Assembly: GCF_011044495.1 (NCBI RefSeq)
Contig: NZ_CP049143.1
Location: forward strand, 2,976,001 to 3,040,000
DNA from: Roseimicrobium sp. ORNL1
GTDB lineage: Bacteria > Verrucomicrobiota > Verrucomicrobiia > Verrucomicrobiales > Verrucomicrobiaceae
Direction of reading: 5' to 3'
Length of the DNA stretch: 64,000 nt
Positions within the stretch are counted from its first letter, which is position 1, and every line of letters starts with the position of its first letter. The notes below the pieces were generated by a model that saw nothing but the letters and a program-made list of their open reading frames with translations, was not told the origin of the DNA and did no database searches. The translations under genes were made by a program, and so were the position numbers. Below are positions 1 through 64,000 of this stretch, one piece after another.

Positions 1-1836
<1,836 letters not shown>

Positions 1837-2363
1837 GGCAACGTAGCTCGCGTTAGCGAAGCCCGACGAAGGAGGAATCCCTTCGCGAGTGTGTTTGGAA
1901 GGTGCTACAGGCACCTCATGGGTGGCTTGCGCGGAACTCCGCGTGAGCCACTTTTTTAGTATAATACCGAGAAGAGTTGAAATCATGTCTTGGTATGAGA
2001 GGCCGTTCCATTCCAAGGTGAAGTGCCGGGCATTTCAAAGGAGCGTGGACACTCTTGTCCGCCGTTCTCTTGCGCAGCGGCATCCTTGATGTGAAAGCTA
2101 CTGGTGACGCTTCTTGAGTAGCTGGTGGAATGTGGCCTTGCCTGCCAGATGAAAGAGGGGCGTGCGTCAGGGGCAGCGGACAAGAGTGTCCACGCTCCTT
2201 TGCCCAGGCCGTCGCTTTCTGCACAAAGACCCGTTTTCAACCGTTGATGGTATAAGGTAGCCAATGAATGGCTGTCTCTTGGGCTGCTTCTACTCGCGAA
2301 GGGATTCCTCCTTCGTCGGGCTTCGCTAACGCGAGCTACGTTGAGTTGCCTCGCTGCCACCAA
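1837..2363. repeat. Nested inverted-repeat element in a 527-bp convergent gap
   Basis: No credible gene is seen here. A 51-bp sequence at 1840-1890 recurs as an exact reverse complement at 2292-2342. Inside it a 26-bp sequence at 2037-2062 (core GAGCGTGGACACTCTTGTCC) recurs as an exact reverse complement at 2176-2201. The two pairs are nested with roughly similar spacing, so the stretch can fold into one long interrupted stem. It lies between two convergent genes. It resembles a non-coding MITE- or REP-like element. No transposase is associated. Confidence 0.85.
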
Positions 2364-4361
2364 CTACTGCGCCGGTACGGCCACCGGGGGCGTGGGCGGG
2401 CTACTCGGAGGCGGACTCACTTCGTCAGCGATGGCATTCCTCCAGTTGAACTGGGGCAGGTTGGTGAGTTCCACCCATTGCTTGTCACCTTCACGGCGCC
2501 ATTCCAGCTCCACCACTACGGCGGCTTGATCCACCTGCCAGCCGAGATAGCGATCCAGGATGTTTGCGAGCGGGGTGCCTCTCCTGGCGAAGACGCTGCC
2601 AACGTAGGGAGGCATGGGGGCCTGCACTTCCATGCAGATCTTCTTGTCCAGTTCGGGCACATTGTCGTCGAAGTAGTGCGTGCGCCGTACCAGCACGTGG
2701 AAGCGTTTGGGGCCTTCCTTCGGACTCTCCATGAAGCGGGCGAGGAAGTTGTCCTTGAACTCGGTGAAGGTCACCCAGTCCACCTTCCAGCCTTCCACGG
2801 CCTCTTCCACCATGACCGGCACGGGACGCTTCAGGTCGCCGCCTTCAATCTCGAAGATGCACAGGGGCGGCCCGTTCTGGGATGTCTTGTCATGGCGAAT
2901 GAGATTGACCTTGCCGACGTACAGCGGGGTGTAGGGCGTGGCAGCGTAGTAGCTCTGCATACGCGGCTTGATGATCTCGGCTCCCTGCACCACCTGCAGG
3001 CGCTCTTCCCACGTTGGGGCGGCGAGGAATCGTTTCAGCGCGTCCAGGGCTGGCTGGACCTCCTCAGACACATCCTCGTAAAGAGTCTCGCGTACCGGAG
3101 CCGGCGAGGGAGCGGGAGCACGCATGGGCGGCGAGATCTCCGGTGCGGTAGAGTTGTTGTTCTGTGGGGCTGGAGTTGTCCGGCTGGGTGCTTCTGCAAT
3201 GTTCGGAGCAGGAGCAGGAGGAGCGGGTGGGGGCGGTGTGGCGCTCGGCGCTGTGCTGGCGTCGCTCACAGGTGTGCCGGGCGCGGGCGAAGATTCAGGC
3301 TGCGCACCGCCGCTACTGCTTGTCATGCCACTGGGCCGCTGGACCTGCTCTTCTGGCTTGGAGCCAGGGGTAGGAGTAGAGGAAGGAGAAGGCGCAGCAC
3401 CTGAGGAAGGTGGTGTTTCCGGTGCAGGGGTGGTGGCATCGCTGCCCAAGCTCGCTGCGCCGGACGGTGCGGGAACAGAAGAGGGAGCGGGCTGATTTCC
3501 TGGGGCTGCTGCAGGCGTCTCGGGCGCGGTAGGAGCGGTCGCAGGCTCGTCCGGTACGGGGGCCGCGGGCTGAAACTCAAGCGCCGCCGCTTCCGCTTTG
3601 CGGGTAGTGGTTAAAGTTTTCCACGCCTCAGTCAGTTGATTGCGGAAGAACCATGCCGCCCCTCCGAGCGCCAGCAGCGTCACGACGAGGGCGAGCACTG
3701 TGGGAGCCTTGCGACCAGAGGAGGCACCCTGCGGAGCCTTGCGCTGCGCTGAGGCTGCATGCGTGGTGTTACGGGGAAGTGGAGCGTTGGATGCGGCTGG
3801 GGGGTAGACGGGCTGGCCGACTGGGGCCGGATGTACCCCGGGCATCTGCAGCACGCTTTCCATCACGGAAGACCCGGAGGACGGGGGGGCTCCAGGCGTC
3901 GAATCAGTGGCCACGGGTGGCCAGGCACGATTCAGCACGCCCCCTCCCACAGCGGGTGGCAGCGGGGAAGCCTGGGGCGGATTGGACGCCTCCCAAGTCG
4001 AGCTGGGTGAGGAGTGCGGACTGGTACTGGCTGGCCGCTCCATCAGCCCCGGTGCAGGAGGGGCCAACGGATACGTGGGTGCCGGATACGCCGGAATAGG
4101 GACGGGCGCAGGCGCGGACGGAAGCTCGGGCTGCGGTAAGGTCTCCGTTGCGGCAGTGGCTGTGGCCGCAGCGGTGGCGGCATTTTGCGCCATGGGCCAC
4201 GAGGGACCCGGTAGCGATGCCGACGCAGTCTCGGTGGGGGACGTGATGGTGGTCCCACAATGGGGACATGGTCCCGTGACACCCGCCAGCTCCTTGGGCA
4301 CTGTCAGAAGCATGCCGCAGGACTGGCAGTTGAAGTGGATGACGTTCGGGACGGAACTCAT
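2364..4361 (-). CDS. Zinc-ribbon, proline-rich single-pass membrane protein
   Basis: 665 residues, function unknown. The N terminus has a four-cysteine zinc ribbon (CQSCG about 20 residues before CPHCG). A ~190-residue Pro/Ala-rich stretch follows, then one transmembrane helix near residues 225-243 (VLALVVTLLALGGAAWFF), then ~170 residues of Pro/Ala/Ser/Thr-rich linker. The C-terminal ~220 residues form a compact domain with mixed hydrophobic pattern, rich in Trp and charged residues, beginning near the YEDVSEEVQPALDAL segment. The order cytosolic zinc ribbon, membrane helix, exported domain is a recurrent layout in Planctomycetes/Verrucomicrobia hypothetical proteins (general knowledge). The gene is convergent with the ABC transporter and is followed upstream by the ribosomal pair on the same strand. 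Start at 4361 was chosen because the zinc ribbon begins 10 residues later. Confidence 0.75.
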   Translation of the reverse strand: MSSVPNVIHFNCQSCGMLLTVPKELAGVTGPCPHCGTTITSPTETASASLPGPSWPMAQNAATAAATATAATETLPQPELPSAPAPVPIPAYPAPTYPLAPPAPGLMERPASTSPHSSPSSTWEASNPPQASPLPPAVGGGVLNRAWPPVATDSTPGAPPSSGSSVMESVLQMPGVHPAPVGQPVYPPAASNAPLPRNTTHAASAQRKAPQGASSGRKAPTVLALVVTLLALGGAAWFFRNQLTEAWKTLTTTRKAEAAALEFQPAAPVPDEPATAPTAPETPAAAPGNQPAPSSVPAPSGAASLGSDATTPAPETPPSSGAAPSPSSTPTPGSKPEEQVQRPSGMTSSSGGAQPESSPAPGTPVSDASTAPSATPPPPAPPAPAPNIAEAPSRTTPAPQNNNSTAPEISPPMRAPAPSPAPVRETLYEDVSEEVQPALDALKRFLAAPTWEERLQVVQGAEIIKPRMQSYYAATPYTPLYVGKVNLIRHDKTSQNGPPLCIFEIEGGDLKRPVPVMVEEAVEGWKVDWVTFTEFKDNFLARFMESPKEGPKRFHVLVRRTHYFDDNVPELDKKICMEVQAPMPPYVGSVFARRGTPLANILDRYLGWQVDQAAVVVELEWRREGDKQWVELTNLPQFNWRNAIADEVSPPPSSPPTPPVAVPAQ

Positions 4362-4517
4362 GATTTAAACGCTTCAGCCGACGTGCCTCACCAATAAACA
4401 CTCAGTTCACCTGGGAAGGCCATAGGACGAAGAAATTCCACGGTGATTGCCTGACGCGAAATATCAGACTTAGCTAGGCGCAATGCAAGACTGAAGTGAA
4501 CATAGAACCCTGAAACG

Positions 4518-4552
4518 CAAGAAAGCACCAGACATCGTCTGGTGCTTTCTTG
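4518..4552. terminator. Strong hairpin terminator after rpsI
   Basis: A perfect 16-bp stem (4518-4533 with 4537-4552) closes a 3-nt loop. On the minus strand it lies 28 nt after the rpsI stop codon, and the stem ends in A/T-rich ends typical of a bidirectional intrinsic terminator. It probably ends the rplM-rpsI transcript. Confidence 0.8.
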
Positions 4553-4579
4553 AATTCGTTCGAAGGAGGAAGCTCGCGC

Positions 4580-4972
4580 TTAGCGCTTGGAGAACTGGAA
4601 GCGCTTGCGGGCGCCGGGCTGACCGGGCTTTTTACGCTCCTTCATACGGGAGTCGCGGGTCAGCATGCCGTTCTCCTTGAGGACCGGGCGGTTCTCAGGG
4701 TTGGCAAGGCAAAGCGCGCGGGCGAGGCCCATGCGGATGGCGCCCACCTGGCCGGTAACGCCGCCGCCGGTAGCGGTGACCTTCACGTCAAAGTTCTGGG
4801 CGTTGCTGGTCACGTGCAGGGGAGCCAGAAGCTGGTTCTGCAGGGTGACGGTGGGGAAATACTCATCAAGGGTCCGGTTGTTCACCGTGACATTGCCAGT
4901 GCCGGGGCGGAGGAACACGCGGGCAATCGAGGTCTTGCGTCGGCCGACGGCGTCGAAGGAAGTGATGCTCAT
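4580..4972 (-). CDS. rpsI: 30S ribosomal protein uS9
   Basis: 130 residues, the normal length for bacterial uS9. The N terminus has the conserved GRRKTSIARVFLRPG stretch, the middle has GGGVTGQVGAIRMGLARAL, and the C terminus ends in the basic tail KKPGQPGARKRFQFSKR, which reaches the P-site tRNA in the ribosome. The final residues KR match the universally conserved end. It is the second gene of an rplM-rpsI pair, 40 nt after rplM, the usual bacterial order, and is followed by a strong hairpin. Confidence 0.97.
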   Translation of the reverse strand: MSITSFDAVGRRKTSIARVFLRPGTGNVTVNNRTLDEYFPTVTLQNQLLAPLHVTSNAQNFDVKVTATGGGVTGQVGAIRMGLARALCLANPENRPVLKENGMLTRDSRMKERKKPGQPGARKRFQFSKR

Positions 4973-5012
4973 ATCAGAAGGGAATCAGTGCTGGTCAGTC
5001 GTGTTCGGGAGA

Positions 5013-5444
5013 TTAGACCAGCTTGTAAGCCTGCGGCTGCTGGGCCTCATGAGGATGGCTGCTGCCAGCGTACACGTGGAGCTTGCGAAGGACCGCGCTG
5101 CCGAGACGGTTGTGCGGGATCATGCCGAAGATGGCCTTCTCAAGGATGCGCTCGGGATGCTTCTGGCGCATGCGCTCGGGGTTGGTGGACTTGTGGCCGC
5201 CGACGTAACCGGAGAAGGAGGTGTAGGTCTTGTCCGTCTCTTTCTTACCCGTGAAAACGGCCTTCTCTGCGTTCACGATGATGACGTTATCGCCGGTGTC
5301 AACGTGGGTGGTAAAGATGGGCTTGTTCTTGCCGCGAAGGATATTCGCTGCGTTCACAGCCACACGGCCCACCACTTGGTCAGCGGCATCAATGACCCAC
5401 CACTTGCGCTCCACTTCTTGGGCCTTGGCAGAAAAGGTTTTCAT
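5013..5444 (-). CDS. rplM: 50S ribosomal protein uL13
   Basis: 143 residues, the usual length. Conserved uL13 features include WWVIDAADQVVGRVA near residue 15, the LRGKNKP motif, the GDNVIIVNAEK segment, and YTSFSGYVGG followed by the RMRQKHPERILEKAIFGMIPHNRLG block. uL13 is an early 23S rRNA-binding assembly protein. It is the promoter-proximal gene of the rplM-rpsI operon. The 5' flank (5445-5600) must hold the operon promoter; no single -10/-35 pair could be fixed by eye. Confidence 0.97.
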   Translation of the reverse strand: MKTFSAKAQEVERKWWVIDAADQVVGRVAVNAANILRGKNKPIFTTHVDTGDNVIIVNAEKAVFTGKKETDKTYTSFSGYVGGHKSTNPERMRQKHPERILEKAIFGMIPHNRLGSAVLRKLHVYAGSSHPHEAQQPQAYKLV

Positions 5445-5601
5445 GTCTTATTCGGTTGCTATACAGGTCTCGTCGTTTGTCTAAAAATGGGGAGCGCGAC
5501 AGTAGGGGTTTCTTTTGGAGTGTCAAACAAATTGTGATAACTCTCCGTCTCTTTCCCCACATTTTGTGTTTGTTAATATTCAGGACCACAAGACACCCCT
5601 C

Positions 5602-5697
5602 ATGGCTTCCAACCAACTCCGCGGCTTTCCCGGGCTTTTGCTGCTCGCCTTTGGCGTGGCGGTGCTGGTCGTGGCGGTGTGGAAGTGGGTGGAGTGA
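5602..5697 (+). CDS. Possible 31-residue single-helix membrane peptide
   Basis: A short reading frame encodes a basic N terminus (MASNQLRG) followed by one strongly hydrophobic helix (LLLLAFGVAVLVVAVW) and ends in KWVE. It is divergent from rplM. The frame is open further upstream to 5515, but that part is not hydrophobic and looks non-coding. No clear Shine-Dalgarno sequence is visible. Small one-helix proteins of this kind occur, but chance is possible. Confidence 0.35.
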   Translation: MASNQLRGFPGLLLLAFGVAVLVVAVWKWVE

Positions 5698-5719
5698 CGC
5701 CAAGGTCTGACCCCGCTCC

Positions 5720-6067
5720 TCACTGTGCTTCTTCGAGGAAGTTGATGCTGCTCGGAGACATGAAAACACGGCGTCCTCCTGGAAGCTGTACCGCGAGCCA
5801 GCGTCCGAAGTGACCGTAGCCCGACTTCATCGAGCCATCCGCATCGCGAACCGTGTCGCCCGTGTAACCGAGAACACGGCAGGATTGGTAGGTTCTCGAT
5901 CCTGTCCCGTCATCGCACACCAGATTGTACCGCTTGGTGAAATCGATGACGATGTTCTCATCGGGCACCTCCTGGCCGGCGAGCTGAGGAGGACGGACAG
6001 GGGCAGGAGTCGAGCAGCTTGCGAGCGACAGTCCTGAGAGAGCGGCGAGGAGAAGCGGTGCTTTCAT
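5720..6067 (-). CDS. Small putative lipoprotein
   Basis: About 115 residues from the ATG at 6067; a GTG six codons earlier is also possible. The N terminus is a lipoprotein signal (MKAPLLLAALSGLSLASC) with lipobox LASC, so the mature protein should be lipid-anchored and exported. The mature part has two further cysteines (LVCDDG and YQSCRV), possibly a disulfide, and a WLAVQLPGGRRVFMSP segment. The family is not recognised. It stands alone between the rplM divergent region and the PLD gene, all on the minus strand. Confidence 0.7.
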   Translation of the reverse strand: MKAPLLLAALSGLSLASCSTPAPVRPPQLAGQEVPDENIVIDFTKRYNLVCDDGTGSRTYQSCRVLGYTGDTVRDADGSMKSGYGHFGRWLAVQLPGGRRVFMSPSSINFLEEAQ

Positions 6068-6170
6068 GGGGGATGTTTTGGGCACGGGAGGTGTCTAACA
6101 CAGGGGTCGCCTAAAACGCAATGTGGAAAGAGACGATTCTCTCCACCGGCTCCCGCCACCCTTCACGGAG

Positions 6171-7562
6171 CTACAACTGCGAGTGAAACGGATACACCAG
6201 CCACTCGGTCAGGCGTTCCTTCACCGACCGCTTCTTGAAGTCCTCCAGCTTGTATTCCTGGCAATTCTTGAGGTCTTCGCGGAAAACGCGATCCATCTCG
6301 GCGCCGAAGCTGGCGTCGTAGACGGTCACGTCGATCTCTTCGTTGATGAGTGAAGAGCGGGCGTCGAGGTTGGAGGTGCCGAACATGGAGAACATGCCGT
6401 CCACCACCATGGTCTTGGAGTGGATCATGGTGGGTTTGAATTCATAGAGCTTCACGCCGGCTTCCAGCAGTTTGCCGTAGCTGCCGCGGCCGGCGGCCTT
6501 GGTGGCGGGCTGGTCGTTGTGCTGGCCGGGGAGGATCATCTTCACGTCCACCCCGCGCTTCACGGCTTCGCCGAGGAGATAGACCTGCTCATCGGTGGGC
6601 GTGCAGTAGGGATTGGTGATGTAGATGGTCTTTTCCGCAGCCGCGATGGCCACCGCCTGAATCAAAGGTAGCGCGGCCACGGTGAACTCATCCGAGGTGG
6701 TCACCTGCACCTTGAGATCACCGGCGCGTTCGAGGGGAGGGAAGTGGCCTGCGCCGGAGAGCATTTCTCCGGTCTCGGAGAGCCAGTGTTGTTGGAAGGC
6801 GCTCTGGAGTTGTGCCACCATGGGGCCTTCCAATTTGGCGTGCACTTCGCGCCAGTTATCCGGCTTCGCGCCGTCGCCCTGCCATTCGTCGGCAAAGCCT
6901 GCGCCACCGGTGAAGGCGACCTTGCCATCGACCACCAGCACACGGCGGTGGCTGCGGCGGTTGAGGCGGTCCACGCGCAACGCACGAGTGGGGTGGTAGT
7001 AGGCGAATTTGCAGCCGCCATCCTTCAGCTTCTGCACGTCGCTGTTTTCCAGATCCGTGCCGGAGCCGATGCCATCCAGCAGCACGCGCACTTCCACGCC
7101 GTGTTGGGCGCGCTCGATCAGGGCATCGATGAATTGGTTGCCGACTTCGCCGGAGTGGAAGAGGAAGGCCTCGAAGTTGATCGTCTTCTTCGCTCCGCGA
7201 ATGGACTCCTGCATCACCGGGAAGATGCCATTGCCATTGTGCAGCAGCGTGATGCGATTGCCCTCGATGGGCACGGGATTGGCCGCTGCGTGGGCTGAGC
7301 CGAAGAAGGCCGGATCATGAACCGAGAAGGTGTGCGCGGGCCGGTACTCGATGTGCTGCCGCCGTACGAAGAGGATGGAGTACAGGACCACCAACGCGAG
7401 AAAGATGGCGAGCAGCTCTACCCAGCCGCGGATGGAAAGCCTGCCCCAGCGAATAGTGGACCATCGGCCTTCGCCCGGGCGGGCGAACCTGGGGTGTGAG
7501 GACGAGTGGGCTTTTGTGGGGGGCTTGGTCCGTTTGTGAGAGGCTGTCTTGGTGGCTGACAT
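6171..7562 (-). CDS. Phospholipase D-family protein, cardiolipin-synthase-like
   Basis: 463 residues: a basic N terminus, one transmembrane helix near residues 49-66, then two PLD halves. The second HKD motif is canonical (H381-S-K-T-M-V-V-D). The first reads H205-R-R-V-L-V-V-D, with Arg where Lys is usual. Each is followed by the expected Gly-rich or Asn turn (AFTGG and FGTSNLDARS). The order TM, HKD, HKD and the NLDARS tail fit bacterial cardiolipin synthases (ClsA/B type), which join two phosphatidylglycerol molecules or PG and PE at the inner membrane. Family members also include nucleases, so the substrate is inferred. Confidence 0.85.
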   Translation of the reverse strand: MSATKTASHKRTKPPTKAHSSSHPRFARPGEGRWSTIRWGRLSIRGWVELLAIFLALVVLYSILFVRRQHIEYRPAHTFSVHDPAFFGSAHAAANPVPIEGNRITLLHNGNGIFPVMQESIRGAKKTINFEAFLFHSGEVGNQFIDALIERAQHGVEVRVLLDGIGSGTDLENSDVQKLKDGGCKFAYYHPTRALRVDRLNRRSHRRVLVVDGKVAFTGGAGFADEWQGDGAKPDNWREVHAKLEGPMVAQLQSAFQQHWLSETGEMLSGAGHFPPLERAGDLKVQVTTSDEFTVAALPLIQAVAIAAAEKTIYITNPYCTPTDEQVYLLGEAVKRGVDVKMILPGQHNDQPATKAAGRGSYGKLLEAGVKLYEFKPTMIHSKTMVVDGMFSMFGTSNLDARSSLINEEIDVTVYDASFGAEMDRVFREDLKNCQEYKLEDFKKRSVKERLTEWLVYPFHSQL

Positions 7563-7912
7563 TCGAGGTGAGGAGCGAGGGGTGAGCTACACTCTTGAAT
7601 CGAATGGGTCGGGGAAGATGGACGGCAGTGGGGTAGGTGTGAGGTGTTGTGGCGGGCGACGCGCCCATGAATCCTGGGTGTGGCAGGCTGCATGGGATTC
7701 AACACAGAGACACAGAGGCGCAGAGAAAACTTCGGAGACTGAGGCTGGGACTGATTGGACTCTCAGGGCACGAGGGAACCTGTATTTCCTCAGTCTCTGT
7801 GCCCTCTGTGTCTCGGCGTCTCTGTGTTGAATCCCACGTACGCGACCACACCCATTTTTTGGGATGCTCAACCCGCGCACAACACTGCAATGATGACGCG
7901 ACAGATGCGTCG
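7563..7912. repeat. Imperfect inverted repeat in a 350-bp gap
   Basis: No gene is supported. Bases 7675-7733 and 7791-7854 are imperfect reverse complements: TGGGTGTGG, a diverged stretch, then GGGATTCAACACAGAGAC followed by runs of ACAGAG-type repeats, mirrored on the other arm. The arms are about 60 bp with a ~57-bp loop. It resembles a degenerate MITE or large REP-like element rather than a terminator. Confidence 0.7.
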
Positions 7913-8317
7913 CTATTCAGCACATGCCGACCCCCGCACATCACTCACCACATCATACGTGGTGATCTCCAATAAGAACCCGTCCGGATCAAAGAAGTAG
8001 ATCGAGTGGGAAATCTCGTGGTCTTGAAACTGGAACGAGACACCCTTCGCCTGAAGTTCTGCCTGCGCTGATTGGAAGTCTGCATAGGTCGCAGCCCGGA
8101 AGGCGAGGTGCCATGCCTGGCCGTTGCGTGCAGGAGGCTCATTCTCCTTCTGGGGAAAGAGCGTGAGGTAGGTCGAGCCCAGGCGCAGCATGATGGGACT
8201 GCCAGACCACTGGCCCGGAAAGACGTGCTCGAACCCAAGCGTGGCGACATACCACGCCTTCGTCGCTTCCGGCGAGGCGCACCGGAGGGCGACATGATCG
8301 ATCTGCTGCAATTGCAT
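7913..8317 (-). CDS. VOC-family (glyoxalase/dioxygenase fold) protein
   Basis: 134 residues, one vicinal-oxygen-chelate module pair. It starts LQQIDHVALRC with a metal-ligand type His near residue 8, has WHLAFRA in the middle with the second candidate His, and ends with IYFFDPDGFLLEI, where Glu is the usual third ligand. VOC proteins include glyoxalase I, ring-cleavage dioxygenases and fosfomycin/bleomycin resistance proteins; substrate cannot be assigned. It lies 18 nt downstream of a small membrane-protein gene on the same strand and may be co-transcribed with it. Confidence 0.85.
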   Translation of the reverse strand: MQLQQIDHVALRCASPEATKAWYVATLGFEHVFPGQWSGSPIMLRLGSTYLTLFPQKENEPPARNGQAWHLAFRAATYADFQSAQAELQAKGVSFQFQDHEISHSIYFFDPDGFLLEITTYDVVSDVRGSACAE

Positions 8318-8335
8318 CTCAGAAGGCGACGGATT

Positions 8336-8575
8336 TCACGACCCAGAATGGAGGCGTCTCGCCCGGACTCCCCACCAGCAGATCCACGCGATGACTGCTG
8401 CGGCGATGAGGATGAAAATCGAACAGACAATCAATCCAATAAAGTCATTCCAAATATCCACGGGCGAAGGTGGTTCGTTCTCAAAACTAATGTCGGCAAA
8501 CGCACGAACAGGTGCGAGTGCCAAAGAAGCAATAGTCGTGAGGGCAATTCTCCCCGGCAAGTAGGACGTCTTCAT
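8336..8575 (-). CDS. Small membrane protein with signal peptide
   Basis: 79 residues from the ATG at 8575. The N terminus resembles a signal peptide (MKTSYLPGRIALTTIASLAL, Ala-rich cleavage region ending in RAFA). A short polar segment follows, then one transmembrane helix (DFIGLIVCSIFILIAAAVIAWICWW) and a basic cytosolic-type tail (RARRLHSGS). The family is unknown. It lies 80 nt downstream of the secretin gene, at the end of the type II secretion operon. Confidence 0.6.
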   Translation of the reverse strand: MKTSYLPGRIALTTIASLALAPVRAFADISFENEPPSPVDIWNDFIGLIVCSIFILIAAAVIAWICWWGVRARRLHSGS

Positions 8576-8655
8576 GGCATGCACGCATCGGTGGCAGTCT
8601 TCGAGACTATCCACCGACTTCATGCTTGCCCACCGAAAACTTCGGGCCTTTTCTC

Positions 8656-11373
8656 CTACTTTGTACGCGGGAAATACGTCCTCGTCTCCGTGGTTGTCGT
8701 GCCCGTCCCGTTCTTGGGCGGGGGCGGCGGAGAGCTGGGAATGCCTTCGGTCTTCTTGAAGATTTCGTACCACTTGCGCTTCAGGGGCGGATCGGGGTCC
8801 GGCACGGCCACGGCCTTGGGCACCACAGTCTGGGGGAAGGCATGGTAGGCATTTTCAGCGACCTTGGTGCGCAGGTCTTCCTGCTTGCTGGCCTTGCGCA
8901 CGGCGAAGTCATCCGTCACCACCACAGGCTGGATGAAGACAATCAGCTCCTTGCGCTGCTTGCTGGTGACGTCCTCCTTGAAGAGACGGCCCAGGCCGGG
9001 GATGCGGCTGAGGACAGGGATGCCCTGCGTGTCCGTCTTGTTCTGCTCGGAAATCAGACCGCCGATCACAATCGTGTTGCCCGTGGGCACGGTCACGGTG
9101 GTGGTGAGCTGCTCGGTGCCGATGATGGGCACGTCGTTCTCTCCCACGATCTGATTGCCGATCACGGTGTCGTTCACCTGGGCGATGCGCAGGGTGACAT
9201 CGCCATCCGGATTGATGAGCGGGATGACTTCCAGCTTCAGCACCACGTCCTTGTACTCGATGGTGGTGGTGACGTTGCCCTGGTTGGCTGCGTTCTGTGA
9301 GGAGGCGTTGGTCAGTGTCTGGGAGGGAACGGGAATCTGCTGACCGCTGGTGATCATGGCGCGGCGGTTGTTCTGCGCAAAGACACTCGGGCGGGACAGC
9401 ACCTTGAAGTCATTCGTGGTTTCCAGCGCGGAGACGAAGACATCGACCGACTCACCGATCTGTCCATACAGGTTGAAGCCCTGGCTGTTTGCGATGGCCG
9501 TCGTGATCAGGTTGTTCGTCATGTCGGCCACGTTGTTGTTCGAGATGATGTCCTCACGCGTGATGAGTGCACTGGCCACGCCGCTGTTGGACCCTGTCTG
9601 GGTGAAGCGTTGCAGGTAATTGACGCCGAACTGGTAGCCATCCCCCAACGTGAGCTGGCCGATGACGGTGGCGAGGTAGACCTGCGGAGACTTGCGATCG
9701 AGCTTGTCGAGCAGCATGTCCACCTTGTCCTGATTCTCCTTCGGTCCGATAACGATGATGCTGTTTGCCAGCGGGTCCGCGATAAGGCGGGTCTTGTTGA
9801 TGAGTACAGAGACAGGCGCGGTTTGTTCCTCGGATTCAAGGAGGAGGTCCGGGCGGGAGGTCACCCCTCCGGTGGTGCCGGTGGTGGCGGTGCTGGCGGC
9901 ACTCGCGTTGAAGGTGCCCCCACGCTGCTGGGCTCCCGAGGCGCCGGTGAGGAACTGATTGCTGCTGGTGATGAGCTGCTGCTGCTGCGCCGAGACCGTG
10001 CCGCCGCCAGGAAGCTGCGTAGCGCCGCCCACCGGTTCACGCAGCATGTCCGCCAGCACGGAGAGCACATCCACGGAGAAGACGTTTTTCAGCTTGCGTT
10101 CGTAGGCTGTGGGCACATCCACCGGCTTGTCGAACTCGGCGATGAGGCTTACGACATACGCGTACTCGTCCGGTTCCGCGACCACGAGGACCTGGTTGAG
10201 CCGCGTATCCGCAATCACCTGGGAGGTGGCCTGCACACGACGGTTTTGGCCTTGCTGGTTGTTGTTATTGTTGTTGCTCTGCTGCTGGGGCTGCTGGGGG
10301 CGATTGTTGTCGCCACCTCCCTGAGACGTGCCCTGGCCGCGAATGGTGGTGATGCCTTTCGCCTCCTTGTCCTGCGCCTGCGCGTTCAAGGTGGCCTGTA
10401 CAATCTGCGCCACGGTGGCGGCATCTGCGTACTTCAGCAGGACAAATTTCGTGACCAGGGAACTGGCCGCGCCCGGGGTATCGATCACTTCACGAATGGC
10501 GACGAGCTGCTTTACGATGTTCGCGTTTTCCGTGATGAGCAGTCCGGGAGGGCTGAGCACCGGGGTGATGCGGCCGTAGGGATTCAGGCCCACGTGACCA
10601 CCCAGCATGGTGGCGGCTTCCGCGGGATCCAGATTCGTGAGGCCCATGAAGTAGCTCACGATGGTCTCGTTGTTCGGCAGGTCATTGGCGCTCTGGTAGA
10701 ACTTCACCCCCTGGGAGAACTGCGCGCCGCTGGTGGCGGTGGTGGTGCGTGTGGAGAGGATGCGGGAGCTCTTGCCGTCCGGATCCGCGACGATGGCATA
10801 GCCGTTGGTGAGCAGCGCGGCTTCGATGAGCTTGATGGCCTCCGCCTTGTCCACCGGCACCGGGGTCACGAGGCTGATGGTCTGTCCTTCGAAGATGGTG
10901 GTGTCCTTGACCAGTGTCTTGTTCGTCAGGCGCTCATAGATGCCGAGGATGTCGCTGATGGTGTTGTTCGGGAACTGCAGAGAGACCTTGTCGCCATCGA
11001 TGCGGAAAAGTTCCTCCGTGCTGCTGCCCGCAGAGCGTCCAAAGCCGCCTCTGCCGAAACCGCCGGGGCCACCTGGACCTCCCGGACCGCCGGGCTGGGG
11101 CGCGGTGGGAGAGGAGGGTTGCTGCGTGGGCTGCGGCGCTGCCTGCGCCACGAGGGGATCCATGGGCAGGCGCTGCTCGGCAGGCATGTTCGCCAGCGGG
11201 CGGAACTCACGCGGGCTGGTCGTGGTATCCGGCTTCAGGGTGGTGCCGCGAATCTGCGCGTGGAGGGCGCTGCTGCCACTGCACGCCAGCGTTCCCATCA
11301 GCATCACCAGAGGCAGGTAAAAAGGGGGGCGGGTACGTACTACAGGAGCAGCGAGGGGGGGGAGGCAATGCAT
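8656..11373 (-). CDS. gspD: Type II secretion secretin
   Basis: 905 residues. The N terminus has a signal sequence (hydrophobic LVMLMGTLACSG, likely cleavage near LHAQ). A Gly/Pro-rich linker precedes the N0 domain (VSLQFPNNTISDILGIYERLTNKTLVKD, residues ~130-160), then N1-N3 ring domains containing DTRLNQVLVVAEPDEYAYV, and an N/Q-rich loop near residues 350-375. The C-terminal secretin domain carries the hallmark VPTGNTIVIGGLISE and VPVLSRIPGLGRLF motifs (residues ~780-820). Secretins form the outer-membrane channel through which folded exoproteins leave. It is the last core gene of the minus-strand operon that begins with gspG. The C-terminal ~60 residues are Pro-rich. Confidence 0.95.
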   Translation of the reverse strand: MHCLPPLAAPVVRTRPPFYLPLVMLMGTLACSGSSALHAQIRGTTLKPDTTTSPREFRPLANMPAEQRLPMDPLVAQAAPQPTQQPSSPTAPQPGGPGGPGGPGGFGRGGFGRSAGSSTEELFRIDGDKVSLQFPNNTISDILGIYERLTNKTLVKDTTIFEGQTISLVTPVPVDKAEAIKLIEAALLTNGYAIVADPDGKSSRILSTRTTTATSGAQFSQGVKFYQSANDLPNNETIVSYFMGLTNLDPAEAATMLGGHVGLNPYGRITPVLSPPGLLITENANIVKQLVAIREVIDTPGAASSLVTKFVLLKYADAATVAQIVQATLNAQAQDKEAKGITTIRGQGTSQGGGDNNRPQQPQQQSNNNNNNQQGQNRRVQATSQVIADTRLNQVLVVAEPDEYAYVVSLIAEFDKPVDVPTAYERKLKNVFSVDVLSVLADMLREPVGGATQLPGGGTVSAQQQQLITSSNQFLTGASGAQQRGGTFNASAASTATTGTTGGVTSRPDLLLESEEQTAPVSVLINKTRLIADPLANSIIVIGPKENQDKVDMLLDKLDRKSPQVYLATVIGQLTLGDGYQFGVNYLQRFTQTGSNSGVASALITREDIISNNNVADMTNNLITTAIANSQGFNLYGQIGESVDVFVSALETTNDFKVLSRPSVFAQNNRRAMITSGQQIPVPSQTLTNASSQNAANQGNVTTTIEYKDVVLKLEVIPLINPDGDVTLRIAQVNDTVIGNQIVGENDVPIIGTEQLTTTVTVPTGNTIVIGGLISEQNKTDTQGIPVLSRIPGLGRLFKEDVTSKQRKELIVFIQPVVVTDDFAVRKASKQEDLRTKVAENAYHAFPQTVVPKAVAVPDPDPPLKRKWYEIFKKTEGIPSSPPPPPKNGTGTTTTETRTYFPRTK

Positions 11374-11453
11374 GAGAAAGCGGGAGGAGCGAAGGAGGTT
11401 GATGCGTTGGGAGTGATGCAGGATCGGATGAACGTGGAAACGTGCGGAAAGCT

Positions 11454-12137
11454 TCAGCGCTTGCCTTGTTTGTCTTCGGCTTCCACCTTGTCTCTGACGC
11501 TCTTGATAAAAGCGGAGCGTTCCTCAGGAGAGGCCATGCGCAATTTTTCACCATTCTCGCGCAGGGTATCCATGAACTTCCTTCGGGCGTCCTCTGACAT
11601 GGCCATGAAGCGCTGGCGATCCTCTTCGCTGGGGCGGGGGTATTCACGCCGCGGGCCGTCGCCGCCACGGTCACGGTGTTCGTCGCCCCTGCCGTCACCG
11701 CCACCGGGGCGATAGCCGCCTTTTTTCATCGCTTCCGGGGTGAGTTGTTCCTCACTGTAGCGCACGGTCACGATCTCCGTGCCAATCATGAGCTTTGCCT
11801 GGGTGCGGTTGAGCTTCACGGTCGCGCTGGTTTCTGCGAGCTTCCATCCTTGGGCGTTGGGGATCTCACCTACCACGTGGCTTTCCTTGGTTTCCTTGTT
11901 CATCACGGTCACCACTGGCTTGCCCTCGATGTAGGCGATGCCGGTGAGAACGAGTGAGTCAGAAAGATTGAGAGAGCGCGTGAAGGGAGAAGAGGCCACG
12001 AGCGGCGCGATCTCCGTGGGGTCCACGCGCTGTGGCAGATCCGGGTCCTGTCCCGGGGTGGCTTGCTGTGCGGTCGCGCTGGTTGCGGATGCACACAGCA
12101 GCAGCAGAAGCGCACGGGCGGTGGTGGTAGGCTTCAT
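11454..12137 (-). CDS. Type II secretion-associated GspC/PilP-like periplasmic protein
   Basis: 227 residues with a signal peptide (MKPTTTARALLLLLCASATSATA). A ~90-residue region (FTRSLNLSDSLVLTGIAYI to TVKLNRTQAKLMIGTEIV) has the pattern of the GspC HR/PilP beta domain: a V-L-T-G-I-A core, then a GW-x-L and V-K-L-N-R segment. In GspC this part docks on the secretin N0 domain, and the gene is next to gspD. The C-terminal third is Gly/Arg/Glu-rich (GGGDGRGDEHRDRGG) and then a charged amphipathic helix (ERSAFIKSVRDKVEAEDKQ). The assignment is by pattern and location, not by strong identity. Confidence 0.6.
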   Translation of the reverse strand: MKPTTTARALLLLLCASATSATAQQATPGQDPDLPQRVDPTEIAPLVASSPFTRSLNLSDSLVLTGIAYIEGKPVVTVMNKETKESHVVGEIPNAQGWKLAETSATVKLNRTQAKLMIGTEIVTVRYSEEQLTPEAMKKGGYRPGGGDGRGDEHRDRGGDGPRREYPRPSEEDRQRFMAMSEDARRKFMDTLRENGEKLRMASPEERSAFIKSVRDKVEAEDKQGKR

Positions 12138-12151
12138 GGCTTGGATGGAAA

Positions 12152-12814
12152 TTAGGACGGGGCGAGGGGGATGCCGTCGAGCGGGGTGGTGAGCTCGAGC
12201 GGATTGGAGTTTTCAGCAGGCACAGCCGCCGGGGCGGGGGCTGGGGCAGGTGTGGGCTCCTGATACCCGGGCGGCGGTTGCGGATTGAACCAGCGTGCCA
12301 CGGTGATGTTGCACTGGGCCTGCGGGGTTTTCTCACGTGAGCGGGTGTCCAGTTCCAGCTCGACGGATTTGATGGCGGTGAACTTCTCCGGCGACTGCAG
12401 GGTGAGCAGCCAGCCAATCACCACCTCCTGGGCTCCGCGCACGCGCAGGCTCACGGAGACTTCGTTGTGGTGGGAGAGCTCCAGCGACTCCAGCGGATTT
12501 TCGTTCTCCGTCTTCAGTCCCATGTCGAGCGCTGAGTTCCGCAGGTCATCGAGGAGCTGGCCCTGCGCCTTGCCGGCGGAGTTCGTGTAGGGCATGGACT
12601 TGTCCAGCCAGGCACTGAGTTTCTCCATGCGCGGTCCATCCTGGAGAATCAGGCGGTTGGAGGTTTCCTGCCGCTTCATGTCATCCAGCTTGGTGGCGAG
12701 TTCCTTGCGGCGGCCCAGGAATTCGCGCACCGCCATGAAATTCCCCACGAGGAAAATCGTGGAGAGGCAGATGATGAGCAGCCGCTTTTCGCGGGAATTG
12801 AAGGTGCGTTTCAA
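12152..12814 (-). CDS. GspM/PilO-like inner-membrane assembly protein
   Basis: 220 residues. One N-terminal membrane helix (LLIICLSTIFLVGNFMAV, residues ~12-30) is followed by a coiled-coil-like stretch (RRKELATKLDDMKRQETSN) and a ferredoxin-like C-terminal domain (VSVSLRVRGAQEVVIGWLLTLQSPEKF), then a Pro/Ala-rich tail. This is the GspM/PilO topology: it pairs with GspL/PilN at the base of the pseudopilus assembly platform. The position between the gspL-like gene and the GspC/PilP-like gene supports it. Confidence 0.7.
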   Translation of the reverse strand: MKRTFNSREKRLLIICLSTIFLVGNFMAVREFLGRRKELATKLDDMKRQETSNRLILQDGPRMEKLSAWLDKSMPYTNSAGKAQGQLLDDLRNSALDMGLKTENENPLESLELSHHNEVSVSLRVRGAQEVVIGWLLTLQSPEKFTAIKSVELELDTRSREKTPQAQCNITVARWFNPQPPPGYQEPTPAPAPAPAAVPAENSNPLELTTPLDGIPLAPS

Positions 12815-12873
12815 AGGAGGGTTGGAAAAATGGGATATTGGAAAAATGGATCAAAAAGAGACTGGAAGGAGCA

Positions 12874-14094
12874 TCACGTGCCGCTGTCCATCTTGCCGGT
12901 GATGCGGAAGGAGGCGATCTTGTTCTTGATGTCGGGGGTGGGCATCTCCCAATGGAAGCGGTCGAGCTTGGGATGCTTCTTGAGGTCTTCCAGGAACTGG
13001 GCGGCAGTCTGCAGGTCACGTGCGTCACCGCGCAGTTCGATTTCAGTGGGCTTGGCCGAGAAGCGTTTGATGACGATGCCGCTGGGCGGCATGATGCTCG
13101 TCACGTGGCTGAGCTGCATCATGGGGTAGCGCTGCTTCTCCACGGCAGGCTCCAGGGCGCGCCAACGTTCAAAAGAGGTGCGCACACGCTCCGCCGGTTC
13201 GCGGAGACCGCTGGCACGCGCTTCCAAATCCGCAGCCTCTGCCTTCAGGGACTGCAGGTGCCACCAGCCAAGGGCGAAGAGGATGGCATACAGCACCATG
13301 GTGAGCATGCCCACGGAGACGAGACGGCGGCGGGATTCACGATTCGCCTGCGCGGTGAATACCGAGACGGGCAGCAGCTTCGGCAGCGCCTTCAGATCCA
13401 GGCCACGATTCGCTCCCGGAGGACCCGCGACTTCAATCGGCATGCTGATGTACTTGCGCAACTCCGTGGCCAGCGCTGCGGGACGCTCACCTGCGAGGGT
13501 CACGCCGCGCACCACGCCGAATCCTTCCTGTGACTCCAGGGTGAGCCGGGCCAGATCGAGTTCGCGGGCGAGATCCTGCACGGGCATCTCCGCGAAACCG
13601 GTCACGTGGCTGTGCCACAGGCGGCCCTGGAAGTTTGCCACGAGCACGAGAAGGCCGAGCTCCTCCACGATGCACAGGTTGTTCGCAGGCAGGGTGACAA
13701 GACGGAGCGCGGCGGTGTAGTTCACCGCATGAGGCACGGCCAGATCCCCGGGGAAGGGGTGCGCCAGCACATCCACGCTCACGAAGGACTGTCCCTGACT
13801 CTGACCCAGGAGATGCCATGCGAAATTCGGCGTGGGAGTTTTCTCCACGTGAATGCCGCGACGCTCGAGCTGGGCTTCCACCATTGAGGGGAGCAACGTG
13901 GTATCCACCGTGGGGAGCATGAGGCCGATGGTGCGGCACGCGGTGGCAGGCAGGCCTACCACGATGGGGCGCGATTGTTCCCGGAACTCCGCCGGCGAAC
14001 TCACGGGCTCCGCCTTCGTGGACGCAAGGGAACGCCAGAGCCTCCACGAAGGCTCGGTATCAGGAAGGAGAAAACTGGCGGCGCTGGCACTCAT
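12874..14094 (-). CDS. GspL/PilM-PilN-like inner-membrane assembly protein
   Basis: 406 residues. Residues 1-~250 form a cytosolic actin-like domain (PIVVGLPATACRTIGLMLPT, LCIVEELGLLVLVANFQG), which in GspL binds the GspE ATPase. A transmembrane helix near residues 265-285 (LTMVLYAILFALGWWHL) is followed by a coiled-coil segment and a PilN-type periplasmic domain (RYPMMQLSHVTSIMPPSGIVIKRF and ELRGDARDLQTAAQFLEDL). The fusion of PilM- and PilN-like parts in one chain is the GspL arrangement. Confidence 0.75.
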   Translation of the reverse strand: MSASAASFLLPDTEPSWRLWRSLASTKAEPVSSPAEFREQSRPIVVGLPATACRTIGLMLPTVDTTLLPSMVEAQLERRGIHVEKTPTPNFAWHLLGQSQGQSFVSVDVLAHPFPGDLAVPHAVNYTAALRLVTLPANNLCIVEELGLLVLVANFQGRLWHSHVTGFAEMPVQDLARELDLARLTLESQEGFGVVRGVTLAGERPAALATELRKYISMPIEVAGPPGANRGLDLKALPKLLPVSVFTAQANRESRRRLVSVGMLTMVLYAILFALGWWHLQSLKAEAADLEARASGLREPAERVRTSFERWRALEPAVEKQRYPMMQLSHVTSIMPPSGIVIKRFSAKPTEIELRGDARDLQTAAQFLEDLKKHPKLDRFHWEMPTPDIKNKIASFRITGKMDSGT

Positions 14095-14114
14095 GCGTTC
14101 GTTTCAGATCATCA

Positions 14115-15269
14115 TCATTCTTCAAATCGGGCGAGGTAATTCAAGGATCCATCGTCCTGACGTCGGGCAATCACCACCACCTTGTACGTGGATTCGCCGA
14201 TTCTTCCCACACTTTCCACCCGGCGGGTGAGGTGGTCTGCGGTGAGAAGGCTGTTGAGGGACGTGGCCTGCTGGCCGTCCATGCCCAGCAATTGGGTGGC
14301 CTGGTTGAGGCTCAGCTTTTTGTCGTCCTCCGTGTTGGGAATGCCGTCCGCACCGCTGCGCTCACGGATGAGGGACTGCGCGGCATTTTCCTCCACATCT
14401 GCCACGGCCATGAGAATCTCCTGCGGGGCGTAGTTCAGGTCGATGTAGCCGTCGCCATAGGTGCTGAAGTAGTTTCTCCAGTCGGGCTTCATGCGCTCCA
14501 CGGCGTCCATGCCCTTCGCGAGGATCATTTCATCCAGTGAGCCGAAGCCCTTGTTTCGGGGGAAGTCGGAATAGCCGCGCTCCTTGTAATAGTCGGACTC
14601 GCCGCCGTAGGTCCGCATCTGGCTGTCCGTGTCCACCCAGTCCGCGAGACCATCCACGGCGGTTTCGGCTTCCTGAGGACTGAGCTGCCAGAGGATGAAA
14701 AGATTGTAGATGATCTCCCGGTAACGGGAGTCGGTGATGTAGTTGATGGGGATGCGCGCACCTTCGGAGGAAATGGTGACGGAGAATCCGCTGTCCTCTC
14801 CCACGGTCTGCTGCAGCACCGGGTCACCCGGGCGTATCTGGGGATGCAATCCAACGGCAATGCCGCACTCGGCAAGGTGCAGGGCGCGGAAGCGCAGGGA
14901 CTCCAGGCCGTTGTCATCGACGCTGTCATTCAGGTAGTTCACCAGCGGGATGACGGTGAAGGTCATGAGGCCGATGGCGGCCAGCACGAGGATGAGTGCA
15001 TAACCACCCTCACGGCGTGACCGGCGATGGTGTGAAAGAAAACGCAAACTGCGCTGCTCACCCCAAGGAGCGGCGGCTTTAGCCGCCGTTGACTCGCGCT
15101 CGGGGCGCGAGGAATCGGGCGACTGAAGTCGCCCCTCCTTGGACAGGCTTCCAGGGCACGAGGACATGGAATCAGACGCGGGCACAACCGCACAGACGGA
15201 CCCGGCCTCTCCGGCCTCCGTACCACCTGCGCTGCTGCCTTCTCTGTTCCTTTTCATCCGCAAACCCAT
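14115..15269 (-). CDS. gspK: Minor pseudopilin GspK, with a palindromic element in its 5' part
   Basis: 384 residues if started at 15269. The prepilin-like leader is REGG^YALILVLAAIGLMTFTVIPL near residues 85-105; as is usual for GspK there is no Glu at +5. The body has SGFSVTISSEGARIPINYI, the ADWVDTDSQMRTYGGESDYY block and NYAPQEILMAV, all typical of the GspK tip pseudopilin that binds GspI/J. The ~75 residues before the leader are unusual: bases 15063-15142 are a structured palindromic element read in frame. A TTG at 15047, giving a 15-residue leader, is an attractive real start; if so, the element is in the 5' UTR. Confidence 0.9.
   Translation of the reverse strand: MGLRMKRNREGSSAGGTEAGEAGSVCAVVPASDSMSSCPGSLSKEGRLQSPDSSRPERESTAAKAAAPWGEQRSLRFLSHHRRSRREGGYALILVLAAIGLMTFTVIPLVNYLNDSVDDNGLESLRFRALHLAECGIAVGLHPQIRPGDPVLQQTVGEDSGFSVTISSEGARIPINYITDSRYREIIYNLFILWQLSPQEAETAVDGLADWVDTDSQMRTYGGESDYYKERGYSDFPRNKGFGSLDEMILAKGMDAVERMKPDWRNYFSTYGDGYIDLNYAPQEILMAVADVEENAAQSLIRERSGADGIPNTEDDKKLSLNQATQLLGMDGQQATSLNSLLTADHLTRRVESVGRIGESTYKVVVIARRQDDGSLNYLARFEE
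15063..15142. repeat. Cloverleaf-like 80-nt palindromic element
   Basis: An outer 8-bp stem (15063-15070 with 15135-15142) encloses three hairpins: 15071-15088 (8-bp stem, TT loop), 15094-15110 (6-bp stem) and 15117-15134 (8-bp stem, GA loop). The whole element is close to a mirror palindrome. Such GGCGGCTTTAGCCGCC-type units look like REP/intergenic repeats. Here it lies inside the gspK frame and is translated without a stop if the upstream ATG is used. Confidence 0.85.
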
Positions 15270-15281
15270 CTAAATGAATGC

Positions 15282-16385
15282 CTACCTGCCGCCGCCACCA
15301 CCGCCGCCTCCGCCGCCCGATGGCGCACCTGTAGAACCACCGCCACCGCCACGAGGTTGCGCGCCGCCGCCAAAATTCCCCTGGCCCTGACCTTGACCTT
15401 GGCCGCCGCCGGGGCCACCACCACCTGGGCCGCGACCGCCACCATCGGGTCCACCAGGGCCACCCGGACCTCCACGTCCACGCCCATCTCCACCGCGACC
15501 GCCGCCGTCACTACCACGGCCACGATCGCCGCCATCACCGCGGCCCCGTCCACCGTCCTGATTGTTGCCGCCGCGGCCTCCATTGTTTCCACCACCGCCG
15601 CCGCCGCCCTGGTCGCTGGTGCTGGAGGTTGTCGTCTGCGGACGCAGGGCGGGATTCGCCCCGGCAAGCTTCACCGTGGGCAGGGCGAAGACGACGCGGA
15701 TGGGCAGGGTGCGCTCGGCAAGGAGAAGGTTCATCTCCACCAGTTGCGGCAGATTCGTGCTGTCCCATTCCTCCACCCAGGTGTCGTCATCTACTTTGTA
15801 GAAGCGCCACGTCAGTGAGCTCACATTTTGCATGAGTGGCATCCAGTAGCGCCCCAGGTCATCCGGTGCGGCCACGCCTTCACCACTGGTCTGGGCCACG
15901 ACATCTCCTGTGTCGGGGTCCTTGGGGATGATATCCTTCCGGCTGAGAGCCAGGTAGTAAAGCTGCTGTCCTGACTCTGCGGCCTCCGTCGCGGCATAGT
16001 CGGGGCGTGTGCCGATGATGGTATCATTATACGACATCGGATTCAGGCCGAAGGAGAAGGCATCCGGCGCGCCGCTCATCGTGAGCTCCTGCTTGATGGG
16101 CTGGGAGGTATCCGTGATCTTCAGCGTGAGGATGGCGGTGGACGGCAGGCTTTGGAAAGAGTGCCGGCAGAGCGAGATGAAGCGGTTCAGCTCATCGTTC
16201 TCGAGCTGGACCTGGCGCGTCTCCATGGCCGTGGTCATCGAGACCCGCACAATGCCGAAGACCATGCCGGACAGCAGAGCCAGCAGGGACAGCGAGAGGA
16301 TGACCTCCATGAGGGTGAAGGCGGAGGTCGTGAAGCGCGGCGCCCTCCGGACCTCGACTTCGGACTGCGAATGCCGGGTTCTCAT
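15282..16385 (-). CDS. gspJ: Minor pseudopilin GspJ with a glycine-rich tail
   Basis: 367 residues from the ATG at 16385, which overlaps the gspI stop as ATGA. The prepilin motif is SA^FTLMEVILSLSLLALLSG, with Glu at +5 but Ala, not Gly, at -1. The globular domain (residues ~45-245) has RQVQLENDELNRFISLCRHSF and SSLTWRFYKVDDDTWVEEW, as in GspJ tip pseudopilins. From about residue 258 the chain is almost only Gly, Arg, Asp, Asn, Gln and Pro, ending in a run of ten glycines and Arg. This tail is far beyond the normal GspJ length (~200) and is discussed under findings. Confidence 0.88.
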   Translation of the reverse strand: MRTRHSQSEVEVRRAPRFTTSAFTLMEVILSLSLLALLSGMVFGIVRVSMTTAMETRQVQLENDELNRFISLCRHSFQSLPSTAILTLKITDTSQPIKQELTMSGAPDAFSFGLNPMSYNDTIIGTRPDYAATEAAESGQQLYYLALSRKDIIPKDPDTGDVVAQTSGEGVAAPDDLGRYWMPLMQNVSSLTWRFYKVDDDTWVEEWDSTNLPQLVEMNLLLAERTLPIRVVFALPTVKLAGANPALRPQTTTSSTSDQGGGGGGGNNGGRGGNNQDGGRGRGDGGDRGRGSDGGGRGGDGRGRGGPGGPGGPDGGGRGPGGGGPGGGQGQGQGQGNFGGGAQPRGGGGGSTGAPSGGGGGGGGGGR

Positions 16386-16864
16386 TGCTGCTGTTGCTGT
16401 CCGCTCCTTCCTTCGGTAGCAGTCTTGTAGACCCACACTTCCAGCGCTTCCGAATGGCTCTCACCACTGGCGGTATAGGTCGCGGTGACGATCAGCTTGT
16501 GCAGATCCTTGAGCACGGTGCCGTTGCGATCCTTCAGGGTAAGTTCCTCAGCTGCGCTGTTGAAGGTCACACCAAGACGCTCGTCCGTGTAGCTTTGGGT
16601 CAGCTCAGCCAGCGGCTTGCGGCGCACCTCCTCCAAGAAGGAGCGCATGCCGATGCGGATGTCATTCTCACGGTTCAGCACGCCGGTGGTCTGCAGGGCC
16701 ATGTGCAGGGTCTGCGCAAATCCCATCACGGCGAGGGAGAAGATGCTCATGGCGAGGATCAACTCCAGGAGCAGGTAGCCGCCCCGTCTCCTGCCCGCGC
16801 GGAGGGTGACCGTAGCGGGAAGTCGGGCTGCTGCTGGTGGTAGTGCTCCCTTGGGCAGAATCAT
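16382..16864 (-). CDS. gspI: Minor pseudopilin GspI
   Basis: 160 residues. The leader has many Arg residues and ends in RRRGG^YLLLELILAMSIFSLAVMGF, with Gly at -1 and Glu at +5, the GspI pattern. The rest fits a short minor pseudopilin (FLEEVRRKPLAELT, then a beta-rich end). GspI forms the tip complex with GspJ and GspK. It lies 8 nt after gspH and overlaps gspJ by 4 nt, showing tight translational coupling. A Gln run (QQQQQ) ends the protein. Confidence 0.88.
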   Translation of the reverse strand: MILPKGALPPAAARLPATVTLRAGRRRGGYLLLELILAMSIFSLAVMGFAQTLHMALQTTGVLNRENDIRIGMRSFLEEVRRKPLAELTQSYTDERLGVTFNSAAEELTLKDRNGTVLKDLHKLIVTATYTASGESHSEALEVWVYKTATEGRSGQQQQQ

Positions 16865-16871
16865 GAGTGAA

Positions 16872-17564
16872 TCACTCCGAGGTTTCTTTGACGATGTCCG
16901 CCGTCAGGGCATTGAAATCGGCGGAATAAGCCGTCCCGCCGGAAGTCGTCATGGTCACCTTCAGAGGCGTGACCATGCCGGTGGGTTGGAACACCCAGAG
17001 CTTCACCTCGGTGCCCTCAACGGAGGTGGCCTGCGGCTCGTACCAGTACTGGATGCTGCAGGTCATGCCCTCGGGGAGGGAGTGTTTTTCTGTCCATTCC
17101 TTGAAAACATGCGGAGGTGGAACGGACTGGGGTGCGCCCGTGCCGGAGGCGGAGGCTGGCGGTGGGGTGATGGCCGGTGTGGCCTCTCCGTTTTCCTGGA
17201 TGAGTCCCGCTTCCTGCTTCTGCTCGGCCTCATGCTCGGAGCGCTGGATGAACTCATCGATCTGCGCCGCCTGCAGGTAGGGGGAGAGGTAGCGGGTGGC
17301 GGTGTAGCCAGTGCTGGTGAAGGCGATCTGGTAGGGGCGCTTCTCCTCCATGGCGCGCAGGCGGGTTCGCTTTGCGAGACGGGCCAGGTCCTCCAGAGGC
17401 TTGCGTGCCTCCGCCTCCTGCATCATGCCGGTGACACTGGGCACCGCTGCGCCGGCGATCACGGCCAGGATGGTCAGCACGAGGACCAGCTCAATCAACG
17501 TGAACGCCGCCACGCGGCGTCCCCACCGATGCGGGGCGCTGTGCCTGTGGCTTTGTGCGTTCAT
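16872..17564 (-). CDS. gspH: Minor pseudopilin GspH-like
   Basis: 230 residues. The prepilin motif is VAA^FTLIELVLVLTILAVIAG, with Glu at +5 and Ala at -1. It is followed by LEDLARLAKRTRLRAMEEKRPYQIAF, the long helix and first strand of GspH/FimT-type pseudopilins, and a Pro/Ala/Thr-rich loop (residues ~125-150). It is the second gene after gspG in the usual G-H-I-J-K order, so GspH is the best call. Confidence 0.85.
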   Translation of the reverse strand: MNAQSHRHSAPHRWGRRVAAFTLIELVLVLTILAVIAGAAVPSVTGMMQEAEARKPLEDLARLAKRTRLRAMEEKRPYQIAFTSTGYTATRYLSPYLQAAQIDEFIQRSEHEAEQKQEAGLIQENGEATPAITPPPASASGTGAPQSVPPPHVFKEWTEKHSLPEGMTCSIQYWYEPQATSVEGTEVKLWVFQPTGMVTPLKVTMTTSGGTAYSADFNALTADIVKETSE

Positions 17565-17623
17565 GGGGAGGGTTTTGCCGCCGCGTACTGACTGGCAGGG
17601 GCGGCGGCTCTCTATCTATTTAA

Positions 17624-18094
17624 TTACTTGGGCTCCGCGGGCTTCCAGTTGCCCAGATCGTCCTCGGTGTTGTCCTGGCCGTCCTTGCCGATGGAGTAGA
17701 CGTCATAGCCGTCCTTGGACTTGGTGGCGGGATTGCGGTACTTGTACGGCTGCTTCCACGGGTCTTCGGGGAGTTCCTTGAGGAAGGGTTCGCGGTCCTT
17801 GTTGGGCTTTTCCATCAGCTTCTCCAGGCCCTGCTCCGTGGTGGGGTAACGTCCCGCACTGATGCGGTAGGCATCCAGGGACATGCCGATGGTCTTGATG
17901 TCACTCTGCACGCGCTGGTCCACCGCCATGTCGAAGAAGCCGCCCTTGTTGAGCTGATAAATCGCGGCGCCCATGAGCACGGCAAGGATGGTGAGCACGA
18001 GCACGAGCTCGACAAGGGTGAAGCCCAGGGCGCGGGCGCGTCGGTATTGTCGGGACAGAAGGTGGCTGCGGGAGTTGAGGGAGGGCAGTTTCAT
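17624..18094 (-). CDS. gspG: Major pseudopilin GspG
   Basis: 156 residues. The leader ends RALG^FTLVELVLVLTILAVLMG, a canonical prepilin-peptidase site with Glu at +5. The globular part has the GspG hallmarks SDIKTIGMSLDAYRISAGRYPTTEQGLEKL and PWKQPYKYRNP, then the calcium-site-like DGYDVYSIGKDGQDNTEDDLGNW near the C terminus. GspG is the main subunit of the pseudopilus. It is the first gene of the operon; the promoter should be in 18095-18432. Confidence 0.95.
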   Translation of the reverse strand: MKLPSLNSRSHLLSRQYRRARALGFTLVELVLVLTILAVLMGAAIYQLNKGGFFDMAVDQRVQSDIKTIGMSLDAYRISAGRYPTTEQGLEKLMEKPNKDREPFLKELPEDPWKQPYKYRNPATKSKDGYDVYSIGKDGQDNTEDDLGNWKPAEPK

Positions 18095-18432
18095 AGGTTG
18101 GTGAACGGGAGGCGGGGCAAAAGTCTTCAGTACAACGGATACCTTAAAGAGGTGTAAACACGAAAATGAGCATGAGTTTCGAGGGTGAACGTGATAATCC
18201 CGGAATTCCTTAACGGAACTTGGCTAAAAGCGAATCTTGGACAGCACGGGTGCTGGGGGATGCTCACTTTTTTGGGGCTGGGTCCTAAATAACCCGGCCG
18301 CGTAGTCCGACGGGCAAGCATCCATCTGAGAAGCGAGCAGCTACTTTGGGAAGCGAGCGAAATGCTTGACGGTTCCCGCCTCCGCCCTACCGCTGTGGTT
18401 TGCCCTTTGTTCTCGTGCCGACCGCTTCCTTC
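18095..18432. promoter_or_regulatory. Divergent gap between gspG and trmB
   Basis: 338 bp with no gene. It must hold promoters for the leftward type II secretion operon and rightward trmB. A short dyad (AGCAGCTACTTTGGGAAGCGAGC near 18338-18360) and CGGCCG-rich bases are seen, but no -10/-35 pair could be chosen with confidence. Confidence 0.4.
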
Positions 18433-19053
18433 ATGACCGAACTCGCCGCCCCGATCTTCACCCCCGCCGATTACTTCCGCGAACTCACACCCCAGGAAAT
18501 CTTTGCCGAGTGGGAACGGCCCCTGGAGCTGGACTTGGGCAGCGGGGATGGCACCTTCCTGGTGGAAATGGCGGCGCTGTATCCGGAGCGGAACTTCCTC
18601 GGGGTGGAGCGACTCCTTGGACGCGTGGAGAAGACAGCGAAGCGCATCCGGCAGCGCGGCCTGAAGAATGTCCGTGTCCTCCGACTGGAGACCACCTACA
18701 CCCTCAGCTGGCTGCTGCCGGCGGACCTGGCCACGCGCATTCATGTGCTGTGCCCGGACCCGTGGCCGAAGAAGAAGCATCACGGACGCCGCCTTTTTAA
18801 TGACGCCGAGTTCCTCGGTGGCCTGCGCAAGGTGCTGCGCGAGGGAGGTGAATTCCTCTTCAAGACGGACGACCACAACTATTATCAGGAGGCGTTGGAG
18901 GTGATGTCCGGCCAGTCCGCGTTTCAGCGACTGGACTGGGCTGAGGATGCCTTTCCGTATCCCAAGACAGACTTTGAGATTCAGTGGCTCGCGCTTAGCA
19001 AATCTGTGGAGCGCGCGCGGTGGCGAAAAGCAATTCCGGGTGATTGCGAATGA
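18433..19053 (+). CDS. trmB: tRNA (guanine-N7)-methyltransferase
   Basis: 206 residues from the ATG at 18433, chosen because the upstream in-frame codons look non-coding. The SAM-binding motif I is LDLGSGDGTFLVEMA (near residue 36). Other TrmB signatures are FLGVERLLGRVEK, LCPDPWPKKKHHGRRL (the catalytic and tRNA-binding loop) and FKTDDHNYYQ. TrmB makes m7G46 in the variable loop of many tRNAs, using SAM. It is a stand-alone gene, divergent from the secretion operon. Confidence 0.95.
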   Translation: MTELAAPIFTPADYFRELTPQEIFAEWERPLELDLGSGDGTFLVEMAALYPERNFLGVERLLGRVEKTAKRIRQRGLKNVRVLRLETTYTLSWLLPADLATRIHVLCPDPWPKKKHHGRRLFNDAEFLGGLRKVLREGGEFLFKTDDHNYYQEALEVMSGQSAFQRLDWAEDAFPYPKTDFEIQWLALSKSVERARWRKAIPGDCE

Positions 19054-19166
19054 GATGGCGAGGGGTTTGGCTCGAACTGTGCTTTCAGTCGGCCCATCCT
19101 CCCAGGTGCATGTGGAAAGCCCGGTGGGCTCAAAGCTGCATCTTACCCCCATCTTATGCTCAACCC

Positions 19167-19676
19167 ATGGAACTCAGCCGCTTTTCTGACTACTCGCTAC
19201 GGGTGCTGATCTACGCGGCCGCGCGGGAAAACCAGAAGGTGACGCTGAGCGAACTCGCGCAGGCGTACCGAATCTCTCACCACCACCTCGTCAAAATCGT
19301 CCACTACCTCGGAAAGGTCGGTTTCCTCAACAACCGACGAGGGCGCTCAGGTGGCATCCAGCTGGGGAAGAAACCGGACGAGATCCGTGTGGGAGACGTC
19401 ATCCGGCAGACGGAGACGCACTTCAATCTGGCGGAGTGCTTCAATCCTGCCACGGATGTGTGCCGCATCTCTCCGACGTGCCGCTTGAAGGGCGTGTTTC
19501 ACGAGGCGCGTGATGCTTTCCTGGATGTGCTGGATCACTACACGCTGGAGGACCTGGTGCAGAACCGCGGCCCCATCCTGCGTCTGCTCACGCTGAATGG
19601 AACAGCGCCAGCACCGGCGCCTCCTTCACCAGCAGTGGCTGCGGCGATGAATGCGCCGCTGGAAATACCGAGGTGA
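19167..19676 (+). CDS. Rrf2-family regulator, NsrR-like
   Basis: 169 residues from the ATG at 19167. The N-terminal winged helix (LSRFSDYSLRVLIYAAA, then VTLSELAQAYRISHHHLVKIVHYLGKVGFL) is typical of Rrf2 proteins. Three cysteines, C91, C99 and C105, sit in ECFNPATDVCRISPTCRLKG, where NsrR holds its Fe-S cluster; NsrR senses nitric oxide. The C-terminal ~25 residues are a Pro/Ala tail. No obvious NO-detoxification gene is adjacent; the next gene is a c-type cytochrome. IscR is less likely given the Cys spacing. Confidence 0.82.
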   Translation: MELSRFSDYSLRVLIYAAARENQKVTLSELAQAYRISHHHLVKIVHYLGKVGFLNNRRGRSGGIQLGKKPDEIRVGDVIRQTETHFNLAECFNPATDVCRISPTCRLKGVFHEARDAFLDVLDHYTLEDLVQNRGPILRLLTLNGTAPAPAPPSPAVAAAMNAPLEIPR

Positions 19677-20470
19677 TGATGTGGTCGACGATCTTGGTGT
19701 CAGTGTGATCACGAAATGATCATGACTTGAAGCAAGGGAAACGTCTCGTGAGTGACTCGAGCGCGGAGGGGTGGCATTACTCCTCGTGTACCACCCTGCG
19801 CGCAGCGCGCAAGGTGGTCTCCGCAGGGGTTCTTCTTGGTGCTGTGGGATATTGCAGCCACGAGACGCTGACGACAGCGGGGGCCAGGATGTGGGTGCGA
19901 TCGATGGTCGGACTGAGCTGGTTCTTCCAATCGTCTAAATAAGTATTGCGCCGCCGATCGCCAGTAGTGGGGAATGCGAATCCTTGGCATCAATCGTGCG
20001 GTTCCTGCCCTTTGTTACCATCAGTTTTCTTGTCATCTCCACCGCACCCTCTTTCATACGTCAGTGCCTTCATCCCCGTCGTGACCAGCGGTCGCAGCCA
20101 CAAAACAGTTTCAGGCGGTGTCGTATGATGCCGCATATCACGAGCCTGTTGTACATGCTGTGGCCGCGACCGCTGGTCCCGGCGGGGATTTTTTTGTGTG
20201 GTGAATCCGGTGTTTTCCCGGAGGAGTCCAGTGTGGGAACGTCGTCTGCGAGTGCGTGATTGTGAGCCGTGAGGCAAGTAAATGAGGTGAATGCTTCATA
20301 AATAATGAAGTGCATGGAAAAACTTTTAGATTGTGTTCGAGTGTCGTTTCGAATAATCTTTGCTCCGTAATGTAGCTGGGCAGATGTCCGTGCAAAATGC
20401 GTGAGTTCGGCGCCAGGCGCGCCGCAAAGGCTCCCTCGCGCTGGAGATCACTCGTTCACCACCGCCACCC
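19677..20470. repeat. 794-bp gap with palindromes
   Basis: No gene is supported in either strand. A near-perfect palindrome lies at 19790-19818 (arms ACCACC...GGTGGT around GCGCGCAGCGCGC). A second, larger imperfect inverted repeat has arms near 20086-20132 (GACCAGCGGTCGCAGCCAC first) and 20134-20179 (GTGGCCGCGACCGCTGGTC last). The rest is AT-richer near 20280-20400, which could hold the promoter of the following cytochrome gene. Confidence 0.65.
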
Positions 20471-22213
20471 ATGAATATTCTGCGTCATTGTTATCTTCCT
20501 TGGGCCGCTGCATTCGCGGCCCTTCTTATTCCAGCGTCGAGTGCACCTGCTCAGTGCCCGGCGCCTGCAGCATGGTTCCCTCACCAGAACACCCCGGCCC
20601 CTGACTTCAACAAGTCATTCACCAGCAACTGTGACTTCCACCAGTGGGGGTGGCAGACCTTTCTCTGGCTGACGCAGGACACGGGAGGCGGCCGCATCCG
20701 GCTCATGGACATGCCCACTGCGGATCAATTGTTCATGCCGGGAAGGGCTCCTTCGCCCCTTAATGCGAAAGCGCTGGAAGGTTTGAAGAAGCGTCCGCTC
20801 CTTCTCATGCCGCGCGTGGGGAAGAAAGAGGATCCCACGACCTTTGACGAGGTGGAGCAAGCTGGTTCCGGAGGCTTGCTCGTCGATAAGAACGGGCGCC
20901 CGGTGTACTACATCTCCCACATCAATGATGTGTACTACAACTTCGTGCGGGACAACAAACTCTTCATCAAAGAGAACTACGTTGCTGCATCACCGACACT
21001 GAACTTTCCCGTGGGATCGCTGGAGATCAAATCCTCCTGGCGCATCGTTGCGGAAGGTGAATCCACCGCGGGGTTTTTCACCGCTCCTGCGATGATTCAT
21101 CCGTTGACGTGTTCGGCTTCGGGGAACACCTGCACCAATGACGACATCATCGTGGACAGGACCAAGGTGGAGAATGTCACGGTGGCGTTGGTCGGCATTC
21201 ACGTGGTCGGTGTGGTGAAGGACCACCCGGAGTTCATCTGGTCCACCTTCGAGCATGTGAAGAATGCACCCACGCTTCCCACAGGCATGCAGCCCGACAG
21301 CAATCAGCCGGTGAGTGACAAGGACTGGAATTTTTACACCGCGAACACTCCTGCCTCCGCCTGCAATCGGCTTCCTGTGACCCTCACGTTGGATACCCAG
21401 GCAAGCAAGCTGTCTCCCATCACGAATGCGTTCCTGCAGTTTGTGCTCGGTGGAGGATCCCAACAGGACACTACGAACATCCAGACTCTCAATGCCAGCG
21501 TTTTGAGTCAACTCGAGGCGGACTCTGTGTGGAAGAACTACCTTCTCGGCGGCGGGGTCTGGTTCAAGCAGGCGAATGCCCTGGCGCCCACACTTACCAG
21601 CCAGCAGATCCAGGCGTTGACGACTGGTTCCACCCAGCTCTCCAACGTTACCATGGAGACCTTCACACAGGGGGTGGGGCAGAACTGCTTCTCCTGCCAT
21701 CAGGTAAGAGGCAGAGGAGGCATGCCGAACATGAATCTGAACATCAGCCATATCCTGAAGAATGGACTCATTCAGAGAAATGACGTGCAGCAGAAGCTCC
21801 TCGCCAAGCAGAAGCTTCGTCTGGCCGCGAACGAGGTCACCACACTCAAGATGGCACCGCTGAATTCGTACGCTGACGTGCAGGCGTTGCTCGATACGTT
21901 TGTCGCGAATAACAATGTTCCCATCAACCTCGCGCCGCATCGTGCCTTCTGGAAGACCATGACCTATCAGGAATTTATCACGGGAAACATTCCCAGAGTT
22001 GAGGATCCGGACACAGGCAATCCGCTCAAAGTGCTCGTGGTGAATGATTCGAAAAACTCAAACCTCATCATGTCCCTCAGCGGTACGCCCGGCACCATCT
22101 TCGATCCCAATACCGGAAGCATCGGCCAGATGCCTCCCTCTGGGCCCTTCATGGATCCTGCGGACATCGCTCGCATTGCGGATTGGATTGACCGAGGTTG
22201 CCCGAATAATTAA
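20471..22213 (+). CDS. Exported single-haem c-type cytochrome of unknown function
   Basis: 580 residues with a signal peptide (ALLIPASSAPAQ, cleavage near residue 29). One haem-c site, C-F-S-C-H, is at about residues 410-414 (NCFSCHQVRGRGG), with MPNMNL after it as a candidate region for the Met ligand. The N-terminal ~380 residues have WGWQTFLWLTQ and other Trp-rich parts and are not recognised. It resembles large periplasmic monohaem proteins found in Proteobacteria and Verrucomicrobia. The role is unknown. It follows the NsrR-like regulator after the repeat-rich gap. Confidence 0.75.
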   Translation: MNILRHCYLPWAAAFAALLIPASSAPAQCPAPAAWFPHQNTPAPDFNKSFTSNCDFHQWGWQTFLWLTQDTGGGRIRLMDMPTADQLFMPGRAPSPLNAKALEGLKKRPLLLMPRVGKKEDPTTFDEVEQAGSGGLLVDKNGRPVYYISHINDVYYNFVRDNKLFIKENYVAASPTLNFPVGSLEIKSSWRIVAEGESTAGFFTAPAMIHPLTCSASGNTCTNDDIIVDRTKVENVTVALVGIHVVGVVKDHPEFIWSTFEHVKNAPTLPTGMQPDSNQPVSDKDWNFYTANTPASACNRLPVTLTLDTQASKLSPITNAFLQFVLGGGSQQDTTNIQTLNASVLSQLEADSVWKNYLLGGGVWFKQANALAPTLTSQQIQALTTGSTQLSNVTMETFTQGVGQNCFSCHQVRGRGGMPNMNLNISHILKNGLIQRNDVQQKLLAKQKLRLAANEVTTLKMAPLNSYADVQALLDTFVANNNVPINLAPHRAFWKTMTYQEFITGNIPRVEDPDTGNPLKVLVVNDSKNSNLIMSLSGTPGTIFDPNTGSIGQMPPSGPFMDPADIARIADWIDRGCPNN

Positions 22214-22278
22214 CAGGCCGTGCAATCAACGTGCTCCATTGGCCGGGCAGTTGCATCATTCCAAACAGCCATAAAAAA

Positions 22279-22305
22279 CGCTCCACCCCCAAGGAGGGTG
22301 GAGCG
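22279..22305. terminator. Hairpin between the convergent cytochrome gene and metE
   Basis: A 10-bp perfect stem (CGCTCCACCC with GGGTGGAGCG) and a 7-nt loop. On the minus strand it is followed by T-rich bases (TTTTTTATGG), so it is a good intrinsic terminator for metE. Confidence 0.8.
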
Positions 22306-22336
22306 TGCGTGGCCAAGGGGGGGATTTACCTGGTGT

Positions 22337-24757
22337 TCAACCGCGCAAAGCGTGTGCCACGCTCACCATGTTCGCCAGGGCGGCCTTCACCTCGGGCCAG
22401 CCGCGGGTCTTGAGGCCGCAGTCGGGATTCACCCAGAGGTTGTCCTTTGGCAGCACGGCGGAGGCGCGGTCCATGAGCTCGCGCATTTCCGTGGCTGGTG
22501 GGACACGGGGGCTGTGGATGTCATACACGCCGGGTCCGATTTCATTCGGGTACTCGAAGCGTACGAAGGCATCAAGAAGCTCCATGCTGGAGCGTGAGGT
22601 CTCGATGGTGATCACATCCGCATCCATGGCGGCGATGGCTTCAATGATGTCATTGAAGTTGCTGTAGCACATGTGCGTGTGGATCTGCGTTTCATCACGC
22701 ACCACGGACGCGGCCACGCGGAAGGCGGCGACGGTCCACTGGAGGTAGAAGGCGCGGTCCTTTTCACGCAGCGGCAGGCACTCGCGCAGCGCGGCTTCAT
22801 CGATCTGAATGACACGGCAGCCGGCGGCTTCGAGGTCGCGCACTTCATCACGGATGGCGAGGGCGATCTGGCGGCACACTTCGGGGCGCGAGAGATCATT
22901 GCGCACGAAGCTCCAGTTCAGAATCGTGATGGGACCCGTGAGCATGCCCTTCATGGGGCGTGCGGTGAGGCTCTGCGCGTACTGGAACCAGCGCACGGTC
23001 ATGGGATGCGGGCGTGATACATCGCCGAAGATCACCGGCGGCTTCACACAGCGGCTGCCGTAGCTCTGCACCCAGCCGTTCTGCGTGAAGGTGAATCCAT
23101 CGAGTTGCTCGCCGAAGTACTCCACCATGTCATTGCGCTCGAACTCGCCGTGCACCAGCACGTCGATGTCCAGGTCCTCCTGCACGCGCACGCAGCGCGC
23201 CGTTTCTTCGCCGAGCAGCGCTTCGTATTCCGCATCCGTGAGCGAGCCCTTGCGCCAGCGCGCACGCCAGCTCCGCACTTCATCCGTCTGGGGGAAGGAG
23301 CCGATGGTCGTGGTGGGGAAGGCGGGAAGCTTCAGGCGGTTGCGCTGCACTTCCTGACGTTTTGCGAAGGAGGAGTCGCGTTGCTCATCCTGCGGCGTGA
23401 GAGCGGCCGCGCGCTCGCGCACGGCGCTGACATTGAGTCGGGGGTCGGTGGCCTTGGTGGCAAGTGCGGACTGATTCGCGAGCCATGCGACATCACTCTC
23501 GCGCTCTGGGGAGATGGCAAGGCGTGCCAGCGTGCTCACTTCCGTGAGCTTCTCCGCGGCAAAGGACATCCATCCCTTGATCACCGACTCCAGCTTCGTT
23601 TCGTGCTGCAGGCTCACAGGCGAGTGCAGCAGCGAGCACGAGGGCGCAAGCCACACGCGATCGCGGCCCAGCTTTTGCACCACCTGGTCGATGACTTTCA
23701 GCGATGCGGCGAAGTCGTTCTTCCAGATGTTGCGTCCGTCCACGACACCAAGAGAAACGATGGTGCGCGGGGGCAGTACTTCCAGACCGTGATCGAGATC
23801 GCTCGCACCACGGGTGATGTCGAGATGGATGGCCTCCACCGGAAGGCGTGAGAGCGAGAGGAAGTTCGACCCTGCCGCGCCGAAGTAGCACGCGGTGATG
23901 AGTTTCAGCACACCGGCTTTCTCGCGCAGCACATCATAAGCGGTGACGAAGTGCTGCTTGATCGTGGTATCCAGATCGAGGGCAAAGATGGGCTCGTCGA
24001 GCTGCACCCACTTGGCGCCTTGCGAGGCGAGCTTCTGCAGCACCTCGCCATACACTTCGAGGAGTTGAGGCAGCAGCTTGAAGCGGTCGAAGGAAGGGTT
24101 CTTTCCACCGTGCACCTTGCCGAGGTACAAATAGCTTACGGGGCCGAGCAGCACCGGCTTGGTGCGGTGGCCCTGGGCGAGGGCTTCCTGAAACTCGGCA
24201 AAGGGCTTCTGGCTTGCGAGGCGGAAGGTGGTGCCGTCGTTGAACTCGGGCACAAGGTAGTGGTAGTTCGTGTCGAACCACTTCGTCATTTCACAAGCGG
24301 TCGCGCCAGTGTTGTGGCTGCCATTTGCGGTGCCATTGCCGTGCTCGTGTCCGCAGCCGCAGGATTCATTGTCTTCCTTCTTCGCGCCGGAGCGACCGCG
24401 CGCCATGGCGAAGTAGGTCTCCAGATTTACATCGCCTTTGCCATCCCAGCCGAAGCGCTCGGGCACGTTGCCCACGAGGCAGGACAGGTCGAGCACCTGG
24501 TCATAAAGGCTGAAGTCATTGCTTGGGATCAATTCGAGACCAGCGTCAGCCTGGAGCTGCCAGTGCGTGGCGCGAAGCTCCCGGGCGGCAGCTTGCAGCG
24601 CGGTTTCATCCGAGGCGCCTTTCCAGAAGGCTTCGACGGCTTTCTTGAGTTCGCGTTTTGCTCCGACTCTGGGAAAGCCCAGCGAGTGGGAGAAGAGTGG
24701 GGCAGGGGACGAGCCTGATGCAGATGCGTTGTTGGTTGCGGATTCATTCGTAGTCAT
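22337..24757 (-). CDS. metE: Cobalamin-independent methionine synthase
   Basis: 806 residues from the ATG at 24757. MetE transfers the methyl group of 5-methyltetrahydropteroyl-triglutamate to homocysteine. The N-terminal half starts SLGFPRVGAKRELKKAVEAFW, the C-terminal half has TTTIGSFPQTDEVR. Zinc ligands match the family: HMCYSN (His, Cys), the Glu in VITIETSRS, and Cys in NPDCGLKTRGW. Between ARGRSGAKKE and EMTKWFDTNYHY there is an insert of about two dozen residues with C-G-C-G-H-E-H and a later Cys; the E. coli enzyme has only a short link there. The gene is divergent from metR, the classical arrangement. Confidence 0.96.
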   Translation of the reverse strand: MTTNESATNNASASGSSPAPLFSHSLGFPRVGAKRELKKAVEAFWKGASDETALQAAARELRATHWQLQADAGLELIPSNDFSLYDQVLDLSCLVGNVPERFGWDGKGDVNLETYFAMARGRSGAKKEDNESCGCGHEHGNGTANGSHNTGATACEMTKWFDTNYHYLVPEFNDGTTFRLASQKPFAEFQEALAQGHRTKPVLLGPVSYLYLGKVHGGKNPSFDRFKLLPQLLEVYGEVLQKLASQGAKWVQLDEPIFALDLDTTIKQHFVTAYDVLREKAGVLKLITACYFGAAGSNFLSLSRLPVEAIHLDITRGASDLDHGLEVLPPRTIVSLGVVDGRNIWKNDFAASLKVIDQVVQKLGRDRVWLAPSCSLLHSPVSLQHETKLESVIKGWMSFAAEKLTEVSTLARLAISPERESDVAWLANQSALATKATDPRLNVSAVRERAAALTPQDEQRDSSFAKRQEVQRNRLKLPAFPTTTIGSFPQTDEVRSWRARWRKGSLTDAEYEALLGEETARCVRVQEDLDIDVLVHGEFERNDMVEYFGEQLDGFTFTQNGWVQSYGSRCVKPPVIFGDVSRPHPMTVRWFQYAQSLTARPMKGMLTGPITILNWSFVRNDLSRPEVCRQIALAIRDEVRDLEAAGCRVIQIDEAALRECLPLREKDRAFYLQWTVAAFRVAASVVRDETQIHTHMCYSNFNDIIEAIAAMDADVITIETSRSSMELLDAFVRFEYPNEIGPGVYDIHSPRVPPATEMRELMDRASAVLPKDNLWVNPDCGLKTRGWPEVKAALANMVSVAHALRG

Positions 24758-24829
24758 GCTTGCCGAAGTTGAATCCCGGACGGCATGTTGCATAATTCAT
24801 GTTTTGGCGCTTCAACATTCGCCATACTT
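24758..24829. promoter_or_regulatory. metE-metR divergent control region with a candidate MetR dyad
   Basis: 72 bp separates the two start codons. A dyad ATGTT-N10-AACAT lies at 24799-24818 and fits a LysR-type operator; a second TGAA/TTCA pair is nearby (TTGAAT near 24769 and ATTCAT near 24795). In enteric bacteria MetR activates metE and represses itself from such a shared region. The site is inferred from position and symmetry. Confidence 0.4.
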
Positions 24830-25765
24830 ATGAGCCGTTCCGCCCTTCCTCCGCTTGAGCTTCGCCACCTGCGTACCTTTGCCGCGATTGCAGAGACCCA
24901 CAGTCTCTCCAAGGCCGCGGCACGCCTGCACCTCACACAGCCGGCAGTTTCCCATCAGGTGAAGGCCCTGGAAGACCTGTATGGCATTCCGCTGTTCGAG
25001 CGCAAGACGGTGCCGCTGCGGCTCACGCCGGGTGGTCAGCGCCTGCTGGGCCTTGCGCGGGAAGTGGAGGTGCGCGTGGCGGAAGCAGAGCGGGATCTCT
25101 CGCGCATTGCGGATGGTCGCGCGGGACAGTTGCGCATCGCCGTGGAGTGCCACTCGTGCTTTGACTGGCTCATGCCTTCCATGGATGCCTTCCGCGAGCG
25201 CTGGCCGGAGGTGGAGATGGATTTGGTGTCCGGCTTCCACGCGGATCCCGTGGGCTTGCTGGGCGAAGATCGCGCGGATCTCGTGATCGTGTCGCATGCC
25301 ATCAAGCGGCCGGACATCGCTTTTCATCCGCTCTTCCGCTATGAAGTTTCTGCGCTGCTGGCGAAGGAGCATCCGCTGACGGCGAAGCCGTTTCTCTCTG
25401 CGCGTGACTTTGCGAAAGAGACACTCGTGACCTATCCCATCCCGGATGACCGCATCGATGTGCTGCGCGAGGTCTTGATCCCCGCACGTGTAGAACCGGC
25501 GAAGCGCCGCACCACGGAACTCACTGTGGCGATTCTGCAACTGGTGGCGAGCAAGCGAGCCGTCGCGGCGATGCCACGCTGGGCGGTGCAGCCGTTTTTG
25601 GATCGCGAGTATGTGGTCGCGCGGCCCATTGGGAAGAAGGGCCTGCAGAGCGCGCTTCACGCGGCTACCACGGAAGCGGCGGCGGGCGCGGCGTACATGC
25701 GCGATTTCCTGGACATCATGCGGCGCGTGAGTTTTGCGTCGCTGTCGGGGATTACGGCGTTGTAG
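24830..25765 (+). CDS. metR: LysR-type regulator of methionine synthesis
   Basis: 311 residues from the ATG at 24830. The N-terminal helix-turn-helix LRTFAAIAETHSLSKAAARLHLTQPAVSHQVKALEDLYG is typical of LysR proteins. The C-terminal effector domain has ECHSCFDWLMPSMDAFRERWPEVEMD, a close match to the MetR family, which senses homocysteine. The divergent metE gene supports the call. Confidence 0.92.
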   Translation: MSRSALPPLELRHLRTFAAIAETHSLSKAAARLHLTQPAVSHQVKALEDLYGIPLFERKTVPLRLTPGGQRLLGLAREVEVRVAEAERDLSRIADGRAGQLRIAVECHSCFDWLMPSMDAFRERWPEVEMDLVSGFHADPVGLLGEDRADLVIVSHAIKRPDIAFHPLFRYEVSALLAKEHPLTAKPFLSARDFAKETLVTYPIPDDRIDVLREVLIPARVEPAKRRTTELTVAILQLVASKRAVAAMPRWAVQPFLDREYVVARPIGKKGLQSALHAATTEAAAGAAYMRDFLDIMRRVSFASLSGITAL

Positions 25766-25923
25766 GAAAGTAGTCCGCCGAGGCTCGGCGGTGGGTGAGG
25801 GGACGGTGGACGTTGTTTGCCGGGTCGATATAGCGTGTTGAGGTGGCTTGGTGGTTTTGAGCGGTGGGAGATGGCGAAGTCAGGAGACGTTTCCTGACCG
25901 CCGAGGCTCGGCGGACTACTTTC
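25766..25923. repeat. Inverted repeat of a palindromic unit between metR and an esterase gene
   Basis: A 26-nt unit at 25766-25791 (GAAAGTAGTCCGCCGAGG...) recurs inverted at 25898-25923 (...CGGCGGACTACTTTC). Each unit itself contains the hairpin CCGCCGAGGCTCGGCGG, so the DNA can form three structures. The ~106-bp middle has no gene. Confidence 0.8.
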
Positions 25924-25994
25924 TTCGCGCTGCGTTGATGAAACTTCCCGACAGTTTCACCACCTCTTGATCGTTAGCGGGGCAATCCATCGCC

Positions 25995-26942
25995 ATGCTC
26001 CGCTTCACCTTCCTCTCTCTTCTTCTGCTGCTCGCCCTGCCGGTAGGCGTTTCTGTAGCCCAGAGTCCCAAGGCGCCAGCCAAGAAGCCCGCGACTTCGG
26101 CTCCGAAACGCGAGCCTCTGCGCTCCACACCGCCGGACACCATTCAGGCGGAACTCGACATCACGTACGGCAAGACGCCCGAGCAGGAGTTGAAGCTGGA
26201 CATCTACCGTCCCAAGGTGGGCGGAGACAAGATGCCTGCCTGTGTCCTGGTGCATGGAGGTGGCTGGATGAAGGGCGACAAGGAAAAGTTTCGCCCGCTC
26301 GCCATTTCACTCGCGGAGAAGGGGTATGTGGTGGCGAACATTGAATACCGTCTCGGTGACGTGGCGAAGTACCCGGCGGCGGTACAGGACTGCAATCTCG
26401 CGGTGCGTTTCGTACGGGCGAATGCCTCGCGCTTCGGCATCGATCCTAATCGCATCGGTGCGTGGGGCGGCAGCGCGGGTGGTCACCTCGTGGGCCTGAT
26501 GGCTGCGGCGCCCGCGCATGAGAAATATCTCACCGGCACTGGTGATCTGCGCGATGTGTCGGCGGCGGTGCAGGCATCCTGCATCATGGCCGGTCCCACG
26601 GATCTCACGATGGAGACGTTCGTCGAGGCCCTGCGGCGGGCGAAGGAAAAGAGCAACAGCTTCCAGTGGCTCGGAAGACTCTACGACGATGCTCCCGACC
26701 TGTATCGCGAAGCATCACCCATCACCCACTTCAGCAAATCCACCGGACCAGTACTCTTCCTCACAGGAGATCTCGACAACCCGGAACGCGATGCTCCGGG
26801 AATGGCGAAGCTGAAGGAACTCGGTGTGCCGACGAATCAGGTGATTGTGAAAGACGCGAAGCACGGCTGCTGGATGCAGAAGCCGTGGCATGAGCAGTGC
26901 GTGGATGCTGTCGATGCGTGGTTCAAGGAGCATCTGAAGTGA
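25995..26942 (+). CDS. Exported alpha/beta-hydrolase esterase (BD-FAE/lipase-like)
   Basis: 315 residues with a signal peptide (FTFLSLLLLLALPVGVSVAQ). The oxyanion motif is VLVHGGGW, the nucleophile is S160 in GGSAGGH, the Asp is in LFLTGDLDN and the His is in KHGCWM near the end. This HGGGW/GxSAGG pattern belongs to the hormone-sensitive-lipase-like/BD-FAE group often found in Verrucomicrobia and Bacteroidetes carbohydrate loci, where it removes acetyl or other acyl groups. It lies 40 nt before a sulfatase; together they suggest work on decorated polysaccharides. Confidence 0.85.
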   Translation: MLRFTFLSLLLLLALPVGVSVAQSPKAPAKKPATSAPKREPLRSTPPDTIQAELDITYGKTPEQELKLDIYRPKVGGDKMPACVLVHGGGWMKGDKEKFRPLAISLAEKGYVVANIEYRLGDVAKYPAAVQDCNLAVRFVRANASRFGIDPNRIGAWGGSAGGHLVGLMAAAPAHEKYLTGTGDLRDVSAAVQASCIMAGPTDLTMETFVEALRRAKEKSNSFQWLGRLYDDAPDLYREASPITHFSKSTGPVLFLTGDLDNPERDAPGMAKLKELGVPTNQVIVKDAKHGCWMQKPWHEQCVDAVDAWFKEHLK

Positions 26943-26982
26943 TGGATGCTGCTCCGAGTCTGAGGTGCCAAGCCATTCGATC

Positions 26983-28305
26983 ATGAAACGTCCTGCTCTT
27001 CTCTTCGCGATTGCCGCGTTCCTCTTTGCGACATCATATTCGGTTGCGACGGCTGCGGATGCCTCATCGCGCCCACCGAACATCATCTTCATTCTCGCGG
27101 ATGATCTGGGCTATGGCGATCTCGCGTGTTATGGCGCGAAGGACATCAGCACCCCGCACCTCGATCGCATGGCAGCGGAGGGCACGCGCTTCACAGATTA
27201 CTCCGTGGCAGCCGCACTCTGCACGCCCTCGCGCGCGGCGATCATGACGGGGCGCTATCCCGGACGCAGCGGTCTGGCGACGGGTGTATTACGCCCTGAT
27301 GCGACCCATGGTCTGCCACCTGAAGAGGTGACACTCGCGGAAATGCTGAAGACACGAGGTTATGCCACGGGCTGCATCGGCAAGTGGCACCTTGGCTTTG
27401 TGAAGGGCTCGCGTCCCATGGACCAGGGATTCGACAGCTACTACGGCGTGCTGCACAACCTGGACAAGCACGAGACGGTGGTCTTCGAAAAGGAGGGTGG
27501 CATGCCGGTGCTGCGGGGTGACGTGGTGGAGAAGCGTCCCGCAGTGCCCTCGGAGATGACCGGCCTCTACACGACGGAGGCACTGAAGTTCATCGAAGCG
27601 AATAAGGAGAGGTCCTTCTTCCTCTATCTCGGTCATGCCATGCCGCATATCCCGTTTGAGCCTTCCGCGCGATTCAACGGGCAGTCGCTCCGTGGTGCCT
27701 ATGGCGATACGGTGCAGGAACTCGACTGGAGCACGGGAGAGATTCTCGCCAAGCTGCGCAGCCTTGGCCTTGCGGAAAATACGCTGGTGATTTTCACCAG
27801 TGACAATGGGCCTGAGCGCAAGACACCGGGCACGGCTGCTCCACTGCAGGGCACAAAACATACTGTCTACGAAGGTGGTTTGCGTGTGCCTTTTATTGCG
27901 TGGTGGCCCGGTCATGTGCCAGCGGGTCGTGTGAGTCATGACTGCACGCTTGCTTTCGATCTTCTGCCGACCTTTGCCAAACTCTCAGGCGCAGCTCTTC
28001 CCGCAGATCTCAAGCTTGATGGGCTCGACGTTTCCGACGCGTGGCTGGGAAAGAGTGCGCCTTCAGCGGACAAACCGAGAACACTGTACTCACTCTATGG
28101 ATTGAATAAACGCCGCCTGGAGTCCATTCGCGAAGGCACGTGGAAGCTGCATCTGACCGAGCCTCCGGTCTTGTATGATCTCGAGATGGATCTTGGTGAG
28201 ACACGCAATGAGGCAGAGGGGCGTTCCGACCTCGTAGAGAGGCTCACCAAGGTTGCCGCGAAGATTCGCGAGGAGACGAAGAATCCCGCAGCGGCGAAGC
28301 CGTGA
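26983..28305 (+). CDS. Exported arylsulfatase-type sulfatase
   Basis: 440 residues from the ATG at 26983, with a signal peptide (LLFAIAAFLFATSYSVATAA). Metal-binding NIIFILADDLGYGD follows it. The active-site Cys is C80 in LCTPSRAAIMTGRYPGRSG, where Cys becomes formylglycine, so a maturase is needed elsewhere. The later motifs GCIGKWHLG, TSDNGPE and GTKHTVYEGGLRVPF are also conserved. Such sulfatases cut sulfate from polysaccharides or aryl sulfates. An esterase gene precedes it. Confidence 0.93.
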   Translation: MKRPALLFAIAAFLFATSYSVATAADASSRPPNIIFILADDLGYGDLACYGAKDISTPHLDRMAAEGTRFTDYSVAAALCTPSRAAIMTGRYPGRSGLATGVLRPDATHGLPPEEVTLAEMLKTRGYATGCIGKWHLGFVKGSRPMDQGFDSYYGVLHNLDKHETVVFEKEGGMPVLRGDVVEKRPAVPSEMTGLYTTEALKFIEANKERSFFLYLGHAMPHIPFEPSARFNGQSLRGAYGDTVQELDWSTGEILAKLRSLGLAENTLVIFTSDNGPERKTPGTAAPLQGTKHTVYEGGLRVPFIAWWPGHVPAGRVSHDCTLAFDLLPTFAKLSGAALPADLKLDGLDVSDAWLGKSAPSADKPRTLYSLYGLNKRRLESIREGTWKLHLTEPPVLYDLEMDLGETRNEAEGRSDLVERLTKVAAKIREETKNPAAAKP

Positions 28306-28310
28306 GAAAG

Positions 28311-28380
28311 TAGTTTGGCATCAGCCGAATCAGGATCAGGAGACGTTCCCATTGGGCTGAAGCCGAAGCTACTTTGAAAA
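28311..28380. repeat. Short imperfect inverted repeat after the sulfatase gene
   Basis: GAAAGTAGTTTGGCATCAGCC at 28311-28331 mirrors GGCTGAAGCCGAAGCTACTTTG near 28353-28375 with a few mismatches. The GAAAGTAG end is shared with the repeat at 25766, so both may be one family. It may also act as a terminator. Confidence 0.5.
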
Positions 28381-28393
28381 GACCTCGCCGCTT

Positions 28394-29107
28394 TCACCAG
28401 AACTTCCACCACGCTTTCTTCGGCGTGAGTGCTTCTTCGAAGCGGGTACACATTTCCTCGTAGGCATCGATGCTGAGCACCTCGTGGCTGCCCACCACGT
28501 AGACGCCGCCGGCGAAGCACTCCGCTTTTTCAGCAAGTCCGGATGACCGCAGCCGCTGTGCTGTTTCTTCGCAAGTCAGGCGGAACCAACCCTGGCAATA
28601 TTCCTCGTCCGCAAACCAAACGGAGTGGACTTTTCTGAGGTTGCTTCCCGGGGTGAGGTAGCCTTTTGCCTGGAGTTCAGCGTCGCTCCTGCGTTCATCA
28701 GCCTGATGATCGATGATGTGCGCACGGCGCGCACCGAAAATCCGGATCAGACACGGCAGTGCTACTTCCAGCAACTCCCGATAAGCGACCTGATGTGGCT
28801 TGAACTCCAGCGTGATGCTGTGGGACCAGTTTCTTCCTGAGCCATCTTGCGGTAGGTGTACACAGTAGTTGATATATCCTCTTACCCGAGGTGGGAGATA
28901 CTTTGTCAGTTTGCAGGTGGCTCCAGACGAATCGCCATCCGTCCCAGGCGGAGAAGGCTCCCCTGACAGTTTCCAGGCTCCTTCCATCGCGGCCCACTCC
29001 CGTACGAGCTGCTTGTGCTTTTCGAACGCTGGAACCTCAGGCGCCACTCGGGAGAGCAGGCGCAGCTCGTAAGTGGTGGCAGGCTGGTCTGACGGCGTGC
29101 GCGACAT
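28394..29107 (-). CDS. Conserved-looking hypothetical protein
   Basis: 237 residues from the ATG at 29107. No signal peptide or membrane segment is seen. The middle has many aromatic and charged residues (YINYCVHLPQDGSGRNWSHSITLEFKP, then LPCLIRIFGARRAHIIDHQADERRSDAE). The C-terminal part has FADEEYCQGWFRLTCEETAQRL and FAGGVYVVGSHEVLSIDAYEEMC, ending KKAWWKFW. The size and composition are like immunity proteins or effector partners, but no family is recognised. It is downstream of the PA14/TonB-like gene by 75 nt on the same strand. Confidence 0.65.
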   Translation of the reverse strand: MSRTPSDQPATTYELRLLSRVAPEVPAFEKHKQLVREWAAMEGAWKLSGEPSPPGTDGDSSGATCKLTKYLPPRVRGYINYCVHLPQDGSGRNWSHSITLEFKPHQVAYRELLEVALPCLIRIFGARRAHIIDHQADERRSDAELQAKGYLTPGSNLRKVHSVWFADEEYCQGWFRLTCEETAQRLRSSGLAEKAECFAGGVYVVGSHEVLSIDAYEEMCTRFEEALTPKKAWWKFW

Positions 29108-29181
29108 GAGTCGCGCCCACGTATCACGCCTGCCCCTTCCTGGCAATACGTGCGAGTTCCTTCTTCGAGTTGCACGCCGCC

Positions 29182-30768
29182 TTATGGCTTCGGCGGCAGC
29201 AGTCCCAGCCCACGCTTTGTGCCGTCTTCGCGTTCATCGAAGATGGCCTTCTTCCCGGGGAAGACGGGCGTTTCCTTCGCAAACCGCACGGCTTTCGCAT
29301 AGGGATCATCCTCCAGGCGCTTCATGTCGTCTATCTCAAGCTTGGTGGTGGTGAAGATGGGGAGAATGGGAGTGCCGTCCGCGCGCTCTTCATACTTGCC
29401 GTTCTTGTCCTGTACCATGAGCAGGCCACCCACGCGACCGCCGGGTGTCTCGCCGACCACGATGTCCAGCTTGACGGGCTCGTGCATCTTCACCCACTTG
29501 CCGAAGTAGGCGGTGCGGTTTCCTGCCACGGGCGGTCCTTTGAACTCCTGGCGGATTTCATCGTCGTATTTTCCTTCGCCCACGCCGGCCATGGGCACCC
29601 AGGAACCGTCCAGCACCGGCTTGTTGTTGATGTAGACGATCAGGAGGTCATCGAAGAATCCAACGAAGCGGTAGGTGCCCGGCTTCGGCGGAGAGACCAT
29701 GCCGCTGTAGTGCACGAACCAGCCGCGCGGCTCGACTTCCTTCTCGACGTTGAAGCACTTCGGCCCTTCCTGGGCGGCCATGTTCGGCACCATGAGATAG
29801 GTGAAGCTCACCTCCTGCTTCGCCTTGTAGTAATCCCTCAGTACGGTGGGAGAGAAGCGGCGTGATGCTGCCCTGTTGATCACCTCGATGTAGTCAGGGA
29901 AGGTGCCGCTGTAGGGCAGGGCTTTGCGTTCGCGATCCTGCTTCATGTCGTAGAACGCACCGGGAAGGCCCTCGCCACCCAAGCGGCCGAAGAAGGTCAT
30001 GGGAGCAAATCCCTTCGCCATGCCGATGCCCGTGCCTGCGCCACCTCCGCCGCCAGCACCGGAACCACCAAAGCCCGCGCTACCGCCGGACATCGCGCCC
30101 ATGGGAGAGCTCATTTGCGGCATCTCAAAGGTGTCCATCGGAAGCTCGGGCAACTGGATGGCGCTGGCACCCTGCACCACGATCTTGCTCATCGGTGTGC
30201 TCTTGCGCAGGCTTTCGCGCTTCTTCTGCTGCATCATGTGAGACAGGTCGCGCGAGGCGGAGTCACCCGCCTTGCTCCCACCGCCGGGGAGGAAATCGAC
30301 CGGCTTCTCCGGGTTCGCGATGGTGGTGATCAAGAAGTAGGCGCCTACCAGGAGCAGTGCATGGATGGTGAGGCTGAGCAGCAGGGAGCCACCGCCCACG
30401 GTGTACCAGTATTTCGCGAGCCTCTTCGAGACTGGCATCGGCGGCGCCGGAGGTGCCTCGGCATGGTGAGGCACCATCGGACCCGCATGGGCATGTGCCT
30501 GTGTGTGCGTACGTGTGGCAGTAGGCGCAGAGCCGGACGGAGGAAGAATCAACGGTATGGACTGGGTAACCACAGGCGCTGCCGGGACACGGGTGTTGGA
30601 AGAGGGCGGCGCCACATATCCGGACTCCAGGGCGACACTCTGCGACGTGGGGGCCAGGCTCTGGATGGTCACCGGCTTCGACTTGTGCGTTGGCGTCGGG
30701 GCCGAAGCCGAAGGCTGGCTGATCGGCTGGCTGGAGGTGGGCTCCGGAGAGGTTTCGTCGGGATTCAT
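29182..30768 (-). CDS. TonB-like membrane protein with a PA14-like C-terminal domain
   Basis: 528 residues from the ATG at 30768. The N-terminal ~140 residues are Pro/Ser/Thr-rich and cytosolic; one helix follows (SLLLSLTIHALLLVGAYFLI). A Gly-rich segment (FGGSGAGGGGGAGTGIGM) links to a C-terminal domain with GWFVHYSGMVSPPKPGTYRFVGFFDDLLIVYINNKPVLDGSW, the core pattern of a PA14-type carbohydrate- or ligand-binding sandwich. The single-helix, proline-rich layout recalls TonB energy transducers, but the end is not a TonB C-terminal domain. It is common to see such proteins in Verrucomicrobia. Function unknown. Confidence 0.72.
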   Translation of the reverse strand: MNPDETSPEPTSSQPISQPSASAPTPTHKSKPVTIQSLAPTSQSVALESGYVAPPSSNTRVPAAPVVTQSIPLILPPSGSAPTATRTHTQAHAHAGPMVPHHAEAPPAPPMPVSKRLAKYWYTVGGGSLLLSLTIHALLLVGAYFLITTIANPEKPVDFLPGGGSKAGDSASRDLSHMMQQKKRESLRKSTPMSKIVVQGASAIQLPELPMDTFEMPQMSSPMGAMSGGSAGFGGSGAGGGGGAGTGIGMAKGFAPMTFFGRLGGEGLPGAFYDMKQDRERKALPYSGTFPDYIEVINRAASRRFSPTVLRDYYKAKQEVSFTYLMVPNMAAQEGPKCFNVEKEVEPRGWFVHYSGMVSPPKPGTYRFVGFFDDLLIVYINNKPVLDGSWVPMAGVGEGKYDDEIRQEFKGPPVAGNRTAYFGKWVKMHEPVKLDIVVGETPGGRVGGLLMVQDKNGKYEERADGTPILPIFTTTKLEIDDMKRLEDDPYAKAVRFAKETPVFPGKKAIFDEREDGTKRGLGLLPPKP

Positions 30769-31062
30769 TGGGGGAAGCGTGAGGGCAAAATGCGGACTCT
30801 GCCGGGCACATCGTTTCACCGACCTTTATCTTTGAACTTTTTGTGCCCTTTCTTTTGCTTGGTCTTGCCCGCGTTTTTAGCCGCTTTCGCCGGTTCCCTA
30901 GTCAGCGCTGGGATGGTGGGCCGGGTCCGAAAATGATGGTCATTCGTTGTTCGCGATTTTTGGGGCTGGAGGACAATCCGTGCTCTCGTGGAGAGGGCGA
31001 TGTACGGATTTGATTGCTCAGTGCCAAGGGCCTTGCTACCTCTTGCCTCTCCTCACGCACCC

Positions 31063-32028
31063 ATGTCCCTGACCTACCTCGACGCCATCCGCGAAGCCCA
31101 GCACGATGCCTTGGCCCGGGATCCGCGTGTCTTCATCTACGGACAGGACATCGGGAAGTTCGGCGGTGCGTTCAAGGCGACCAAGCGCCTCGCGGAGGAA
31201 TTCCCCGGCCGCGTGCTGGATTCTCCCATCAGCGAGGACGCCATGGTGGGTGTGGCCATCGGCGCAGCCATCGAGGGTGCGCGACCCATCGTGGAGATGC
31301 AGTTCGCGGATTTCAGCAGCGTGGGCTTCAACCAGATCGTCAATCAGGCGGCCACGCACTTCTGGCGCACGAATGTGCCGTGTCCCATCGTCATCCGCCT
31401 GCCCAGCGGCGGCACGGCGGGCTCCGGTCCCTTCCACAGCCAGAGCATGGAGAGCATCTATGCGCACTATCCGGGACTAATCATCCTGACGCCGGCGACG
31501 GTGGAGGATGCCTACCACATGCTGCTCGCCGCAGTGGGTTGCTCGGACCCGGTCATCTTCTGCGAGCACAAGTTCCTGTATTACCACCTCAAGGCAGAAT
31601 CGCTGCCGGACGAGTCCCTCCCGCTGGGGAAGGCCCGCATCGCCCGCCCGGGTCGCCACGCCACGGTGGTCGCCTATTCCGCCATGGTGCACGAGAGCAT
31701 CCGTGCCGCTGAAGAGCTGGCGAAGGACGGCTATCAAATCGAAGTGGTGGATCTGCGCAGTGTGAAGCCGATTGATACGGACACCATCCTCGCTTCCGTG
31801 GCCCGCACCGGACGGCTTCTCTGTGTGGGAGAATCCTTCCCCTGGGGCGGTGTGACTGCCGAGGTGATCACACGCGTCACGACGGACGGCTTCCACCTGC
31901 TGGACGCGCCGCCGCAGCGGCTGAACTCGAAAGACACGCCGATTCCGTATCATCCGAATCTGTGGAAGGCGCATCGTCCGACGTCCCCGGCGATCGTGAA
32001 TGAGCTGCGGAGGCTGCTGAAGTATTGA
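31063..32028 (+). CDS. 2-oxoacid dehydrogenase E1 beta subunit
   Basis: 321 residues, from the ATG at 31063 (MSLTYLDAIREAQHDAL). The E1-beta/transketolase C-terminal half fold is shown by VFIYGQDIGKFGGAFKAT, the PISEDAMVGVAIGAAIEGARPIVEMQFADF block with its cofactor-binding Glu, and LPSGGTAGSGPFHSQSMESIYAHYPGL. The subunit pairs with an E1-alpha to decarboxylate pyruvate or a branched-chain 2-oxoacid with thiamine diphosphate. No alpha, E2 or E3 gene is next to it, so the complex's other subunits must be encoded elsewhere. Pyruvate or branched-chain substrate cannot be told. Confidence 0.9.
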   Translation: MSLTYLDAIREAQHDALARDPRVFIYGQDIGKFGGAFKATKRLAEEFPGRVLDSPISEDAMVGVAIGAAIEGARPIVEMQFADFSSVGFNQIVNQAATHFWRTNVPCPIVIRLPSGGTAGSGPFHSQSMESIYAHYPGLIILTPATVEDAYHMLLAAVGCSDPVIFCEHKFLYYHLKAESLPDESLPLGKARIARPGRHATVVAYSAMVHESIRAAEELAKDGYQIEVVDLRSVKPIDTDTILASVARTGRLLCVGESFPWGGVTAEVITRVTTDGFHLLDAPPQRLNSKDTPIPYHPNLWKAHRPTSPAIVNELRRLLKY

Positions 32029-32373
32029 GTGGGGAAGCGCGACAAGCAGCGGCTGACAGGAGGTTAGGCGTCCCGCCTGACAGTGGGCGTTAGACCTCCG
32101 GTCTGACCGATGCTGACGTGACTTGGTGTTTCTGTTTTGGTGAAGAGTTCCCGTCCGGCAGGTGTGGGGCTTGTGGAGTTTTTCTGTGGGATGCCGTGCG
32201 GGGCTCCTTTTTTAAGAGATGCTGGTCAGACCGGAGGTCTAACCTCCACTGTCAGGCGGGGACGCCTAACCTCCTGCTGAGTGCGCGCACTTTCTCCAAA
32301 GAATTTTGCCATTGCGCTCGTAGTGGCAATCCGCTGGAATCCCACAGCACCACCTCACTCCCTTTTGCCTCGC
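32029..32373. repeat. 345-bp gap with a 52-bp inverted repeat
   Basis: Bases 32057-32108 and 32224-32276 are nearly perfect reverse complements; the arms start CAGGAGGTTAGGCGTCCC and hold GACCTCCGGTCTGACC, and the ~115-bp middle has no gene. The arms differ by about one indel and two or three substitutions. It is another MITE-like element of the kind seen at several other gaps in the window. Confidence 0.82.
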
Positions 32374-33939
32374 ATGACTCAAGCAGCGCCCGCTCTCTCT
32401 GACGAGAAGTCCCACATGAAGCTCTTCTGGGCGTGTTTCATCGCGCTGGTGGCCACGTCGTTCGTGTTCGGCATCCGGGCGAATACTCTCGGTGACTTGC
32501 AGGAGGCCTTGGATCTCTCCGAGCAGCAGAAGGGAGCGATCAATGGTGCGGGCATGTGGCCGTTTGCGCTGAGCATCATCTTCTTCAGCCTCGTCATTGA
32601 CTACATCGGGTACAAGACGGTGGCGATTTTTGCCATCCTCTGCCACCTGGTGTCGCTGTATTTCCATCTGCAGTCCAAGACGTATGATGACTTCTACTGG
32701 AGCACTCTGCTCATCGCCGTGGCGAATGGCTCGGTGGAGTCCTTCATCAATCCGGTGGTGGCCACCATCTTCGCGAAGCAGAAGTCGAAGTGGTTGAATA
32801 TCCTCCACGCAGGCTGGCCAGCGGGTCTGGCGCTGGGGGCGCTGGTGTGCCTGCTTTTCCCCAATACCACGCTCTTCTTTGATACGAGTTGGAAGTTCCG
32901 CTTCGCGACCTGCCTCATCCCGGTGGTGGTGTACGCCCTCCTGGTCTTCCCCTGCAAGTTCCCGGTGCAGGAGCGTGTGGCGGCAGGCGTGAGCTACCGG
33001 GACATGCTCAAGGTCTTCGGCGCGGTGGGCTTCTTCATCTTCTTTTCCATGCTCACCATGGCCTACTACCAGTCCCGCACGGAGGAAATCGTCTGGAGCA
33101 GGGTGCTGATGGTCGGTGGTGCAGCAGCCTTAATCGCGGGCATCTACACGCGGTCGCTGGGACACTGGCTCTTCCTGGTGGTGCTGCTGACCATCGGACC
33201 CCTTGCCACGACGGAGCTGGGCACGGATGGCTGGATGCCTGAGTTGCTGAAGCTGGGCGGTCCTGCGGGTGTGGATGGCGCGATGTTCGCCGCAGGCATT
33301 TTCCTCTACACCTCAGCCATCATGACGGTGCTGCGCTTCTACGCGGGACCGATTGTGCACAGCTTCTCACCCATCGGTCTCCTGGTGGTGAGTGCGGTCG
33401 TGGCGATTGGGGGTCTCATGTTCCTCTCCGTGTCCGCGGGATGGATGATTGTGGCTGCGGCCACGGTGTATGCCTTTGGTAAGACCTTCCTGTGGAGCAC
33501 CACGCTGGGGCTTACGGCCGAGCAGCTGCCCAAGGGGGGCGCGCTGGCACTGAATGGCGTGTCCGCCGTCGGGGTGCTCTTCCTCGGCGTGCTGGGTAAC
33601 CCGTACTTGGGCTTCAGGCAGGACCATGATCAGTCGCAGCGCCTTTCCGTTCCGGAGCACGCTGCTCTCTACGCCAGCATCAAGGGTGAAGAGAAGCCCA
33701 GCGTCTTTGGCAATGTGCCCAGCCTCGATCAGGCAAAAGTCGCCGCGCTCACCACGGAGAAGAAGGCAGAACTGGAGAAGGTACAGGCCCTGAGCAAGCG
33801 CAGCCAGTTCGTGACCATCGCGATTCTGCCCACTTTCATGCTGGTGTGTTACATCCTCCTGTGGTTCTACTTCAAGTCCAAGGGCGGGTACAAGCCGGTC
33901 TCCATCTCCCACGGGGATGAGGCGGAGCCGGGGTTCTGA
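32374..33939 (+). CDS. MFS transporter, first of a related pair
   Basis: 521 residues from the ATG at 32374. About 12 hydrophobic helices begin near WACFIALVATSFVFGIRAN; the second-helix region GMWPFALSIIFFSLVIDYIGYK is the MFS motif-A zone. A soluble insert (residues ~425-485) with KAELEKVQAL precedes the last helix, and the chain ends GGYKPVSI. Substrate unknown. The next gene is a paralogue with the same ending and insert, so the pair came from a duplication. It lies behind an inverted-repeat gap. Confidence 0.85.
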   Translation: MTQAAPALSDEKSHMKLFWACFIALVATSFVFGIRANTLGDLQEALDLSEQQKGAINGAGMWPFALSIIFFSLVIDYIGYKTVAIFAILCHLVSLYFHLQSKTYDDFYWSTLLIAVANGSVESFINPVVATIFAKQKSKWLNILHAGWPAGLALGALVCLLFPNTTLFFDTSWKFRFATCLIPVVVYALLVFPCKFPVQERVAAGVSYRDMLKVFGAVGFFIFFSMLTMAYYQSRTEEIVWSRVLMVGGAAALIAGIYTRSLGHWLFLVVLLTIGPLATTELGTDGWMPELLKLGGPAGVDGAMFAAGIFLYTSAIMTVLRFYAGPIVHSFSPIGLLVVSAVVAIGGLMFLSVSAGWMIVAAATVYAFGKTFLWSTTLGLTAEQLPKGGALALNGVSAVGVLFLGVLGNPYLGFRQDHDQSQRLSVPEHAALYASIKGEEKPSVFGNVPSLDQAKVAALTTEKKAELEKVQALSKRSQFVTIAILPTFMLVCYILLWFYFKSKGGYKPVSISHGDEAEPGF

Positions 33940-34091
33940 GGTCACGGCAGGGGTAATTTTTGCTTGTCCGGCCCCTCCTTTCTGATAAAACCGCGCTGCC
34001 CTGAAGGAGTCGGCCCTTCGCCACGTTTGTTTTTGCCCCATTCTTCAAGACAGCAACCACGCATCCATCCATCCAACCAACACAATAAAAT

Positions 34092-35687
34092 ATGAGTAAC
34101 GACGTGGGCATTGCCCCGAACGCAAAACGCCTGCTTTGGGCAGGGTTCATGGCCATCCTCGCGGCTGGCGTCGGATTTGGCATCCGAGGCGGCATTTTGG
34201 CCAACTGGGGCGCGGACTTCGGGTTCACAGGTGCTCAGCTGGGTGACATCGGTGGAGCGGGCTTCACCGGTTTCTGCTTCGGCATCATCATCGGCGGCGT
34301 CGTGGTGGACAAAATCGGATACGGCAAGCTGGTGGTGGCCGCTTTCCTCTTCCACGTGCTCTCAGCCTTCATCACTTTTGCTGCTACCAAGGGGCAGGCA
34401 CAGGACGTGGCGTTCAACTACCTCTACTGGGGCACCTTCGTTTTCGCGCTGGCGAACGGCACGCTTGAAGCCGTGGCAAACCCGCTCGTCGCGACGCTCT
34501 TCCCCCACAACCGCACGCATTATCTGAATATCCTGCACGCCAGCTGGCCCGCGGGTCTTGTGCTTGGTGGCCTTGTCGGCTGGTTCCTGGGAGATCGCCT
34601 CATGCTCGACTGGAAGCTGCAGCTTGGCATCTTCCTCGTTCCCACCGTGATCTACGGCATCTTCTTCATGGGCCAGAAGTTCCCGAAATCGGAAGCTTCG
34701 GCCAAGGGCCTGAGCGTCGGCGAAATGATGAAGGAAGTGGGTATCCTCGGTTCGGCGGTTGCCTGCTTCCTGCTGGTGCTGTTCTTCCAGAACGCACTCC
34801 AGCTTCCGGTGTGGCTCTCGTACGCCCTTGGCGGCGTGATCCTCGCTGGTGTGGCCATCATCACCAAGTTCTCGCTCGGTTCGATTCTTCTCTTTGTTCT
34901 CTTCGTCACGCACGTGCTTGTGGGTGCGGTTGAGCTTGGTACGGACGGCTGGATTCAGAACATCACGGGCAACATCCTCAGTCCTGCCCAGGGCAAGATC
35001 CTCTTCGTGTTCACCTCACTGTTGATGTTCTCCCTGCGCTTCTGCGCACACTTCATTGAGAAGAACCTCAAGATTTCGCCCATCGGCATCCTGCTCATCT
35101 GCTCCGTGCTGGCAGTGGTCGGCTTGAATCTCGTAAGCGGCATCACCTCCTTTGTGGGCGCCATGCTCGCACTCGCCGTCTACGCTCTTGGCAAGACCTT
35201 CTTCTGGCCCACGATGCTGGCCGTGGTGGGTGACCGCTTCCCTCGTACGGGTGCCATCGCCATGTCCATCATGGGCGGCTGCGGCATGATGTCCGCGGGT
35301 CTGCTGGGTTCGGCTGGCCTTGGTTATGCCAAAGACCGCTTCGCTGGCGAAGAGCTGCAAAAGTCGAATCAGGCACTCTATGCCCAGTACAAGGCTGAGA
35401 AGCCGAGCAAGTTCCTCTCCCTGGAAGCAGTGCATGGTCTCGATGGCACCAAGCTTAGCGAAGCCCAGAAGGCTGGTGACAAGCAGACGGCCGATCAGAA
35501 GACCGTGGTGGCCGCGAGCATCGCGGGTGACCGCCGCACGCTGAAGGCTGACGCTTTCATCCCTGCCGCGATGGCCGTGATCTACTTGCTGCTGCTGCTC
35601 TACTTCAGGGCCATCGGGGGCTACAAGCCGGTCTCGATCGAAACCGAGCGAGTGACCGGTGGCGTCAATGCGCCCATGGAAGCGTGA
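34092..35687 (+). CDS. MFS transporter, second of a related pair
   Basis: 531 residues. It shares with its upstream neighbour the order of helices, the sequence [15 protein letters not shown] (compare SVESFINPVVATIFA), the motif [19 protein letters not shown] (compare LNILHAGWPAGLALGALVC), a charged insert before the last helix and the ending IGGYKPVSI. The identity is clear but moderate, so the duplication is old. Substrate unknown; sugars or organic acids are common for such families. A strong terminator follows. Confidence 0.87.
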
Positions 35688-35706
35688 CGTTTCCATCATG
35701 AATCCC

Positions 35707-35736
35707 AAAGGCGGCTGGCTTCGGTCAGCCGCCTTT
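35707..35736 (+). terminator. Intrinsic terminator after the MFS pair
   Basis: An 11-bp stem (AAAGGCGGCTG with CAGCCGCCTTT) around an 8-nt loop, followed by TTGTTTTC, 19 nt after the stop codon. Confidence 0.88.
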
Positions 35737-35816
35737 TTGTTTTCACACGACGGAGCCAGTCGCAAAGTAGGGCACACCCCATTTGCATGTGACGCGGATG
35801 CGCGTTCTTTGGCGGC

Positions 35817-36557
35817 ATGAGTTTTTCTCGCCTGCTTCGCTCCGTGACTGGGCTGTGCCTTGTCTCTGTCGGCGTGTTGTCTGTCTTCAGCGCAGCTTCT
35901 CACGCGTATGCTGCAGACCCCACCGAAGCGGAAGCCAGGGCCGCGCTCCAGCAGTGGATGACGGCCTCCTCGAAAGCGAAGACGGTGACGGCGGACTTCG
36001 AGCAACTGCGTAATCTGCGCAATGTGAAGCGCCCTTTACGCAAGCCTGGCGAGCTCTGGATCGTGAGGGAGGGAGGCAAGTTCCGCTGGCAGATTGGCGA
36101 GCCTCCCACACTCATCGCCGTGCGTGGAGCAGATGGCGGCATGATGGTGGTGAATGTGGCGGACAACGAGGCGCAGACCTGGACCAAGGAAGTACTCCTC
36201 GAGAAGGAGAAAGAGGGCAAGGGGCAAGGTTTTTCCTCGATGATGGAGGCCATGCACACGCCCACGCTGGCGGAATTCGAGCAGCGCTTCGAGCTCAAGG
36301 ACTGGCGCGTGGATGCCTCAAACCCGGGCTTCTGGGAATTCGACCTCGCCTTCCGCGACCGCCGCACGTCCCTGGTGGTGCGCCAGCTTCAACTCGCCGT
36401 GAATACCCAGGACGGTGCCCTGCGCTCCATGACCCTCCACATGCGTGATGGTTCCAGCCTCAGCACGGTCATCAGGAGCTACACACTGAACAAGGCGGTG
36501 CCTGCAGATACATTCAAAGTGGATACTGCCGGGTATGAGGTGAAGAAAGGCGAGTAG
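35817..36557 (+). CDS. LolA-like periplasmic lipoprotein carrier
   Basis: 246 residues with a signal peptide (LCLVSVGVLSVFSAASHAYAA). The mature part has VTADFEQLRNLRNVKRPLRKPGELWIVREGGKFRWQIGEPP, the typical LolA opening (a shell-like beta-sheet that carries an acyl chain), and VRQLQLAVNTQDGALRSMTL near the end. LolA moves lipoproteins from LolCDE to the outer membrane; relatives also occur in aryl-polyene and other lipid loci. The next gene is a FabZ-like dehydratase, so a lipid-linked role is possible. Confidence 0.82.
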   Translation: MSFSRLLRSVTGLCLVSVGVLSVFSAASHAYAADPTEAEARAALQQWMTASSKAKTVTADFEQLRNLRNVKRPLRKPGELWIVREGGKFRWQIGEPPTLIAVRGADGGMMVVNVADNEAQTWTKEVLLEKEKEGKGQGFSSMMEAMHTPTLAEFEQRFELKDWRVDASNPGFWEFDLAFRDRRTSLVVRQLQLAVNTQDGALRSMTLHMRDGSSLSTVIRSYTLNKAVPADTFKVDTAGYEVKKGE

Positions 36558-36720
36558 GGGGAGAGTTGATGGCTGAGGGGCGATGGTTGATAGCCTAACA
36601 GGAATGCATTCAGCGATTTCCCAACTGCTGATGTCCTATATGGACGGCGCCTTCGATTCACCTGCACTTGGATGCTTTGTGTTTCAGGCTATCAACTATC
36701 AACCATAGACCATCAACCCG

Positions 36721-37182
36721 ATGGAAAATCCTCCCATAGCAGCCAATCCCCTCGACTCACTTCCTCACGGACCCGAGTTCCGGTTTGTGGATGCCATCTT
36801 GGAACTGGTGCCCGGAAAGGCCGCATTGGGTACGTATCTGCTGAAGGGGTCCGAGGATTTTCTGCGAGGGCATTTTCCTGCGCAGCCCATCCTGCCGGCG
36901 GTGATCATGGTGGAGGCGATTGCCCAAGTCGCGGGCGTGGCCCTGCAGAGCGATCCTGAGATTCCTCCCATGCCCGACTTGCGGCTCACAGCGGTTCGGA
37001 ATGTGAAAATCCTCGGTACCGCCACACCGGGTGAGACGTTGCAGATTGAGGCCACGGTGCAGGGCCGCATGGGAAATCTCGTGCAGGCCAGCGGCAGCGT
37101 GAGGGTGGGGGACAAGGTCATCGCCGAAGGACAGGTGACCATGAGCGGAGGCAGCGCCACGCCCCCAGCGCCTGCCGCTTGA
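36721..37182 (+). CDS. FabZ-like hot-dog dehydratase
   Basis: 153 residues. The catalytic motif G-H51-FPAQPILPAVIMVE65-AIAQVAG contains His and Glu at the usual spacing of FabZ/FabA hot-dog enzymes, which dehydrate 3-hydroxyacyl-ACP. The N terminus FRFVDAILELVPGKAALGTYLL matches FabZ strand order. The end is an Ala/Pro tail. It follows a LolA-like gene, a pairing also seen in aryl-polyene-type clusters, but the ketosynthases are absent here. A housekeeping fabZ may be elsewhere. Confidence 0.85.
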   Translation: MENPPIAANPLDSLPHGPEFRFVDAILELVPGKAALGTYLLKGSEDFLRGHFPAQPILPAVIMVEAIAQVAGVALQSDPEIPPMPDLRLTAVRNVKILGTATPGETLQIEATVQGRMGNLVQASGSVRVGDKVIAEGQVTMSGGSATPPAPAA

Positions 37183-37221
37183 AGGCAGCGTCCCTTCATG
37201 CGAGACTCGCCCACATCACCC

Positions 37222-37452
37222 ATGGCTACCTACGTCTACGAGACCATTCCCCAGATTGAGGGCGAAAAGCCCAAGCGCTTCGAAGTGAAGCAGAGCATGA
37301 AGGACGCACCCCTCACGCGCCATCCTGACACCGGCGAACCCGTGGTGCGAGTCATCACCGGCGGCGCCGGGCTCATGGGCCTGAGTGCCGGCACCAGTGC
37401 CGCTTCCTCCTCGGGCGGCGGCGGGTGCGGTACCGGCTGCGGTTGCCACTAG
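37222..37452 (+). CDS. Small protein with Cys-rich C terminus
   Basis: 76 residues from the ATG at 37222. The opening MATYVYETIPQIEGEKPKRFEVKQSM and the phrase HPDTGEPVVRVITGG resemble the FmdB-type putative regulatory zinc-ribbon proteins, but the usual N-terminal Cys pair is absent. The only cysteines form CGTGCGCH at the end. It may bind metal. It is the last chromosomal gene before tRNA-Ser. Confidence 0.7.
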   Translation: MATYVYETIPQIEGEKPKRFEVKQSMKDAPLTRHPDTGEPVVRVITGGAGLMGLSAGTSAASSSGGGGCGTGCGCH

Positions 37453-37582
37453 GCTGAACCGGTCTGGGCACCCATCTTGGGCTGACATTGACCGTTCATC
37501 CGCAAGATTTTGCTGCAAAGTACAGATATGACTTGCAGCGAGCCCGGCTGCGGGCAATGTGGCTGCCCGCCAAATCGATTTC

Positions 37583-37672
37583 GGACAGGTGCCAGAGTGG
37601 TCGAACGGGCACGATTGGAAATCGTGTGTGCTAGAAATAGTACCGAGGGTTCGAATCCCTCCCTGTCCGCCA
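37583..37672 (+). tRNA. tRNA-Ser (anticodon GGA)
   Basis: 90 nt with encoded CCA. The acceptor stem is GGACAGG with CCTGTCC, discriminator G. The anticodon stem CACGA/TCGTG holds loop TTGGAAA, so the anticodon is GGA at 37617-37619 (reads UCC and UCU). A long variable arm (TGTGCTAGAAATAGTACC) is typical of tRNA-Ser. The T arm is GAGGG-TTCGAAT-CCCTC. Its 3' end is the attachment site of the island that follows. Confidence 0.97.
37654..37672 (+). other. Attachment site, left (tRNA end)
   Basis: The last 19 nt of the tRNA, AATCCCTCCCTGTCCGCCA, recur exactly at 56333-56351. This is the usual core of an island that integrates in a tRNA 3' end and leaves the tRNA whole. Confidence 0.85.
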
Positions 37673-37709
37673 CTAGTGAATTGATTATGAGAGAGTTATG
37701 AGGTGAGTC

Positions 37710-37880
37710 TCACCCGGTTCTGACAAGTTCTGACCGCTCTCCCTCTATTGGGTGAATTGCGAACCATTCCGCACCTTTTGCGTGCGTGACCGCCTCGAAA
37801 TAATGACGGCGGATCATGTCGATTGAGTTGCCCATTTCCAAGGCGGTTTGCGGGAGGTTTCGGGTCTGTGCCACCCTGTA
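37710..37880 (-). pseudogene. C-terminal remnant of a tyrosine recombinase (island integrase)
   Basis: Fifty-six codons are left. The segment TRNLPQTALEMGNSIDMIRRHYFEAV matches the C-terminal box of phage-type integrases; the Tyr in RRHY should be the nucleophile. It ends about 38 nt from the tRNA end, as expected for the enzyme that used this site. The rest was cut away at 37881 by the IS630-type element. The N-terminal part was not found beyond that element. Confidence 0.82.
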
Positions 37881-39040
37881 ATACCAAATGAAGTAGATAT
37901 TGGGTAAAAATCGAGGCAAACGGCGTGTGACTTGCTACAAGGTGTGTATGAAGCGAGGACGACCGCGAAAATGGAATATCAGTGAGGAAGTTGCCGTGCA
38001 GTTGCGTGAAGCCAGCAAGCGAGCCGGCAGCGCCAGGGACAAAGAGCGCCTGCAGGCGGGGTTGCTGGCCGCCCAAGGAGTGTTGAATCTCGACGAGATT
38101 GCCGAGGCAGTGGGGCGGGCACGCTCGTGCGTGCAGCGTTGGATCGACAAGCTGCAAGAAGGCGGCGTGTCTGGCCTGTTGGAGCGACGCCGTGCTCCTG
38201 GTGCGGTGCCTGCATTGGACCCTGCCCAGCAAAAGCAACTGCGCTCCGAACTCAAGCGCGGATCCCATCGCACCGCCGCCCAGATTGGGCAATGGATCCA
38301 AGAGCAGTGGGGCATCACCTTGAGCCAGCCAGCCGGCAGTGTATTACTGGCTGGGAAAATTAGCGGCGGTGTTGCGCGTGCCTCGGCCGCAGCACCGCCA
38401 GCACGACGCCGCCAAGGCCGCTGAGTTTCGCGAGGCATTGCGCGAACGCCTGCATGAACTCAATGTGCCGCGCCAGCGGCCGGTGAGGATTTGGTTGCAG
38501 GACGAGGGACGCTTTGGTTTGCACGGCTTTGCACGCCGGGTGTGGACCCTGCCAGGCATCAAGCCGGTCGTGCCCACGCAGCAGCGCTACGAATGGTTTT
38601 ATGCCTTTGCCGCGCAGGAATGCACGCAGGGCAGCATGGAGGTGGCTTACTGGAGCGGCGTGGAACTGCCGGTGACGCGGAAGTTCCTTGAACAGATCGC
38701 CGCCTCTGAGCCAGCAGCTGAACATGTGATCATCTACGACGGAGCTGGCTTCCATCCCAAGCCTGGTGTGCACACGCTGCCGGAGCATGTGCACGTCATT
38801 ACGTTGCCGCCTTACAGCCCTGAGCTCAACCCAGTGGAAAACCTCTGGGATCTACTGCGCGATGAGGTGTGCAACCAAGCCTTTGACTCCCTGGGTAATC
38901 TGCAGTCACGCCTCACTGTCGCTCTCCAGAACTACCGTCAACATAGTACCAAGGTCACCAGCCTCATCCATGGGTGGATCAAGCGCACCGTAAACGCTTC
39001 CTCTCCGAGCATTATACCTGTTTTTAACTAAAATTGGTAT
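37881..39040 (+). mobile_element. IS630-type insertion sequence
   Basis: About 1160 bp with imperfect ends ATACCAAATGAAG and, inverted, ATACCAATTTTAG. IS630 members insert at TA; TA is present on the left side and AA or TA, depending on the exact border, on the right. The element interrupts the integrase remnant. Confidence 0.75.
37948..39031 (+). pseudogene. IS630-family transposase, frameshifted
   Basis: The first part (37948 to ~38335) has a helix-turn-helix region (NLDEIAEAVGRARSCVQRWIDKLQEGG) and RRAPGAVPALDPAQ. The second part, in the +1 frame, is the DDE domain: LQDEGRFGLHGF, IIYDGAGFHP and PPYSPELNPVENLWDLLRDE. The frames join at 38323-38334, where AGCC stands three times in tandem; with two copies the frame reads through as LSQPAVYYWLGKL. 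So a 4-bp duplication most likely broke the gene. A programmed shift is the alternative, but no slippery sequence is at the spot. Confidence 0.82.
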
Positions 39041-39081
39041 AACGTGGCTCAGAGGGCATTTGGTGGCAGCATAGGAACGAC

Positions 39082-39839
39082 ATGAAAGTTCGATTTCTCT
39101 GGTGGGAGCCGCTGAAAAAGCGGCTCACAAAAATGGTGGTGCCCAGGTAAATCAAGGCGGGCGGACTCGCACTAACTTGGGCCTGTTACTGGACGGCCTG
39201 TTCTATCGCCTGCGCAACGCAGGGCCCTGGCGTGACCTGCCAGAGCGGTTCGGGCCGTACTCCACCATTCACGGCTGGCACAGCCGCTGGGCCAAAGACG
39301 GCCTTTGATTCAAAATCCTGGAGGTCTTCACGCGCCGAGTCCGCGGTCTGGTGCGCTTGGTGGATGGCACTCACATCCTGGTGCACCAATGCGCGGCCAA
39401 TCCCGCTGGCGGTGCTGCCGCACAAGCCATGGGAAAGACTCGTGGTGGACGCAACACCAAGCTCATGGCTCTGACCGATGCCTGAGGTCGCTTGGTCAAC
39501 ACAGCGCTCATTGAAGGACAGGCTTACGAAGGACGTCATGTGGTCAATCTAATCAGAGCGGGATGTAATCTGCGCATCGTGGGGGACAAGGGTTTTGATG
39601 ATGACAAACTTCGCGACACACTACGCGCCTTGGGTCATCAACCGTGCTTCCCCACCAAGAAGAATCGCAAACATCAGGTGCGCATCCCCAAGAAACTTTA
39701 CCGCACTCGATACCGGGTGGAGAACTTCTTCTGCCGCTTGAAACGATGGGGCTGCACCGCCACCCGTCGTGACAAGCTCGCTCAGAACTTCCTGTCCCTT
39801 ATTCACTTCGCCGCAGTGATTGACTGGCTAAGATCCTAA
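39082..39839 (+). pseudogene. Decayed IS5-family transposase
   Basis: One frame from 39102 to 39839 encodes an IS5/IS427-type transposase (NLGLLLDGLFYRLRNAGPWRDLPERFG, then VDGTHILVHQCAAN, KTRGGRNTKLMAL, IVGDKGFDDD and RYRVENFFCRLKRW), but it contains two TGA stops (39306-39308 and 39483-39485). Upstream, MKVRFLWWEPLKKRL at 39082 is in another frame and may be the original start, so a frameshift is also likely. TGA is a normal stop in the neighbouring genes, so recoding is not favoured. Confidence 0.82.
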
Positions 39840-39903
39840 ATACAGGTTTTCAGACACGACCTAGGAGAACACTTGGGTGCATCAGAAGTCATTCGGAGGC
39901 TAA

Positions 39904-40420
39904 AAAGAGGGGCAGAGCTGGGAAGTCGGTACCCAGGCAACGGTCAGCCGGGAAGACATGGTGCTCAACAATGCTGCCTATCGACGGTTTGGTAGTTACG
40001 TGAAAGCTCTGCAGGCAGCCGGCATTGAGTCGAATCAGGTATGGCTCAGAACTCCGAAGTATGGCCCGAAGCATTTCGACGAGCTGAAAGCCGAGATGAA
40101 GAGGGCGGCATCAATGCATGGCCACGAGAGAACAAAAGCAGCTCAAGAGTTGAAGGACCGATTCAGACATCTCGTTTCCAATCGCCTCGGAAACTGGAGA
40201 AAGGCGTGTCGGAAATTCGGGGTGAAGTTTGATACTCTGGCTGTCTATCCGTACGCCACCAAAGAAGATGTGCTGTATGGACTCCGGCAGTGGGCTCAGA
40301 AGGGTAGTGCGAGAATCACCCGAATTCAGCGTGAGGATCCCGCATTAGTGCATTCTGCTTACCGGTTGTTTGATAGTTGGGGGAGGGTTGCTCGATGTAG
40401 GCTGAGTGCGAAACTCACGG
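39904..40420 (+). pseudogene. Gene fragment with HNH-endonuclease-associated repeats, cut by IS3
   Basis: The frame is open from 39904; an ATG is at 39958. Three units of the homing-endonuclease-associated repeat type are visible: NNAAYRRFGSYVKALQAAGIE, VSNRLGNWRKACRKFGV and HSAYRLFDSWGRVARCRL. The HNH domain itself is not seen. The gene is cut at 40420 by the IS3-type element. If the IS and one CGG copy are removed, the frame continues from 41675 as GLADFHEELLRLRLRICIR and stops near 41760. The 5' part is lost next to the decayed IS5. Confidence 0.7.
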
Positions 40421-40454
40421 TGAGGTGCAACGCATTTTTGGACCAGCGAGTGTC

Positions 40455-41309
40455 TTAGTTTAGGTTTCTGGATTGGGTCTCAAACTGATTGGGGGTGAGG
40501 TAACCGATGGCGGAGTGCTTGCGCTGGTTGTTGTAGTAGCCCTCGATGTACTCAAAGAGTTCCAGTCGTGCATCGGTGAGATCTTCAAAGCGGCCTCCTT
40601 GAAGCATCTCGCGCTTGAGGGTACCCATGAAGGACTCTGTCCACGCATTGTCATAGGGGTTGGCTCGCCCCGACATGCTCTGGCGCAGGCCGGCACGCGT
40701 GAGCACGGAACGGAAGGCAGTGCTGCCATACTGGCTGCCCCGGTCGCTGTGGAAGACAATGCCGCTGGCTTTGGGATGGGTTTGCAGGGCTTGTTCCAAG
40801 GCATGGACGACGAGTTCTGCACGCATATGTGATGCGAGACTCCAGCCCACAATGCGACGCGAGCCCAAATCCATGACCACGGCCAGATAGAGCCAGTTTG
40901 CCGTAGTGGGAATGAAGGTGATGTCTGCGACCCAGGCCTCGCCGGGCTTCTGCGGCACGGGCTGCTGGGCCAGCAGATTGGAAGAGGGACGGTCTGCCCG
41001 GCCATCGCTGGTTTTGGGCAGGTAGTTCTTGGGTTGGATGGCCTTGAGGCCCCGTGTTTTGAGGATGCGGCGCAGCCTCGAAGGCGCACACACGATGCCA
41101 TGGTCACACAGCTCCTCATGGATCCTGCGGTAGCCATAGCGGCACCGGTTGCGTTTGAAGATCTCCTCGATGAGTTCCCCCAGGCGAGCGTCTTGCTCAT
41201 GGCGTGAGATAGGCTTTGCCGCATGGTAAAAGCTGCTGCGGGGCAGCTCCAGGACGTCGCAGATCTTGCGCACACTCCCACCGGTCTGGCGCTGGAGTTG
41301 CAGGATCAT
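40455..41309 (-). CDS. IS3-family transposase OrfB (DDE domain)
   Basis: 284 residues. The N-terminal HTH_21-like part (CRYGYRRIHEELCDHGIVCAPSRLRRIL) precedes the integrase core with the catalytic residues in WVADITFIP (Asp), VFHSDRGSQYGS (Asp) and TESFMGTLKREML (Glu). It ends NNQRKHSAIGYLTPNQFE, as usual. It overlaps OrfA by ATGA and is likely also made as an OrfAB fusion by a -1 shift. Confidence 0.95.
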   Translation of the reverse strand: MILQLQRQTGGSVRKICDVLELPRSSFYHAAKPISRHEQDARLGELIEEIFKRNRCRYGYRRIHEELCDHGIVCAPSRLRRILKTRGLKAIQPKNYLPKTSDGRADRPSSNLLAQQPVPQKPGEAWVADITFIPTTANWLYLAVVMDLGSRRIVGWSLASHMRAELVVHALEQALQTHPKASGIVFHSDRGSQYGSTAFRSVLTRAGLRQSMSGRANPYDNAWTESFMGTLKREMLQGGRFEDLTDARLELFEYIEGYYNNQRKHSAIGYLTPNQFETQSRNLN

Positions 41310-41626
41310 TTCGCGAGTTTGGACGGCGATGGCGTGCCCAGGATGACAGCGGCCTTTTTTAAAATGTCGTTCTCCAGGCGCAGGTTGGCGATTTCACGCC
41401 GCAGCCGGTGCAGCTCGTTGGCTTCGCCCTCCTCGCCTCCGGCTCGTTGGTCTGCGCCCACGAGCTGCACCGGCTGCCTTTGGGACCGGGTCCAACGGTA
41501 AAGGATGCCAGTGCCAATGCCGAGTTCTTCAGCCACCTCGGACACACTCTTGCCCATGCGGACCAACTCCACGGCATGGGTTTTAAAATCACTGCTGTAA
41601 CGCTTTTTTCGGGTCACGGTACTCAT
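41306..41626 (-). CDS. IS3-family OrfA (HTH and leucine zipper)
   Basis: 106 residues: KKRYSSDFKTHAVELVRMGKSVSEVAEELGI is the HTH_Tnp_1 part and ELHRLRREIANLRLENDILKKA is the zipper. An A6G slippery run (41354-41360 on the minus strand, read as A AAA AAG inside LKKA) is the normal place where ribosomes shift -1 to make the OrfAB transposase. Confidence 0.93.
   Translation of the reverse strand: MSTVTRKKRYSSDFKTHAVELVRMGKSVSEVAEELGIGTGILYRWTRSQRQPVQLVGADQRAGGEEGEANELHRLRREIANLRLENDILKKAAVILGTPSPSKLAK
41354..41360 (-). promoter_or_regulatory. Programmed -1 frameshift site of the IS3 element
   Basis: The heptamer A-AAA-AAG sits in the OrfA frame about 50 nt before its stop, where IS3 elements usually shift. 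The following bases are G+C-rich and could pair. Confidence 0.7.
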
Positions 41627-41805
41627 ACGGCTTGTCTCTTATCCCGTGGTCCAAGAAATTAGCGCACCTCACGGGACTTGCGGATTTTCATGAAGAATTG
41701 TTGCGCTTGCGATTGCGGATTTGCATTCGCATAAGTAAAAAATTTACCTGGACTTCGTAGTAAAATCCCTTGTGAATCTGTGGGGGACTTTGTATCCACG
41801 GCGGA

Positions 41806-44800
41806 ATGCATTTTTTCACCGAGGAAAAATCCGCCGCGCATAATCAGACCAACAAGGGGTGCAATCGCCCCATATCAGGCAGGTTGCGGAGCTGGGTTAT
41901 GGCCCTGTCGCTGGCGTTCGGACTCATAGGAGGGGCTCATCTTGCTCAAGGTCAATCCACCATGGTTAATAAGCGAATCGCCGCTGGCTGGAATCACACG
42001 GTGGCCATTGGTGAAGGTGGAACGGTATGGGCATGGGGAATGAACAATATTGACGAAATGTGGGGGGACCCCAGTAGTAGACTTTCGGATTATCTGGAAC
42101 CCGTCCCTGTGAGGATCGGCACCCTGACGAATGTGATATCTGTCGCGGTCGGGGCCCATCACAATGTCGCGCTCAAGGATGATGGCACGGTATGGGTTTG
42201 GGGCGTCAATGGTGGCTGGTGGGGCAGCAATGGTGGCGGGATCTTGGGAGATGGCACGCTCAACAATTCGGCTACGCCAGTCCAGGTCACTGCCTTGAGT
42301 GACATTGTGGCAGTGGCAGCCGGATATGCCCACACCTTGGCACTCGATGAAAATGGCACCATCTGGGCATGGGGAGCCAATCAGAATGGCCAGCTCGGAG
42401 ACGGGAGCACCACGCAGAGGTTGCATCCGGTAGCACTCACCACCATCACCGGAGTCAAAGCTATTGCCGCAGGTGACAAATTTTCTCTGGCCATCAAAGA
42501 CAGCGACGGTTCTGTGTGGGCTTGGGGTGCGAACGGATATGGACAACTCGGCAATGGCACCACCACCGAACAGCATGCGCCGGTGCAAGTTGGCACTCTT
42601 TCGAATGCCGTTCAAGTGGCCTGCCGCGGACAGTGGTATGGTTTGGGGCATGCTATCGCCCTACTTTCTGACGGCAGTGTGTGGACTTGGGGATGCAATC
42701 AATCTGGTGAGCTGGGACTCGGGAATTACACCTCCAGTTCTTCACCAATGCCGGTGCCGGGATTGTCAGGAATTGTGGAAGTGGATGCAGGGCCATGGTC
42801 AAGTACGATGGCACTGAAGTCGGATGGTACCGTCTGGGCCTGGGGCTTAAACTTCAATGGACAACTTGGCAACGGCACCAAGACCTCGAGCAATACGCCA
42901 GTACCGGTGAATGCACTGAGCAATGCGGTGGCCATCGCCGCCGGATATGATCATTCGGCTGCCATTGCGGCTGACGGAAAGGTATATACGTGGGGGAATC
43001 ACGCCGCCGCGCAACTGGGAGACGACAGCACCTTTGCTTCCCACGCGCCGGTCCAGTCGACTGGGGTTGGTGCCGTGAAACAGGTGGTTACAGGGAATGC
43101 CCACACGCTGGCTTTAAAGCATGACGGTACTGTTTTGGCATGGGGCTTCAACCGCTTCCACCAGTTGGGTGATGGCACTTCACAGAGCAAAGCTAATCCA
43201 GTGCCTGTGACGGGATTGACTCATGTAATCGCGACGGCAGCCAATGCCCACCACTCTGTAGCTGTGAAGGATGATGGCACGGTATGGTCGTGGGGGAACA
43301 ACAGCTCTGGGCAATTGGGAGACGGCACTACCACGAACCGCTCTACGCCCGTACAGGTGAGCGGTATCACTGGTGCTTCTAAGGTAGCTGCGGGCTACTA
43401 TCATGGACTGGCTCTCAAAACTGACGGAAAAGTTCGCGCTTGGGGAGATAATTCCAAAGGGCAGTTGGGAGATGGTACGACTATCACTCCGCTGACGTCC
43501 GTGGAGGTTAGTGGGCTCACTAATGTCACTGCCATTGCGGCAGGAGGCGAGCATTGCCTTGCTTTGAAATCTGATAAGACGGTGTGGGCATGGGGAAGCA
43601 ACTATAGCGGTCAGCTGGGAAACAACAGCTGGGATCCCAGTTCCGTGCCCGTGCAGGTCCGTGTCCAAGGCGGCGGTGTTCTCACCGATGTGATCGCTGT
43701 CGCTTGCGGGTACGAGCACAGTATGGCTCTGAAGTCGGATGGCACGCTGTGGGTGTGGGGAGCCAACGACCAAGGCCAGCTTGATGACGACACCAACTCG
43801 TGGCTCAACGTTGCTACTCCGGTCAGCGGCTTGAACGATGTCGTCTCTATCGGGGCTGGAGAATATCATTCGCTCGCGGTGAGGTCGAATGGTGAGTTGT
43901 GGGCAAAAGGAGGATCATCATTTGCTGGAACGTTAGGGGATGGCAGCACGGGACACCACCTTACCCACGTCTCAGGTGGGGGCGGTTTCACCGTCGCCCT
44001 CAAGGAGGATGGCACTCTAATTGCCTTCGGCGGGAACGACTCGGGGCAATTTGGTGAAGGACTGCCGTGGAACATAGAAGCCTATTCCCCTGTACAGGTT
44101 AAAGGCCTGAACGTTCTCCACGAGGCGCCCGCAGTGGAGATCACGAGCCCGGCTTCGAGCCCCGTCACCATGTCCCTGGGGCAAACCCAATCGATAACGG
44201 TGACCGAAATTCCAGGAGAAACCCAGCTGGAATCCGTATCGCTGTACCATCACGGTGTGCTGGTCGGTACGGATTCAACTCCTCCCTATACCTTTGGGTT
44301 CACCCCTTGGACGTACGGTAATTATGAATTGCGTGCCATCGGCACGGACAGCTTGGGGTTGGAAACGGCGCGTTCTCCGGCTCTTTCCATCCAGGTTTCC
44401 TATAATAGCGATTCCGATACTTTGCCGGATTGGTGGGAGATAGCAAATTTCGGCACCCTTACCCATGATGCAAGTGGCGACGTCGATGGAGATGGAATGA
44501 CTAATGGGGAGGAGTTCCTTGCAGGACTCAATCCTTCGCATTCAAATGCCCACGAAGACGATGACCACGATCGGTATCCCAATATTTTCGAGGTAAAGAA
44601 TGGATCGGATCCGCAGGATGCGAGCAAAGTTCCAGAGCCCCAGTACGTGGTGGATCCCAGTGGGGGTGGGACGCATACGGCAATTGCCGACGCCGCATGG
44701 GAAGCTGGCGACTATGAGATCATCCTGGTGAAAAAGGGTACCTATACGGGGTGGGATAATGTGGGATTCACAGTCTACAGCAGCGCCTTGCTTATTTCGG

Positions 44801-47800
44801 AAGACGGTCCCGCCTCTACTATCCTCGATGGTGAGGGAGAAAGATATGGTATCGACCTATGGGAGAGCGCAGTAGTAGAAGGCTTTACAATCAGGAATAC
44901 ATTCTACTGGAACGCTGTTACCGCCTGGGAGGGGAGTCCGACGATTGTTAACTGCTTGATTCAGAATCATTTCACTGAAGGCTCGTCAGGGGCCATTGCC
45001 AATTACGGTGCAGATCTAATGGTGATGCACTGCACCGTTGCTGGGAACTACAGTCATGGAATCTATAGCGATAGTGGCTCCACCACTGTCTGCAATTCAA
45101 TTTTCTGGAATCGCCTCGGCACTGAGTTTCGGGTGGGAGACTTTGCAACTCTGGATGTGTCGCACTCGATTGTAAGGGGCGGTCATGCCGGCACTGGGAA
45201 CCTTTCCTCTGATCCTTTGCTCACGAAGAGCGGAACCTTGAAGGCTGGCTCACCCGCCATTGACGCAGCCGTTTTCTATTACACCTCCGGCAGGGATCTG
45301 CACCATGAACCCCGCCCTGTGGGAATGCTGCCGGATATTGGTGTGGATGAATGGGTCGACACCGATGCAGACCATCTCCCCGACGCCTGGGAACTAGAGA
45401 CTTTCAGCAGTTTGTCCCACAATGGAATTGGGGATGGTGATGCAGATGGAGTGAATGATCTGGATGAATATGAGTCTGGCACAGATCCTCTTGTGGCTGA
45501 TTTGGACACTGATGGCGACGGGATGACCGATGCCGAGGAGATTGCTGCAGGTCTAAACCCTTCGCGTTCCGATGCCCAGGAGGATGCGGATCTAGATCGC
45601 TACCCCAATATCACTGAGGTGAAGCACGGAACCGACCCTTTTGATGCAACAAAGATTCCTCTGCCACAGTACATCATCGATCCCGATGGGCCCAGCTCTT
45701 CCAACGAACTTCAGGACGCGGCAGAGGACGCCAGGGGCTATGAAATCATTCTGGTAAAACCCGGCACGTATTCAGACGATGATAACCTCGAGTTTGTCCT
45801 GCGTGACAATGTGTTGATGATTTCAGAAGAAGGCGCTGCCGCGACCATTATTGATGGTGAAGGGGAAGATTCCTACATCACTCTCTATGGGAATTCGGTG
45901 TTGGAGGGGTTCACCATCAAAAACACCTCTAACGACTACGGGGCGGTTTGCGCTTCAGGTGGCAGCCCGGCGATCATTAACTGCTTGTTCCTGAACAATT
46001 CCTCTGAGGAAGGCGGAGCAGCCATCTTCAACATGGGTGCTGATTTGATGGTAATGCACTGCACCGTTGCCGGGAACGACAGCCATGGGATCTATGGCGA
46101 CGGCGGAACCACCGGTGTCTACAACTCCATCTTCTGGAATCCGCTTTCGACCGAGTTCCTGTTTCAGGACCCGGGGAGCCTGACCGTAGGTCACTCCATT
46201 GTAAGGGGCGGTTATACTGGCACGGGCAATCTTTCTGCGGATCCCTTGCTCACACAGAGTGGAATTTTGAAGCCGGGTTCTCCTGCAATTGACGCGGCGG
46301 TTGCCTATTATACCTCAGGCAGAGATCTTCACAATGAACCCCGCCCAACCGGGACTCTGCCGGACATCGGTGTGGATGAATGGCTCGACTCCGACTCAGA
46401 CAACATGCCGGACGCTTGGGAACAGGAGACTTTTGGTGACCTGACTCATGATGGAACCGCAGATGGTGATGGAGATGGGTTGAATGACTTAGGCGAGCTT
46501 GTGTTTGGCTCGAATCCTGCCATAGCAGATGAAGATGGCGATGGGGCGAATGATGGAGATGAAGCTGCTGCAGGAAGCAATCCTTCGGTTACCGACACCG
46601 ACGGTGATACTATGCCCGACGGCTATGAGATTCACCAAGGCCTGAGTCCGACCGATCCCAGGGATACGCTGGACGACAAAGACGGTGACCGTGTGCCTAA
46701 TCTCTATGAATATCACCGGGGCACGGCGGCTGGAACTCCGGAAACCCTGGTGCCAGACTTCATAGTTGATGGCGAGGGGGGAGGGACCCACACGACAATC
46801 GGCGCCGCCATTACTGCAGCCAACATTGCCGTCGACGACTGGCAGATTGTCTTTGTCAAGCAAGGCAGCTATGCCGAGGCCGTAGTTTTAAGTAACAAAC
46901 GCATGGTACTGCTGGGTGAACTGGGTCGTGAAGAGGGAAGTAAACTGCCCATCATCGAATCTCCTTCGTACACTCCTTCGGTCACTCTCAATGTAGGAGA
47001 TGTCGTGATGGATGGGTTTGTGATCCGGCACCCGAGTTCCACCTATGGGCGAGGTGTCGAAGTTTTTGCAGGCGATACGGAGGCAGTGAAGTTTAGTAAC
47101 TGTTTCATCACGTCCAACCTTTCTTCTGATGGATCAGCGATCAATGTGAATTCCTCGGAGTGCAGGCTTGACCACTGCACCGTGTTTGGCAATAGATCAC
47201 CGATTTTTCTGGGTCCGGAGCCAATCGGAAGCAACGCCATCTATGTGTTCAACAACGGAAGGCTGCGTTTGCGCAATACCATCGTGTGGAACACAGATGT
47301 CCCCACGGGTGGGGCGCAAATCGAAGGCAATGAGGGTACACAGATTGAAGTGTTCAATTCGATTGTCCTCGGTGCTGAGCATGGCGCCTCGGGGGCTGAT
47401 CCGCTGCTAACTCTGACAGGACATCTTCTCCCTGGAAGTCCGGCCGTTGATCCCACCGGTGGGCTAACCTTCTCGATTCCCTCATTGGACGTAAATGGTG
47501 AGGCTCGTACCAGCCCACCGGACATTGGTGCGGATGAATGTATCAACAGCGATGCCGACGGTATGCCAGACTGGTGGGAATTGCTCCATTTTAGCGACCT
47601 GAGCCATGACGACACTGATGACGGCGATGGTGATGGACTCGGTGATTTGGATGAGCTTATATTCGGATCGGATCCTTTAGTCGCGGATGCCGATGGCGAC
47701 GCGGCCAATGACGGAGTGGAACGTACGGCTGGCACCAACCCGAATGATGCAGATACTGATGATGATGGCATCCCCGACGGATACGAGATAACCAAGGGCC

Positions 47801-49491
47801 TCGATCCGTTCGAGCCCAGAGACTCGCTGGACGATAAGGATGGAGACCGCGTGCCGAATATTTACGAGTACCATCGTGGTACAGACGCTGCGGTGGCGGA
47901 GGTGCTGGTCCCGGACATAACTGTCGATCCAGACGTCAATCCAGAGACAGCGACCGTCAAAAAGACCGTTTTCGATGCGGTTGAAGCAATCAATAGTCAG
48001 CCAGGTGATTGGAAGGTCATCTACGTAAAGAAGGGGCAGTATTGGGCACCCGATACAACGATTAGATTGGAAGACAAAAGCATTGCCCTACTTGGCGAGC
48101 GTACATTGAATCCTCCTTTGCTTGGAGCTGGGCTGGCACCTGCGTTGACTATCAGCCATTCTGATGTGGTCGTCGATGGCTTCGTCATTCGGCATGAGCT
48201 GCCTGAGTTGAGCTTCATCGGCATATCGGTGGGTCTTCCTTCTGATCAATCGCGAGCGAGAGTGGTTAATTGCATCATCAGGGACAATAATGAGAGCAGG
48301 GGGGCGGGCATGTACATCTCCAAGGGTGAGTGCCTTGTTGATCATTGCACATTCTTTGGTAACAATGCTATACCGAGTTGGTCCGCTTCACCTCCGGTGG
48401 AGGGTCTTGGTATCGCGGTTGATGCCTCGGCTAAATTGCGACTGCGCAACTCGGTGGTTTGGAATACGGGCGCACCCGCAGGAAGCTCGCAGATCTGGTC
48501 CAGCGAATTGGCATCTGTAAATGTCATAAACAGTATTGTTCTTGGGGGAGAATTTGGGGCAATAAGCAGCAATCCACGTCTGGACCCGGCATTTGGCCTC
48601 CTGCGTCTGGGAAGTTCTGCAATTGATGCGGGAACGTCGCTGGGGTCGGGTGGACCAACGGTAGATTTTCAGGGTAACCCGAGAGGTTCCAGCCCTGATA
48701 TTGGGGCGGATGAGTTCATTGATACCGATAGCGATGGGCTTCCGGATGTCTGGGAACAGCATTTCTATTCAAGCCTTGGCTATTCCGAGACCTATGATGG
48801 TGATGGAGATGGGCTGGCGAATCTCTACGAATTGGCTTGGGGAATGAACCCAACGCAACCAGACACCGACAATGATGGAACGACAGATCTTGTAGATGTG
48901 CTGGCTGCGGAGTGGCCAAACGAATTCCCGGATTCTGACAACGATGATCTCGCCGATGCGTGGGAGCAGTATTTCTTTGGCAACCTTTCGCAATTGGATA
49001 CCGGTGATCCGGATGGGGATGGATTGACCAATTACTATGAAATGAGATTGGGTTACTTTCCAAATGACGCGGATTCTGATGATGACAACACTTCAGACTT
49101 TTTCGAAGCTCTGAACATCTCGGGTCCGATTCTCCCGGAGGATACCGGCGACGATGATGGTGATAGCATGAGTAACGTCAGGGAGTTGATTGTCGGCACG
49201 AATGCAAGCGTGGCGGATACCAACGGTGACGGACTTCTGGACGGGATGTCCTTGAGCATCGGCTTTAACCCGCTCTCAAGCGATAGTGACGGCGATGGAG
49301 TGAGTAATCTTGACGAAATCGCCAATGGCACCAGCCCGCTTGTGGCAGACACGGACGGCGACGGTGTGAACGATGGGGTGGATGTCTTCCCATTGGATCC
49401 CACCCGGTCTACAGCGCCGTCCGGAAGCCCGATGGATACGACTCCCCCTCAAATCTTCCTGGACTCGCCCGGTAGCGCGACGCCCCTCTAA
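41806..49491 (+). CDS. Giant exported RCC1-propeller / beta-helix / calcium-motif protein
   Basis: 2561 residues. A signal peptide is near residues 25-49 (SWVMALSLAFGLIGGAHLAQG); an alternative start is M32. Residues ~55-765 hold about 14 RCC1 repeats (AGYxHxxALxxDGTVWAWGxNxxGQLGDGT), enough for two seven-bladed propellers. An Ig-like domain follows (~770-865). Then come four modules, each starting with Asp-rich calcium-type motifs (DxDxDGxxD, thrombospondin-3/dockerin-like) and followed by a pectin-lyase-like right-handed helix (GFTIRN, VMHCTVAGN, SPAIDA, PDIGVDE). The end (~2310-2561) is again Asp-rich calcium motifs. The last words TTPPQIFLDSPGSATPL look like the start of another Ig domain cut short. 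It is 10 bases upstream of the Rhs gene. Probably secreted or surface-bound. Confidence 0.88.
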   Translation: MHFFTEEKSAAHNQTNKGCNRPISGRLRSWVMALSLAFGLIGGAHLAQGQSTMVNKRIAAGWNHTVAIGEGGTVWAWGMNNIDEMWGDPSSRLSDYLEPVPVRIGTLTNVISVAVGAHHNVALKDDGTVWVWGVNGGWWGSNGGGILGDGTLNNSATPVQVTALSDIVAVAAGYAHTLALDENGTIWAWGANQNGQLGDGSTTQRLHPVALTTITGVKAIAAGDKFSLAIKDSDGSVWAWGANGYGQLGNGTTTEQHAPVQVGTLSNAVQVACRGQWYGLGHAIALLSDGSVWTWGCNQSGELGLGNYTSSSSPMPVPGLSGIVEVDAGPWSSTMALKSDGTVWAWGLNFNGQLGNGTKTSSNTPVPVNALSNAVAIAAGYDHSAAIAADGKVYTWGNHAAAQLGDDSTFASHAPVQSTGVGAVKQVVTGNAHTLALKHDGTVLAWGFNRFHQLGDGTSQSKANPVPVTGLTHVIATAANAHHSVAVKDDGTVWSWGNNSSGQLGDGTTTNRSTPVQVSGITGASKVAAGYYHGLALKTDGKVRAWGDNSKGQLGDGTTITPLTSVEVSGLTNVTAIAAGGEHCLALKSDKTVWAWGSNYSGQLGNNSWDPSSVPVQVRVQGGGVLTDVIAVACGYEHSMALKSDGTLWVWGANDQGQLDDDTNSWLNVATPVSGLNDVVSIGAGEYHSLAVRSNGELWAKGGSSFAGTLGDGSTGHHLTHVSGGGGFTVALKEDGTLIAFGGNDSGQFGEGLPWNIEAYSPVQVKGLNVLHEAPAVEITSPASSPVTMSLGQTQSITVTEIPGETQLESVSLYHHGVLVGTDSTPPYTFGFTPWTYGNYELRAIGTDSLGLETARSPALSIQVSYNSDSDTLPDWWEIANFGTLTHDASGDVDGDGMTNGEEFLAGLNPSHSNAHEDDDHDRYPNIFEVKNGSDPQDASKVPEPQYVVDPSGGGTHTAIADAAWEAGDYEIILVKKGTYTGWDNVGFTVYSSALLISEDGPASTILDGEGERYGIDLWESAVVEGFTIRNTFYWNAVTAWEGSPTIVNCLIQNHFTEGSSGAIANYGADLMVMHCTVAGNYSHGIYSDSGSTTVCNSIFWNRLGTEFRVGDFATLDVSHSIVRGGHAGTGNLSSDPLLTKSGTLKAGSPAIDAAVFYYTSGRDLHHEPRPVGMLPDIGVDEWVDTDADHLPDAWELETFSSLSHNGIGDGDADGVNDLDEYESGTDPLVADLDTDGDGMTDAEEIAAGLNPSRSDAQEDADLDRYPNITEVKHGTDPFDATKIPLPQYIIDPDGPSSSNELQDAAEDARGYEIILVKPGTYSDDDNLEFVLRDNVLMISEEGAAATIIDGEGEDSYITLYGNSVLEGFTIKNTSNDYGAVCASGGSPAIINCLFLNNSSEEGGAAIFNMGADLMVMHCTVAGNDSHGIYGDGGTTGVYNSIFWNPLSTEFLFQDPGSLTVGHSIVRGGYTGTGNLSADPLLTQSGILKPGSPAIDAAVAYYTSGRDLHNEPRPTGTLPDIGVDEWLDSDSDNMPDAWEQETFGDLTHDGTADGDGDGLNDLGELVFGSNPAIADEDGDGANDGDEAAAGSNPSVTDTDGDTMPDGYEIHQGLSPTDPRDTLDDKDGDRVPNLYEYHRGTAAGTPETLVPDFIVDGEGGGTHTTIGAAITAANIAVDDWQIVFVKQGSYAEAVVLSNKRMVLLGELGREEGSKLPIIESPSYTPSVTLNVGDVVMDGFVIRHPSSTYGRGVEVFAGDTEAVKFSNCFITSNLSSDGSAINVNSSECRLDHCTVFGNRSPIFLGPEPIGSNAIYVFNNGRLRLRNTIVWNTDVPTGGAQIEGNEGTQIEVFNSIVLGAEHGASGADPLLTLTGHLLPGSPAVDPTGGLTFSIPSLDVNGEARTSPPDIGADECINSDADGMPDWWELLHFSDLSHDDTDDGDGDGLGDLDELIFGSDPLVADADGDAANDGVERTAGTNPNDADTDDDGIPDGYEITKGLDPFEPRDSLDDKDGDRVPNIYEYHRGTDAAVAEVLVPDITVDPDVNPETATVKKTVFDAVEAINSQPGDWKVIYVKKGQYWAPDTTIRLEDKSIALLGERTLNPPLLGAGLAPALTISHSDVVVDGFVIRHELPELSFIGISVGLPSDQSRARVVNCIIRDNNESRGAGMYISKGECLVDHCTFFGNNAIPSWSASPPVEGLGIAVDASAKLRLRNSVVWNTGAPAGSSQIWSSELASVNVINSIVLGGEFGAISSNPRLDPAFGLLRLGSSAIDAGTSLGSGGPTVDFQGNPRGSSPDIGADEFIDTDSDGLPDVWEQHFYSSLGYSETYDGDGDGLANLYELAWGMNPTQPDTDNDGTTDLVDVLAAEWPNEFPDSDNDDLADAWEQYFFGNLSQLDTGDPDGDGLTNYYEMRLGYFPNDADSDDDNTSDFFEALNISGPILPEDTGDDDGDSMSNVRELIVGTNASVADTNGDGLLDGMSLSIGFNPLSSDSDGDGVSNLDEIANGTSPLVADTDGDGVNDGVDVFPLDPTRSTAPSGSPMDTTPPQIFLDSPGSATPL

Positions 49492-49501
49492 ATCCTCCCT
49501 C

Positions 49502-52500
49502 ATGACAACCAAGGTACTTAGAACTGCAGGCTTGCTGTGTCTGATTGTGAATGCTGGCTTGTGCTATGGCCAGATCGAGAATCAGCCCAAAGTCGAACCT
49601 TTTACGCCACCACCACCGGTAAGAACCAAAGCGCCATCGAAGAAGGTGGCGCGCGTAGCTCCGTTGCAAAAGGCGGAGACCAAGGTGGTGCCACTTCGAC
49701 TGTCTCCGAAGTCAACCAAGGAGGAGGTGATGGCGTTCCAGGGTTTCAGGGAGCCGCTTATGCCCGTTGATGGTTCAGATTCGCCTTCCGACCGTGCGGC
49801 ATTGATGAGCGCGCTAGGGGGGTGGCTGAAACGTTCCTCTACGGACGATTACACGAAGTTGGAGGAATTCCTGGTGAAGCATCCCAGATCGGTGTGGACA
49901 CCAGGGGTTCGGCTTAATCTTGCGTATATCTACTACGAAACAGGTTACTTTTCCAAGGCGCTGGCTTCCTGGCAGACACTGTGGGAAGAAACCAAGGGTC
50001 TAAAGAACCCAGAGGGGGGAAAGCTTGCCACCATCGCTGCATCGGAGTTGGCTGTCATGCTTGCGCGCGTCGGGCGCATGGAAGAACTTGAATCCCTGTT
50101 GAAGGAGGTGGAAAGCCGGAGCTTCAGAGGCAACGCACTGATCCAAATCGACCGGGCTCGCGAAGGTCTTTGGAACATGAAGAACCGCCCGGGCATCGCG
50201 TTTCGTTGTGGCCCCTACGCGCTAAATCTGATCTACGTACAAAAGTACTCCAAGGCGAAGGAAGGGTTCTTGGACGACAAGGAGGTGGCGTCACCTCGTG
50301 AGGGATTTTCGCTCACCAGGTTACGCGAGTTTGCAGAGGCGAAGCTTGGCATGACCATGCAGGTTGCGCGCCGTTCACCGGGAAGTCGAGTCATCACCCC
50401 GGCTGTGGTTCATTGGAAGGTCAATCACTTCGGTGCCTTGCTTCGGGAGCAGGATGGCAATTATCTGGTAAAGGATCCCACCTTCGGAAACGACACTTGG
50501 GTCACCTCCGCCGCCCTCGACTCAGACAGCTCCGGATATTTTCTTGTTCCAGAAGGTCCCTTGCCGGAAGGCTGGAGCAAGGTATCCATGTCTGAGGGAG
50601 CTTCGCTCTTCGGCAAGGGACATTCAGGCAACAGCGATCCTGATGAAACCACGGGTTGCGATCCTGTGACTTGCGACGCATGCGAAGATGGTCACGGCAT
50701 GGCCACCTATCGATTCCACTCGATGCTTGCTGGACTTCACATTTTTGACATCCCCGTGGGCTATTCCGCAGCAAGAGGACCCTCGGTCGCATTCAAAGTT
50801 TCGTACAACATGAAGGAGGCTGGGCAGCCATCCACAATGACTTTCACCAACTTCTCCCCCCAGTGGGAGAATGAATGGTGCTCCTATCTAGAGGATAACC
50901 CGGGAGTCCCTGGAGCAAATATCAAGGTGAATTTGCCAGGGGGCGGCGCGGAGACCCACACCGGATACAATGCGACTACCCTGATCTTTGGTAAGAACCG
51001 CCGTTGGGACACCATCCTCGCGAGGCTTACTGCGAATTCATATGAACGCCGCATGCCCGACGGCTCCAAAATGGTCTATGCTCACGCCATCGGCACTACG
51101 GGACCGGCGCGAAAGGTGTTTCTTTCCCAGGTGGTCGACCCTCAAGGAAATGCTGTAACACTGAACTACGACACGACACCTGGTTACGAAACAAGGTTGC
51201 TGGAGATTGTTGATGCAACTGGCCTCGTAACCACATTGCAATATCAGGAGCCGGGCGAACCATACCTCGTGACGGAGATCGAAGACCCGTTTGGAAGATC
51301 AGCGCAGTTCACTTATCAAACCGTCTCCGGAGCCAAAAGGCTGACGACAATCACGGATGTTATTGGGTTGCAGTCCTCCTTTGAATACGACGGGAGCGGA
51401 CTGATTACCGCCCTTGTCACCCCCTATGGGCGAACCACGTTCGCCTTTGGCAGTCCGAATATCCCTTATGGATTGATTCGCTGGATTGAGGCCACGGACC
51501 CTCAAGGAGGCAAGGAGCGCATTGAGTATCATCTGGGGTCGTACATGACGAAAATCCCGAACAGAATTCCACTTACTCAAGTTCCCCTTGATACCGGATA
51601 CAATCTCTACATTGAGGACATGGATGATCGCAATACGTTCTATTGGAGTCGCAAAGCCATGTATCATGCTGCGGGCGACTACTCCAAAGCGCATTTATAC
51701 CATTGGTTGCAAGTGGATGGAGCGGATGTTGCGTCTGGAGTCTTGGAAGGTGAAAAGCCAGCCTATGGAAGTCGGGTATGGTACCGCTATCCCGGGCAAA
51801 CAGAGATCAACAGCCTGGGTACTAGCGCCAAGCCGATTCTCAGTGCCCGGTTAATAGAAGATGAAAGCGGCGCACATGTCTCAGCATTCAGTCAGTTCGA
51901 GTACAACGATGCAGGGAATACCACGCGAATGATAGACGAGTTGGGCAGGGACACAGCTATCGAATATGAAACCAATTTGATCGACGTAAAGGCGGTCAAA
52001 CAAAAGGTAGGGGGCGTGTATCAAACTCTGAGTTCGGCAACCTATGACCCCGGGTATCCTGCTCACCGGATGGAGACAGTCACTGATGCGGCTGGCCAGA
52101 CAACCACCTTTACTTACAACGCCTTTGGTCAAGTGGCGACAGTGACAAACCCGTTGAATGACATCACCACTTTCACCTATGAGACTAATGCGGCCAATGA
52201 TGGCTACGGTCAGGTGAAGCTTATCACGGGGGCTCTCCCGGGTGCGACTACTGCTTTCACTTTTGACGGATTTCAAAGGATTCGCACCGTCACGGACTCC
52301 AGCGGGTACACCACGACTTTTGACTACGATGACATGGATCGCGTGACCCTGATCACCTATCCCGATACGACTACAGAACAAATCGTGTACGAAAAGCTTG
52401 ATCTGTTCGCACAAAAGGATCGGGAAGGCCGATGGACACGGACATGGCACAATGCTCTCCGGAAACCTGTTCTCATCGTCGATGCGCTGTCTCGCACCAT

Positions 52501-54772
52501 GCAGCTTGAGTGGTGCAAGTGTGGAGCACTTCAAAAGCTCGTGGATGGAAGGGGCAATCTCACCCGATGGCAGTATGACGAACAGGGACGCAATACGGCG
52601 AAGTTCTATGCCAACGGCAAGACCACTGCTTTCACGTATCAGTCACTGAGTGGTCGCTTGAGTTCCATCACTGACAGTAAGGGACAAGTGAAGCATTTTA
52701 GCTACTTTCTGGATGGTCAGGTGAAGCAGGTGTCCTACGGCAATGCCACGGTGGCCACAGCTCCGGTGAGCTTCACTTACGACTCGGAATATCCGGGTCG
52801 AGTTTTGACTATGACCGATGGCGTTGGGACCACGAGCTACGCCTATCATCCTGTGGGCTCCTTGGGCGCGTTGCGGGTGAGTACGGAAGATGGTCCTCGT
52901 GCGGGTAATTCGGATCTGATTGCTTACACCTATGATGCCCTTGGGCGGATTAAGACACGCAACATCGGCTCGGTAGGCAATGAAAGTCTGATCACTTGGA
53001 CTTACGACTCGCTCGGACGGCCCGTGGGTGAAGTCAATAACTTAGGGGCCTTTGTTTACAATTACGTGGCCGAGACGGAAAGACTTGCTGATGTTGAGTA
53101 TCCAAATGGCCAGAAAACTTTGTTCGACTATTTCAATGCTGTCGGTGATCACCGGCTCAAGACAAGTGAAAATCTGGGCGATGGCACCAATCCGGCGAGC
53201 ACCTTGAGCCGATTTGACTACACGTATACGCCGAATGGCAACTTGGTCACCTGGCAACAGCAGGTGGGGAGTTCCCCGGCCACTAGGTTCAACTTGCTGC
53301 ACGACGCCATTCAACAGCTTACCGCAGCCACTTTGGTGGAGGCGGCCAGCCCTACTACGATTCTTGAGCGTTCGTCTTTCCAGTATGATCGCAGCGGGAA
53401 CCGCGTGTCAAATCAGAAGGGCAACGTTGTCGTGCAAGCTGCATACAATCAGCGAAATCAGCTGACGGCCACCACTGGCGGGGGCAAGCTTCTTGTTGAA
53501 GGATGCACAGACGAAGCTGCATCGGTGACGGTGAATGGCGTCGCTGCGACCACTGACACGTCCAACAACTATCAGGCTTGGATCGACGTGGTTCCCGGGG
53601 CCAACACGGTCACAGTGGAGGCCAGCGACTTTGCTCCAGTGCCTAACGCGACATCCAAATCTTGGTTAGTCACTGTAACAAGCCCAGGATCTCGCAGCTT
53701 TACCTATGATGACAATGGAAACACCCTGACGGATGGGCTGCGGACATTTGAATGGGATGCCGAAAACAGGCTGGTCAAGATCATCCAAGGAGTCAACGTA
53801 TACGAGTTCGCCTATGATGGTATAGGGCGTCGCGTCGCTCAAAAGGTGAATGGAACTTGGGCAGAACAGTGGGTGTGGAGCGGGTTGATATTGTGTGAGG
53901 AACGGGACAATGCTGGCAGTGTCACAAGGCGATTTTATGGCGGTGGTGAAGAGTGGGTTGGTGGGTCAAATGCCGGCGACTATTATTACACTCGAGACCA
54001 CTTGGGGAGTGTTCGCGAACTGACTGACAACACGGCTGCGATACGGGCTCGATATACTTATGATCTCTGGGGCCAGCGCACTCAAATGGGTGGAGACCTG
54101 AACACACAATGGGGCTACACAGGGCACTTTCATCATGTGAGTGGGGTGGTTCTGGCGCCGTTTCGAGCGTATGATCCGGGGACCGGCAGATGGCTGAGCG
54201 AGGATCCAATTGGCGAGCTTGGGGGCGTAAACCTTTATGGTTACGTAGGGAATAGCACAGACGGTTCGGTCGACTTTCTGGGTTTAGTTGACATGAATTT
54301 TTTCAGCCCGAGCGAAAAAAGAATATACGATAGTGCCAATCGGGCTGCTAATGGACTATTAGAAGTTATCACTGTAGGAGGGCATGGGAATCCGATGGGC
54401 ATGCTAGACACTAATCGCAGGGACTTGTCCCCCCAAAAACTTGCCAGCCTCATAAGAGCTCACCCAAAATTTGACGGCAAGCGACCCGTCTATCTGATGT
54501 CTTGTGGCACTGGCGCTACACGGAGGGATGGCTTGCCGAACTTTGCGCAGCAGTTGGCGAATGAGTTGGGTGTAACGGTGTGGGCTCCCGATCAGTATAT
54601 TTGGTATTGGGATGATGGTTATACCAATATCGGGAATGCCAATATTTGCCACCTTAGTGATCTTGGCCCGCCAAGGGGTGAGAACTGGGGGCATTATTAT
54701 GAGCATAAGCCAGTTATGAAAGCTGGCTCGAGACGCCCAATTTTTCCACCAAGGATCCCCGAGGGAATATGA
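49502..54772 (+). CDS. YD-repeat/Rhs polymorphic toxin with C39-like N-terminal and caspase-like C-terminal domains
   Basis: 1756 residues from the ATG at 49502. Signal peptide residues 1-23. A TPR-like stretch (~105-230) precedes a C39-peptidase-like domain with C236 (RCGPYAL), H309 (VNHFGALL) and D325 (VKDPTFG). YD repeats (~450-1320) have typical phrases such as TYDSLGRPVGEVNN. A glucodextranase/Ig-like insert (~1323-1410) lies before the Rhs core (YTRDHLGSVRELTD, APFRAYDPGTGRWLSEDPIGE, NLYGYVGNS). The ~160-residue variable tip has H1628 (TVGGHGNP) and C1668 (YLMSCGTG), followed by FAQQLANELGVTVWAPDQY, a His/Cys pattern like clan CD (C80/caspase-fold) proteases. The next gene overlaps by ATGA and is the immunity candidate. 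Confidence 0.88.
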   Translation: MTTKVLRTAGLLCLIVNAGLCYGQIENQPKVEPFTPPPPVRTKAPSKKVARVAPLQKAETKVVPLRLSPKSTKEEVMAFQGFREPLMPVDGSDSPSDRAALMSALGGWLKRSSTDDYTKLEEFLVKHPRSVWTPGVRLNLAYIYYETGYFSKALASWQTLWEETKGLKNPEGGKLATIAASELAVMLARVGRMEELESLLKEVESRSFRGNALIQIDRAREGLWNMKNRPGIAFRCGPYALNLIYVQKYSKAKEGFLDDKEVASPREGFSLTRLREFAEAKLGMTMQVARRSPGSRVITPAVVHWKVNHFGALLREQDGNYLVKDPTFGNDTWVTSAALDSDSSGYFLVPEGPLPEGWSKVSMSEGASLFGKGHSGNSDPDETTGCDPVTCDACEDGHGMATYRFHSMLAGLHIFDIPVGYSAARGPSVAFKVSYNMKEAGQPSTMTFTNFSPQWENEWCSYLEDNPGVPGANIKVNLPGGGAETHTGYNATTLIFGKNRRWDTILARLTANSYERRMPDGSKMVYAHAIGTTGPARKVFLSQVVDPQGNAVTLNYDTTPGYETRLLEIVDATGLVTTLQYQEPGEPYLVTEIEDPFGRSAQFTYQTVSGAKRLTTITDVIGLQSSFEYDGSGLITALVTPYGRTTFAFGSPNIPYGLIRWIEATDPQGGKERIEYHLGSYMTKIPNRIPLTQVPLDTGYNLYIEDMDDRNTFYWSRKAMYHAAGDYSKAHLYHWLQVDGADVASGVLEGEKPAYGSRVWYRYPGQTEINSLGTSAKPILSARLIEDESGAHVSAFSQFEYNDAGNTTRMIDELGRDTAIEYETNLIDVKAVKQKVGGVYQTLSSATYDPGYPAHRMETVTDAAGQTTTFTYNAFGQVATVTNPLNDITTFTYETNAANDGYGQVKLITGALPGATTAFTFDGFQRIRTVTDSSGYTTTFDYDDMDRVTLITYPDTTTEQIVYEKLDLFAQKDREGRWTRTWHNALRKPVLIVDALSRTMQLEWCKCGALQKLVDGRGNLTRWQYDEQGRNTAKFYANGKTTAFTYQSLSGRLSSITDSKGQVKHFSYFLDGQVKQVSYGNATVATAPVSFTYDSEYPGRVLTMTDGVGTTSYAYHPVGSLGALRVSTEDGPRAGNSDLIAYTYDALGRIKTRNIGSVGNESLITWTYDSLGRPVGEVNNLGAFVYNYVAETERLADVEYPNGQKTLFDYFNAVGDHRLKTSENLGDGTNPASTLSRFDYTYTPNGNLVTWQQQVGSSPATRFNLLHDAIQQLTAATLVEAASPTTILERSSFQYDRSGNRVSNQKGNVVVQAAYNQRNQLTATTGGGKLLVEGCTDEAASVTVNGVAATTDTSNNYQAWIDVVPGANTVTVEASDFAPVPNATSKSWLVTVTSPGSRSFTYDDNGNTLTDGLRTFEWDAENRLVKIIQGVNVYEFAYDGIGRRVAQKVNGTWAEQWVWSGLILCEERDNAGSVTRRFYGGGEEWVGGSNAGDYYYTRDHLGSVRELTDNTAAIRARYTYDLWGQRTQMGGDLNTQWGYTGHFHHVSGVVLAPFRAYDPGTGRWLSEDPIGELGGVNLYGYVGNSTDGSVDFLGLVDMNFFSPSEKRIYDSANRAANGLLEVITVGGHGNPMGMLDTNRRDLSPQKLASLIRAHPKFDGKRPVYLMSCGTGATRRDGLPNFAQQLANELGVTVWAPDQYIWYWDDGYTNIGNANICHLSDLGPPRGENWGHYYEHKPVMKAGSRRPIFPPRIPEGI

Positions 54773-55050
54773 AACGCCTCCAAATGTCACTTGTTTGCAT
54801 GCTGTGGTTGTTGTTGGTTAATTGTAAGGAACAGCCGCCAACAACAGGTAGGGAAGAATTTTTTATAGAAGCCGGTGAGCGCAAAGCGTTGGAAGGGACG
54901 GCGCTTGCTGGAGATATGGTGAGCTCGGAACGGTTATATAAGTACTACTTATACTGCGTATATGAACAGGATAAGGCTTTATACTGGTTGAAAATTGCTG
55001 AAAAAAATGGCAGCGAAGATGCTCGAAGTTGTTTGAGGCATATGCCTTGA
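54769..55050 (+). CDS. Sel1-like lipoprotein, putative immunity protein
   Basis: 93 residues. The signal MKRLQMSLVCMLWLLLVNC ends in a lipobox (LVNC). The mature part has one Sel1-like helical unit (YCVYEQDKALYWLKIAEKNGSEDARSCLRHM). The start overlaps the stop of the Rhs gene, ATGA, so translation is coupled. Small Sel1 or lipoprotein partners are common immunity proteins (family knowledge). The G+C is clearly low, as in the toxin tip. No other gene candidate for immunity is next to it. Confidence 0.78.
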   Translation: MKRLQMSLVCMLWLLLVNCKEQPPTTGREEFFIEAGERKALEGTALAGDMVSSERLYKYYLYCVYEQDKALYWLKIAEKNGSEDARSCLRHMP

Positions 55051-55063
55051 CGAAGGGTGGCTG

Positions 55064-55091
55064 CCAAATCAGCCTTTCTAGGCTGATTTGG
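55064..55091 (+). terminator. Hairpin after the toxin-immunity pair
   Basis: An 11-bp perfect stem CCAAATCAGCC with GGCTGATTTGG and a 6-nt loop, 14 nt after the immunity stop. It has no T run, so it may be a weak terminator or end-protecting structure. Confidence 0.55.
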
Positions 55092-55139
55092 TGCTATCTC
55101 GTCAACCGCTGCTTAAAGAAAGAGACTTCTTTCTTGGAG

Positions 55140-55799
55140 TCAATTCAACCCCACATGGACATCCAGCAGACCATGGAGAGCTTCGGTCCTTTTCGGTAAC
55201 TCTGCGAGACTGCCGTCTTTCAGAGACTCCGTGAACGAGTTGAAAAGACTCCACACATTCCGCTCTTCAAATACCGCGTGACGAGGTTTCCGCCCTTCGT
55301 GCAGCACAGAAGGAATCAGACGGTTGCCGCACACGCCGACATCAGTAGCCCGAATGACAAGGTCGTGGGCTTGGATGTCGTCGAGATCAGCTTTCTTGTA
55401 GGCGGCGATGCGCTTGTCTTGGTGATGCCATTTCTCCATCAATTGACCAATGGCTCTACCGGTGATGAAAGGCAGGTCACGAACGATGTGTCGGGTGTGT
55501 TTCCGGGCGAATTTGACCTCTCCAGAAAACGACAAATTATCACAAATGAAACAACTGGCGCCGGCAACGAGACCTGCAGGAAAGGTTTTGTCGTGGCTGT
55601 TCCTGAGGCCGAGAACCCAGGTGTAATCGTCTGAGGATTGTTTGCCTTGCACCTCCATCAGACCAAAATACCTGCTTCCATTGTGGCTGAGGCTGTGAGC
55701 GACAGTGCCAATGGTGAGGTTGGTCTTGGAGAGGGTGGTCTGGACTTCGCTGACGTGGTCTCTGTTTAGGTCCTCGGTCGGTCTAGGGGGTTCTGCCAT
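55140..55799 (-). CDS. DUF932-like plasmid/phage protein, short
   Basis: 219 residues from the ATG at 55799. The block YFGLMEVQGKQSSDDYTWVLGLRNSHDKTFPAGLVAGASCFICDN and then FSGEVKFARKHTRHI is the core of the DUF932 family, found on plasmids and phages; function unknown. The family is usually ~270-350 residues, so N-terminal parts may be lost or the start may be upstream. It is the last gene inside the island and lies opposite to the toxin. Confidence 0.7.
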   Translation of the reverse strand: MAEPPRPTEDLNRDHVSEVQTTLSKTNLTIGTVAHSLSHNGSRYFGLMEVQGKQSSDDYTWVLGLRNSHDKTFPAGLVAGASCFICDNLSFSGEVKFARKHTRHIVRDLPFITGRAIGQLMEKWHHQDKRIAAYKKADLDDIQAHDLVIRATDVGVCGNRLIPSVLHEGRKPRHAVFEERNVWSLFNSFTESLKDGSLAELPKRTEALHGLLDVHVGLN

Positions 55800-56332
55800 G
55801 TTCCGCCACAGGGTCATTCACTGGCGGCAGTTCTCGGTCAGGGATCGTTGAGCGCGAAGCTGGTTCTTTCTGGCCAACCGGCTTGGATAAGTGCCTGCGG
55901 ACTGGGCCCTCCCTGCAGATTCTCTACCTCGCGGCGGGTGTCGCTACTTCCATACAGCGTCCGCGGAGTAGCCTTGTTGTACCAGAGGCCGCACGCACGC
56001 ATTGGATGTAGTCTGGAGTGGAAGGCGTAAGGTACTTGCCAGCGTCGCTTCAAGGCGGTCCTCCGCTAACGGGCCCCGGCTTGTGACAATCATTCGCAGT
56101 CACGGTAGTGACAGCTACCAAGACAGCAAGCACCGTGAGGAGCAGGATAGTCTTCACTCCGCCGCCCGACCACAGCTTGCGCTCGCTCGGAAATTTCGGG
56201 CTAGGTTCTGAAAAGTTCTGATGGTGAGTGATTCTTATTAACCCTTGGAAAAACACTTGTCTCGATTCTCCTAGTGAAATGGCCTCTTAAGGATTCATAA
56301 TCTTCGAAAAATGAGCTTGTTGCTAGGTTCGA

Positions 56333-56351
56333 AATCCCTCCCTGTCCGCCA
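56333..56351 (+). other. Attachment site, right
   Basis: An exact 19-nt copy of the tRNA-Ser 3' end including CCA. Just before it, GGTTCGAA also copies the T-loop part with one extra A, so the repeat region is slightly longer but interrupted. Confidence 0.85.
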
Positions 56352-56422
56352 TATTTAAGATGAACGAGTTTGTGGCCTGAGGTTGGCGTTGCAGCTTGCG
56401 TCCCGCGCGACGGCGTCAAAAA

Positions 56423-56452
56423 AAGTCCGCCGAGTAAGCTCCCGGCGGACTT
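56423..56452 (-). terminator. Terminator of the DJ-1/PfpI gene
   Basis: A 10-bp stem AAGTCCGCCG with CGGCGGACTT; on the minus strand it is followed by a run of eight T. It lies 54 nt after the stop codon. Confidence 0.85.
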
Positions 56453-56506
56453 GCTTTTGTGTTCCAGCCTTGTGGCGGCTGGCTGGGTCGCTCGTTCAGA
56501 GGGGCA

Positions 56507-57178
56507 TCAGGGCTCCAGCAGCTTGATCATCTTCTGGGCGACTCCTTGGGCGGACGCTGGGTTCTGGCCGGTGACGAGGAGTCCGTCTGTGATGCTGTTG
56601 GGTTGCCAGGGGGGCACCGTGTGAAATATGGCGCCCTGGGCAGTGAGGGCTGTTTGCAGTTCGAAGGGGACGTCGGTCTTGGCGTAGTTCTCTTCCTCCT
56701 CATTCGTGAATGAGGTGATGTTCTTGCCTTTCACGATGTAGGAGCCATCGCTCAGTTTGACGTTGAACAATGAGACCGGGCCATGACACACGGCGCCTAC
56801 GACGGCCTTACGCTCATAGGTCTCGCGCACGACTTGCTTCAGCAGCGGATGCTCGGGCATGTCGACCATGGGTGCGAGACCACCTGGGATAAAAATCGCA
56901 TCGTAGGGGCGAACATCGACGTCGGATAGCTTCTTGGCCTTCTGCATCCTGGCCCATCCATCGCCCACGAGGAAAGCCAGGTTCGCAGGATCATTGGCAA
57001 GATGGAGTGCATCGAGGTACGGGGTGTCTCCCGTCAGGCTCGCGAAGTCGACCTGATACTTGACCTTGTCGAACTCGGCATACGGATGCGCCACCTCGGG
57101 AAGGAAGATGCCCGTTCGCCGGTTGTGTGGTCCGATGACATTGGCATTCGAAACGATGATAAGAATTTTCTTGGACAT
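56507..57178 (-). CDS. DJ-1/PfpI-family glutamine-amidotransferase-like protein
   Basis: 223 residues. The nucleophile elbow is AVCHGP with Cys near residue 128 followed by His, and the N-terminal PYDAIFIPGGLAPM block carries the oxyanion Gly pair. The pattern GIFLPEVAHPYAEF fits the HchA/YajL-like part of the DJ-1 superfamily (deglycase/chaperone activity reported for Hsp31). The exact role is not given by sequence. It is 32 nt downstream of the ABM gene and likely co-transcribed with it. Confidence 0.88.
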   Translation of the reverse strand: MSKKILIIVSNANVIGPHNRRTGIFLPEVAHPYAEFDKVKYQVDFASLTGDTPYLDALHLANDPANLAFLVGDGWARMQKAKKLSDVDVRPYDAIFIPGGLAPMVDMPEHPLLKQVVRETYERKAVVGAVCHGPVSLFNVKLSDGSYIVKGKNITSFTNEEEENYAKTDVPFELQTALTAQGAIFHTVPPWQPNSITDGLLVTGQNPASAQGVAQKMIKLLEP

Positions 57179-57210
57179 AATGGATGCGGGGTTGATAACG
57201 ATTCACTGAT

Positions 57211-57501
57211 TCAAAGAAGCTTTTTCACGACCGTCACGGTCCGGGATTCCAGATGAGGAATGATTTCGGCCACGACGATGTTCTGGTAGTGGTCCGACTT
57301 GCGGTGGGCATCGGCTGCATGCTCGTCGGCATAGCATTCATGCAGGATGAACTCATTGGGGTCAGTCTCCGACCGATAGACGGAGTAGAAGATATTTCCC
57401 TCTTCACCCCTCGTCTGTGCCGCCAACGCTGGCAGCAGCCCGAGGACCCTCTCTGTTTCCGATGCCCTGACTTTCCAAATGGCGATGACTTCTCTTTCCA
57501 T
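57211..57501 (-). CDS. ABM-family putative quinol monooxygenase
   Basis: 96 residues from the ATG at 57501, preceded by a good Shine-Dalgarno (GAGGAGA, 8 nt). The motif order REVIAIWKVRASETERV, GNIFYSVYRSETDPNEFILHECYADEHAADAHRKSDHYQ is the YgiN/antibiotic-biosynthesis-monooxygenase fold: small dimeric barrels acting on quinones or aromatic rings. It heads a two-gene unit with the DJ-1 protein. Confidence 0.88.
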   Translation of the reverse strand: MEREVIAIWKVRASETERVLGLLPALAAQTRGEEGNIFYSVYRSETDPNEFILHECYADEHAADAHRKSDHYQNIVVAEIIPHLESRTVTVVKKLL

Positions 57502-58009
57502 GGTTGCGTCTCCTCTCAATCAACGGGGCTCTGCGGTTGAATGCGTGGTTGCCCTTGTTTGAGACCACTCAGGTCATTTTGTGTGCCAACCGATTTTTGC
57601 GAGAGTCAATCCACTAGCCGTGAGCGCGTTACACGCACCATGCGACTGGTGCCGAACGTCTTCGAAATCTCGTCGCCTGCGAACTTTCGTGTGTCTTGAC
57701 GCGAATTCCGGCGTGCTTCACCACGAGAGGTGAAGAGCCCGGGTCCAGGCATCTCACGGCCACTGAGCAGGGTCGATGCTGCGCTCACCGAGCGAAATCT
57801 CGCGCGAGTTCGTGACGAAGATTCGTCCTTGTCGGAATCTCGAACTGAGATGTGACTTTTCATCACTGAAACGATGTTGTTGTTCCACAGCGCCTTACTG
57901 ACCGCTGGAGGCCATGGCACGCGATGAGCAATGAATGATGGAACCACCGGGGCTTCCAGTACTGGCAGAGCGCCAGAGTGCCCGGCAGATCATCAAGCCT
58001 GATACTACC
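57502..58009. promoter_or_regulatory. Divergent gap of about 510 bp
   Basis: It separates the leftward ABM gene from the rightward alpha/beta hydrolase. Short frames exist on the minus strand (57606-57947), but they have no recognisable domain, signal or Shine-Dalgarno and are not called. Promoters for both sides must be here; none could be fixed. Confidence 0.4.
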
Positions 58010-59026
58010 ATGGAAACTCGATATCCTATTGCCAGCCTCCGCCCATCACCGGGCATCCGTTGCCTTCTTAAGAGTACAACGTCGTGCCTGCTGGCTATAT
58101 CGCTCGCCGTCGCATCAGCACGCGCCGAAGAATCTCCAAGCGCCTCCACGGCATTTGTGCCGACGGTTCACTACCACACAGCAAAGGTGGATGGACTCGA
58201 TGTCTTCTACCGTGAAGCAGGGCCGAAGGATGCGCCAACCATCTTGCTACTACATGGGTTTCCGACGTCGTCGAACATGTTTCGTGGGTTGATCCCCAAG
58301 CTCGCTACTTCGTTTCACGTCATTGCACCTGACTACCCCGGCTTTGGTCAGAGCAGCATGCCGGATAGGAAAGAGTTCGCTTACACCTTCGAGAATCTTA
58401 CCAATGTCGTCGAGAAACTCGTGGGCCAACTGAAACTCACCAGCTACTCACTCTACCTCTTCGACTACGGGGCGCCGGTCGGTTACAGACTTGCGTTGCG
58501 CCATCCGGAGCGTGTCAGAGCGCTGATTGTGCAGAACGGAAATGCTTATGAGGAAGGGCTTCTCAAGTTCTGGGATCCGGTGAAGGCCTACTGGAAGGAG
58601 CCGACGCCTGAAAAGCGGCAGGTGCTCCACTTCCTTGTAGAACCCAAGGCGACGCGCTGGCAGTATGAGAATGGCGTGGCTGATCTCACCCTGCTGGACC
58701 CCACTGCCTGGACTCTCGACCAGGCTGGGATGGACCGCCCGGGCAACGGGGAAATCCAACTGGACCTGTTCCTCTCGTATGGCTCCAACGTGGGACTCTA
58801 TCCTCAGTTTCAGGAGTTCTTTCGCAAGTATCAGCCGCCGGCGTTGATCGTCTGGGGCAAGAATGATGTCATCTTCCCTCCCGAGGGTGCCGCTCCTTAC
58901 AAGAGTGATCTGAAGACCGTGGAAACACACATGCTGGATACCGGCCACTTCGCGCTGGAAACACATGGCGAAGAGATTGCCCTTCGCATCAAGGATTTCT
59001 TCAAGAAGCATCGAGTCACCCGCTGA
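58010..59026 (+). CDS. Exported alpha/beta hydrolase with an Asp nucleophile (haloalkane-dehalogenase/epoxide-hydrolase group)
   Basis: 338 residues from the ATG at 58010. A signal peptide follows a basic N-terminal stretch (TTSCLLAISLAVASARAEE). The oxyanion motif is LLLHGFPTSS; the nucleophile elbow reads LFDYGAPVG with D152; the His is H313 in DTGHFALETH. An Asp nucleophile points to dehalogenases or epoxide hydrolases rather than esterases. Periplasmic export is unusual for these, but such exported members exist. Substrate unknown. Confidence 0.85.
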   Translation: METRYPIASLRPSPGIRCLLKSTTSCLLAISLAVASARAEESPSASTAFVPTVHYHTAKVDGLDVFYREAGPKDAPTILLLHGFPTSSNMFRGLIPKLATSFHVIAPDYPGFGQSSMPDRKEFAYTFENLTNVVEKLVGQLKLTSYSLYLFDYGAPVGYRLALRHPERVRALIVQNGNAYEEGLLKFWDPVKAYWKEPTPEKRQVLHFLVEPKATRWQYENGVADLTLLDPTAWTLDQAGMDRPGNGEIQLDLFLSYGSNVGLYPQFQEFFRKYQPPALIVWGKNDVIFPPEGAAPYKSDLKTVETHMLDTGHFALETHGEEIALRIKDFFKKHRVTR

Positions 59027-59522
59027 TGCGCCGTAGTATGGCATGGGAGGCTGGAGTTGGTTTGAAAACTGGCTCCGGCCCTTGCTTTTTTTATCGCAGC
59101 GGGATTGCCTCTTTGAGTCGTCTCGTGTGTTTGCTGCGAGATCGCACATGCACTCAGAGCACTTTAAGTAGTGGCATTTGCGTCGCGGAGCGATGCCCGA
59201 ACCGGTGAGTCTTGGGTGAGGTCATGGGTTCGGGTGTCGCTCTGCGACACTGATAATCTACCATCTACCCGGCCTTGAAAGGCCGGGCTAAGATTCGGTC
59301 GTCGCTCTGCGAGCTGCAATATCCACTGAATATTGCTCCTCAACATTGGGAGGTGCTTCCAACTGCTTCTTATCAAAGCCTGAAAGCGGCCATGTCATCT
59401 TTTGAAATGCTCTAGTGAGTCTGCCACGAGGTCGCACGAGTACTCCAAAGCGCCTCGCGGAAGGCGGTTCACGGCAAGGAAGGTTGCAGCCCATTCCACG
59501 GACACACTCACGAGACGTTACA
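59027..59522. repeat. 496-bp gap with repeated hairpins
   Basis: No gene is supported. Bases 59182-59203 (GTCGCGGAGCGATGCCCGAACC) are mirrored with three mismatches at 59227-59248. A further hairpin CCCGGCC-TTGAAA-GGCCGGG lies at 59268-59287, and TCGTCGCTCTGCGAGC near 59300 is another copy of the repeat end. It looks like a REP-type cluster. Confidence 0.65.
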
Positions 59523-60065
59523 CTAAGTCTCCTGCTTCTTCGCATTGTCGCTGTTCGAAGTCGCCAGCGCTCCTTGCTCACGCTCTGGCCATAGTGCTGC
59601 GACCACCAGAGCGACGAGGATGCCAATAGAGACTTCGATGAACCGATGGAGCGCTGTCATCCACGGAGAATGCGCATGCGGAATCAGCACGACCACGGCA
59701 AGCGTGATTCCCGCATAGCGATATGCTGTCTTCTCCAATCTCAATGCGATGGAGCACAAGCCCATCACGAAGACCGCGACGGTGAAAGCAATCAGATTGG
59801 CGCCGAAGTAGATGGCCTCCACGGCACCGCATACTGCGCCGAGCGCCGTGGCCACCATACGCCCAATTGACAGGGTCAGCGTCGCACCCAGGGTGGATTG
59901 CATCACCACCAGTGTGGCGATGGTGGCCCAGTAGGCTTCCGGCATCTGGGCCAGATACGCGACGAAGAAAGACGCGGTGGCCGCCACTGCAGTGCGGACC
60001 GCGTCTTCAAGCGAGGGGAGTTCTCCCTTTTCGTTTCCGGCGTGAGAGGGGAGGTGACGGCTCAT
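59523..60065 (-). CDS. FUSC-family (aromatic-acid-exporter-like) membrane protein
   Basis: 180 residues. After ~25 polar residues come six hydrophobic stretches; AAVATASFFVAYLAQMPEAYWATIATLVVMQSTLGATLTLSIGRMVATALGA-type phrasing (residues ~27-80) is the FUSC/ArAE motif, in which YWA-x(5)-V-x(2)-P/Q is common. It is about a quarter of the full-length FUSC exporters, so it is a short single-domain type. Export of aromatic acids is known for relatives but not shown here. Confidence 0.8.
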   Translation of the reverse strand: MSRHLPSHAGNEKGELPSLEDAVRTAVAATASFFVAYLAQMPEAYWATIATLVVMQSTLGATLTLSIGRMVATALGAVCGAVEAIYFGANLIAFTVAVFVMGLCSIALRLEKTAYRYAGITLAVVVLIPHAHSPWMTALHRFIEVSIGILVALVVAALWPEREQGALATSNSDNAKKQET

Positions 60066-60074
60066 CTTCCGCGT

Positions 60075-60122
60075 GCATCACTTGTCATCACATTTCATGC
60101 ATCACTTGTCATCACATTTCAC
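60075..60122. repeat. Tandem 24-bp repeat, two copies
   Basis: GCATCACTTGTCATCACATT plus TCAT/TCAC occurs twice in a row, followed by a partial third copy (GCGTCACTTG). It sits between the FUSC start and the hydrolase stop. Confidence 0.8.
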
Positions 60123-60125
60123 GCG

Positions 60126-60890
60126 TCACTTGCTGGTGCTCTGCACTGCATCCAGGATGACTTCCAGCACTTCCTTGGGCTTGGAGAGCATCGCCACGTG
60201 GCTGGCTTCGAGGACGGTCGTTTTCGACTTGGCGCGCTTGGCCATCCACGCTTCGAGCTCAGGATTGATGGTCTTGTCCTGTGAGGCGACGACATACCAC
60301 GAAGGCTTTGTCTTCCATGCCGCCTGCTGGCCCACTCCGGCAAAGACCTTGGGGGAAGCTGGCTGCTGCACCACGTAGATCACCTCCTGCTCGCTCTTCG
60401 GCAAGTCCCCGGCGAACACTTTGAAAACTCCTTCCTTGGAAACCGTGAGGAGGCCATTGGTCTCCTTGAGGAAATCTGAGAGCTTGGTCGGAGCTGCATT
60501 CGCGCTGAGTGTCGGCACGGTTTCCCCTTTGTCCGGAGCGAAGGCCGCGACATAGACCAGGCCTTTTACCTTAGGATGCGCTCCGGATTCGGTGATGACA
60601 AATCCGCCCCAGGAGTGGCCCACCAGAATCACGTCTCCTTTGGCGCGCTCGATAGCCGCGTTGGCCGCAGCCACATCATCCTCCAGGGTGGTGGTTGGAT
60701 TCTGAACGGAGATGACTTCGAATCCGTCCTCGACCAGAGGAGTGATGACTTTGTTCCAGGAGGAACCATCTGCCCACAGACCGTGGACGAGGACAATGGT
60801 GGGTTTTGCATTCATGGGTTTTTCGTTTTGGCCAAGGGCGTTCGAGAGCAGGGAGAAGACGACGACAGTTAAGGCAATGGTTAGCTTCAT
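60126..60890 (-). CDS. Exported alpha/beta hydrolase (serine type)
   Basis: 254 residues with a signal peptide (TIALTVVVFSLLSNALGQ). The oxyanion motif is VLVHGLWADGSSW, the nucleophile is S93 in VGHSWGG, the Asp is in ASQDKTI and the His is in EASHVAML. The group resembles the EstC/salicylate-esterase-like hydrolases. Substrate unknown. It lies 14 nt downstream of the aldehyde-dehydrogenase gene on the same strand, so a co-transcribed set AKR-ALDH-hydrolase is likely. Confidence 0.87.
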   Translation of the reverse strand: MKLTIALTVVVFSLLSNALGQNEKPMNAKPTIVLVHGLWADGSSWNKVITPLVEDGFEVISVQNPTTTLEDDVAAANAAIERAKGDVILVGHSWGGFVITESGAHPKVKGLVYVAAFAPDKGETVPTLSANAAPTKLSDFLKETNGLLTVSKEGVFKVFAGDLPKSEQEVIYVVQQPASPKVFAGVGQQAAWKTKPSWYVVASQDKTINPELEAWMAKRAKSKTTVLEASHVAMLSKPKEVLEVILDAVQSTSK

Positions 60891-60904
60891 ATGCAGGTGG
60901 GGTG

Positions 60905-62305
60905 TTAAGTGTGGGTTGGTACTTGGGGTGATTCCGAAATGACAATCATCTTCGCGGACGTCATTTCCCGCATGGTCCAGGGGATGCCGCCGATGCCGTA
61001 GCCGGACTCACGACGACCCGCGAAGGGCATCCAATCGGTCCGGAATGCCGTGTGATCGTTGATCATCACCGCGGAGGCATCGAAGCGCTCTGCGGCGTAG
61101 AATGCGGTCCTCAGGTCCTGCGTAAAGATGCTCGACTGGAACGCAACTGGCAGGGAATTCGCCCGCGCGATGGCGTCATCGAGTTCGGTGTAGCGATAGA
61201 CACAGGTCACTGGTCCAAAGATTTCATGAGTCGAGACTTTGGCGTCCGCAGGGGGGTCCACGAGGATGGCCGGGCGCAGAGTCGTTTCACTCAGTCGTCC
61301 TCCGCCAATGAGTCGGGCACCCATATTCACGGCCTCATCAATCCAGGCCACCACACGGTCTGCTTCACGTGGCGTGATGAGGGGGCCTACCTCTGTTTCA
61401 GGTTTTGTGGGATCACCCACCTGCAACTTGGCTACACGGGTGGCGAAGTGCTCGATGAACTCCTGTTCCAAGTCTGCATGCACATAGATTCGCTGGACGG
61501 ATACACAGACCTGCCCCGCGTGGTAGTATCCGCCTTTCGCCAAGGGCTCGATGAGCTGCTCAAGGTCTGCATGGCGATCGACAATCACAGGCGCAGAGCC
61601 TCCGTGCTCTAAGGCACACCGCGTACCCGGCGCAATCTTCGAGCGGAGATGCCACCCTACCTGGCCGGAACCGATGAAGCTCAAGAACGCGATGCGCGAG
61701 TCCGTTGCGAACTTCTCGCCAAGCTCCCTGCTCTCGGGCAGAAACGTCTGACACCAGTCAGGCGGAAGTCCCGCCTCGTGGGTGAGCGCCACAAAGTCAA
61801 AGCAGCAGAGCGGAGCGGCCGATGCCGGTTTCACAATGACAGGACAGCCGGTGGCGATGGCCGGTGCGACCTGATGCACAATGAGGTTCAGCGGATGATT
61901 GAAGGCAGAGACTGCCGCCACCACGCCGATGGGTTCGTGAATCGTGAATGCGCGACGATTTGAGCTCGCAGGCGTGAGCCCCATGGGTATCTCCTGACCA
62001 CCAGCGACGCGGAGCATGTCTGCCGCATTCCGCACTCCATCAATGGCGCGATCCACTTCCACCAGAGCGTCCGTGAGAGGCTTCCCACCTTCACGCGCAA
62101 TCTGGAGACCAAAGTGTGCACGCTTGCCTTCCAACAGCGTGCTCAGCCTTCGGAGAATTGCAATTCTCTCGAAGGGCTTGAGCCAGGATTTGCGATCCGC
62201 AAAGAGACGGTGTGCTGCTGACAGCTTGCTTTCAAGGGCTGCTGCGTCGTCGGTCTTGAGCGTGGTGATGAGGGCTCGGTCGTATGCTTGGACGATTTCA
62301 ATCAT
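60905..62305 (-). CDS. NAD(P)-dependent aldehyde dehydrogenase
   Basis: 466 residues from the ATG at 62305, preceded by GGAGG at good distance. The motifs are FNHPLNLIVHQVAPAIATGCPVIVKPA (NAD site), the catalytic Glu in ALEHGGSAPV and the catalytic Cys in GGYYHAGQVCVS, then EIFGPVTCVY. ALDH enzymes oxidise aldehydes to acids. The family resembles the lactaldehyde/glycolaldehyde-type enzymes in the GabD group. It follows an aldo/keto-reductase gene with a 48-nt gap. Confidence 0.92.
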   Translation of the reverse strand: MIEIVQAYDRALITTLKTDDAAALESKLSAAHRLFADRKSWLKPFERIAILRRLSTLLEGKRAHFGLQIAREGGKPLTDALVEVDRAIDGVRNAADMLRVAGGQEIPMGLTPASSNRRAFTIHEPIGVVAAVSAFNHPLNLIVHQVAPAIATGCPVIVKPASAAPLCCFDFVALTHEAGLPPDWCQTFLPESRELGEKFATDSRIAFLSFIGSGQVGWHLRSKIAPGTRCALEHGGSAPVIVDRHADLEQLIEPLAKGGYYHAGQVCVSVQRIYVHADLEQEFIEHFATRVAKLQVGDPTKPETEVGPLITPREADRVVAWIDEAVNMGARLIGGGRLSETTLRPAILVDPPADAKVSTHEIFGPVTCVYRYTELDDAIARANSLPVAFQSSIFTQDLRTAFYAAERFDASAVMINDHTAFRTDWMPFAGRRESGYGIGGIPWTMREMTSAKMIVISESPQVPTHT

Positions 62306-62352
62306 GGTGGCCTCCGTTGTTGAGGTGTGGTTGCTCGTTAAGTTGGTCCCCG

Positions 62353-63387
62353 TCATAGCTGAGAGGTCTCACGCCACAGATCGATTCCAGCGTCCTTGGC
62401 GAACGCATCGATCTCCACCAGCTCCTCGGCGCTGAATTCCAGATTCTTCAGCGCATCCAGGGAGTCATCCAGTTGGTCGACACTGCGAGCGCCAATCAGA
62501 GCTGAAGTCACGCGGGCATCGCGCAGGACCCAGGCGATGGCCATTTGGGCGAGCGTCTGTCCACGCTTCCGGGCAATGGAAGCCAGTCCGCGGACGTTGC
62601 TGAGATTCTTCTCGGAAAGAAACTCCTGCAGGAAGGTCCCACCATCGAGCGCGCGGCCTGTCGGCGCAGCGCCGCTGAGGTATTTGTCCGTCAGCAGACC
62701 CTGGGCCAGCGCGGAGAATCCAATGCAGCCAACACCCAACTCACCGAGGACATCCAGAAGGCCCTCCTCGATATGCCGGTTGAGCATGGAGTAGGAGGGT
62801 TGATGGATGAGTAGGTGGATGCCCTCACTCTTCAGGAGCTCGTGAGCACGCCGGGTCCTCTCAGGGCTGTAGGAGGAGATGCCCACATGCAGGGTCTTTC
62901 CCTGCTTCACGAGCTGAGTCAGCGCTGACATGGTCTCCTCCATCGGTTCCTCAGGCCACGGGCGGTGGGCGTAGAAGATGTCCACGTACTCTACGCCCAG
63001 TCGCTGCAGGCTCTGGTCGAGCGAGGCGATGAGGTGCTTCTTCGAAGCGCCGATGCCATAAGGTCCCGGCCACATCCCATATCCGGCCTTCGTGGATATC
63101 AGCAGCTCGTCACGCAGATGACCTCCGAAGTCCTTCTTTAAGATGGCCCCGAGATTCTCTTCAGCGCTGCCGTTCGGAGGTCCATACATGTTTGCCAGAT
63201 CGAAGTGCGTCACTCCGCGATCGAACGCGCGCCGGACTACTGCGCGGCAAGTCTCGAAGACATTCACGCCACCGAAGTTCTGCCAGAACCCCAATGAAAT
63301 GGCTGGCAGTGACAGGCCGCTCTTTCCGCAGCGGCGGAATTTCGCACTCTCGTATCGTGTTGGATTTGGATGGTAGGTCGCGAGCAT
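62353..63387 (-). CDS. Aldo/keto reductase (YghZ-like)
   Basis: 344 residues. The catalytic set is Asp and Tyr in FDLANMYGP, Lys in LISTKAGYGMWPGPYG and His in FYAHRPWPE. The phrase AGYGMWPGPYGIGASKKHLIASLDQSLQRLGVEYVDIFYAHRP is like YghZ/L-glyceraldehyde-3-phosphate reductases (AKR14), which use NADPH. It would reduce aldehydes such as methylglyoxal while its neighbour oxidises aldehydes; together they look like an aldehyde detoxification set. Confidence 0.92.
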   Translation of the reverse strand: MLATYHPNPTRYESAKFRRCGKSGLSLPAISLGFWQNFGGVNVFETCRAVVRRAFDRGVTHFDLANMYGPPNGSAEENLGAILKKDFGGHLRDELLISTKAGYGMWPGPYGIGASKKHLIASLDQSLQRLGVEYVDIFYAHRPWPEEPMEETMSALTQLVKQGKTLHVGISSYSPERTRRAHELLKSEGIHLLIHQPSYSMLNRHIEEGLLDVLGELGVGCIGFSALAQGLLTDKYLSGAAPTGRALDGGTFLQEFLSEKNLSNVRGLASIARKRGQTLAQMAIAWVLRDARVTSALIGARSVDQLDDSLDALKNLEFSAEELVEIDAFAKDAGIDLWRETSQL

Positions 63388-63549
63388 GATGCGACTACCA
63401 AGTCACTTTCCGTGCCATCTGCTTCCGGGAGCAATGGTCGCCTGAGCAAGAGGGCCTTGCACCGATGCAAGCTGTCCAGGCGTGGACTGCGAAACTTCGT
63501 TCTTTGCGAGTTCTCGCGAACGTGAAAACGAAACTTCACCTGTCTCCCA

Positions 63550-64000
63550 TCAAGGAATCAGCCGCGTGTCGATGGGCAACGTGAACTGAAACGTCGCACC
63601 GTGTGTTGGATTGGAAATCGCCACGAGGCGTCCACCATGGGAGACTACGATGGATTGGCAGATGGCAAGGCCCATGCCCAGCCCCTCCGGTTTGGTGGTG
63701 AAGAAGCGCTCGAAGAGGCGTCCGACGGTTTCAGGGTCCAGCCCCGTGCCAGAGTCTTCCACCTTGACCACCAGCGTTTCCGCATCCCTTCCGGTATGGA
63801 TGCGCAGCACGCGGGGCCGATCTGAGATGCCATTCATCGCATCAAGGCTATTGATGACCAGATTCATGATGACCTGCTGAATCTGCACGCGGTCGATGGC
63901 CACTTCTGGAAGGTCGGGACTCAAGCAGCATTGCAGCTCTACACCCCGGCGCCGTATGTCAGTCTCCAGCAGGGGCAGCAGCTCTTCGATGACCGCGTTG
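63550..64000 (-). CDS. Sensor histidine kinase, C-terminal part (start outside window)
   Basis: About 150 codons are visible; the frame runs off the window at 64000. The ATPase motifs are complete: N box VIMNLVINSLDAM, G1 VEDSGTGLDPE, F FERFFTTK and G2 GLGMGLAICQSIV. The upstream part ETDIRRRGVELQC is the usual run into HATPase_c. The rest (PAS/dimerisation) is beyond the edge. It is divergent in neighbourhood from nothing inside the window and is 160 nt from the AKR start. Confidence 0.92.
   Translation of the reverse strand, partial: NAVIEELLPLLETDIRRRGVELQCCLSPDLPEVAIDRVQIQQVIMNLVINSLDAMNGISDRPRVLRIHTGRDAETLVVKVEDSGTGLDPETVGRLFERFFTTKPEGLGMGLAICQSIVVSHGGRLVAISNPTHGATFQFTLPIDTRLIP

Follow-up and report, generated by a model that had tools for sequence, protein, structure and literature searches.

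Within the window, the whole 64-kb stretch of NZ_CP049143.1 that was analysed, lies a gene for the type II secretion minor pseudopilin GspK (14115-15269, minus strand), with 384 codons from an ATG at 15269 and an alternative ATG at 15257. Its product exceeds the cut-off of Pfam T2SSK_1st and matches NCBIfam T2SS_GspK with an E-value of 2e-15, below the curated cut-off. A gspJ-like gene lies upstream on the same strand (15282-16436), its stop 12 nt before the gspK ATG 15269 and its match to Pfam T2SSJ just under the cut-off. Downstream is a gspL/PilN-like gene (12874-14094, minus strand) with a weak PilN match. The gspJ product ends in a long tail of Gly-rich repeats (GGGGGR, RGRGGDGR; window 15282-15620), which the sister species has too, with length changes, and the gspJ products of many relatives end in a similar way.

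Read from ATG 15269, GspK starts with a predicted prepilin leader of 89 residues (15003-15269, minus strand), which ends ...RREGG and is followed by YALILVLAAIGLMTF. This pattern, a hydrophilic leader ending in Gly and then a hydrophobic stretch, is that of a class III signal peptide, and it places the putative cleavage site between ...RREGG and YALILVLAAIGLMTF. Prepilin peptidase cuts after the Gly preceding the hydrophobic stretch, on the cytoplasmic side, and leaders of 6-26 residues are listed in a review (PMC4471445); the 89 residues of the gspK leader are well above that range. An earlier, sequence-only reading of this DNA had noticed that a TTG at 15045-15047 (minus strand), downstream of a palindromic element, gives a leader of normal length, and it does, at 15 residues. 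The same reading put the residues added to the leader at about 75 and attributed them to the element. The difference between the two starts is indeed 74 residues, but the element itself encodes only 26-27 of the 89, and the sister species (G001), which lacks the element, already has a leader of 48-55 residues. GC content by codon position is 0.55/0.67/0.67 in the leader and 0.61/0.40/0.79 in mature gspK, so the leader is not clearly coding in this genome, while in the sister species its coding bias is clear.

The palindromic element occupies 80 nt at 15063-15142; the span first proposed for it, 15047-15150, contains it but is too wide, taking in flanks and the TTG. Folding confirmed the described unit, an 8-bp outer stem enclosing three hairpins. 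On the plus strand it starts with the 5' arm of the outer stem, CCAAGGAG (15063-15070), which contains the GGAG foot of a type-B REP, followed by the type-B hairpin CGGCGGCT-TT-AGCCGCCG (15071-15088) and a central spacer hairpin, CTCGCGC-TCGGG-GCGCGAG (15093-15111). The second half consists of the hairpin GGGCGACT-GA-AGTCGCCC (15117-15134) and then CTCCTTGG; on the minus strand these are the type-A REP hairpin GGGCGACT-TC-AGTCGCCC and the other arm of the outer stem, CCAAGGAG (15135-15142), with the GGAG foot of the type-A REP. The two arms pair over 8 bp (15063-15070/15135-15142). Folded as DNA or RNA, the element had z-scores of -5.5 to -6.1, and none of 200 shuffles was as stable on either strand; as RNA the fold is worth about -56 to -57 kcal/mol (z about -5.5 to -5.8). 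An Rfam search with the element returned chance-level matches only, none near the gathering score. No stop interrupts the unit in the gspK frame on the minus strand, as had been claimed; in frame -2 it reads KEGRLQSPDSSRPERESTAAKAAAPW. Its net length is 77-80 nt depending on the boundary chosen, so that frame-neutrality cannot be assigned from the element alone.

When the genome that contains the window (a single contig of 7.96 Mb) was searched for the same unit, a dispersed family emerged. There were 56 matches overall, including 13 full-length copies with 81-100% identity and a number of partial ones, and a covariance model added copies with longer spacers. The fold is kept in the 12 other full-length copies. 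A 22-nt REP pattern matched 50 times in the genome with up to 2 mismatches, against 3 matches for the reversed control; the 64-kb window holds only the one copy. Each of the 13 compact copies has two inverted REP hairpins around a third hairpin, and on the 5' side of the hairpin 25 of their 26 REPs carry GGAG or GGAA as the foot. Only two of the compact copies lie in conserved genes, gspK and an hrpA-like gene, both within variable segments. The others appear to be intergenic or in doubtful open reading frames, and most are outside plausible genes. As inverted pairs of GGAG-footed REPs are dispersed through the genome, and copies flank two RAYT genes, the cloverleaf unit is a REPIN, a non-autonomous mobile repeat that is not specific to gspK. 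The genome also holds a further repeat class, about 172 bp long, in five copies (L018, L019, L020, L021 and L025, near 5630259, 2891732, 2700581, 2604493 and 728341 of the genome). Its ends, CCAAGGAGCGGCGTGCTTTAGCCGCCG, are homodimeric and include a bulged base, and its interior is conserved in part. It has no RAYT gene close by, and there is likely to be one copy in G001 as well.

The genome has 17 Y1_Tnp genes above the cut-off. Two of these are RAYT genes with full REPIN copies on both sides: one on L036 (gene at 159984-160640), with REPINs at 159405 and 161354, and one on L037 (gene at 6937839-6938444), with REPINs at 6937726 and 6938549. Four of 18 REPIN loci lie less than 1 kb from a RAYT gene where 0.065 would be expected, and none of 200000 random placements reached the observed number. 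The two flanked RAYT proteins are 37% identical, and both have the HUH (PNHVH), WQ and YI..(N/K)P motifs and a predicted catalytic tyrosine. Both exceed the Pfam Y1_Tnp cut-off. Their NF047646 scores are 80.3 and 65.9 bits against an NCBIfam cut-off of 80, which the second falls short of, and a profile of the two sequences matched TnpA-REP in PDB 4er8 with an E-value of 6e-5. Flanking on both sides by the repeat, together with the HUH and tyrosine motifs, resembles the known RAYT/TnpA-REP systems, from which the guide tetranucleotide differs, not being GTAG. Around the remaining RAYT genes, the hairpins picked up by an automatic scan were mainly unrelated. Presumably it is the RAYTs of this genome, TnpA-REP transposases of the Y1 HUH type, that mobilise the REPIN, acting on it as single-stranded DNA.

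REPINs were described by Bertels and Rainey in 2011 as REP doublets that form hairpins and are linked to RAYTs, and a less stable clover fold was proposed as the form that the RAYT recognises (PMC3116915). In the alignment of our 13 copies 93% of the cells of the clover structure were paired, and none of 500 shuffles reached its covariation score. The alternative conserved fold, a long snap-back hairpin in which each REP pairs with its partner, scored below every shuffle and was rejected. The cells in these scores are sequences rather than independent events, so the independent changes are fewer than they appear. The central helix (helix 3) had 95.6% of its cells paired across copies; columns 38/58 changed on both sides in three sequences and its other pairs hardly vary. 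As copies in both orientations can mimic covariation, we also counted the 26 REPs singly, and 94% of their stem positions self-pair. The exchanges among them are G-C/C-G at pair 1 and G-C/A-T at pair 6, and a T-T mismatch recurs at pair 5, in nine REPs. Across copies, the base changes preserve pairing within each REP hairpin and not between the two REPs, evidence for the clover form and against the long hairpin.

Pair 6 also shows that all 13 compact copies are heterodimers, with one A-T end and one G-C end each. This rule and the self-pairing covariation bear on which REPIN fold the transposase recognises. A tentative idea, which we regard as rather doubtful, is that strict heterodimers persist because, with two different ends, the long snap-back hairpin is weaker and the clover needed by the transposase survives, with cleaved prepilin leaders serving as safe landing sites.

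By DNA similarity the family is confined to this genus among 38 genomes, and the covariance model also found looser relatives in other genomes. Among the elements that were read, those of several genomes have the GGAG foot and those of others GTAG or GTGG, and in G017 and G031 REPIN-like elements adjoin RAYT genes. The canonical GTAG/GTGG foot occurs at L091-L094 (in G011, G013, G003 and G016), while GGAG is found in this genus, G004, G005 and others, a change of foot inside one bacterial family. As some relatives carry the canonical foot, that family offers a setting in which to study whether foot and transposase change together.

In G001, gspK is 89% identical over the matched part and has no REPIN inside. 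The flanks GCCTGTCC and GGTGA of G001 partly match those of the element in the window. The earlier reading would have been contradicted by a relative with the same N-terminal residues and no palindromic DNA; G001 has neither the palindrome nor the residues that it encodes. The upstream start region, MGLRM(K/N)RN(R/S)EGSS, is common to both species, and no other part of the leader is as well conserved. The stretch from EGSS to the element has drifted, with indels that alter the local frame relative to G001. In other relatives gspK also starts beside the gspJ stop, -4 to +11 nt from it where measured, and leaders are about 12-35 residues in a motif-based pass that counts only loci matching the motif. 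The gspK alignment scan matched Verrucomicrobium sp. BvORR034/BvORR106, Phragmitibacter and Prosthecobacter, with no further member of the same genus. With the REPIN-encoded peptide as the query, the matches were mostly other copies of the element, several of them with stops in that frame.

The absence of the element from gspK of this single sister species suggests that it was most likely inserted. Our best explanation is that a REPIN which had spread through this Verrucomicrobiaceae genome probably entered the gspK start region in a stop-free frame, downstream of the start codon beside the gspJ stop and upstream of the site of prepilin cleavage, and that it is most likely translated and would be removed with the leader. 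Translation would run from ATG 15269 or 15257, giving a leader of 85-89 residues that includes those encoded by the REPIN. Prepilin peptidase would then remove these with the rest of the leader, leaving the mature pseudopilin unchanged and the effect of the insertion close to neutral. Removal with the leader would explain why the insertion is tolerated. We think it quite likely that the element is translated, since the upstream start beside the gspJ stop is shared with G001, while the TTG is a CTG there and its use would leave 234 nt untranslated. The sequence-only reading had offered a translated insertion as one of two possibilities. The dispersed repeat missing from G001 gspK and the shared upstream start both support it, with the TTG start as its rival.

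If translation instead started at TTG 15047, the REPIN would belong to the 5' untranslated region of gspK, and as an RNA cloverleaf between gspJ and gspL it may tune how well gspK is translated or how stable the mRNA is. The TTG has its 15-residue leader and a GGTGAG about 9 nt upstream to recommend it, the RNA fold is very stable, and the upstream leader drifts with little coding bias. GTG codons in G001 would likewise yield leaders of 19 or 23 residues, and Nocera et al. caution that many REPs at the 5' ends of open reading frames may be extragenic and act post-transcriptionally (PMC3733652). We nevertheless consider it unlikely, as it leaves the 234-nt gap after the gspJ stop, far from the spacing seen in relatives, relies on a codon that is not conserved, and puts the best-conserved stretch of the leader outside the gene; the frame is also open throughout.

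The other possibility raised at the outset, a 5' RNA structure controlling gspK, gains no specific support, as a mobile DNA element accounts for the covariation and the unit occurs at many unrelated loci. A regulatory RNA or attenuator that evolved in situ to serve the gsp operon would fit the strong RNA fold and the position between gspJ and gspL; with 12 other full-length copies at unrelated loci, several beside transposase genes, no match in Rfam and no element in G001 gspK, it is very improbable. A chance or codon-bias origin of the palindromes, which the GC-rich, repetitive character of the region and of the neighbouring gspJ end might suggest, is hardly credible given the shuffles and the compensatory changes among copies, and is ruled out by the genome-wide family. 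What was suspected to be a gspK-specific RNA device is thus replaced by the insertion of a mobile repeat.

Inverted REPs, a spacer hairpin, compensatory changes and nearby RAYT genes are all shared with the REPINs of Bertels and Rainey (PMC3116915), from which our family differs in its GGAG foot, where GTAG or GTGG is canonical, its low copy number, with 13 compact copies, the position of this copy inside a gene and its strict heterodimers. Nocera et al. described in 2013 intragenic REP dimers with GTAG or CGTC tags, open in the coding frame and encoding 20-30 residues, with O. terrae, of the Verrucomicrobia, and its RNA helicases among the examples; they discussed N-terminal cases and noted a preference for heterodimers, without explanation (PMC3733652). 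With GGAG as its tag, our family has neither the GTAG (GTGG) nor the CGTC that defines their super-families, and its host here is gspK, in an N-terminal leader that is expected to be cleaved. Translated intragenic REP dimers are therefore already known, also in Verrucomicrobia; what is added is a GGAG-footed family, its strict heterodimers and a landing site in a leader peptide. The Verrucomicrobiaceae thereby gain a population of REPINs with a GGAG foot, along with two RAYT genes that its copies flank, and gspK would be a case of a coding sequence absorbing a palindromic element within a part of the protein that is removed.

The second copy in a conserved gene, at 161354-161434, is open in frame inside a DUF3418 gene, which we take to be hrpA from the usual context of that domain. 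The G001 counterpart has an unrelated linker of similar length at the position of the REPIN. A RAYT gene adjoins hrpA in both species (L036/L108, genome 159984-161547; in G001 C5:320361-322137, L132 and L109). The two hrpA-adjacent RAYTs are 43% identical, and their orientation and flanking REP hairpins differ; insertions may recur at this spot. Another REP family, with the hairpin AGCGGCACTAGCCTTAGTGCCGGT, lies beside RAYT genes in both species (L035, L132).

Follow-up and report, generated by a model that had tools for sequence, protein, structure and literature searches.

A giant exported protein and its C39-Rhs neighbour in Verrucomicrobiota: a proposed two-component toxin joined by a split Ig domain

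Introduction

To our knowledge, little is known of how secreted Rhs toxins that belong to neither the T6SS nor the Tc systems locate their targets and arrive at them. A locus of Roseimicrobium sp. ORNL1, in which a gene for a giant exported protein stands immediately before an Rhs gene, raises the question of whether the products of two such neighbours act together and, if so, by what means they might be joined. The locus was analysed within a stretch of 64,000 nucleotides, referred to here as the window. The reading favoured by the data presented below, to which a probability of roughly 0.7 is assigned, is that the products of the two genes make up a single secreted polymorphic toxin of two components, and that a swappable exoprotein is docked on the Rhs cage through the donation of a strand. 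No prior description of an RCC1–Rhs link, of the tail of the giant protein, or of an Rhs protein with a donor strand or with a C39 domain was found in the literature searched.

Architecture of the giant exported protein

The features of the locus are collected in Table 1. An earlier note on this DNA, made from the sequence alone, had described an exported chain of 2,561 residues with about 14 RCC1 units, an Ig domain, four beta-helix modules and calcium-type repeats. All of these elements were recovered. Four features that the note did not mention came to light as well: the constant C-terminal tail of the giant, a complementary, incomplete Ig insert in the Rhs protein, the C39 domain, and a probable immunity gene that overlaps the Rhs stop. 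The ORF contains no internal stop; Pfam returned 13 significant stretches for RCC1 and 14 for RCC1_2, a single Big_7 domain above its cut-off (residues 775-844) four Beta_helix stretches and six TSP3_bac stretches; and NCBIfam gave four choice-of-anchor Q stretches above cut-off. A motif scan located 13 RCC1 unit starts, between residues 58 and 722 of the giant, and a fourteenth unit at residue ~272, which escaped the scan pattern, was seen by eye. Fourteen is the number expected for two seven-bladed propellers, which the units probably form.

Table 1. Features of the giant/Rhs locus, in coordinates of the window
Feature	Positions	Strand	Basis
IS3-type transposase pair, 180 bp upstream of the giant gene	40455..41626	-	
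Giant exported protein P0001, 2,561 aa	41806..49491	+	ORF, Pfam, NCBIfam
N-terminal extension and Sec-type signal peptide (..SWVMALSLAFGLIGGAHLAQG)	41806..41955	+	Hydrophobicity peak, residues 29-49
14 RCC1 units, probably two seven-bladed propellers	41977..44100	+	Pfam RCC1/RCC1_2, motif scan
Complete bacterial Ig domain (Big_7)	44128..44337	+	Pfam
Beta-helix module 1 (choice-of-anchor Q), TSP3-like lead	44407..45375	+	Pfam, NCBIfam, BLASTN
Beta-helix module 2; 68% DNA identity to module 1	45376..46395	+	NCBIfam, BLASTN
Beta-helix module 3	46396..47670	+	Pfam, NCBIfam
Beta-helix module 4	47671..48720	+	Pfam, NCBIfam
TSP3-type calcium repeats of the giant	48721..49434	+	Pfam
C-terminal tail DTTPPQIFLDSPGSATPL: putative orphan Ig strand A, proposed docking strand	49435..49488	+	
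Exported Rhs (YD-repeat) protein, 1,756 aa	49502..54772	+	Pfam, NCBIfam; AlphaFold2 of core
Peptidase C39 domain of the Rhs protein	50207..50551	+	Pfam, alignment
Proposed acceptor: Ig-like insert of glucodextranase-B type, strand A missing	53477..53683	+	
RHS-associated core domain	54059..54286	+	TIGR03696
Variable C-terminal tip (predicted toxin), GHG and SCGTG motifs	54293..54769	+	
Predicted immunity protein: Sel1-like lipoprotein, ATG overlapping the Rhs stop (ATGA)	54769..55050	+	

Helix modules 1 and 2 had been taken for near-copies at the DNA level and the gene for one that grows by internal duplication. The first statement proved too strong, since BLASTN gave 67.8% identity over 990 bp. 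The duplication is therefore real but old, and a recent one is excluded by this degree of identity. Two copies of the motif VMHCTVAGN are indeed present, at 45022 and 46051, i.e. 3-4 bases from the positions originally given (45025 and 46055). Modules 3 and 4 gave no DNA self-match in the same BLASTN comparison and are more diverged than modules 1 and 2.

Export of the giant is predicted from a hydrophobic signal peptide at residues ~29-49. A hydrophobicity scan of the full length revealed no further clear transmembrane stretch, and no anchor was found. The Rhs ATG follows 10 bases past the stop codon of the giant, as had been noted. As both proteins carry export signals, a cytosolic location of the giant is unlikely; it may be a surface fibre or adhesin, as the earlier note supposed.

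The Rhs protein, its tip and the gene behind it

The Rhs protein opens with its own signal peptide. A TPR-like stretch and then the C39 domain come next, within the N-terminal region (window 49502-50600), and are followed by YD repeats, the RHS-associated core and the tip. These assignments derive from matches to PF05593 for the repeats (144.9 bits), TIGR03696 (56.6 bits, cut-off 32.5) and PF03412 for C39 (30.4 bits, cut-off 22). In an alignment of the C39 domain, the Cys, His and Asp residues were invariant in 13 of 13 relatives. An AlphaFold2 model of the Rhs core (pLDDT 84.7, pTM 0.79) found its best PDB matches among Rhs, teneurin and Tc shells (Foldseek E values down to 2.7e-52), and places the Ig-like insert at residues 886-954 of the cage.

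Tips are exchanged between otherwise similar proteins: over 1,695 aa, the Rhs proteins of two relatives (G002 and G012) share 83% of their residues, yet no similarity exists between their tips. The tip in the window matched nothing in Pfam or among PDB sequences, and its GHG and SCGTG motifs provide only a lead towards a caspase-like protein. The lipoprotein ORF behind it has 93 residues. Sel1-like lipoprotein ORFs of similar size stand behind homologous tips in the window (G000, 54769-55050) and in G002 (L125:1507-1836), and both are probable immunity proteins despite a very low identity to each other (23% only, E value 1.2).

Truncated Rhs ends, with the Ig insert near their start, were also observed in arrays 3′ of full-length Rhs genes (L189/L236 in G326:C4, L206 in G191:C169 and L241 in G602:C13). 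Such arrays are probable stores of spare toxin tips.

Conservation of the gene pair

Two profiles, A1 from the last ~195 residues of the giant and A2 from the C39 region of the Rhs protein, were run against 289 genomes from the phylum and 68 from the family. The giant/C39-Rhs unit is present in one copy in the 7.96 Mb single-contig genome from which the window derives. In relatives, the closest homologues of the C-terminal part of the giant lie directly 5′ of the closest Rhs homologues. All of the A1 matches that reached the last columns of the profile adjoin an A2 match and lie before the C39-Rhs gene; the one exception stands 423 bp from a contig end. The flanks, when read, yielded more pairs, in which the giants are diverged. 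Head-to-tail pairs in the Verrucomicrobiota number 36, the later class sample (see below) counted in. A giant followed directly, and on the same strand, by a C39-Rhs gene was found in G000, G002, G012 (three copies), G016, G008, G074, G168 and G042, and in the further genomes G110, G191, G188, G200, G338, G326, G334 and G346. At loci with an assignable ATG, the Rhs gene starts between -4 and +73 bp from the stop of the giant. A few of the exported partners that precede C39-Rhs comprise only about 230-310 residues.

The ectodomains of the giants differ widely. RCC1 repeats occur in 8 of the 36 pairs (G000, G042, G074, G373, G387, G368, G433 and G584), beta-helices in G002, G012 and G191, LamG domains in G008, G191, G433, G436, G579 and G550, fn3 domains in G042 and G509, and TSP3 repeats in many. 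It is apparent that the giant and C39-Rhs genes constitute a conserved pair, in which the C39-Rhs partner and the last ~18 residues of the giant are the constant parts. The order RCC1-helix-Rhs, which the earlier note proposed to look for in other Verrucomicrobiota, is conserved as a giant followed by C39-Rhs, but not as RCC1 followed by helix, the N-terminal modules being swapped between genomes. The suggestion that the giant works with the Rhs toxin gains support from the recurrence of the gene order and from a single-chain RCC1-TSP3-Rhs protein in a relative (L149). It also withstands the check that the note had set for it, as the two genes do stand side by side in other genomes.

Single-chain proteins of this kind, which run from RCC1 through Ig and TSP3 to YD repeats and a tip in ~2,500-4,000 residues, were seen in the same family at L149:2781-11804 (G012), G002:C182, G002:C26 and G012:C1:4459228-4470144. 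L149, the one inspected at full length, is without C39 domain, tail or Ig insert. Pairs in the reverse order, i.e. a C39-Rhs gene followed by one for an exported TSP3 protein, were observed at L132:10959-14597, L133, L134 and L139 (all G021) and at L137:416-5812 (G013); these have neither tail nor insert. In the two that were read at full length (L132 and L137), the TSP3 protein begins, after its signal peptide, with a single YD-like strand (VQYAYDADGNVVSRT), which may be another docking device.

A single gene split by a frameshift was considered and excluded. Two ORFs are found in relatives too, a separate signal peptide is present on the Rhs protein, and what is encoded in frame 5′ of the Rhs ATG is unlike protein of this family.

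A proposed split Ig domain

Immediately before its stop codon, the giant in the window ends in DTTPPQIFLDSPGSATPL, and giants at other loci end in DTTAPTIILWEPGDAVKLP, DVTSPVITLIKPPGAVLVP or DTTPPVIIIIEPVEGALP. This tail of ~18 residues, the motif of which has an A or G near its end, reads like strand A of an Ig domain that is then cut off. In the Rhs protein, the insert sits in a YD hairpin and begins directly with strand B, and C39-Rhs proteins without a tail partner have a turn of 5-9 residues at the same site. Where other proteins of the family contain a complete relative of the insert, strand A is present in cis, with the sequence D..xPxVAITSP situated 8-14 residues before strand B. That sequence is absent before strand B in the Rhs inserts and is carried by the tails of the giants, which indicates that the insert lacks strand A of its own and suggests that the giant supplies it. 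Some of the inserts (G110, G191, G188 and G200) are weak matches. A profile of the tail, which is too short for such a comparison, gave no match among solved structures.

When modelled alone, the insert was predicted to have five strands (AlphaFold2, pLDDT 95.8). Among solved structures, the one that matches it best is glucodextranase domain B (1ug9; Z 8.4, rmsd 2.1 over 65 residues, from chain residue 706), which counts as support and not as proof because middling Z scores are common among Ig folds. Isolated solved domains align to the insert only from residue 15 (3pe9_B) or 24 (4kdv), so that their first strand has no counterpart in it. From the strand lists and aligned ranges of these single-chain models, we infer an empty strand-A groove on the insert; a YD strand in cis might fill it.

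The late start of the Pfam alignments (columns 14-22 of Glucodextran_B) was discarded as proof of a missing strand, because a complete domain in G297 also matches late, from column 19. That match, a complete Ig domain in a TSP3 protein, and a fragment in G015 were not counted as inserts. Gene fission inside an Ig domain was rejected as the sole origin of the arrangement, since the Rhs protein does not start with the remainder of the domain but has it ~1,330 residues further in.

Co-occurrence of tail and insert

In the discovery set, tail and insert were both present in 19 of 19 cases and both absent from eight of eight other C39-Rhs loci (G021 four times, G013, G337, G040 and G329). Fisher's test gave p = 4.5e-7, or 7e-4 when counted by genera (11 and 4), with relatedness uncorrected in both. 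Insert-positive Rhs genes without a neighbouring giant belong to tandem arrays or border on contig breaks (G027:C107, the fourth copy in G012, and G018). Within the family, matches to the insert profile were bimodal: all of those below 1e-20 fell in C39-Rhs proteins or their tip cassettes, and the next stood at 4.5e-9.

For a prospective test, 384 genomes of the class were searched with the insert profile alone, and the flanks of new matches were then fetched. A locus was testable if it held a full-length C39-Rhs gene with its 5′ end on the contig. In all 14 of 14 new loci, an upstream ORF ended in the tail; five of these giants had RCC1 repeats. A strict tail motif was found in 22 distinct ORFs of at least 500 aa, a set enriched for C39-Rhs loci by the manner of its collection, and 21 of them precede C39-Rhs (L146 via one intervening gene); L025 is the sole unrelated ORF.

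These data bear on the strongest of the alternatives, namely that the operon is conserved and its products cooperate, but that the tail is a signal for secretion, sorting or maturation, for example a substrate of C39, and not a docking strand. Known sorting signals are C-terminal, as is the tail, and exporter C39 domains cut short peptides; such a role would be consistent with the invariance of Cys, His and Asp in C39 and with an A or G close to the end of the tail motif. The presence of the tail, however, follows that of the strand-A-less insert and not that of C39, as the eight insert-less C39-Rhs loci without a tail indicate, and its sequence is a known one, that of an Ig strand A. A signal function is rated as unlikely, and docking of the tail on the insert is preferred.

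Genomic context and origin

Local G+C content at the locus falls to 0.52-0.57, as against about 0.60. The IS3 element is 92% identical to sequence in another genome of the genus, G001, and the flank at 30-37.7 kb is syntenic on one G001 contig. The giant gene has no counterpart in that genome. The giant/Rhs unit was probably gained or lost as an island.

Other elements were noted in the vicinity. A fragment of a DUF932 (phage/plasmid-type) gene lies just 3′ of the toxin unit (window 55140-55817). Short inverted repeats of about 50 bp and 36 bp (window 32057-32280 and 36680-36720), which have dozens of dispersed copies on both strands of G001, look like REP-type intergenic elements. G001 itself encodes a 4,704-residue RCC1 and beta-helix protein (L130:3411-17522), which an Rhs gene of the non-C39 type follows at a distance of a few kb.

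The low G+C content, the adjacent IS3 element and the absence of the giant gene from G001 would also be expected if the two genes were linked only by co-inheritance on a mobile island and the tail were a functionless remnant of a truncated Ig domain. Against this, the truncation point and the tail persist across many families of the phylum although all that precedes them has been exchanged, and a functionless remnant would not stay the same length; this explanation appears improbable. Least probable is that the two act apart, the giant as a free-standing adhesin or S-layer-like protein and the Rhs protein as a secreted toxin in its own right, for although similar RCC1, TSP3 and beta-helix giants without a neighbouring C39-Rhs gene are common in the same family, it is the tail-bearing giants that precede C39-Rhs, and single-chain RCC1-Rhs proteins exist.

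Discussion

The preferred reading, that of a two-component toxin joined by strand donation, can be set out as follows. The giant and the Rhs protein would be exported separately, the Rhs cage folding round its own tip. The last ~18 residues of the giant, as strand A, would then complete the incomplete Ig domain of the cage (strands B-G, in the YD hairpin), which would place an ectodomain of the propeller, lectin-like or beta-helix kind on the toxin container. The sequences themselves establish that the two genes adjoin, that the tail and the strand-A-less insert occur together, that ectodomains and tips vary, and that both proteins have export signals; docking is proposed from the sequence and co-occurrence of tail and insert. 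The giant, which here comprises RCC1 propellers, beta-helices and a calcium-binding stalk, would be the targeting or scaffolding part, its ectodomain providing surface attachment or target binding. After export, parts may be trimmed or set free by C39. Competing cells would be the recipients of the tip, and the lipoprotein would shield the envelope of the producer from it. The surface location, the order of these events, the role of C39 and the killing function are likewise conjectural parts of the scheme. With a constant joint, ectodomains and toxin tips can be swapped independently.

The Rhs protein shares its YD repeats, cage fold and RHS-associated core with T6SS Rhs effectors (RhsA, Tre23, Tse15) and WapA-like secreted Rhs proteins, and resembles Rhs polymorphic toxins also in its exchangeable tip and the small gene behind the tip. 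It differs from them in having a Sec signal peptide and an N-terminal C39 domain, without PAAR or other T6SS adaptors, and in the addition of a conserved exported partner gene and of a strand-A-less Ig insert near the core end. Neither a PAAR/VgrG-type adaptor nor an N-terminal transmembrane region of the kind that characterizes T6SS Rhs effectors was found in it by Pfam or hydrophobicity analysis. The modules of the giant are ordinary members of the choice-of-anchor Q, RCC1 and TSP3 exported proteins of Verrucomicrobiota, to which the proposed docking tail and the fixed Rhs partner are added.

The BC component of Tc (ABC) toxins (matches 4o9x and 6h6e) likewise combines an Rhs shell with a separate large targeting partner and beta-propellers. 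Propellers belong to Rhs shells in both Tc toxins and teneurins (PMC8636562). In the present system, by contrast, the propellers are of the RCC1 type and are located in the partner, and the partner is variable. No Pfam match to a TcA-like pore, SpvB or an integrin-type propeller was obtained in the giant or the Rhs protein.

In the donor-strand complementation of chaperone-usher pili, an incomplete Ig fold is offered its missing strand by another exported protein. The proposed joint has the same incomplete fold and a strand from another protein, but the missing strand is A, the donor is C-terminal and the partners are operon neighbours; no chaperone or usher was seen. In Tse15-VgrG15 and Tle1-VgrG, toxin and carrier are coupled when a five-stranded Ig-like or TTR domain, which belongs to the carrier, takes up a strand from the toxin (PMC11461821). 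Here, the acceptor would be in the Rhs cage and the donor would be the extreme C-terminus of the carrier, and the system is not a T6SS.

The broader proposal, that secreted two-gene Rhs toxins occur across the phylum, with the split Ig domain as a universal joint and with targeting heads and toxin tips that evolve independently, is held with less confidence, at somewhat better than even odds. If it is true, a strand-tag/acceptor pair of this type could serve for protein joining, in the manner of SpyTag/SpyCatcher though without an evident covalent bond. It would also give a role to giant proteins of unknown function, and targeting in the Verrucomicrobiota would be explained by a joint that stays fixed while heads and toxins vary.
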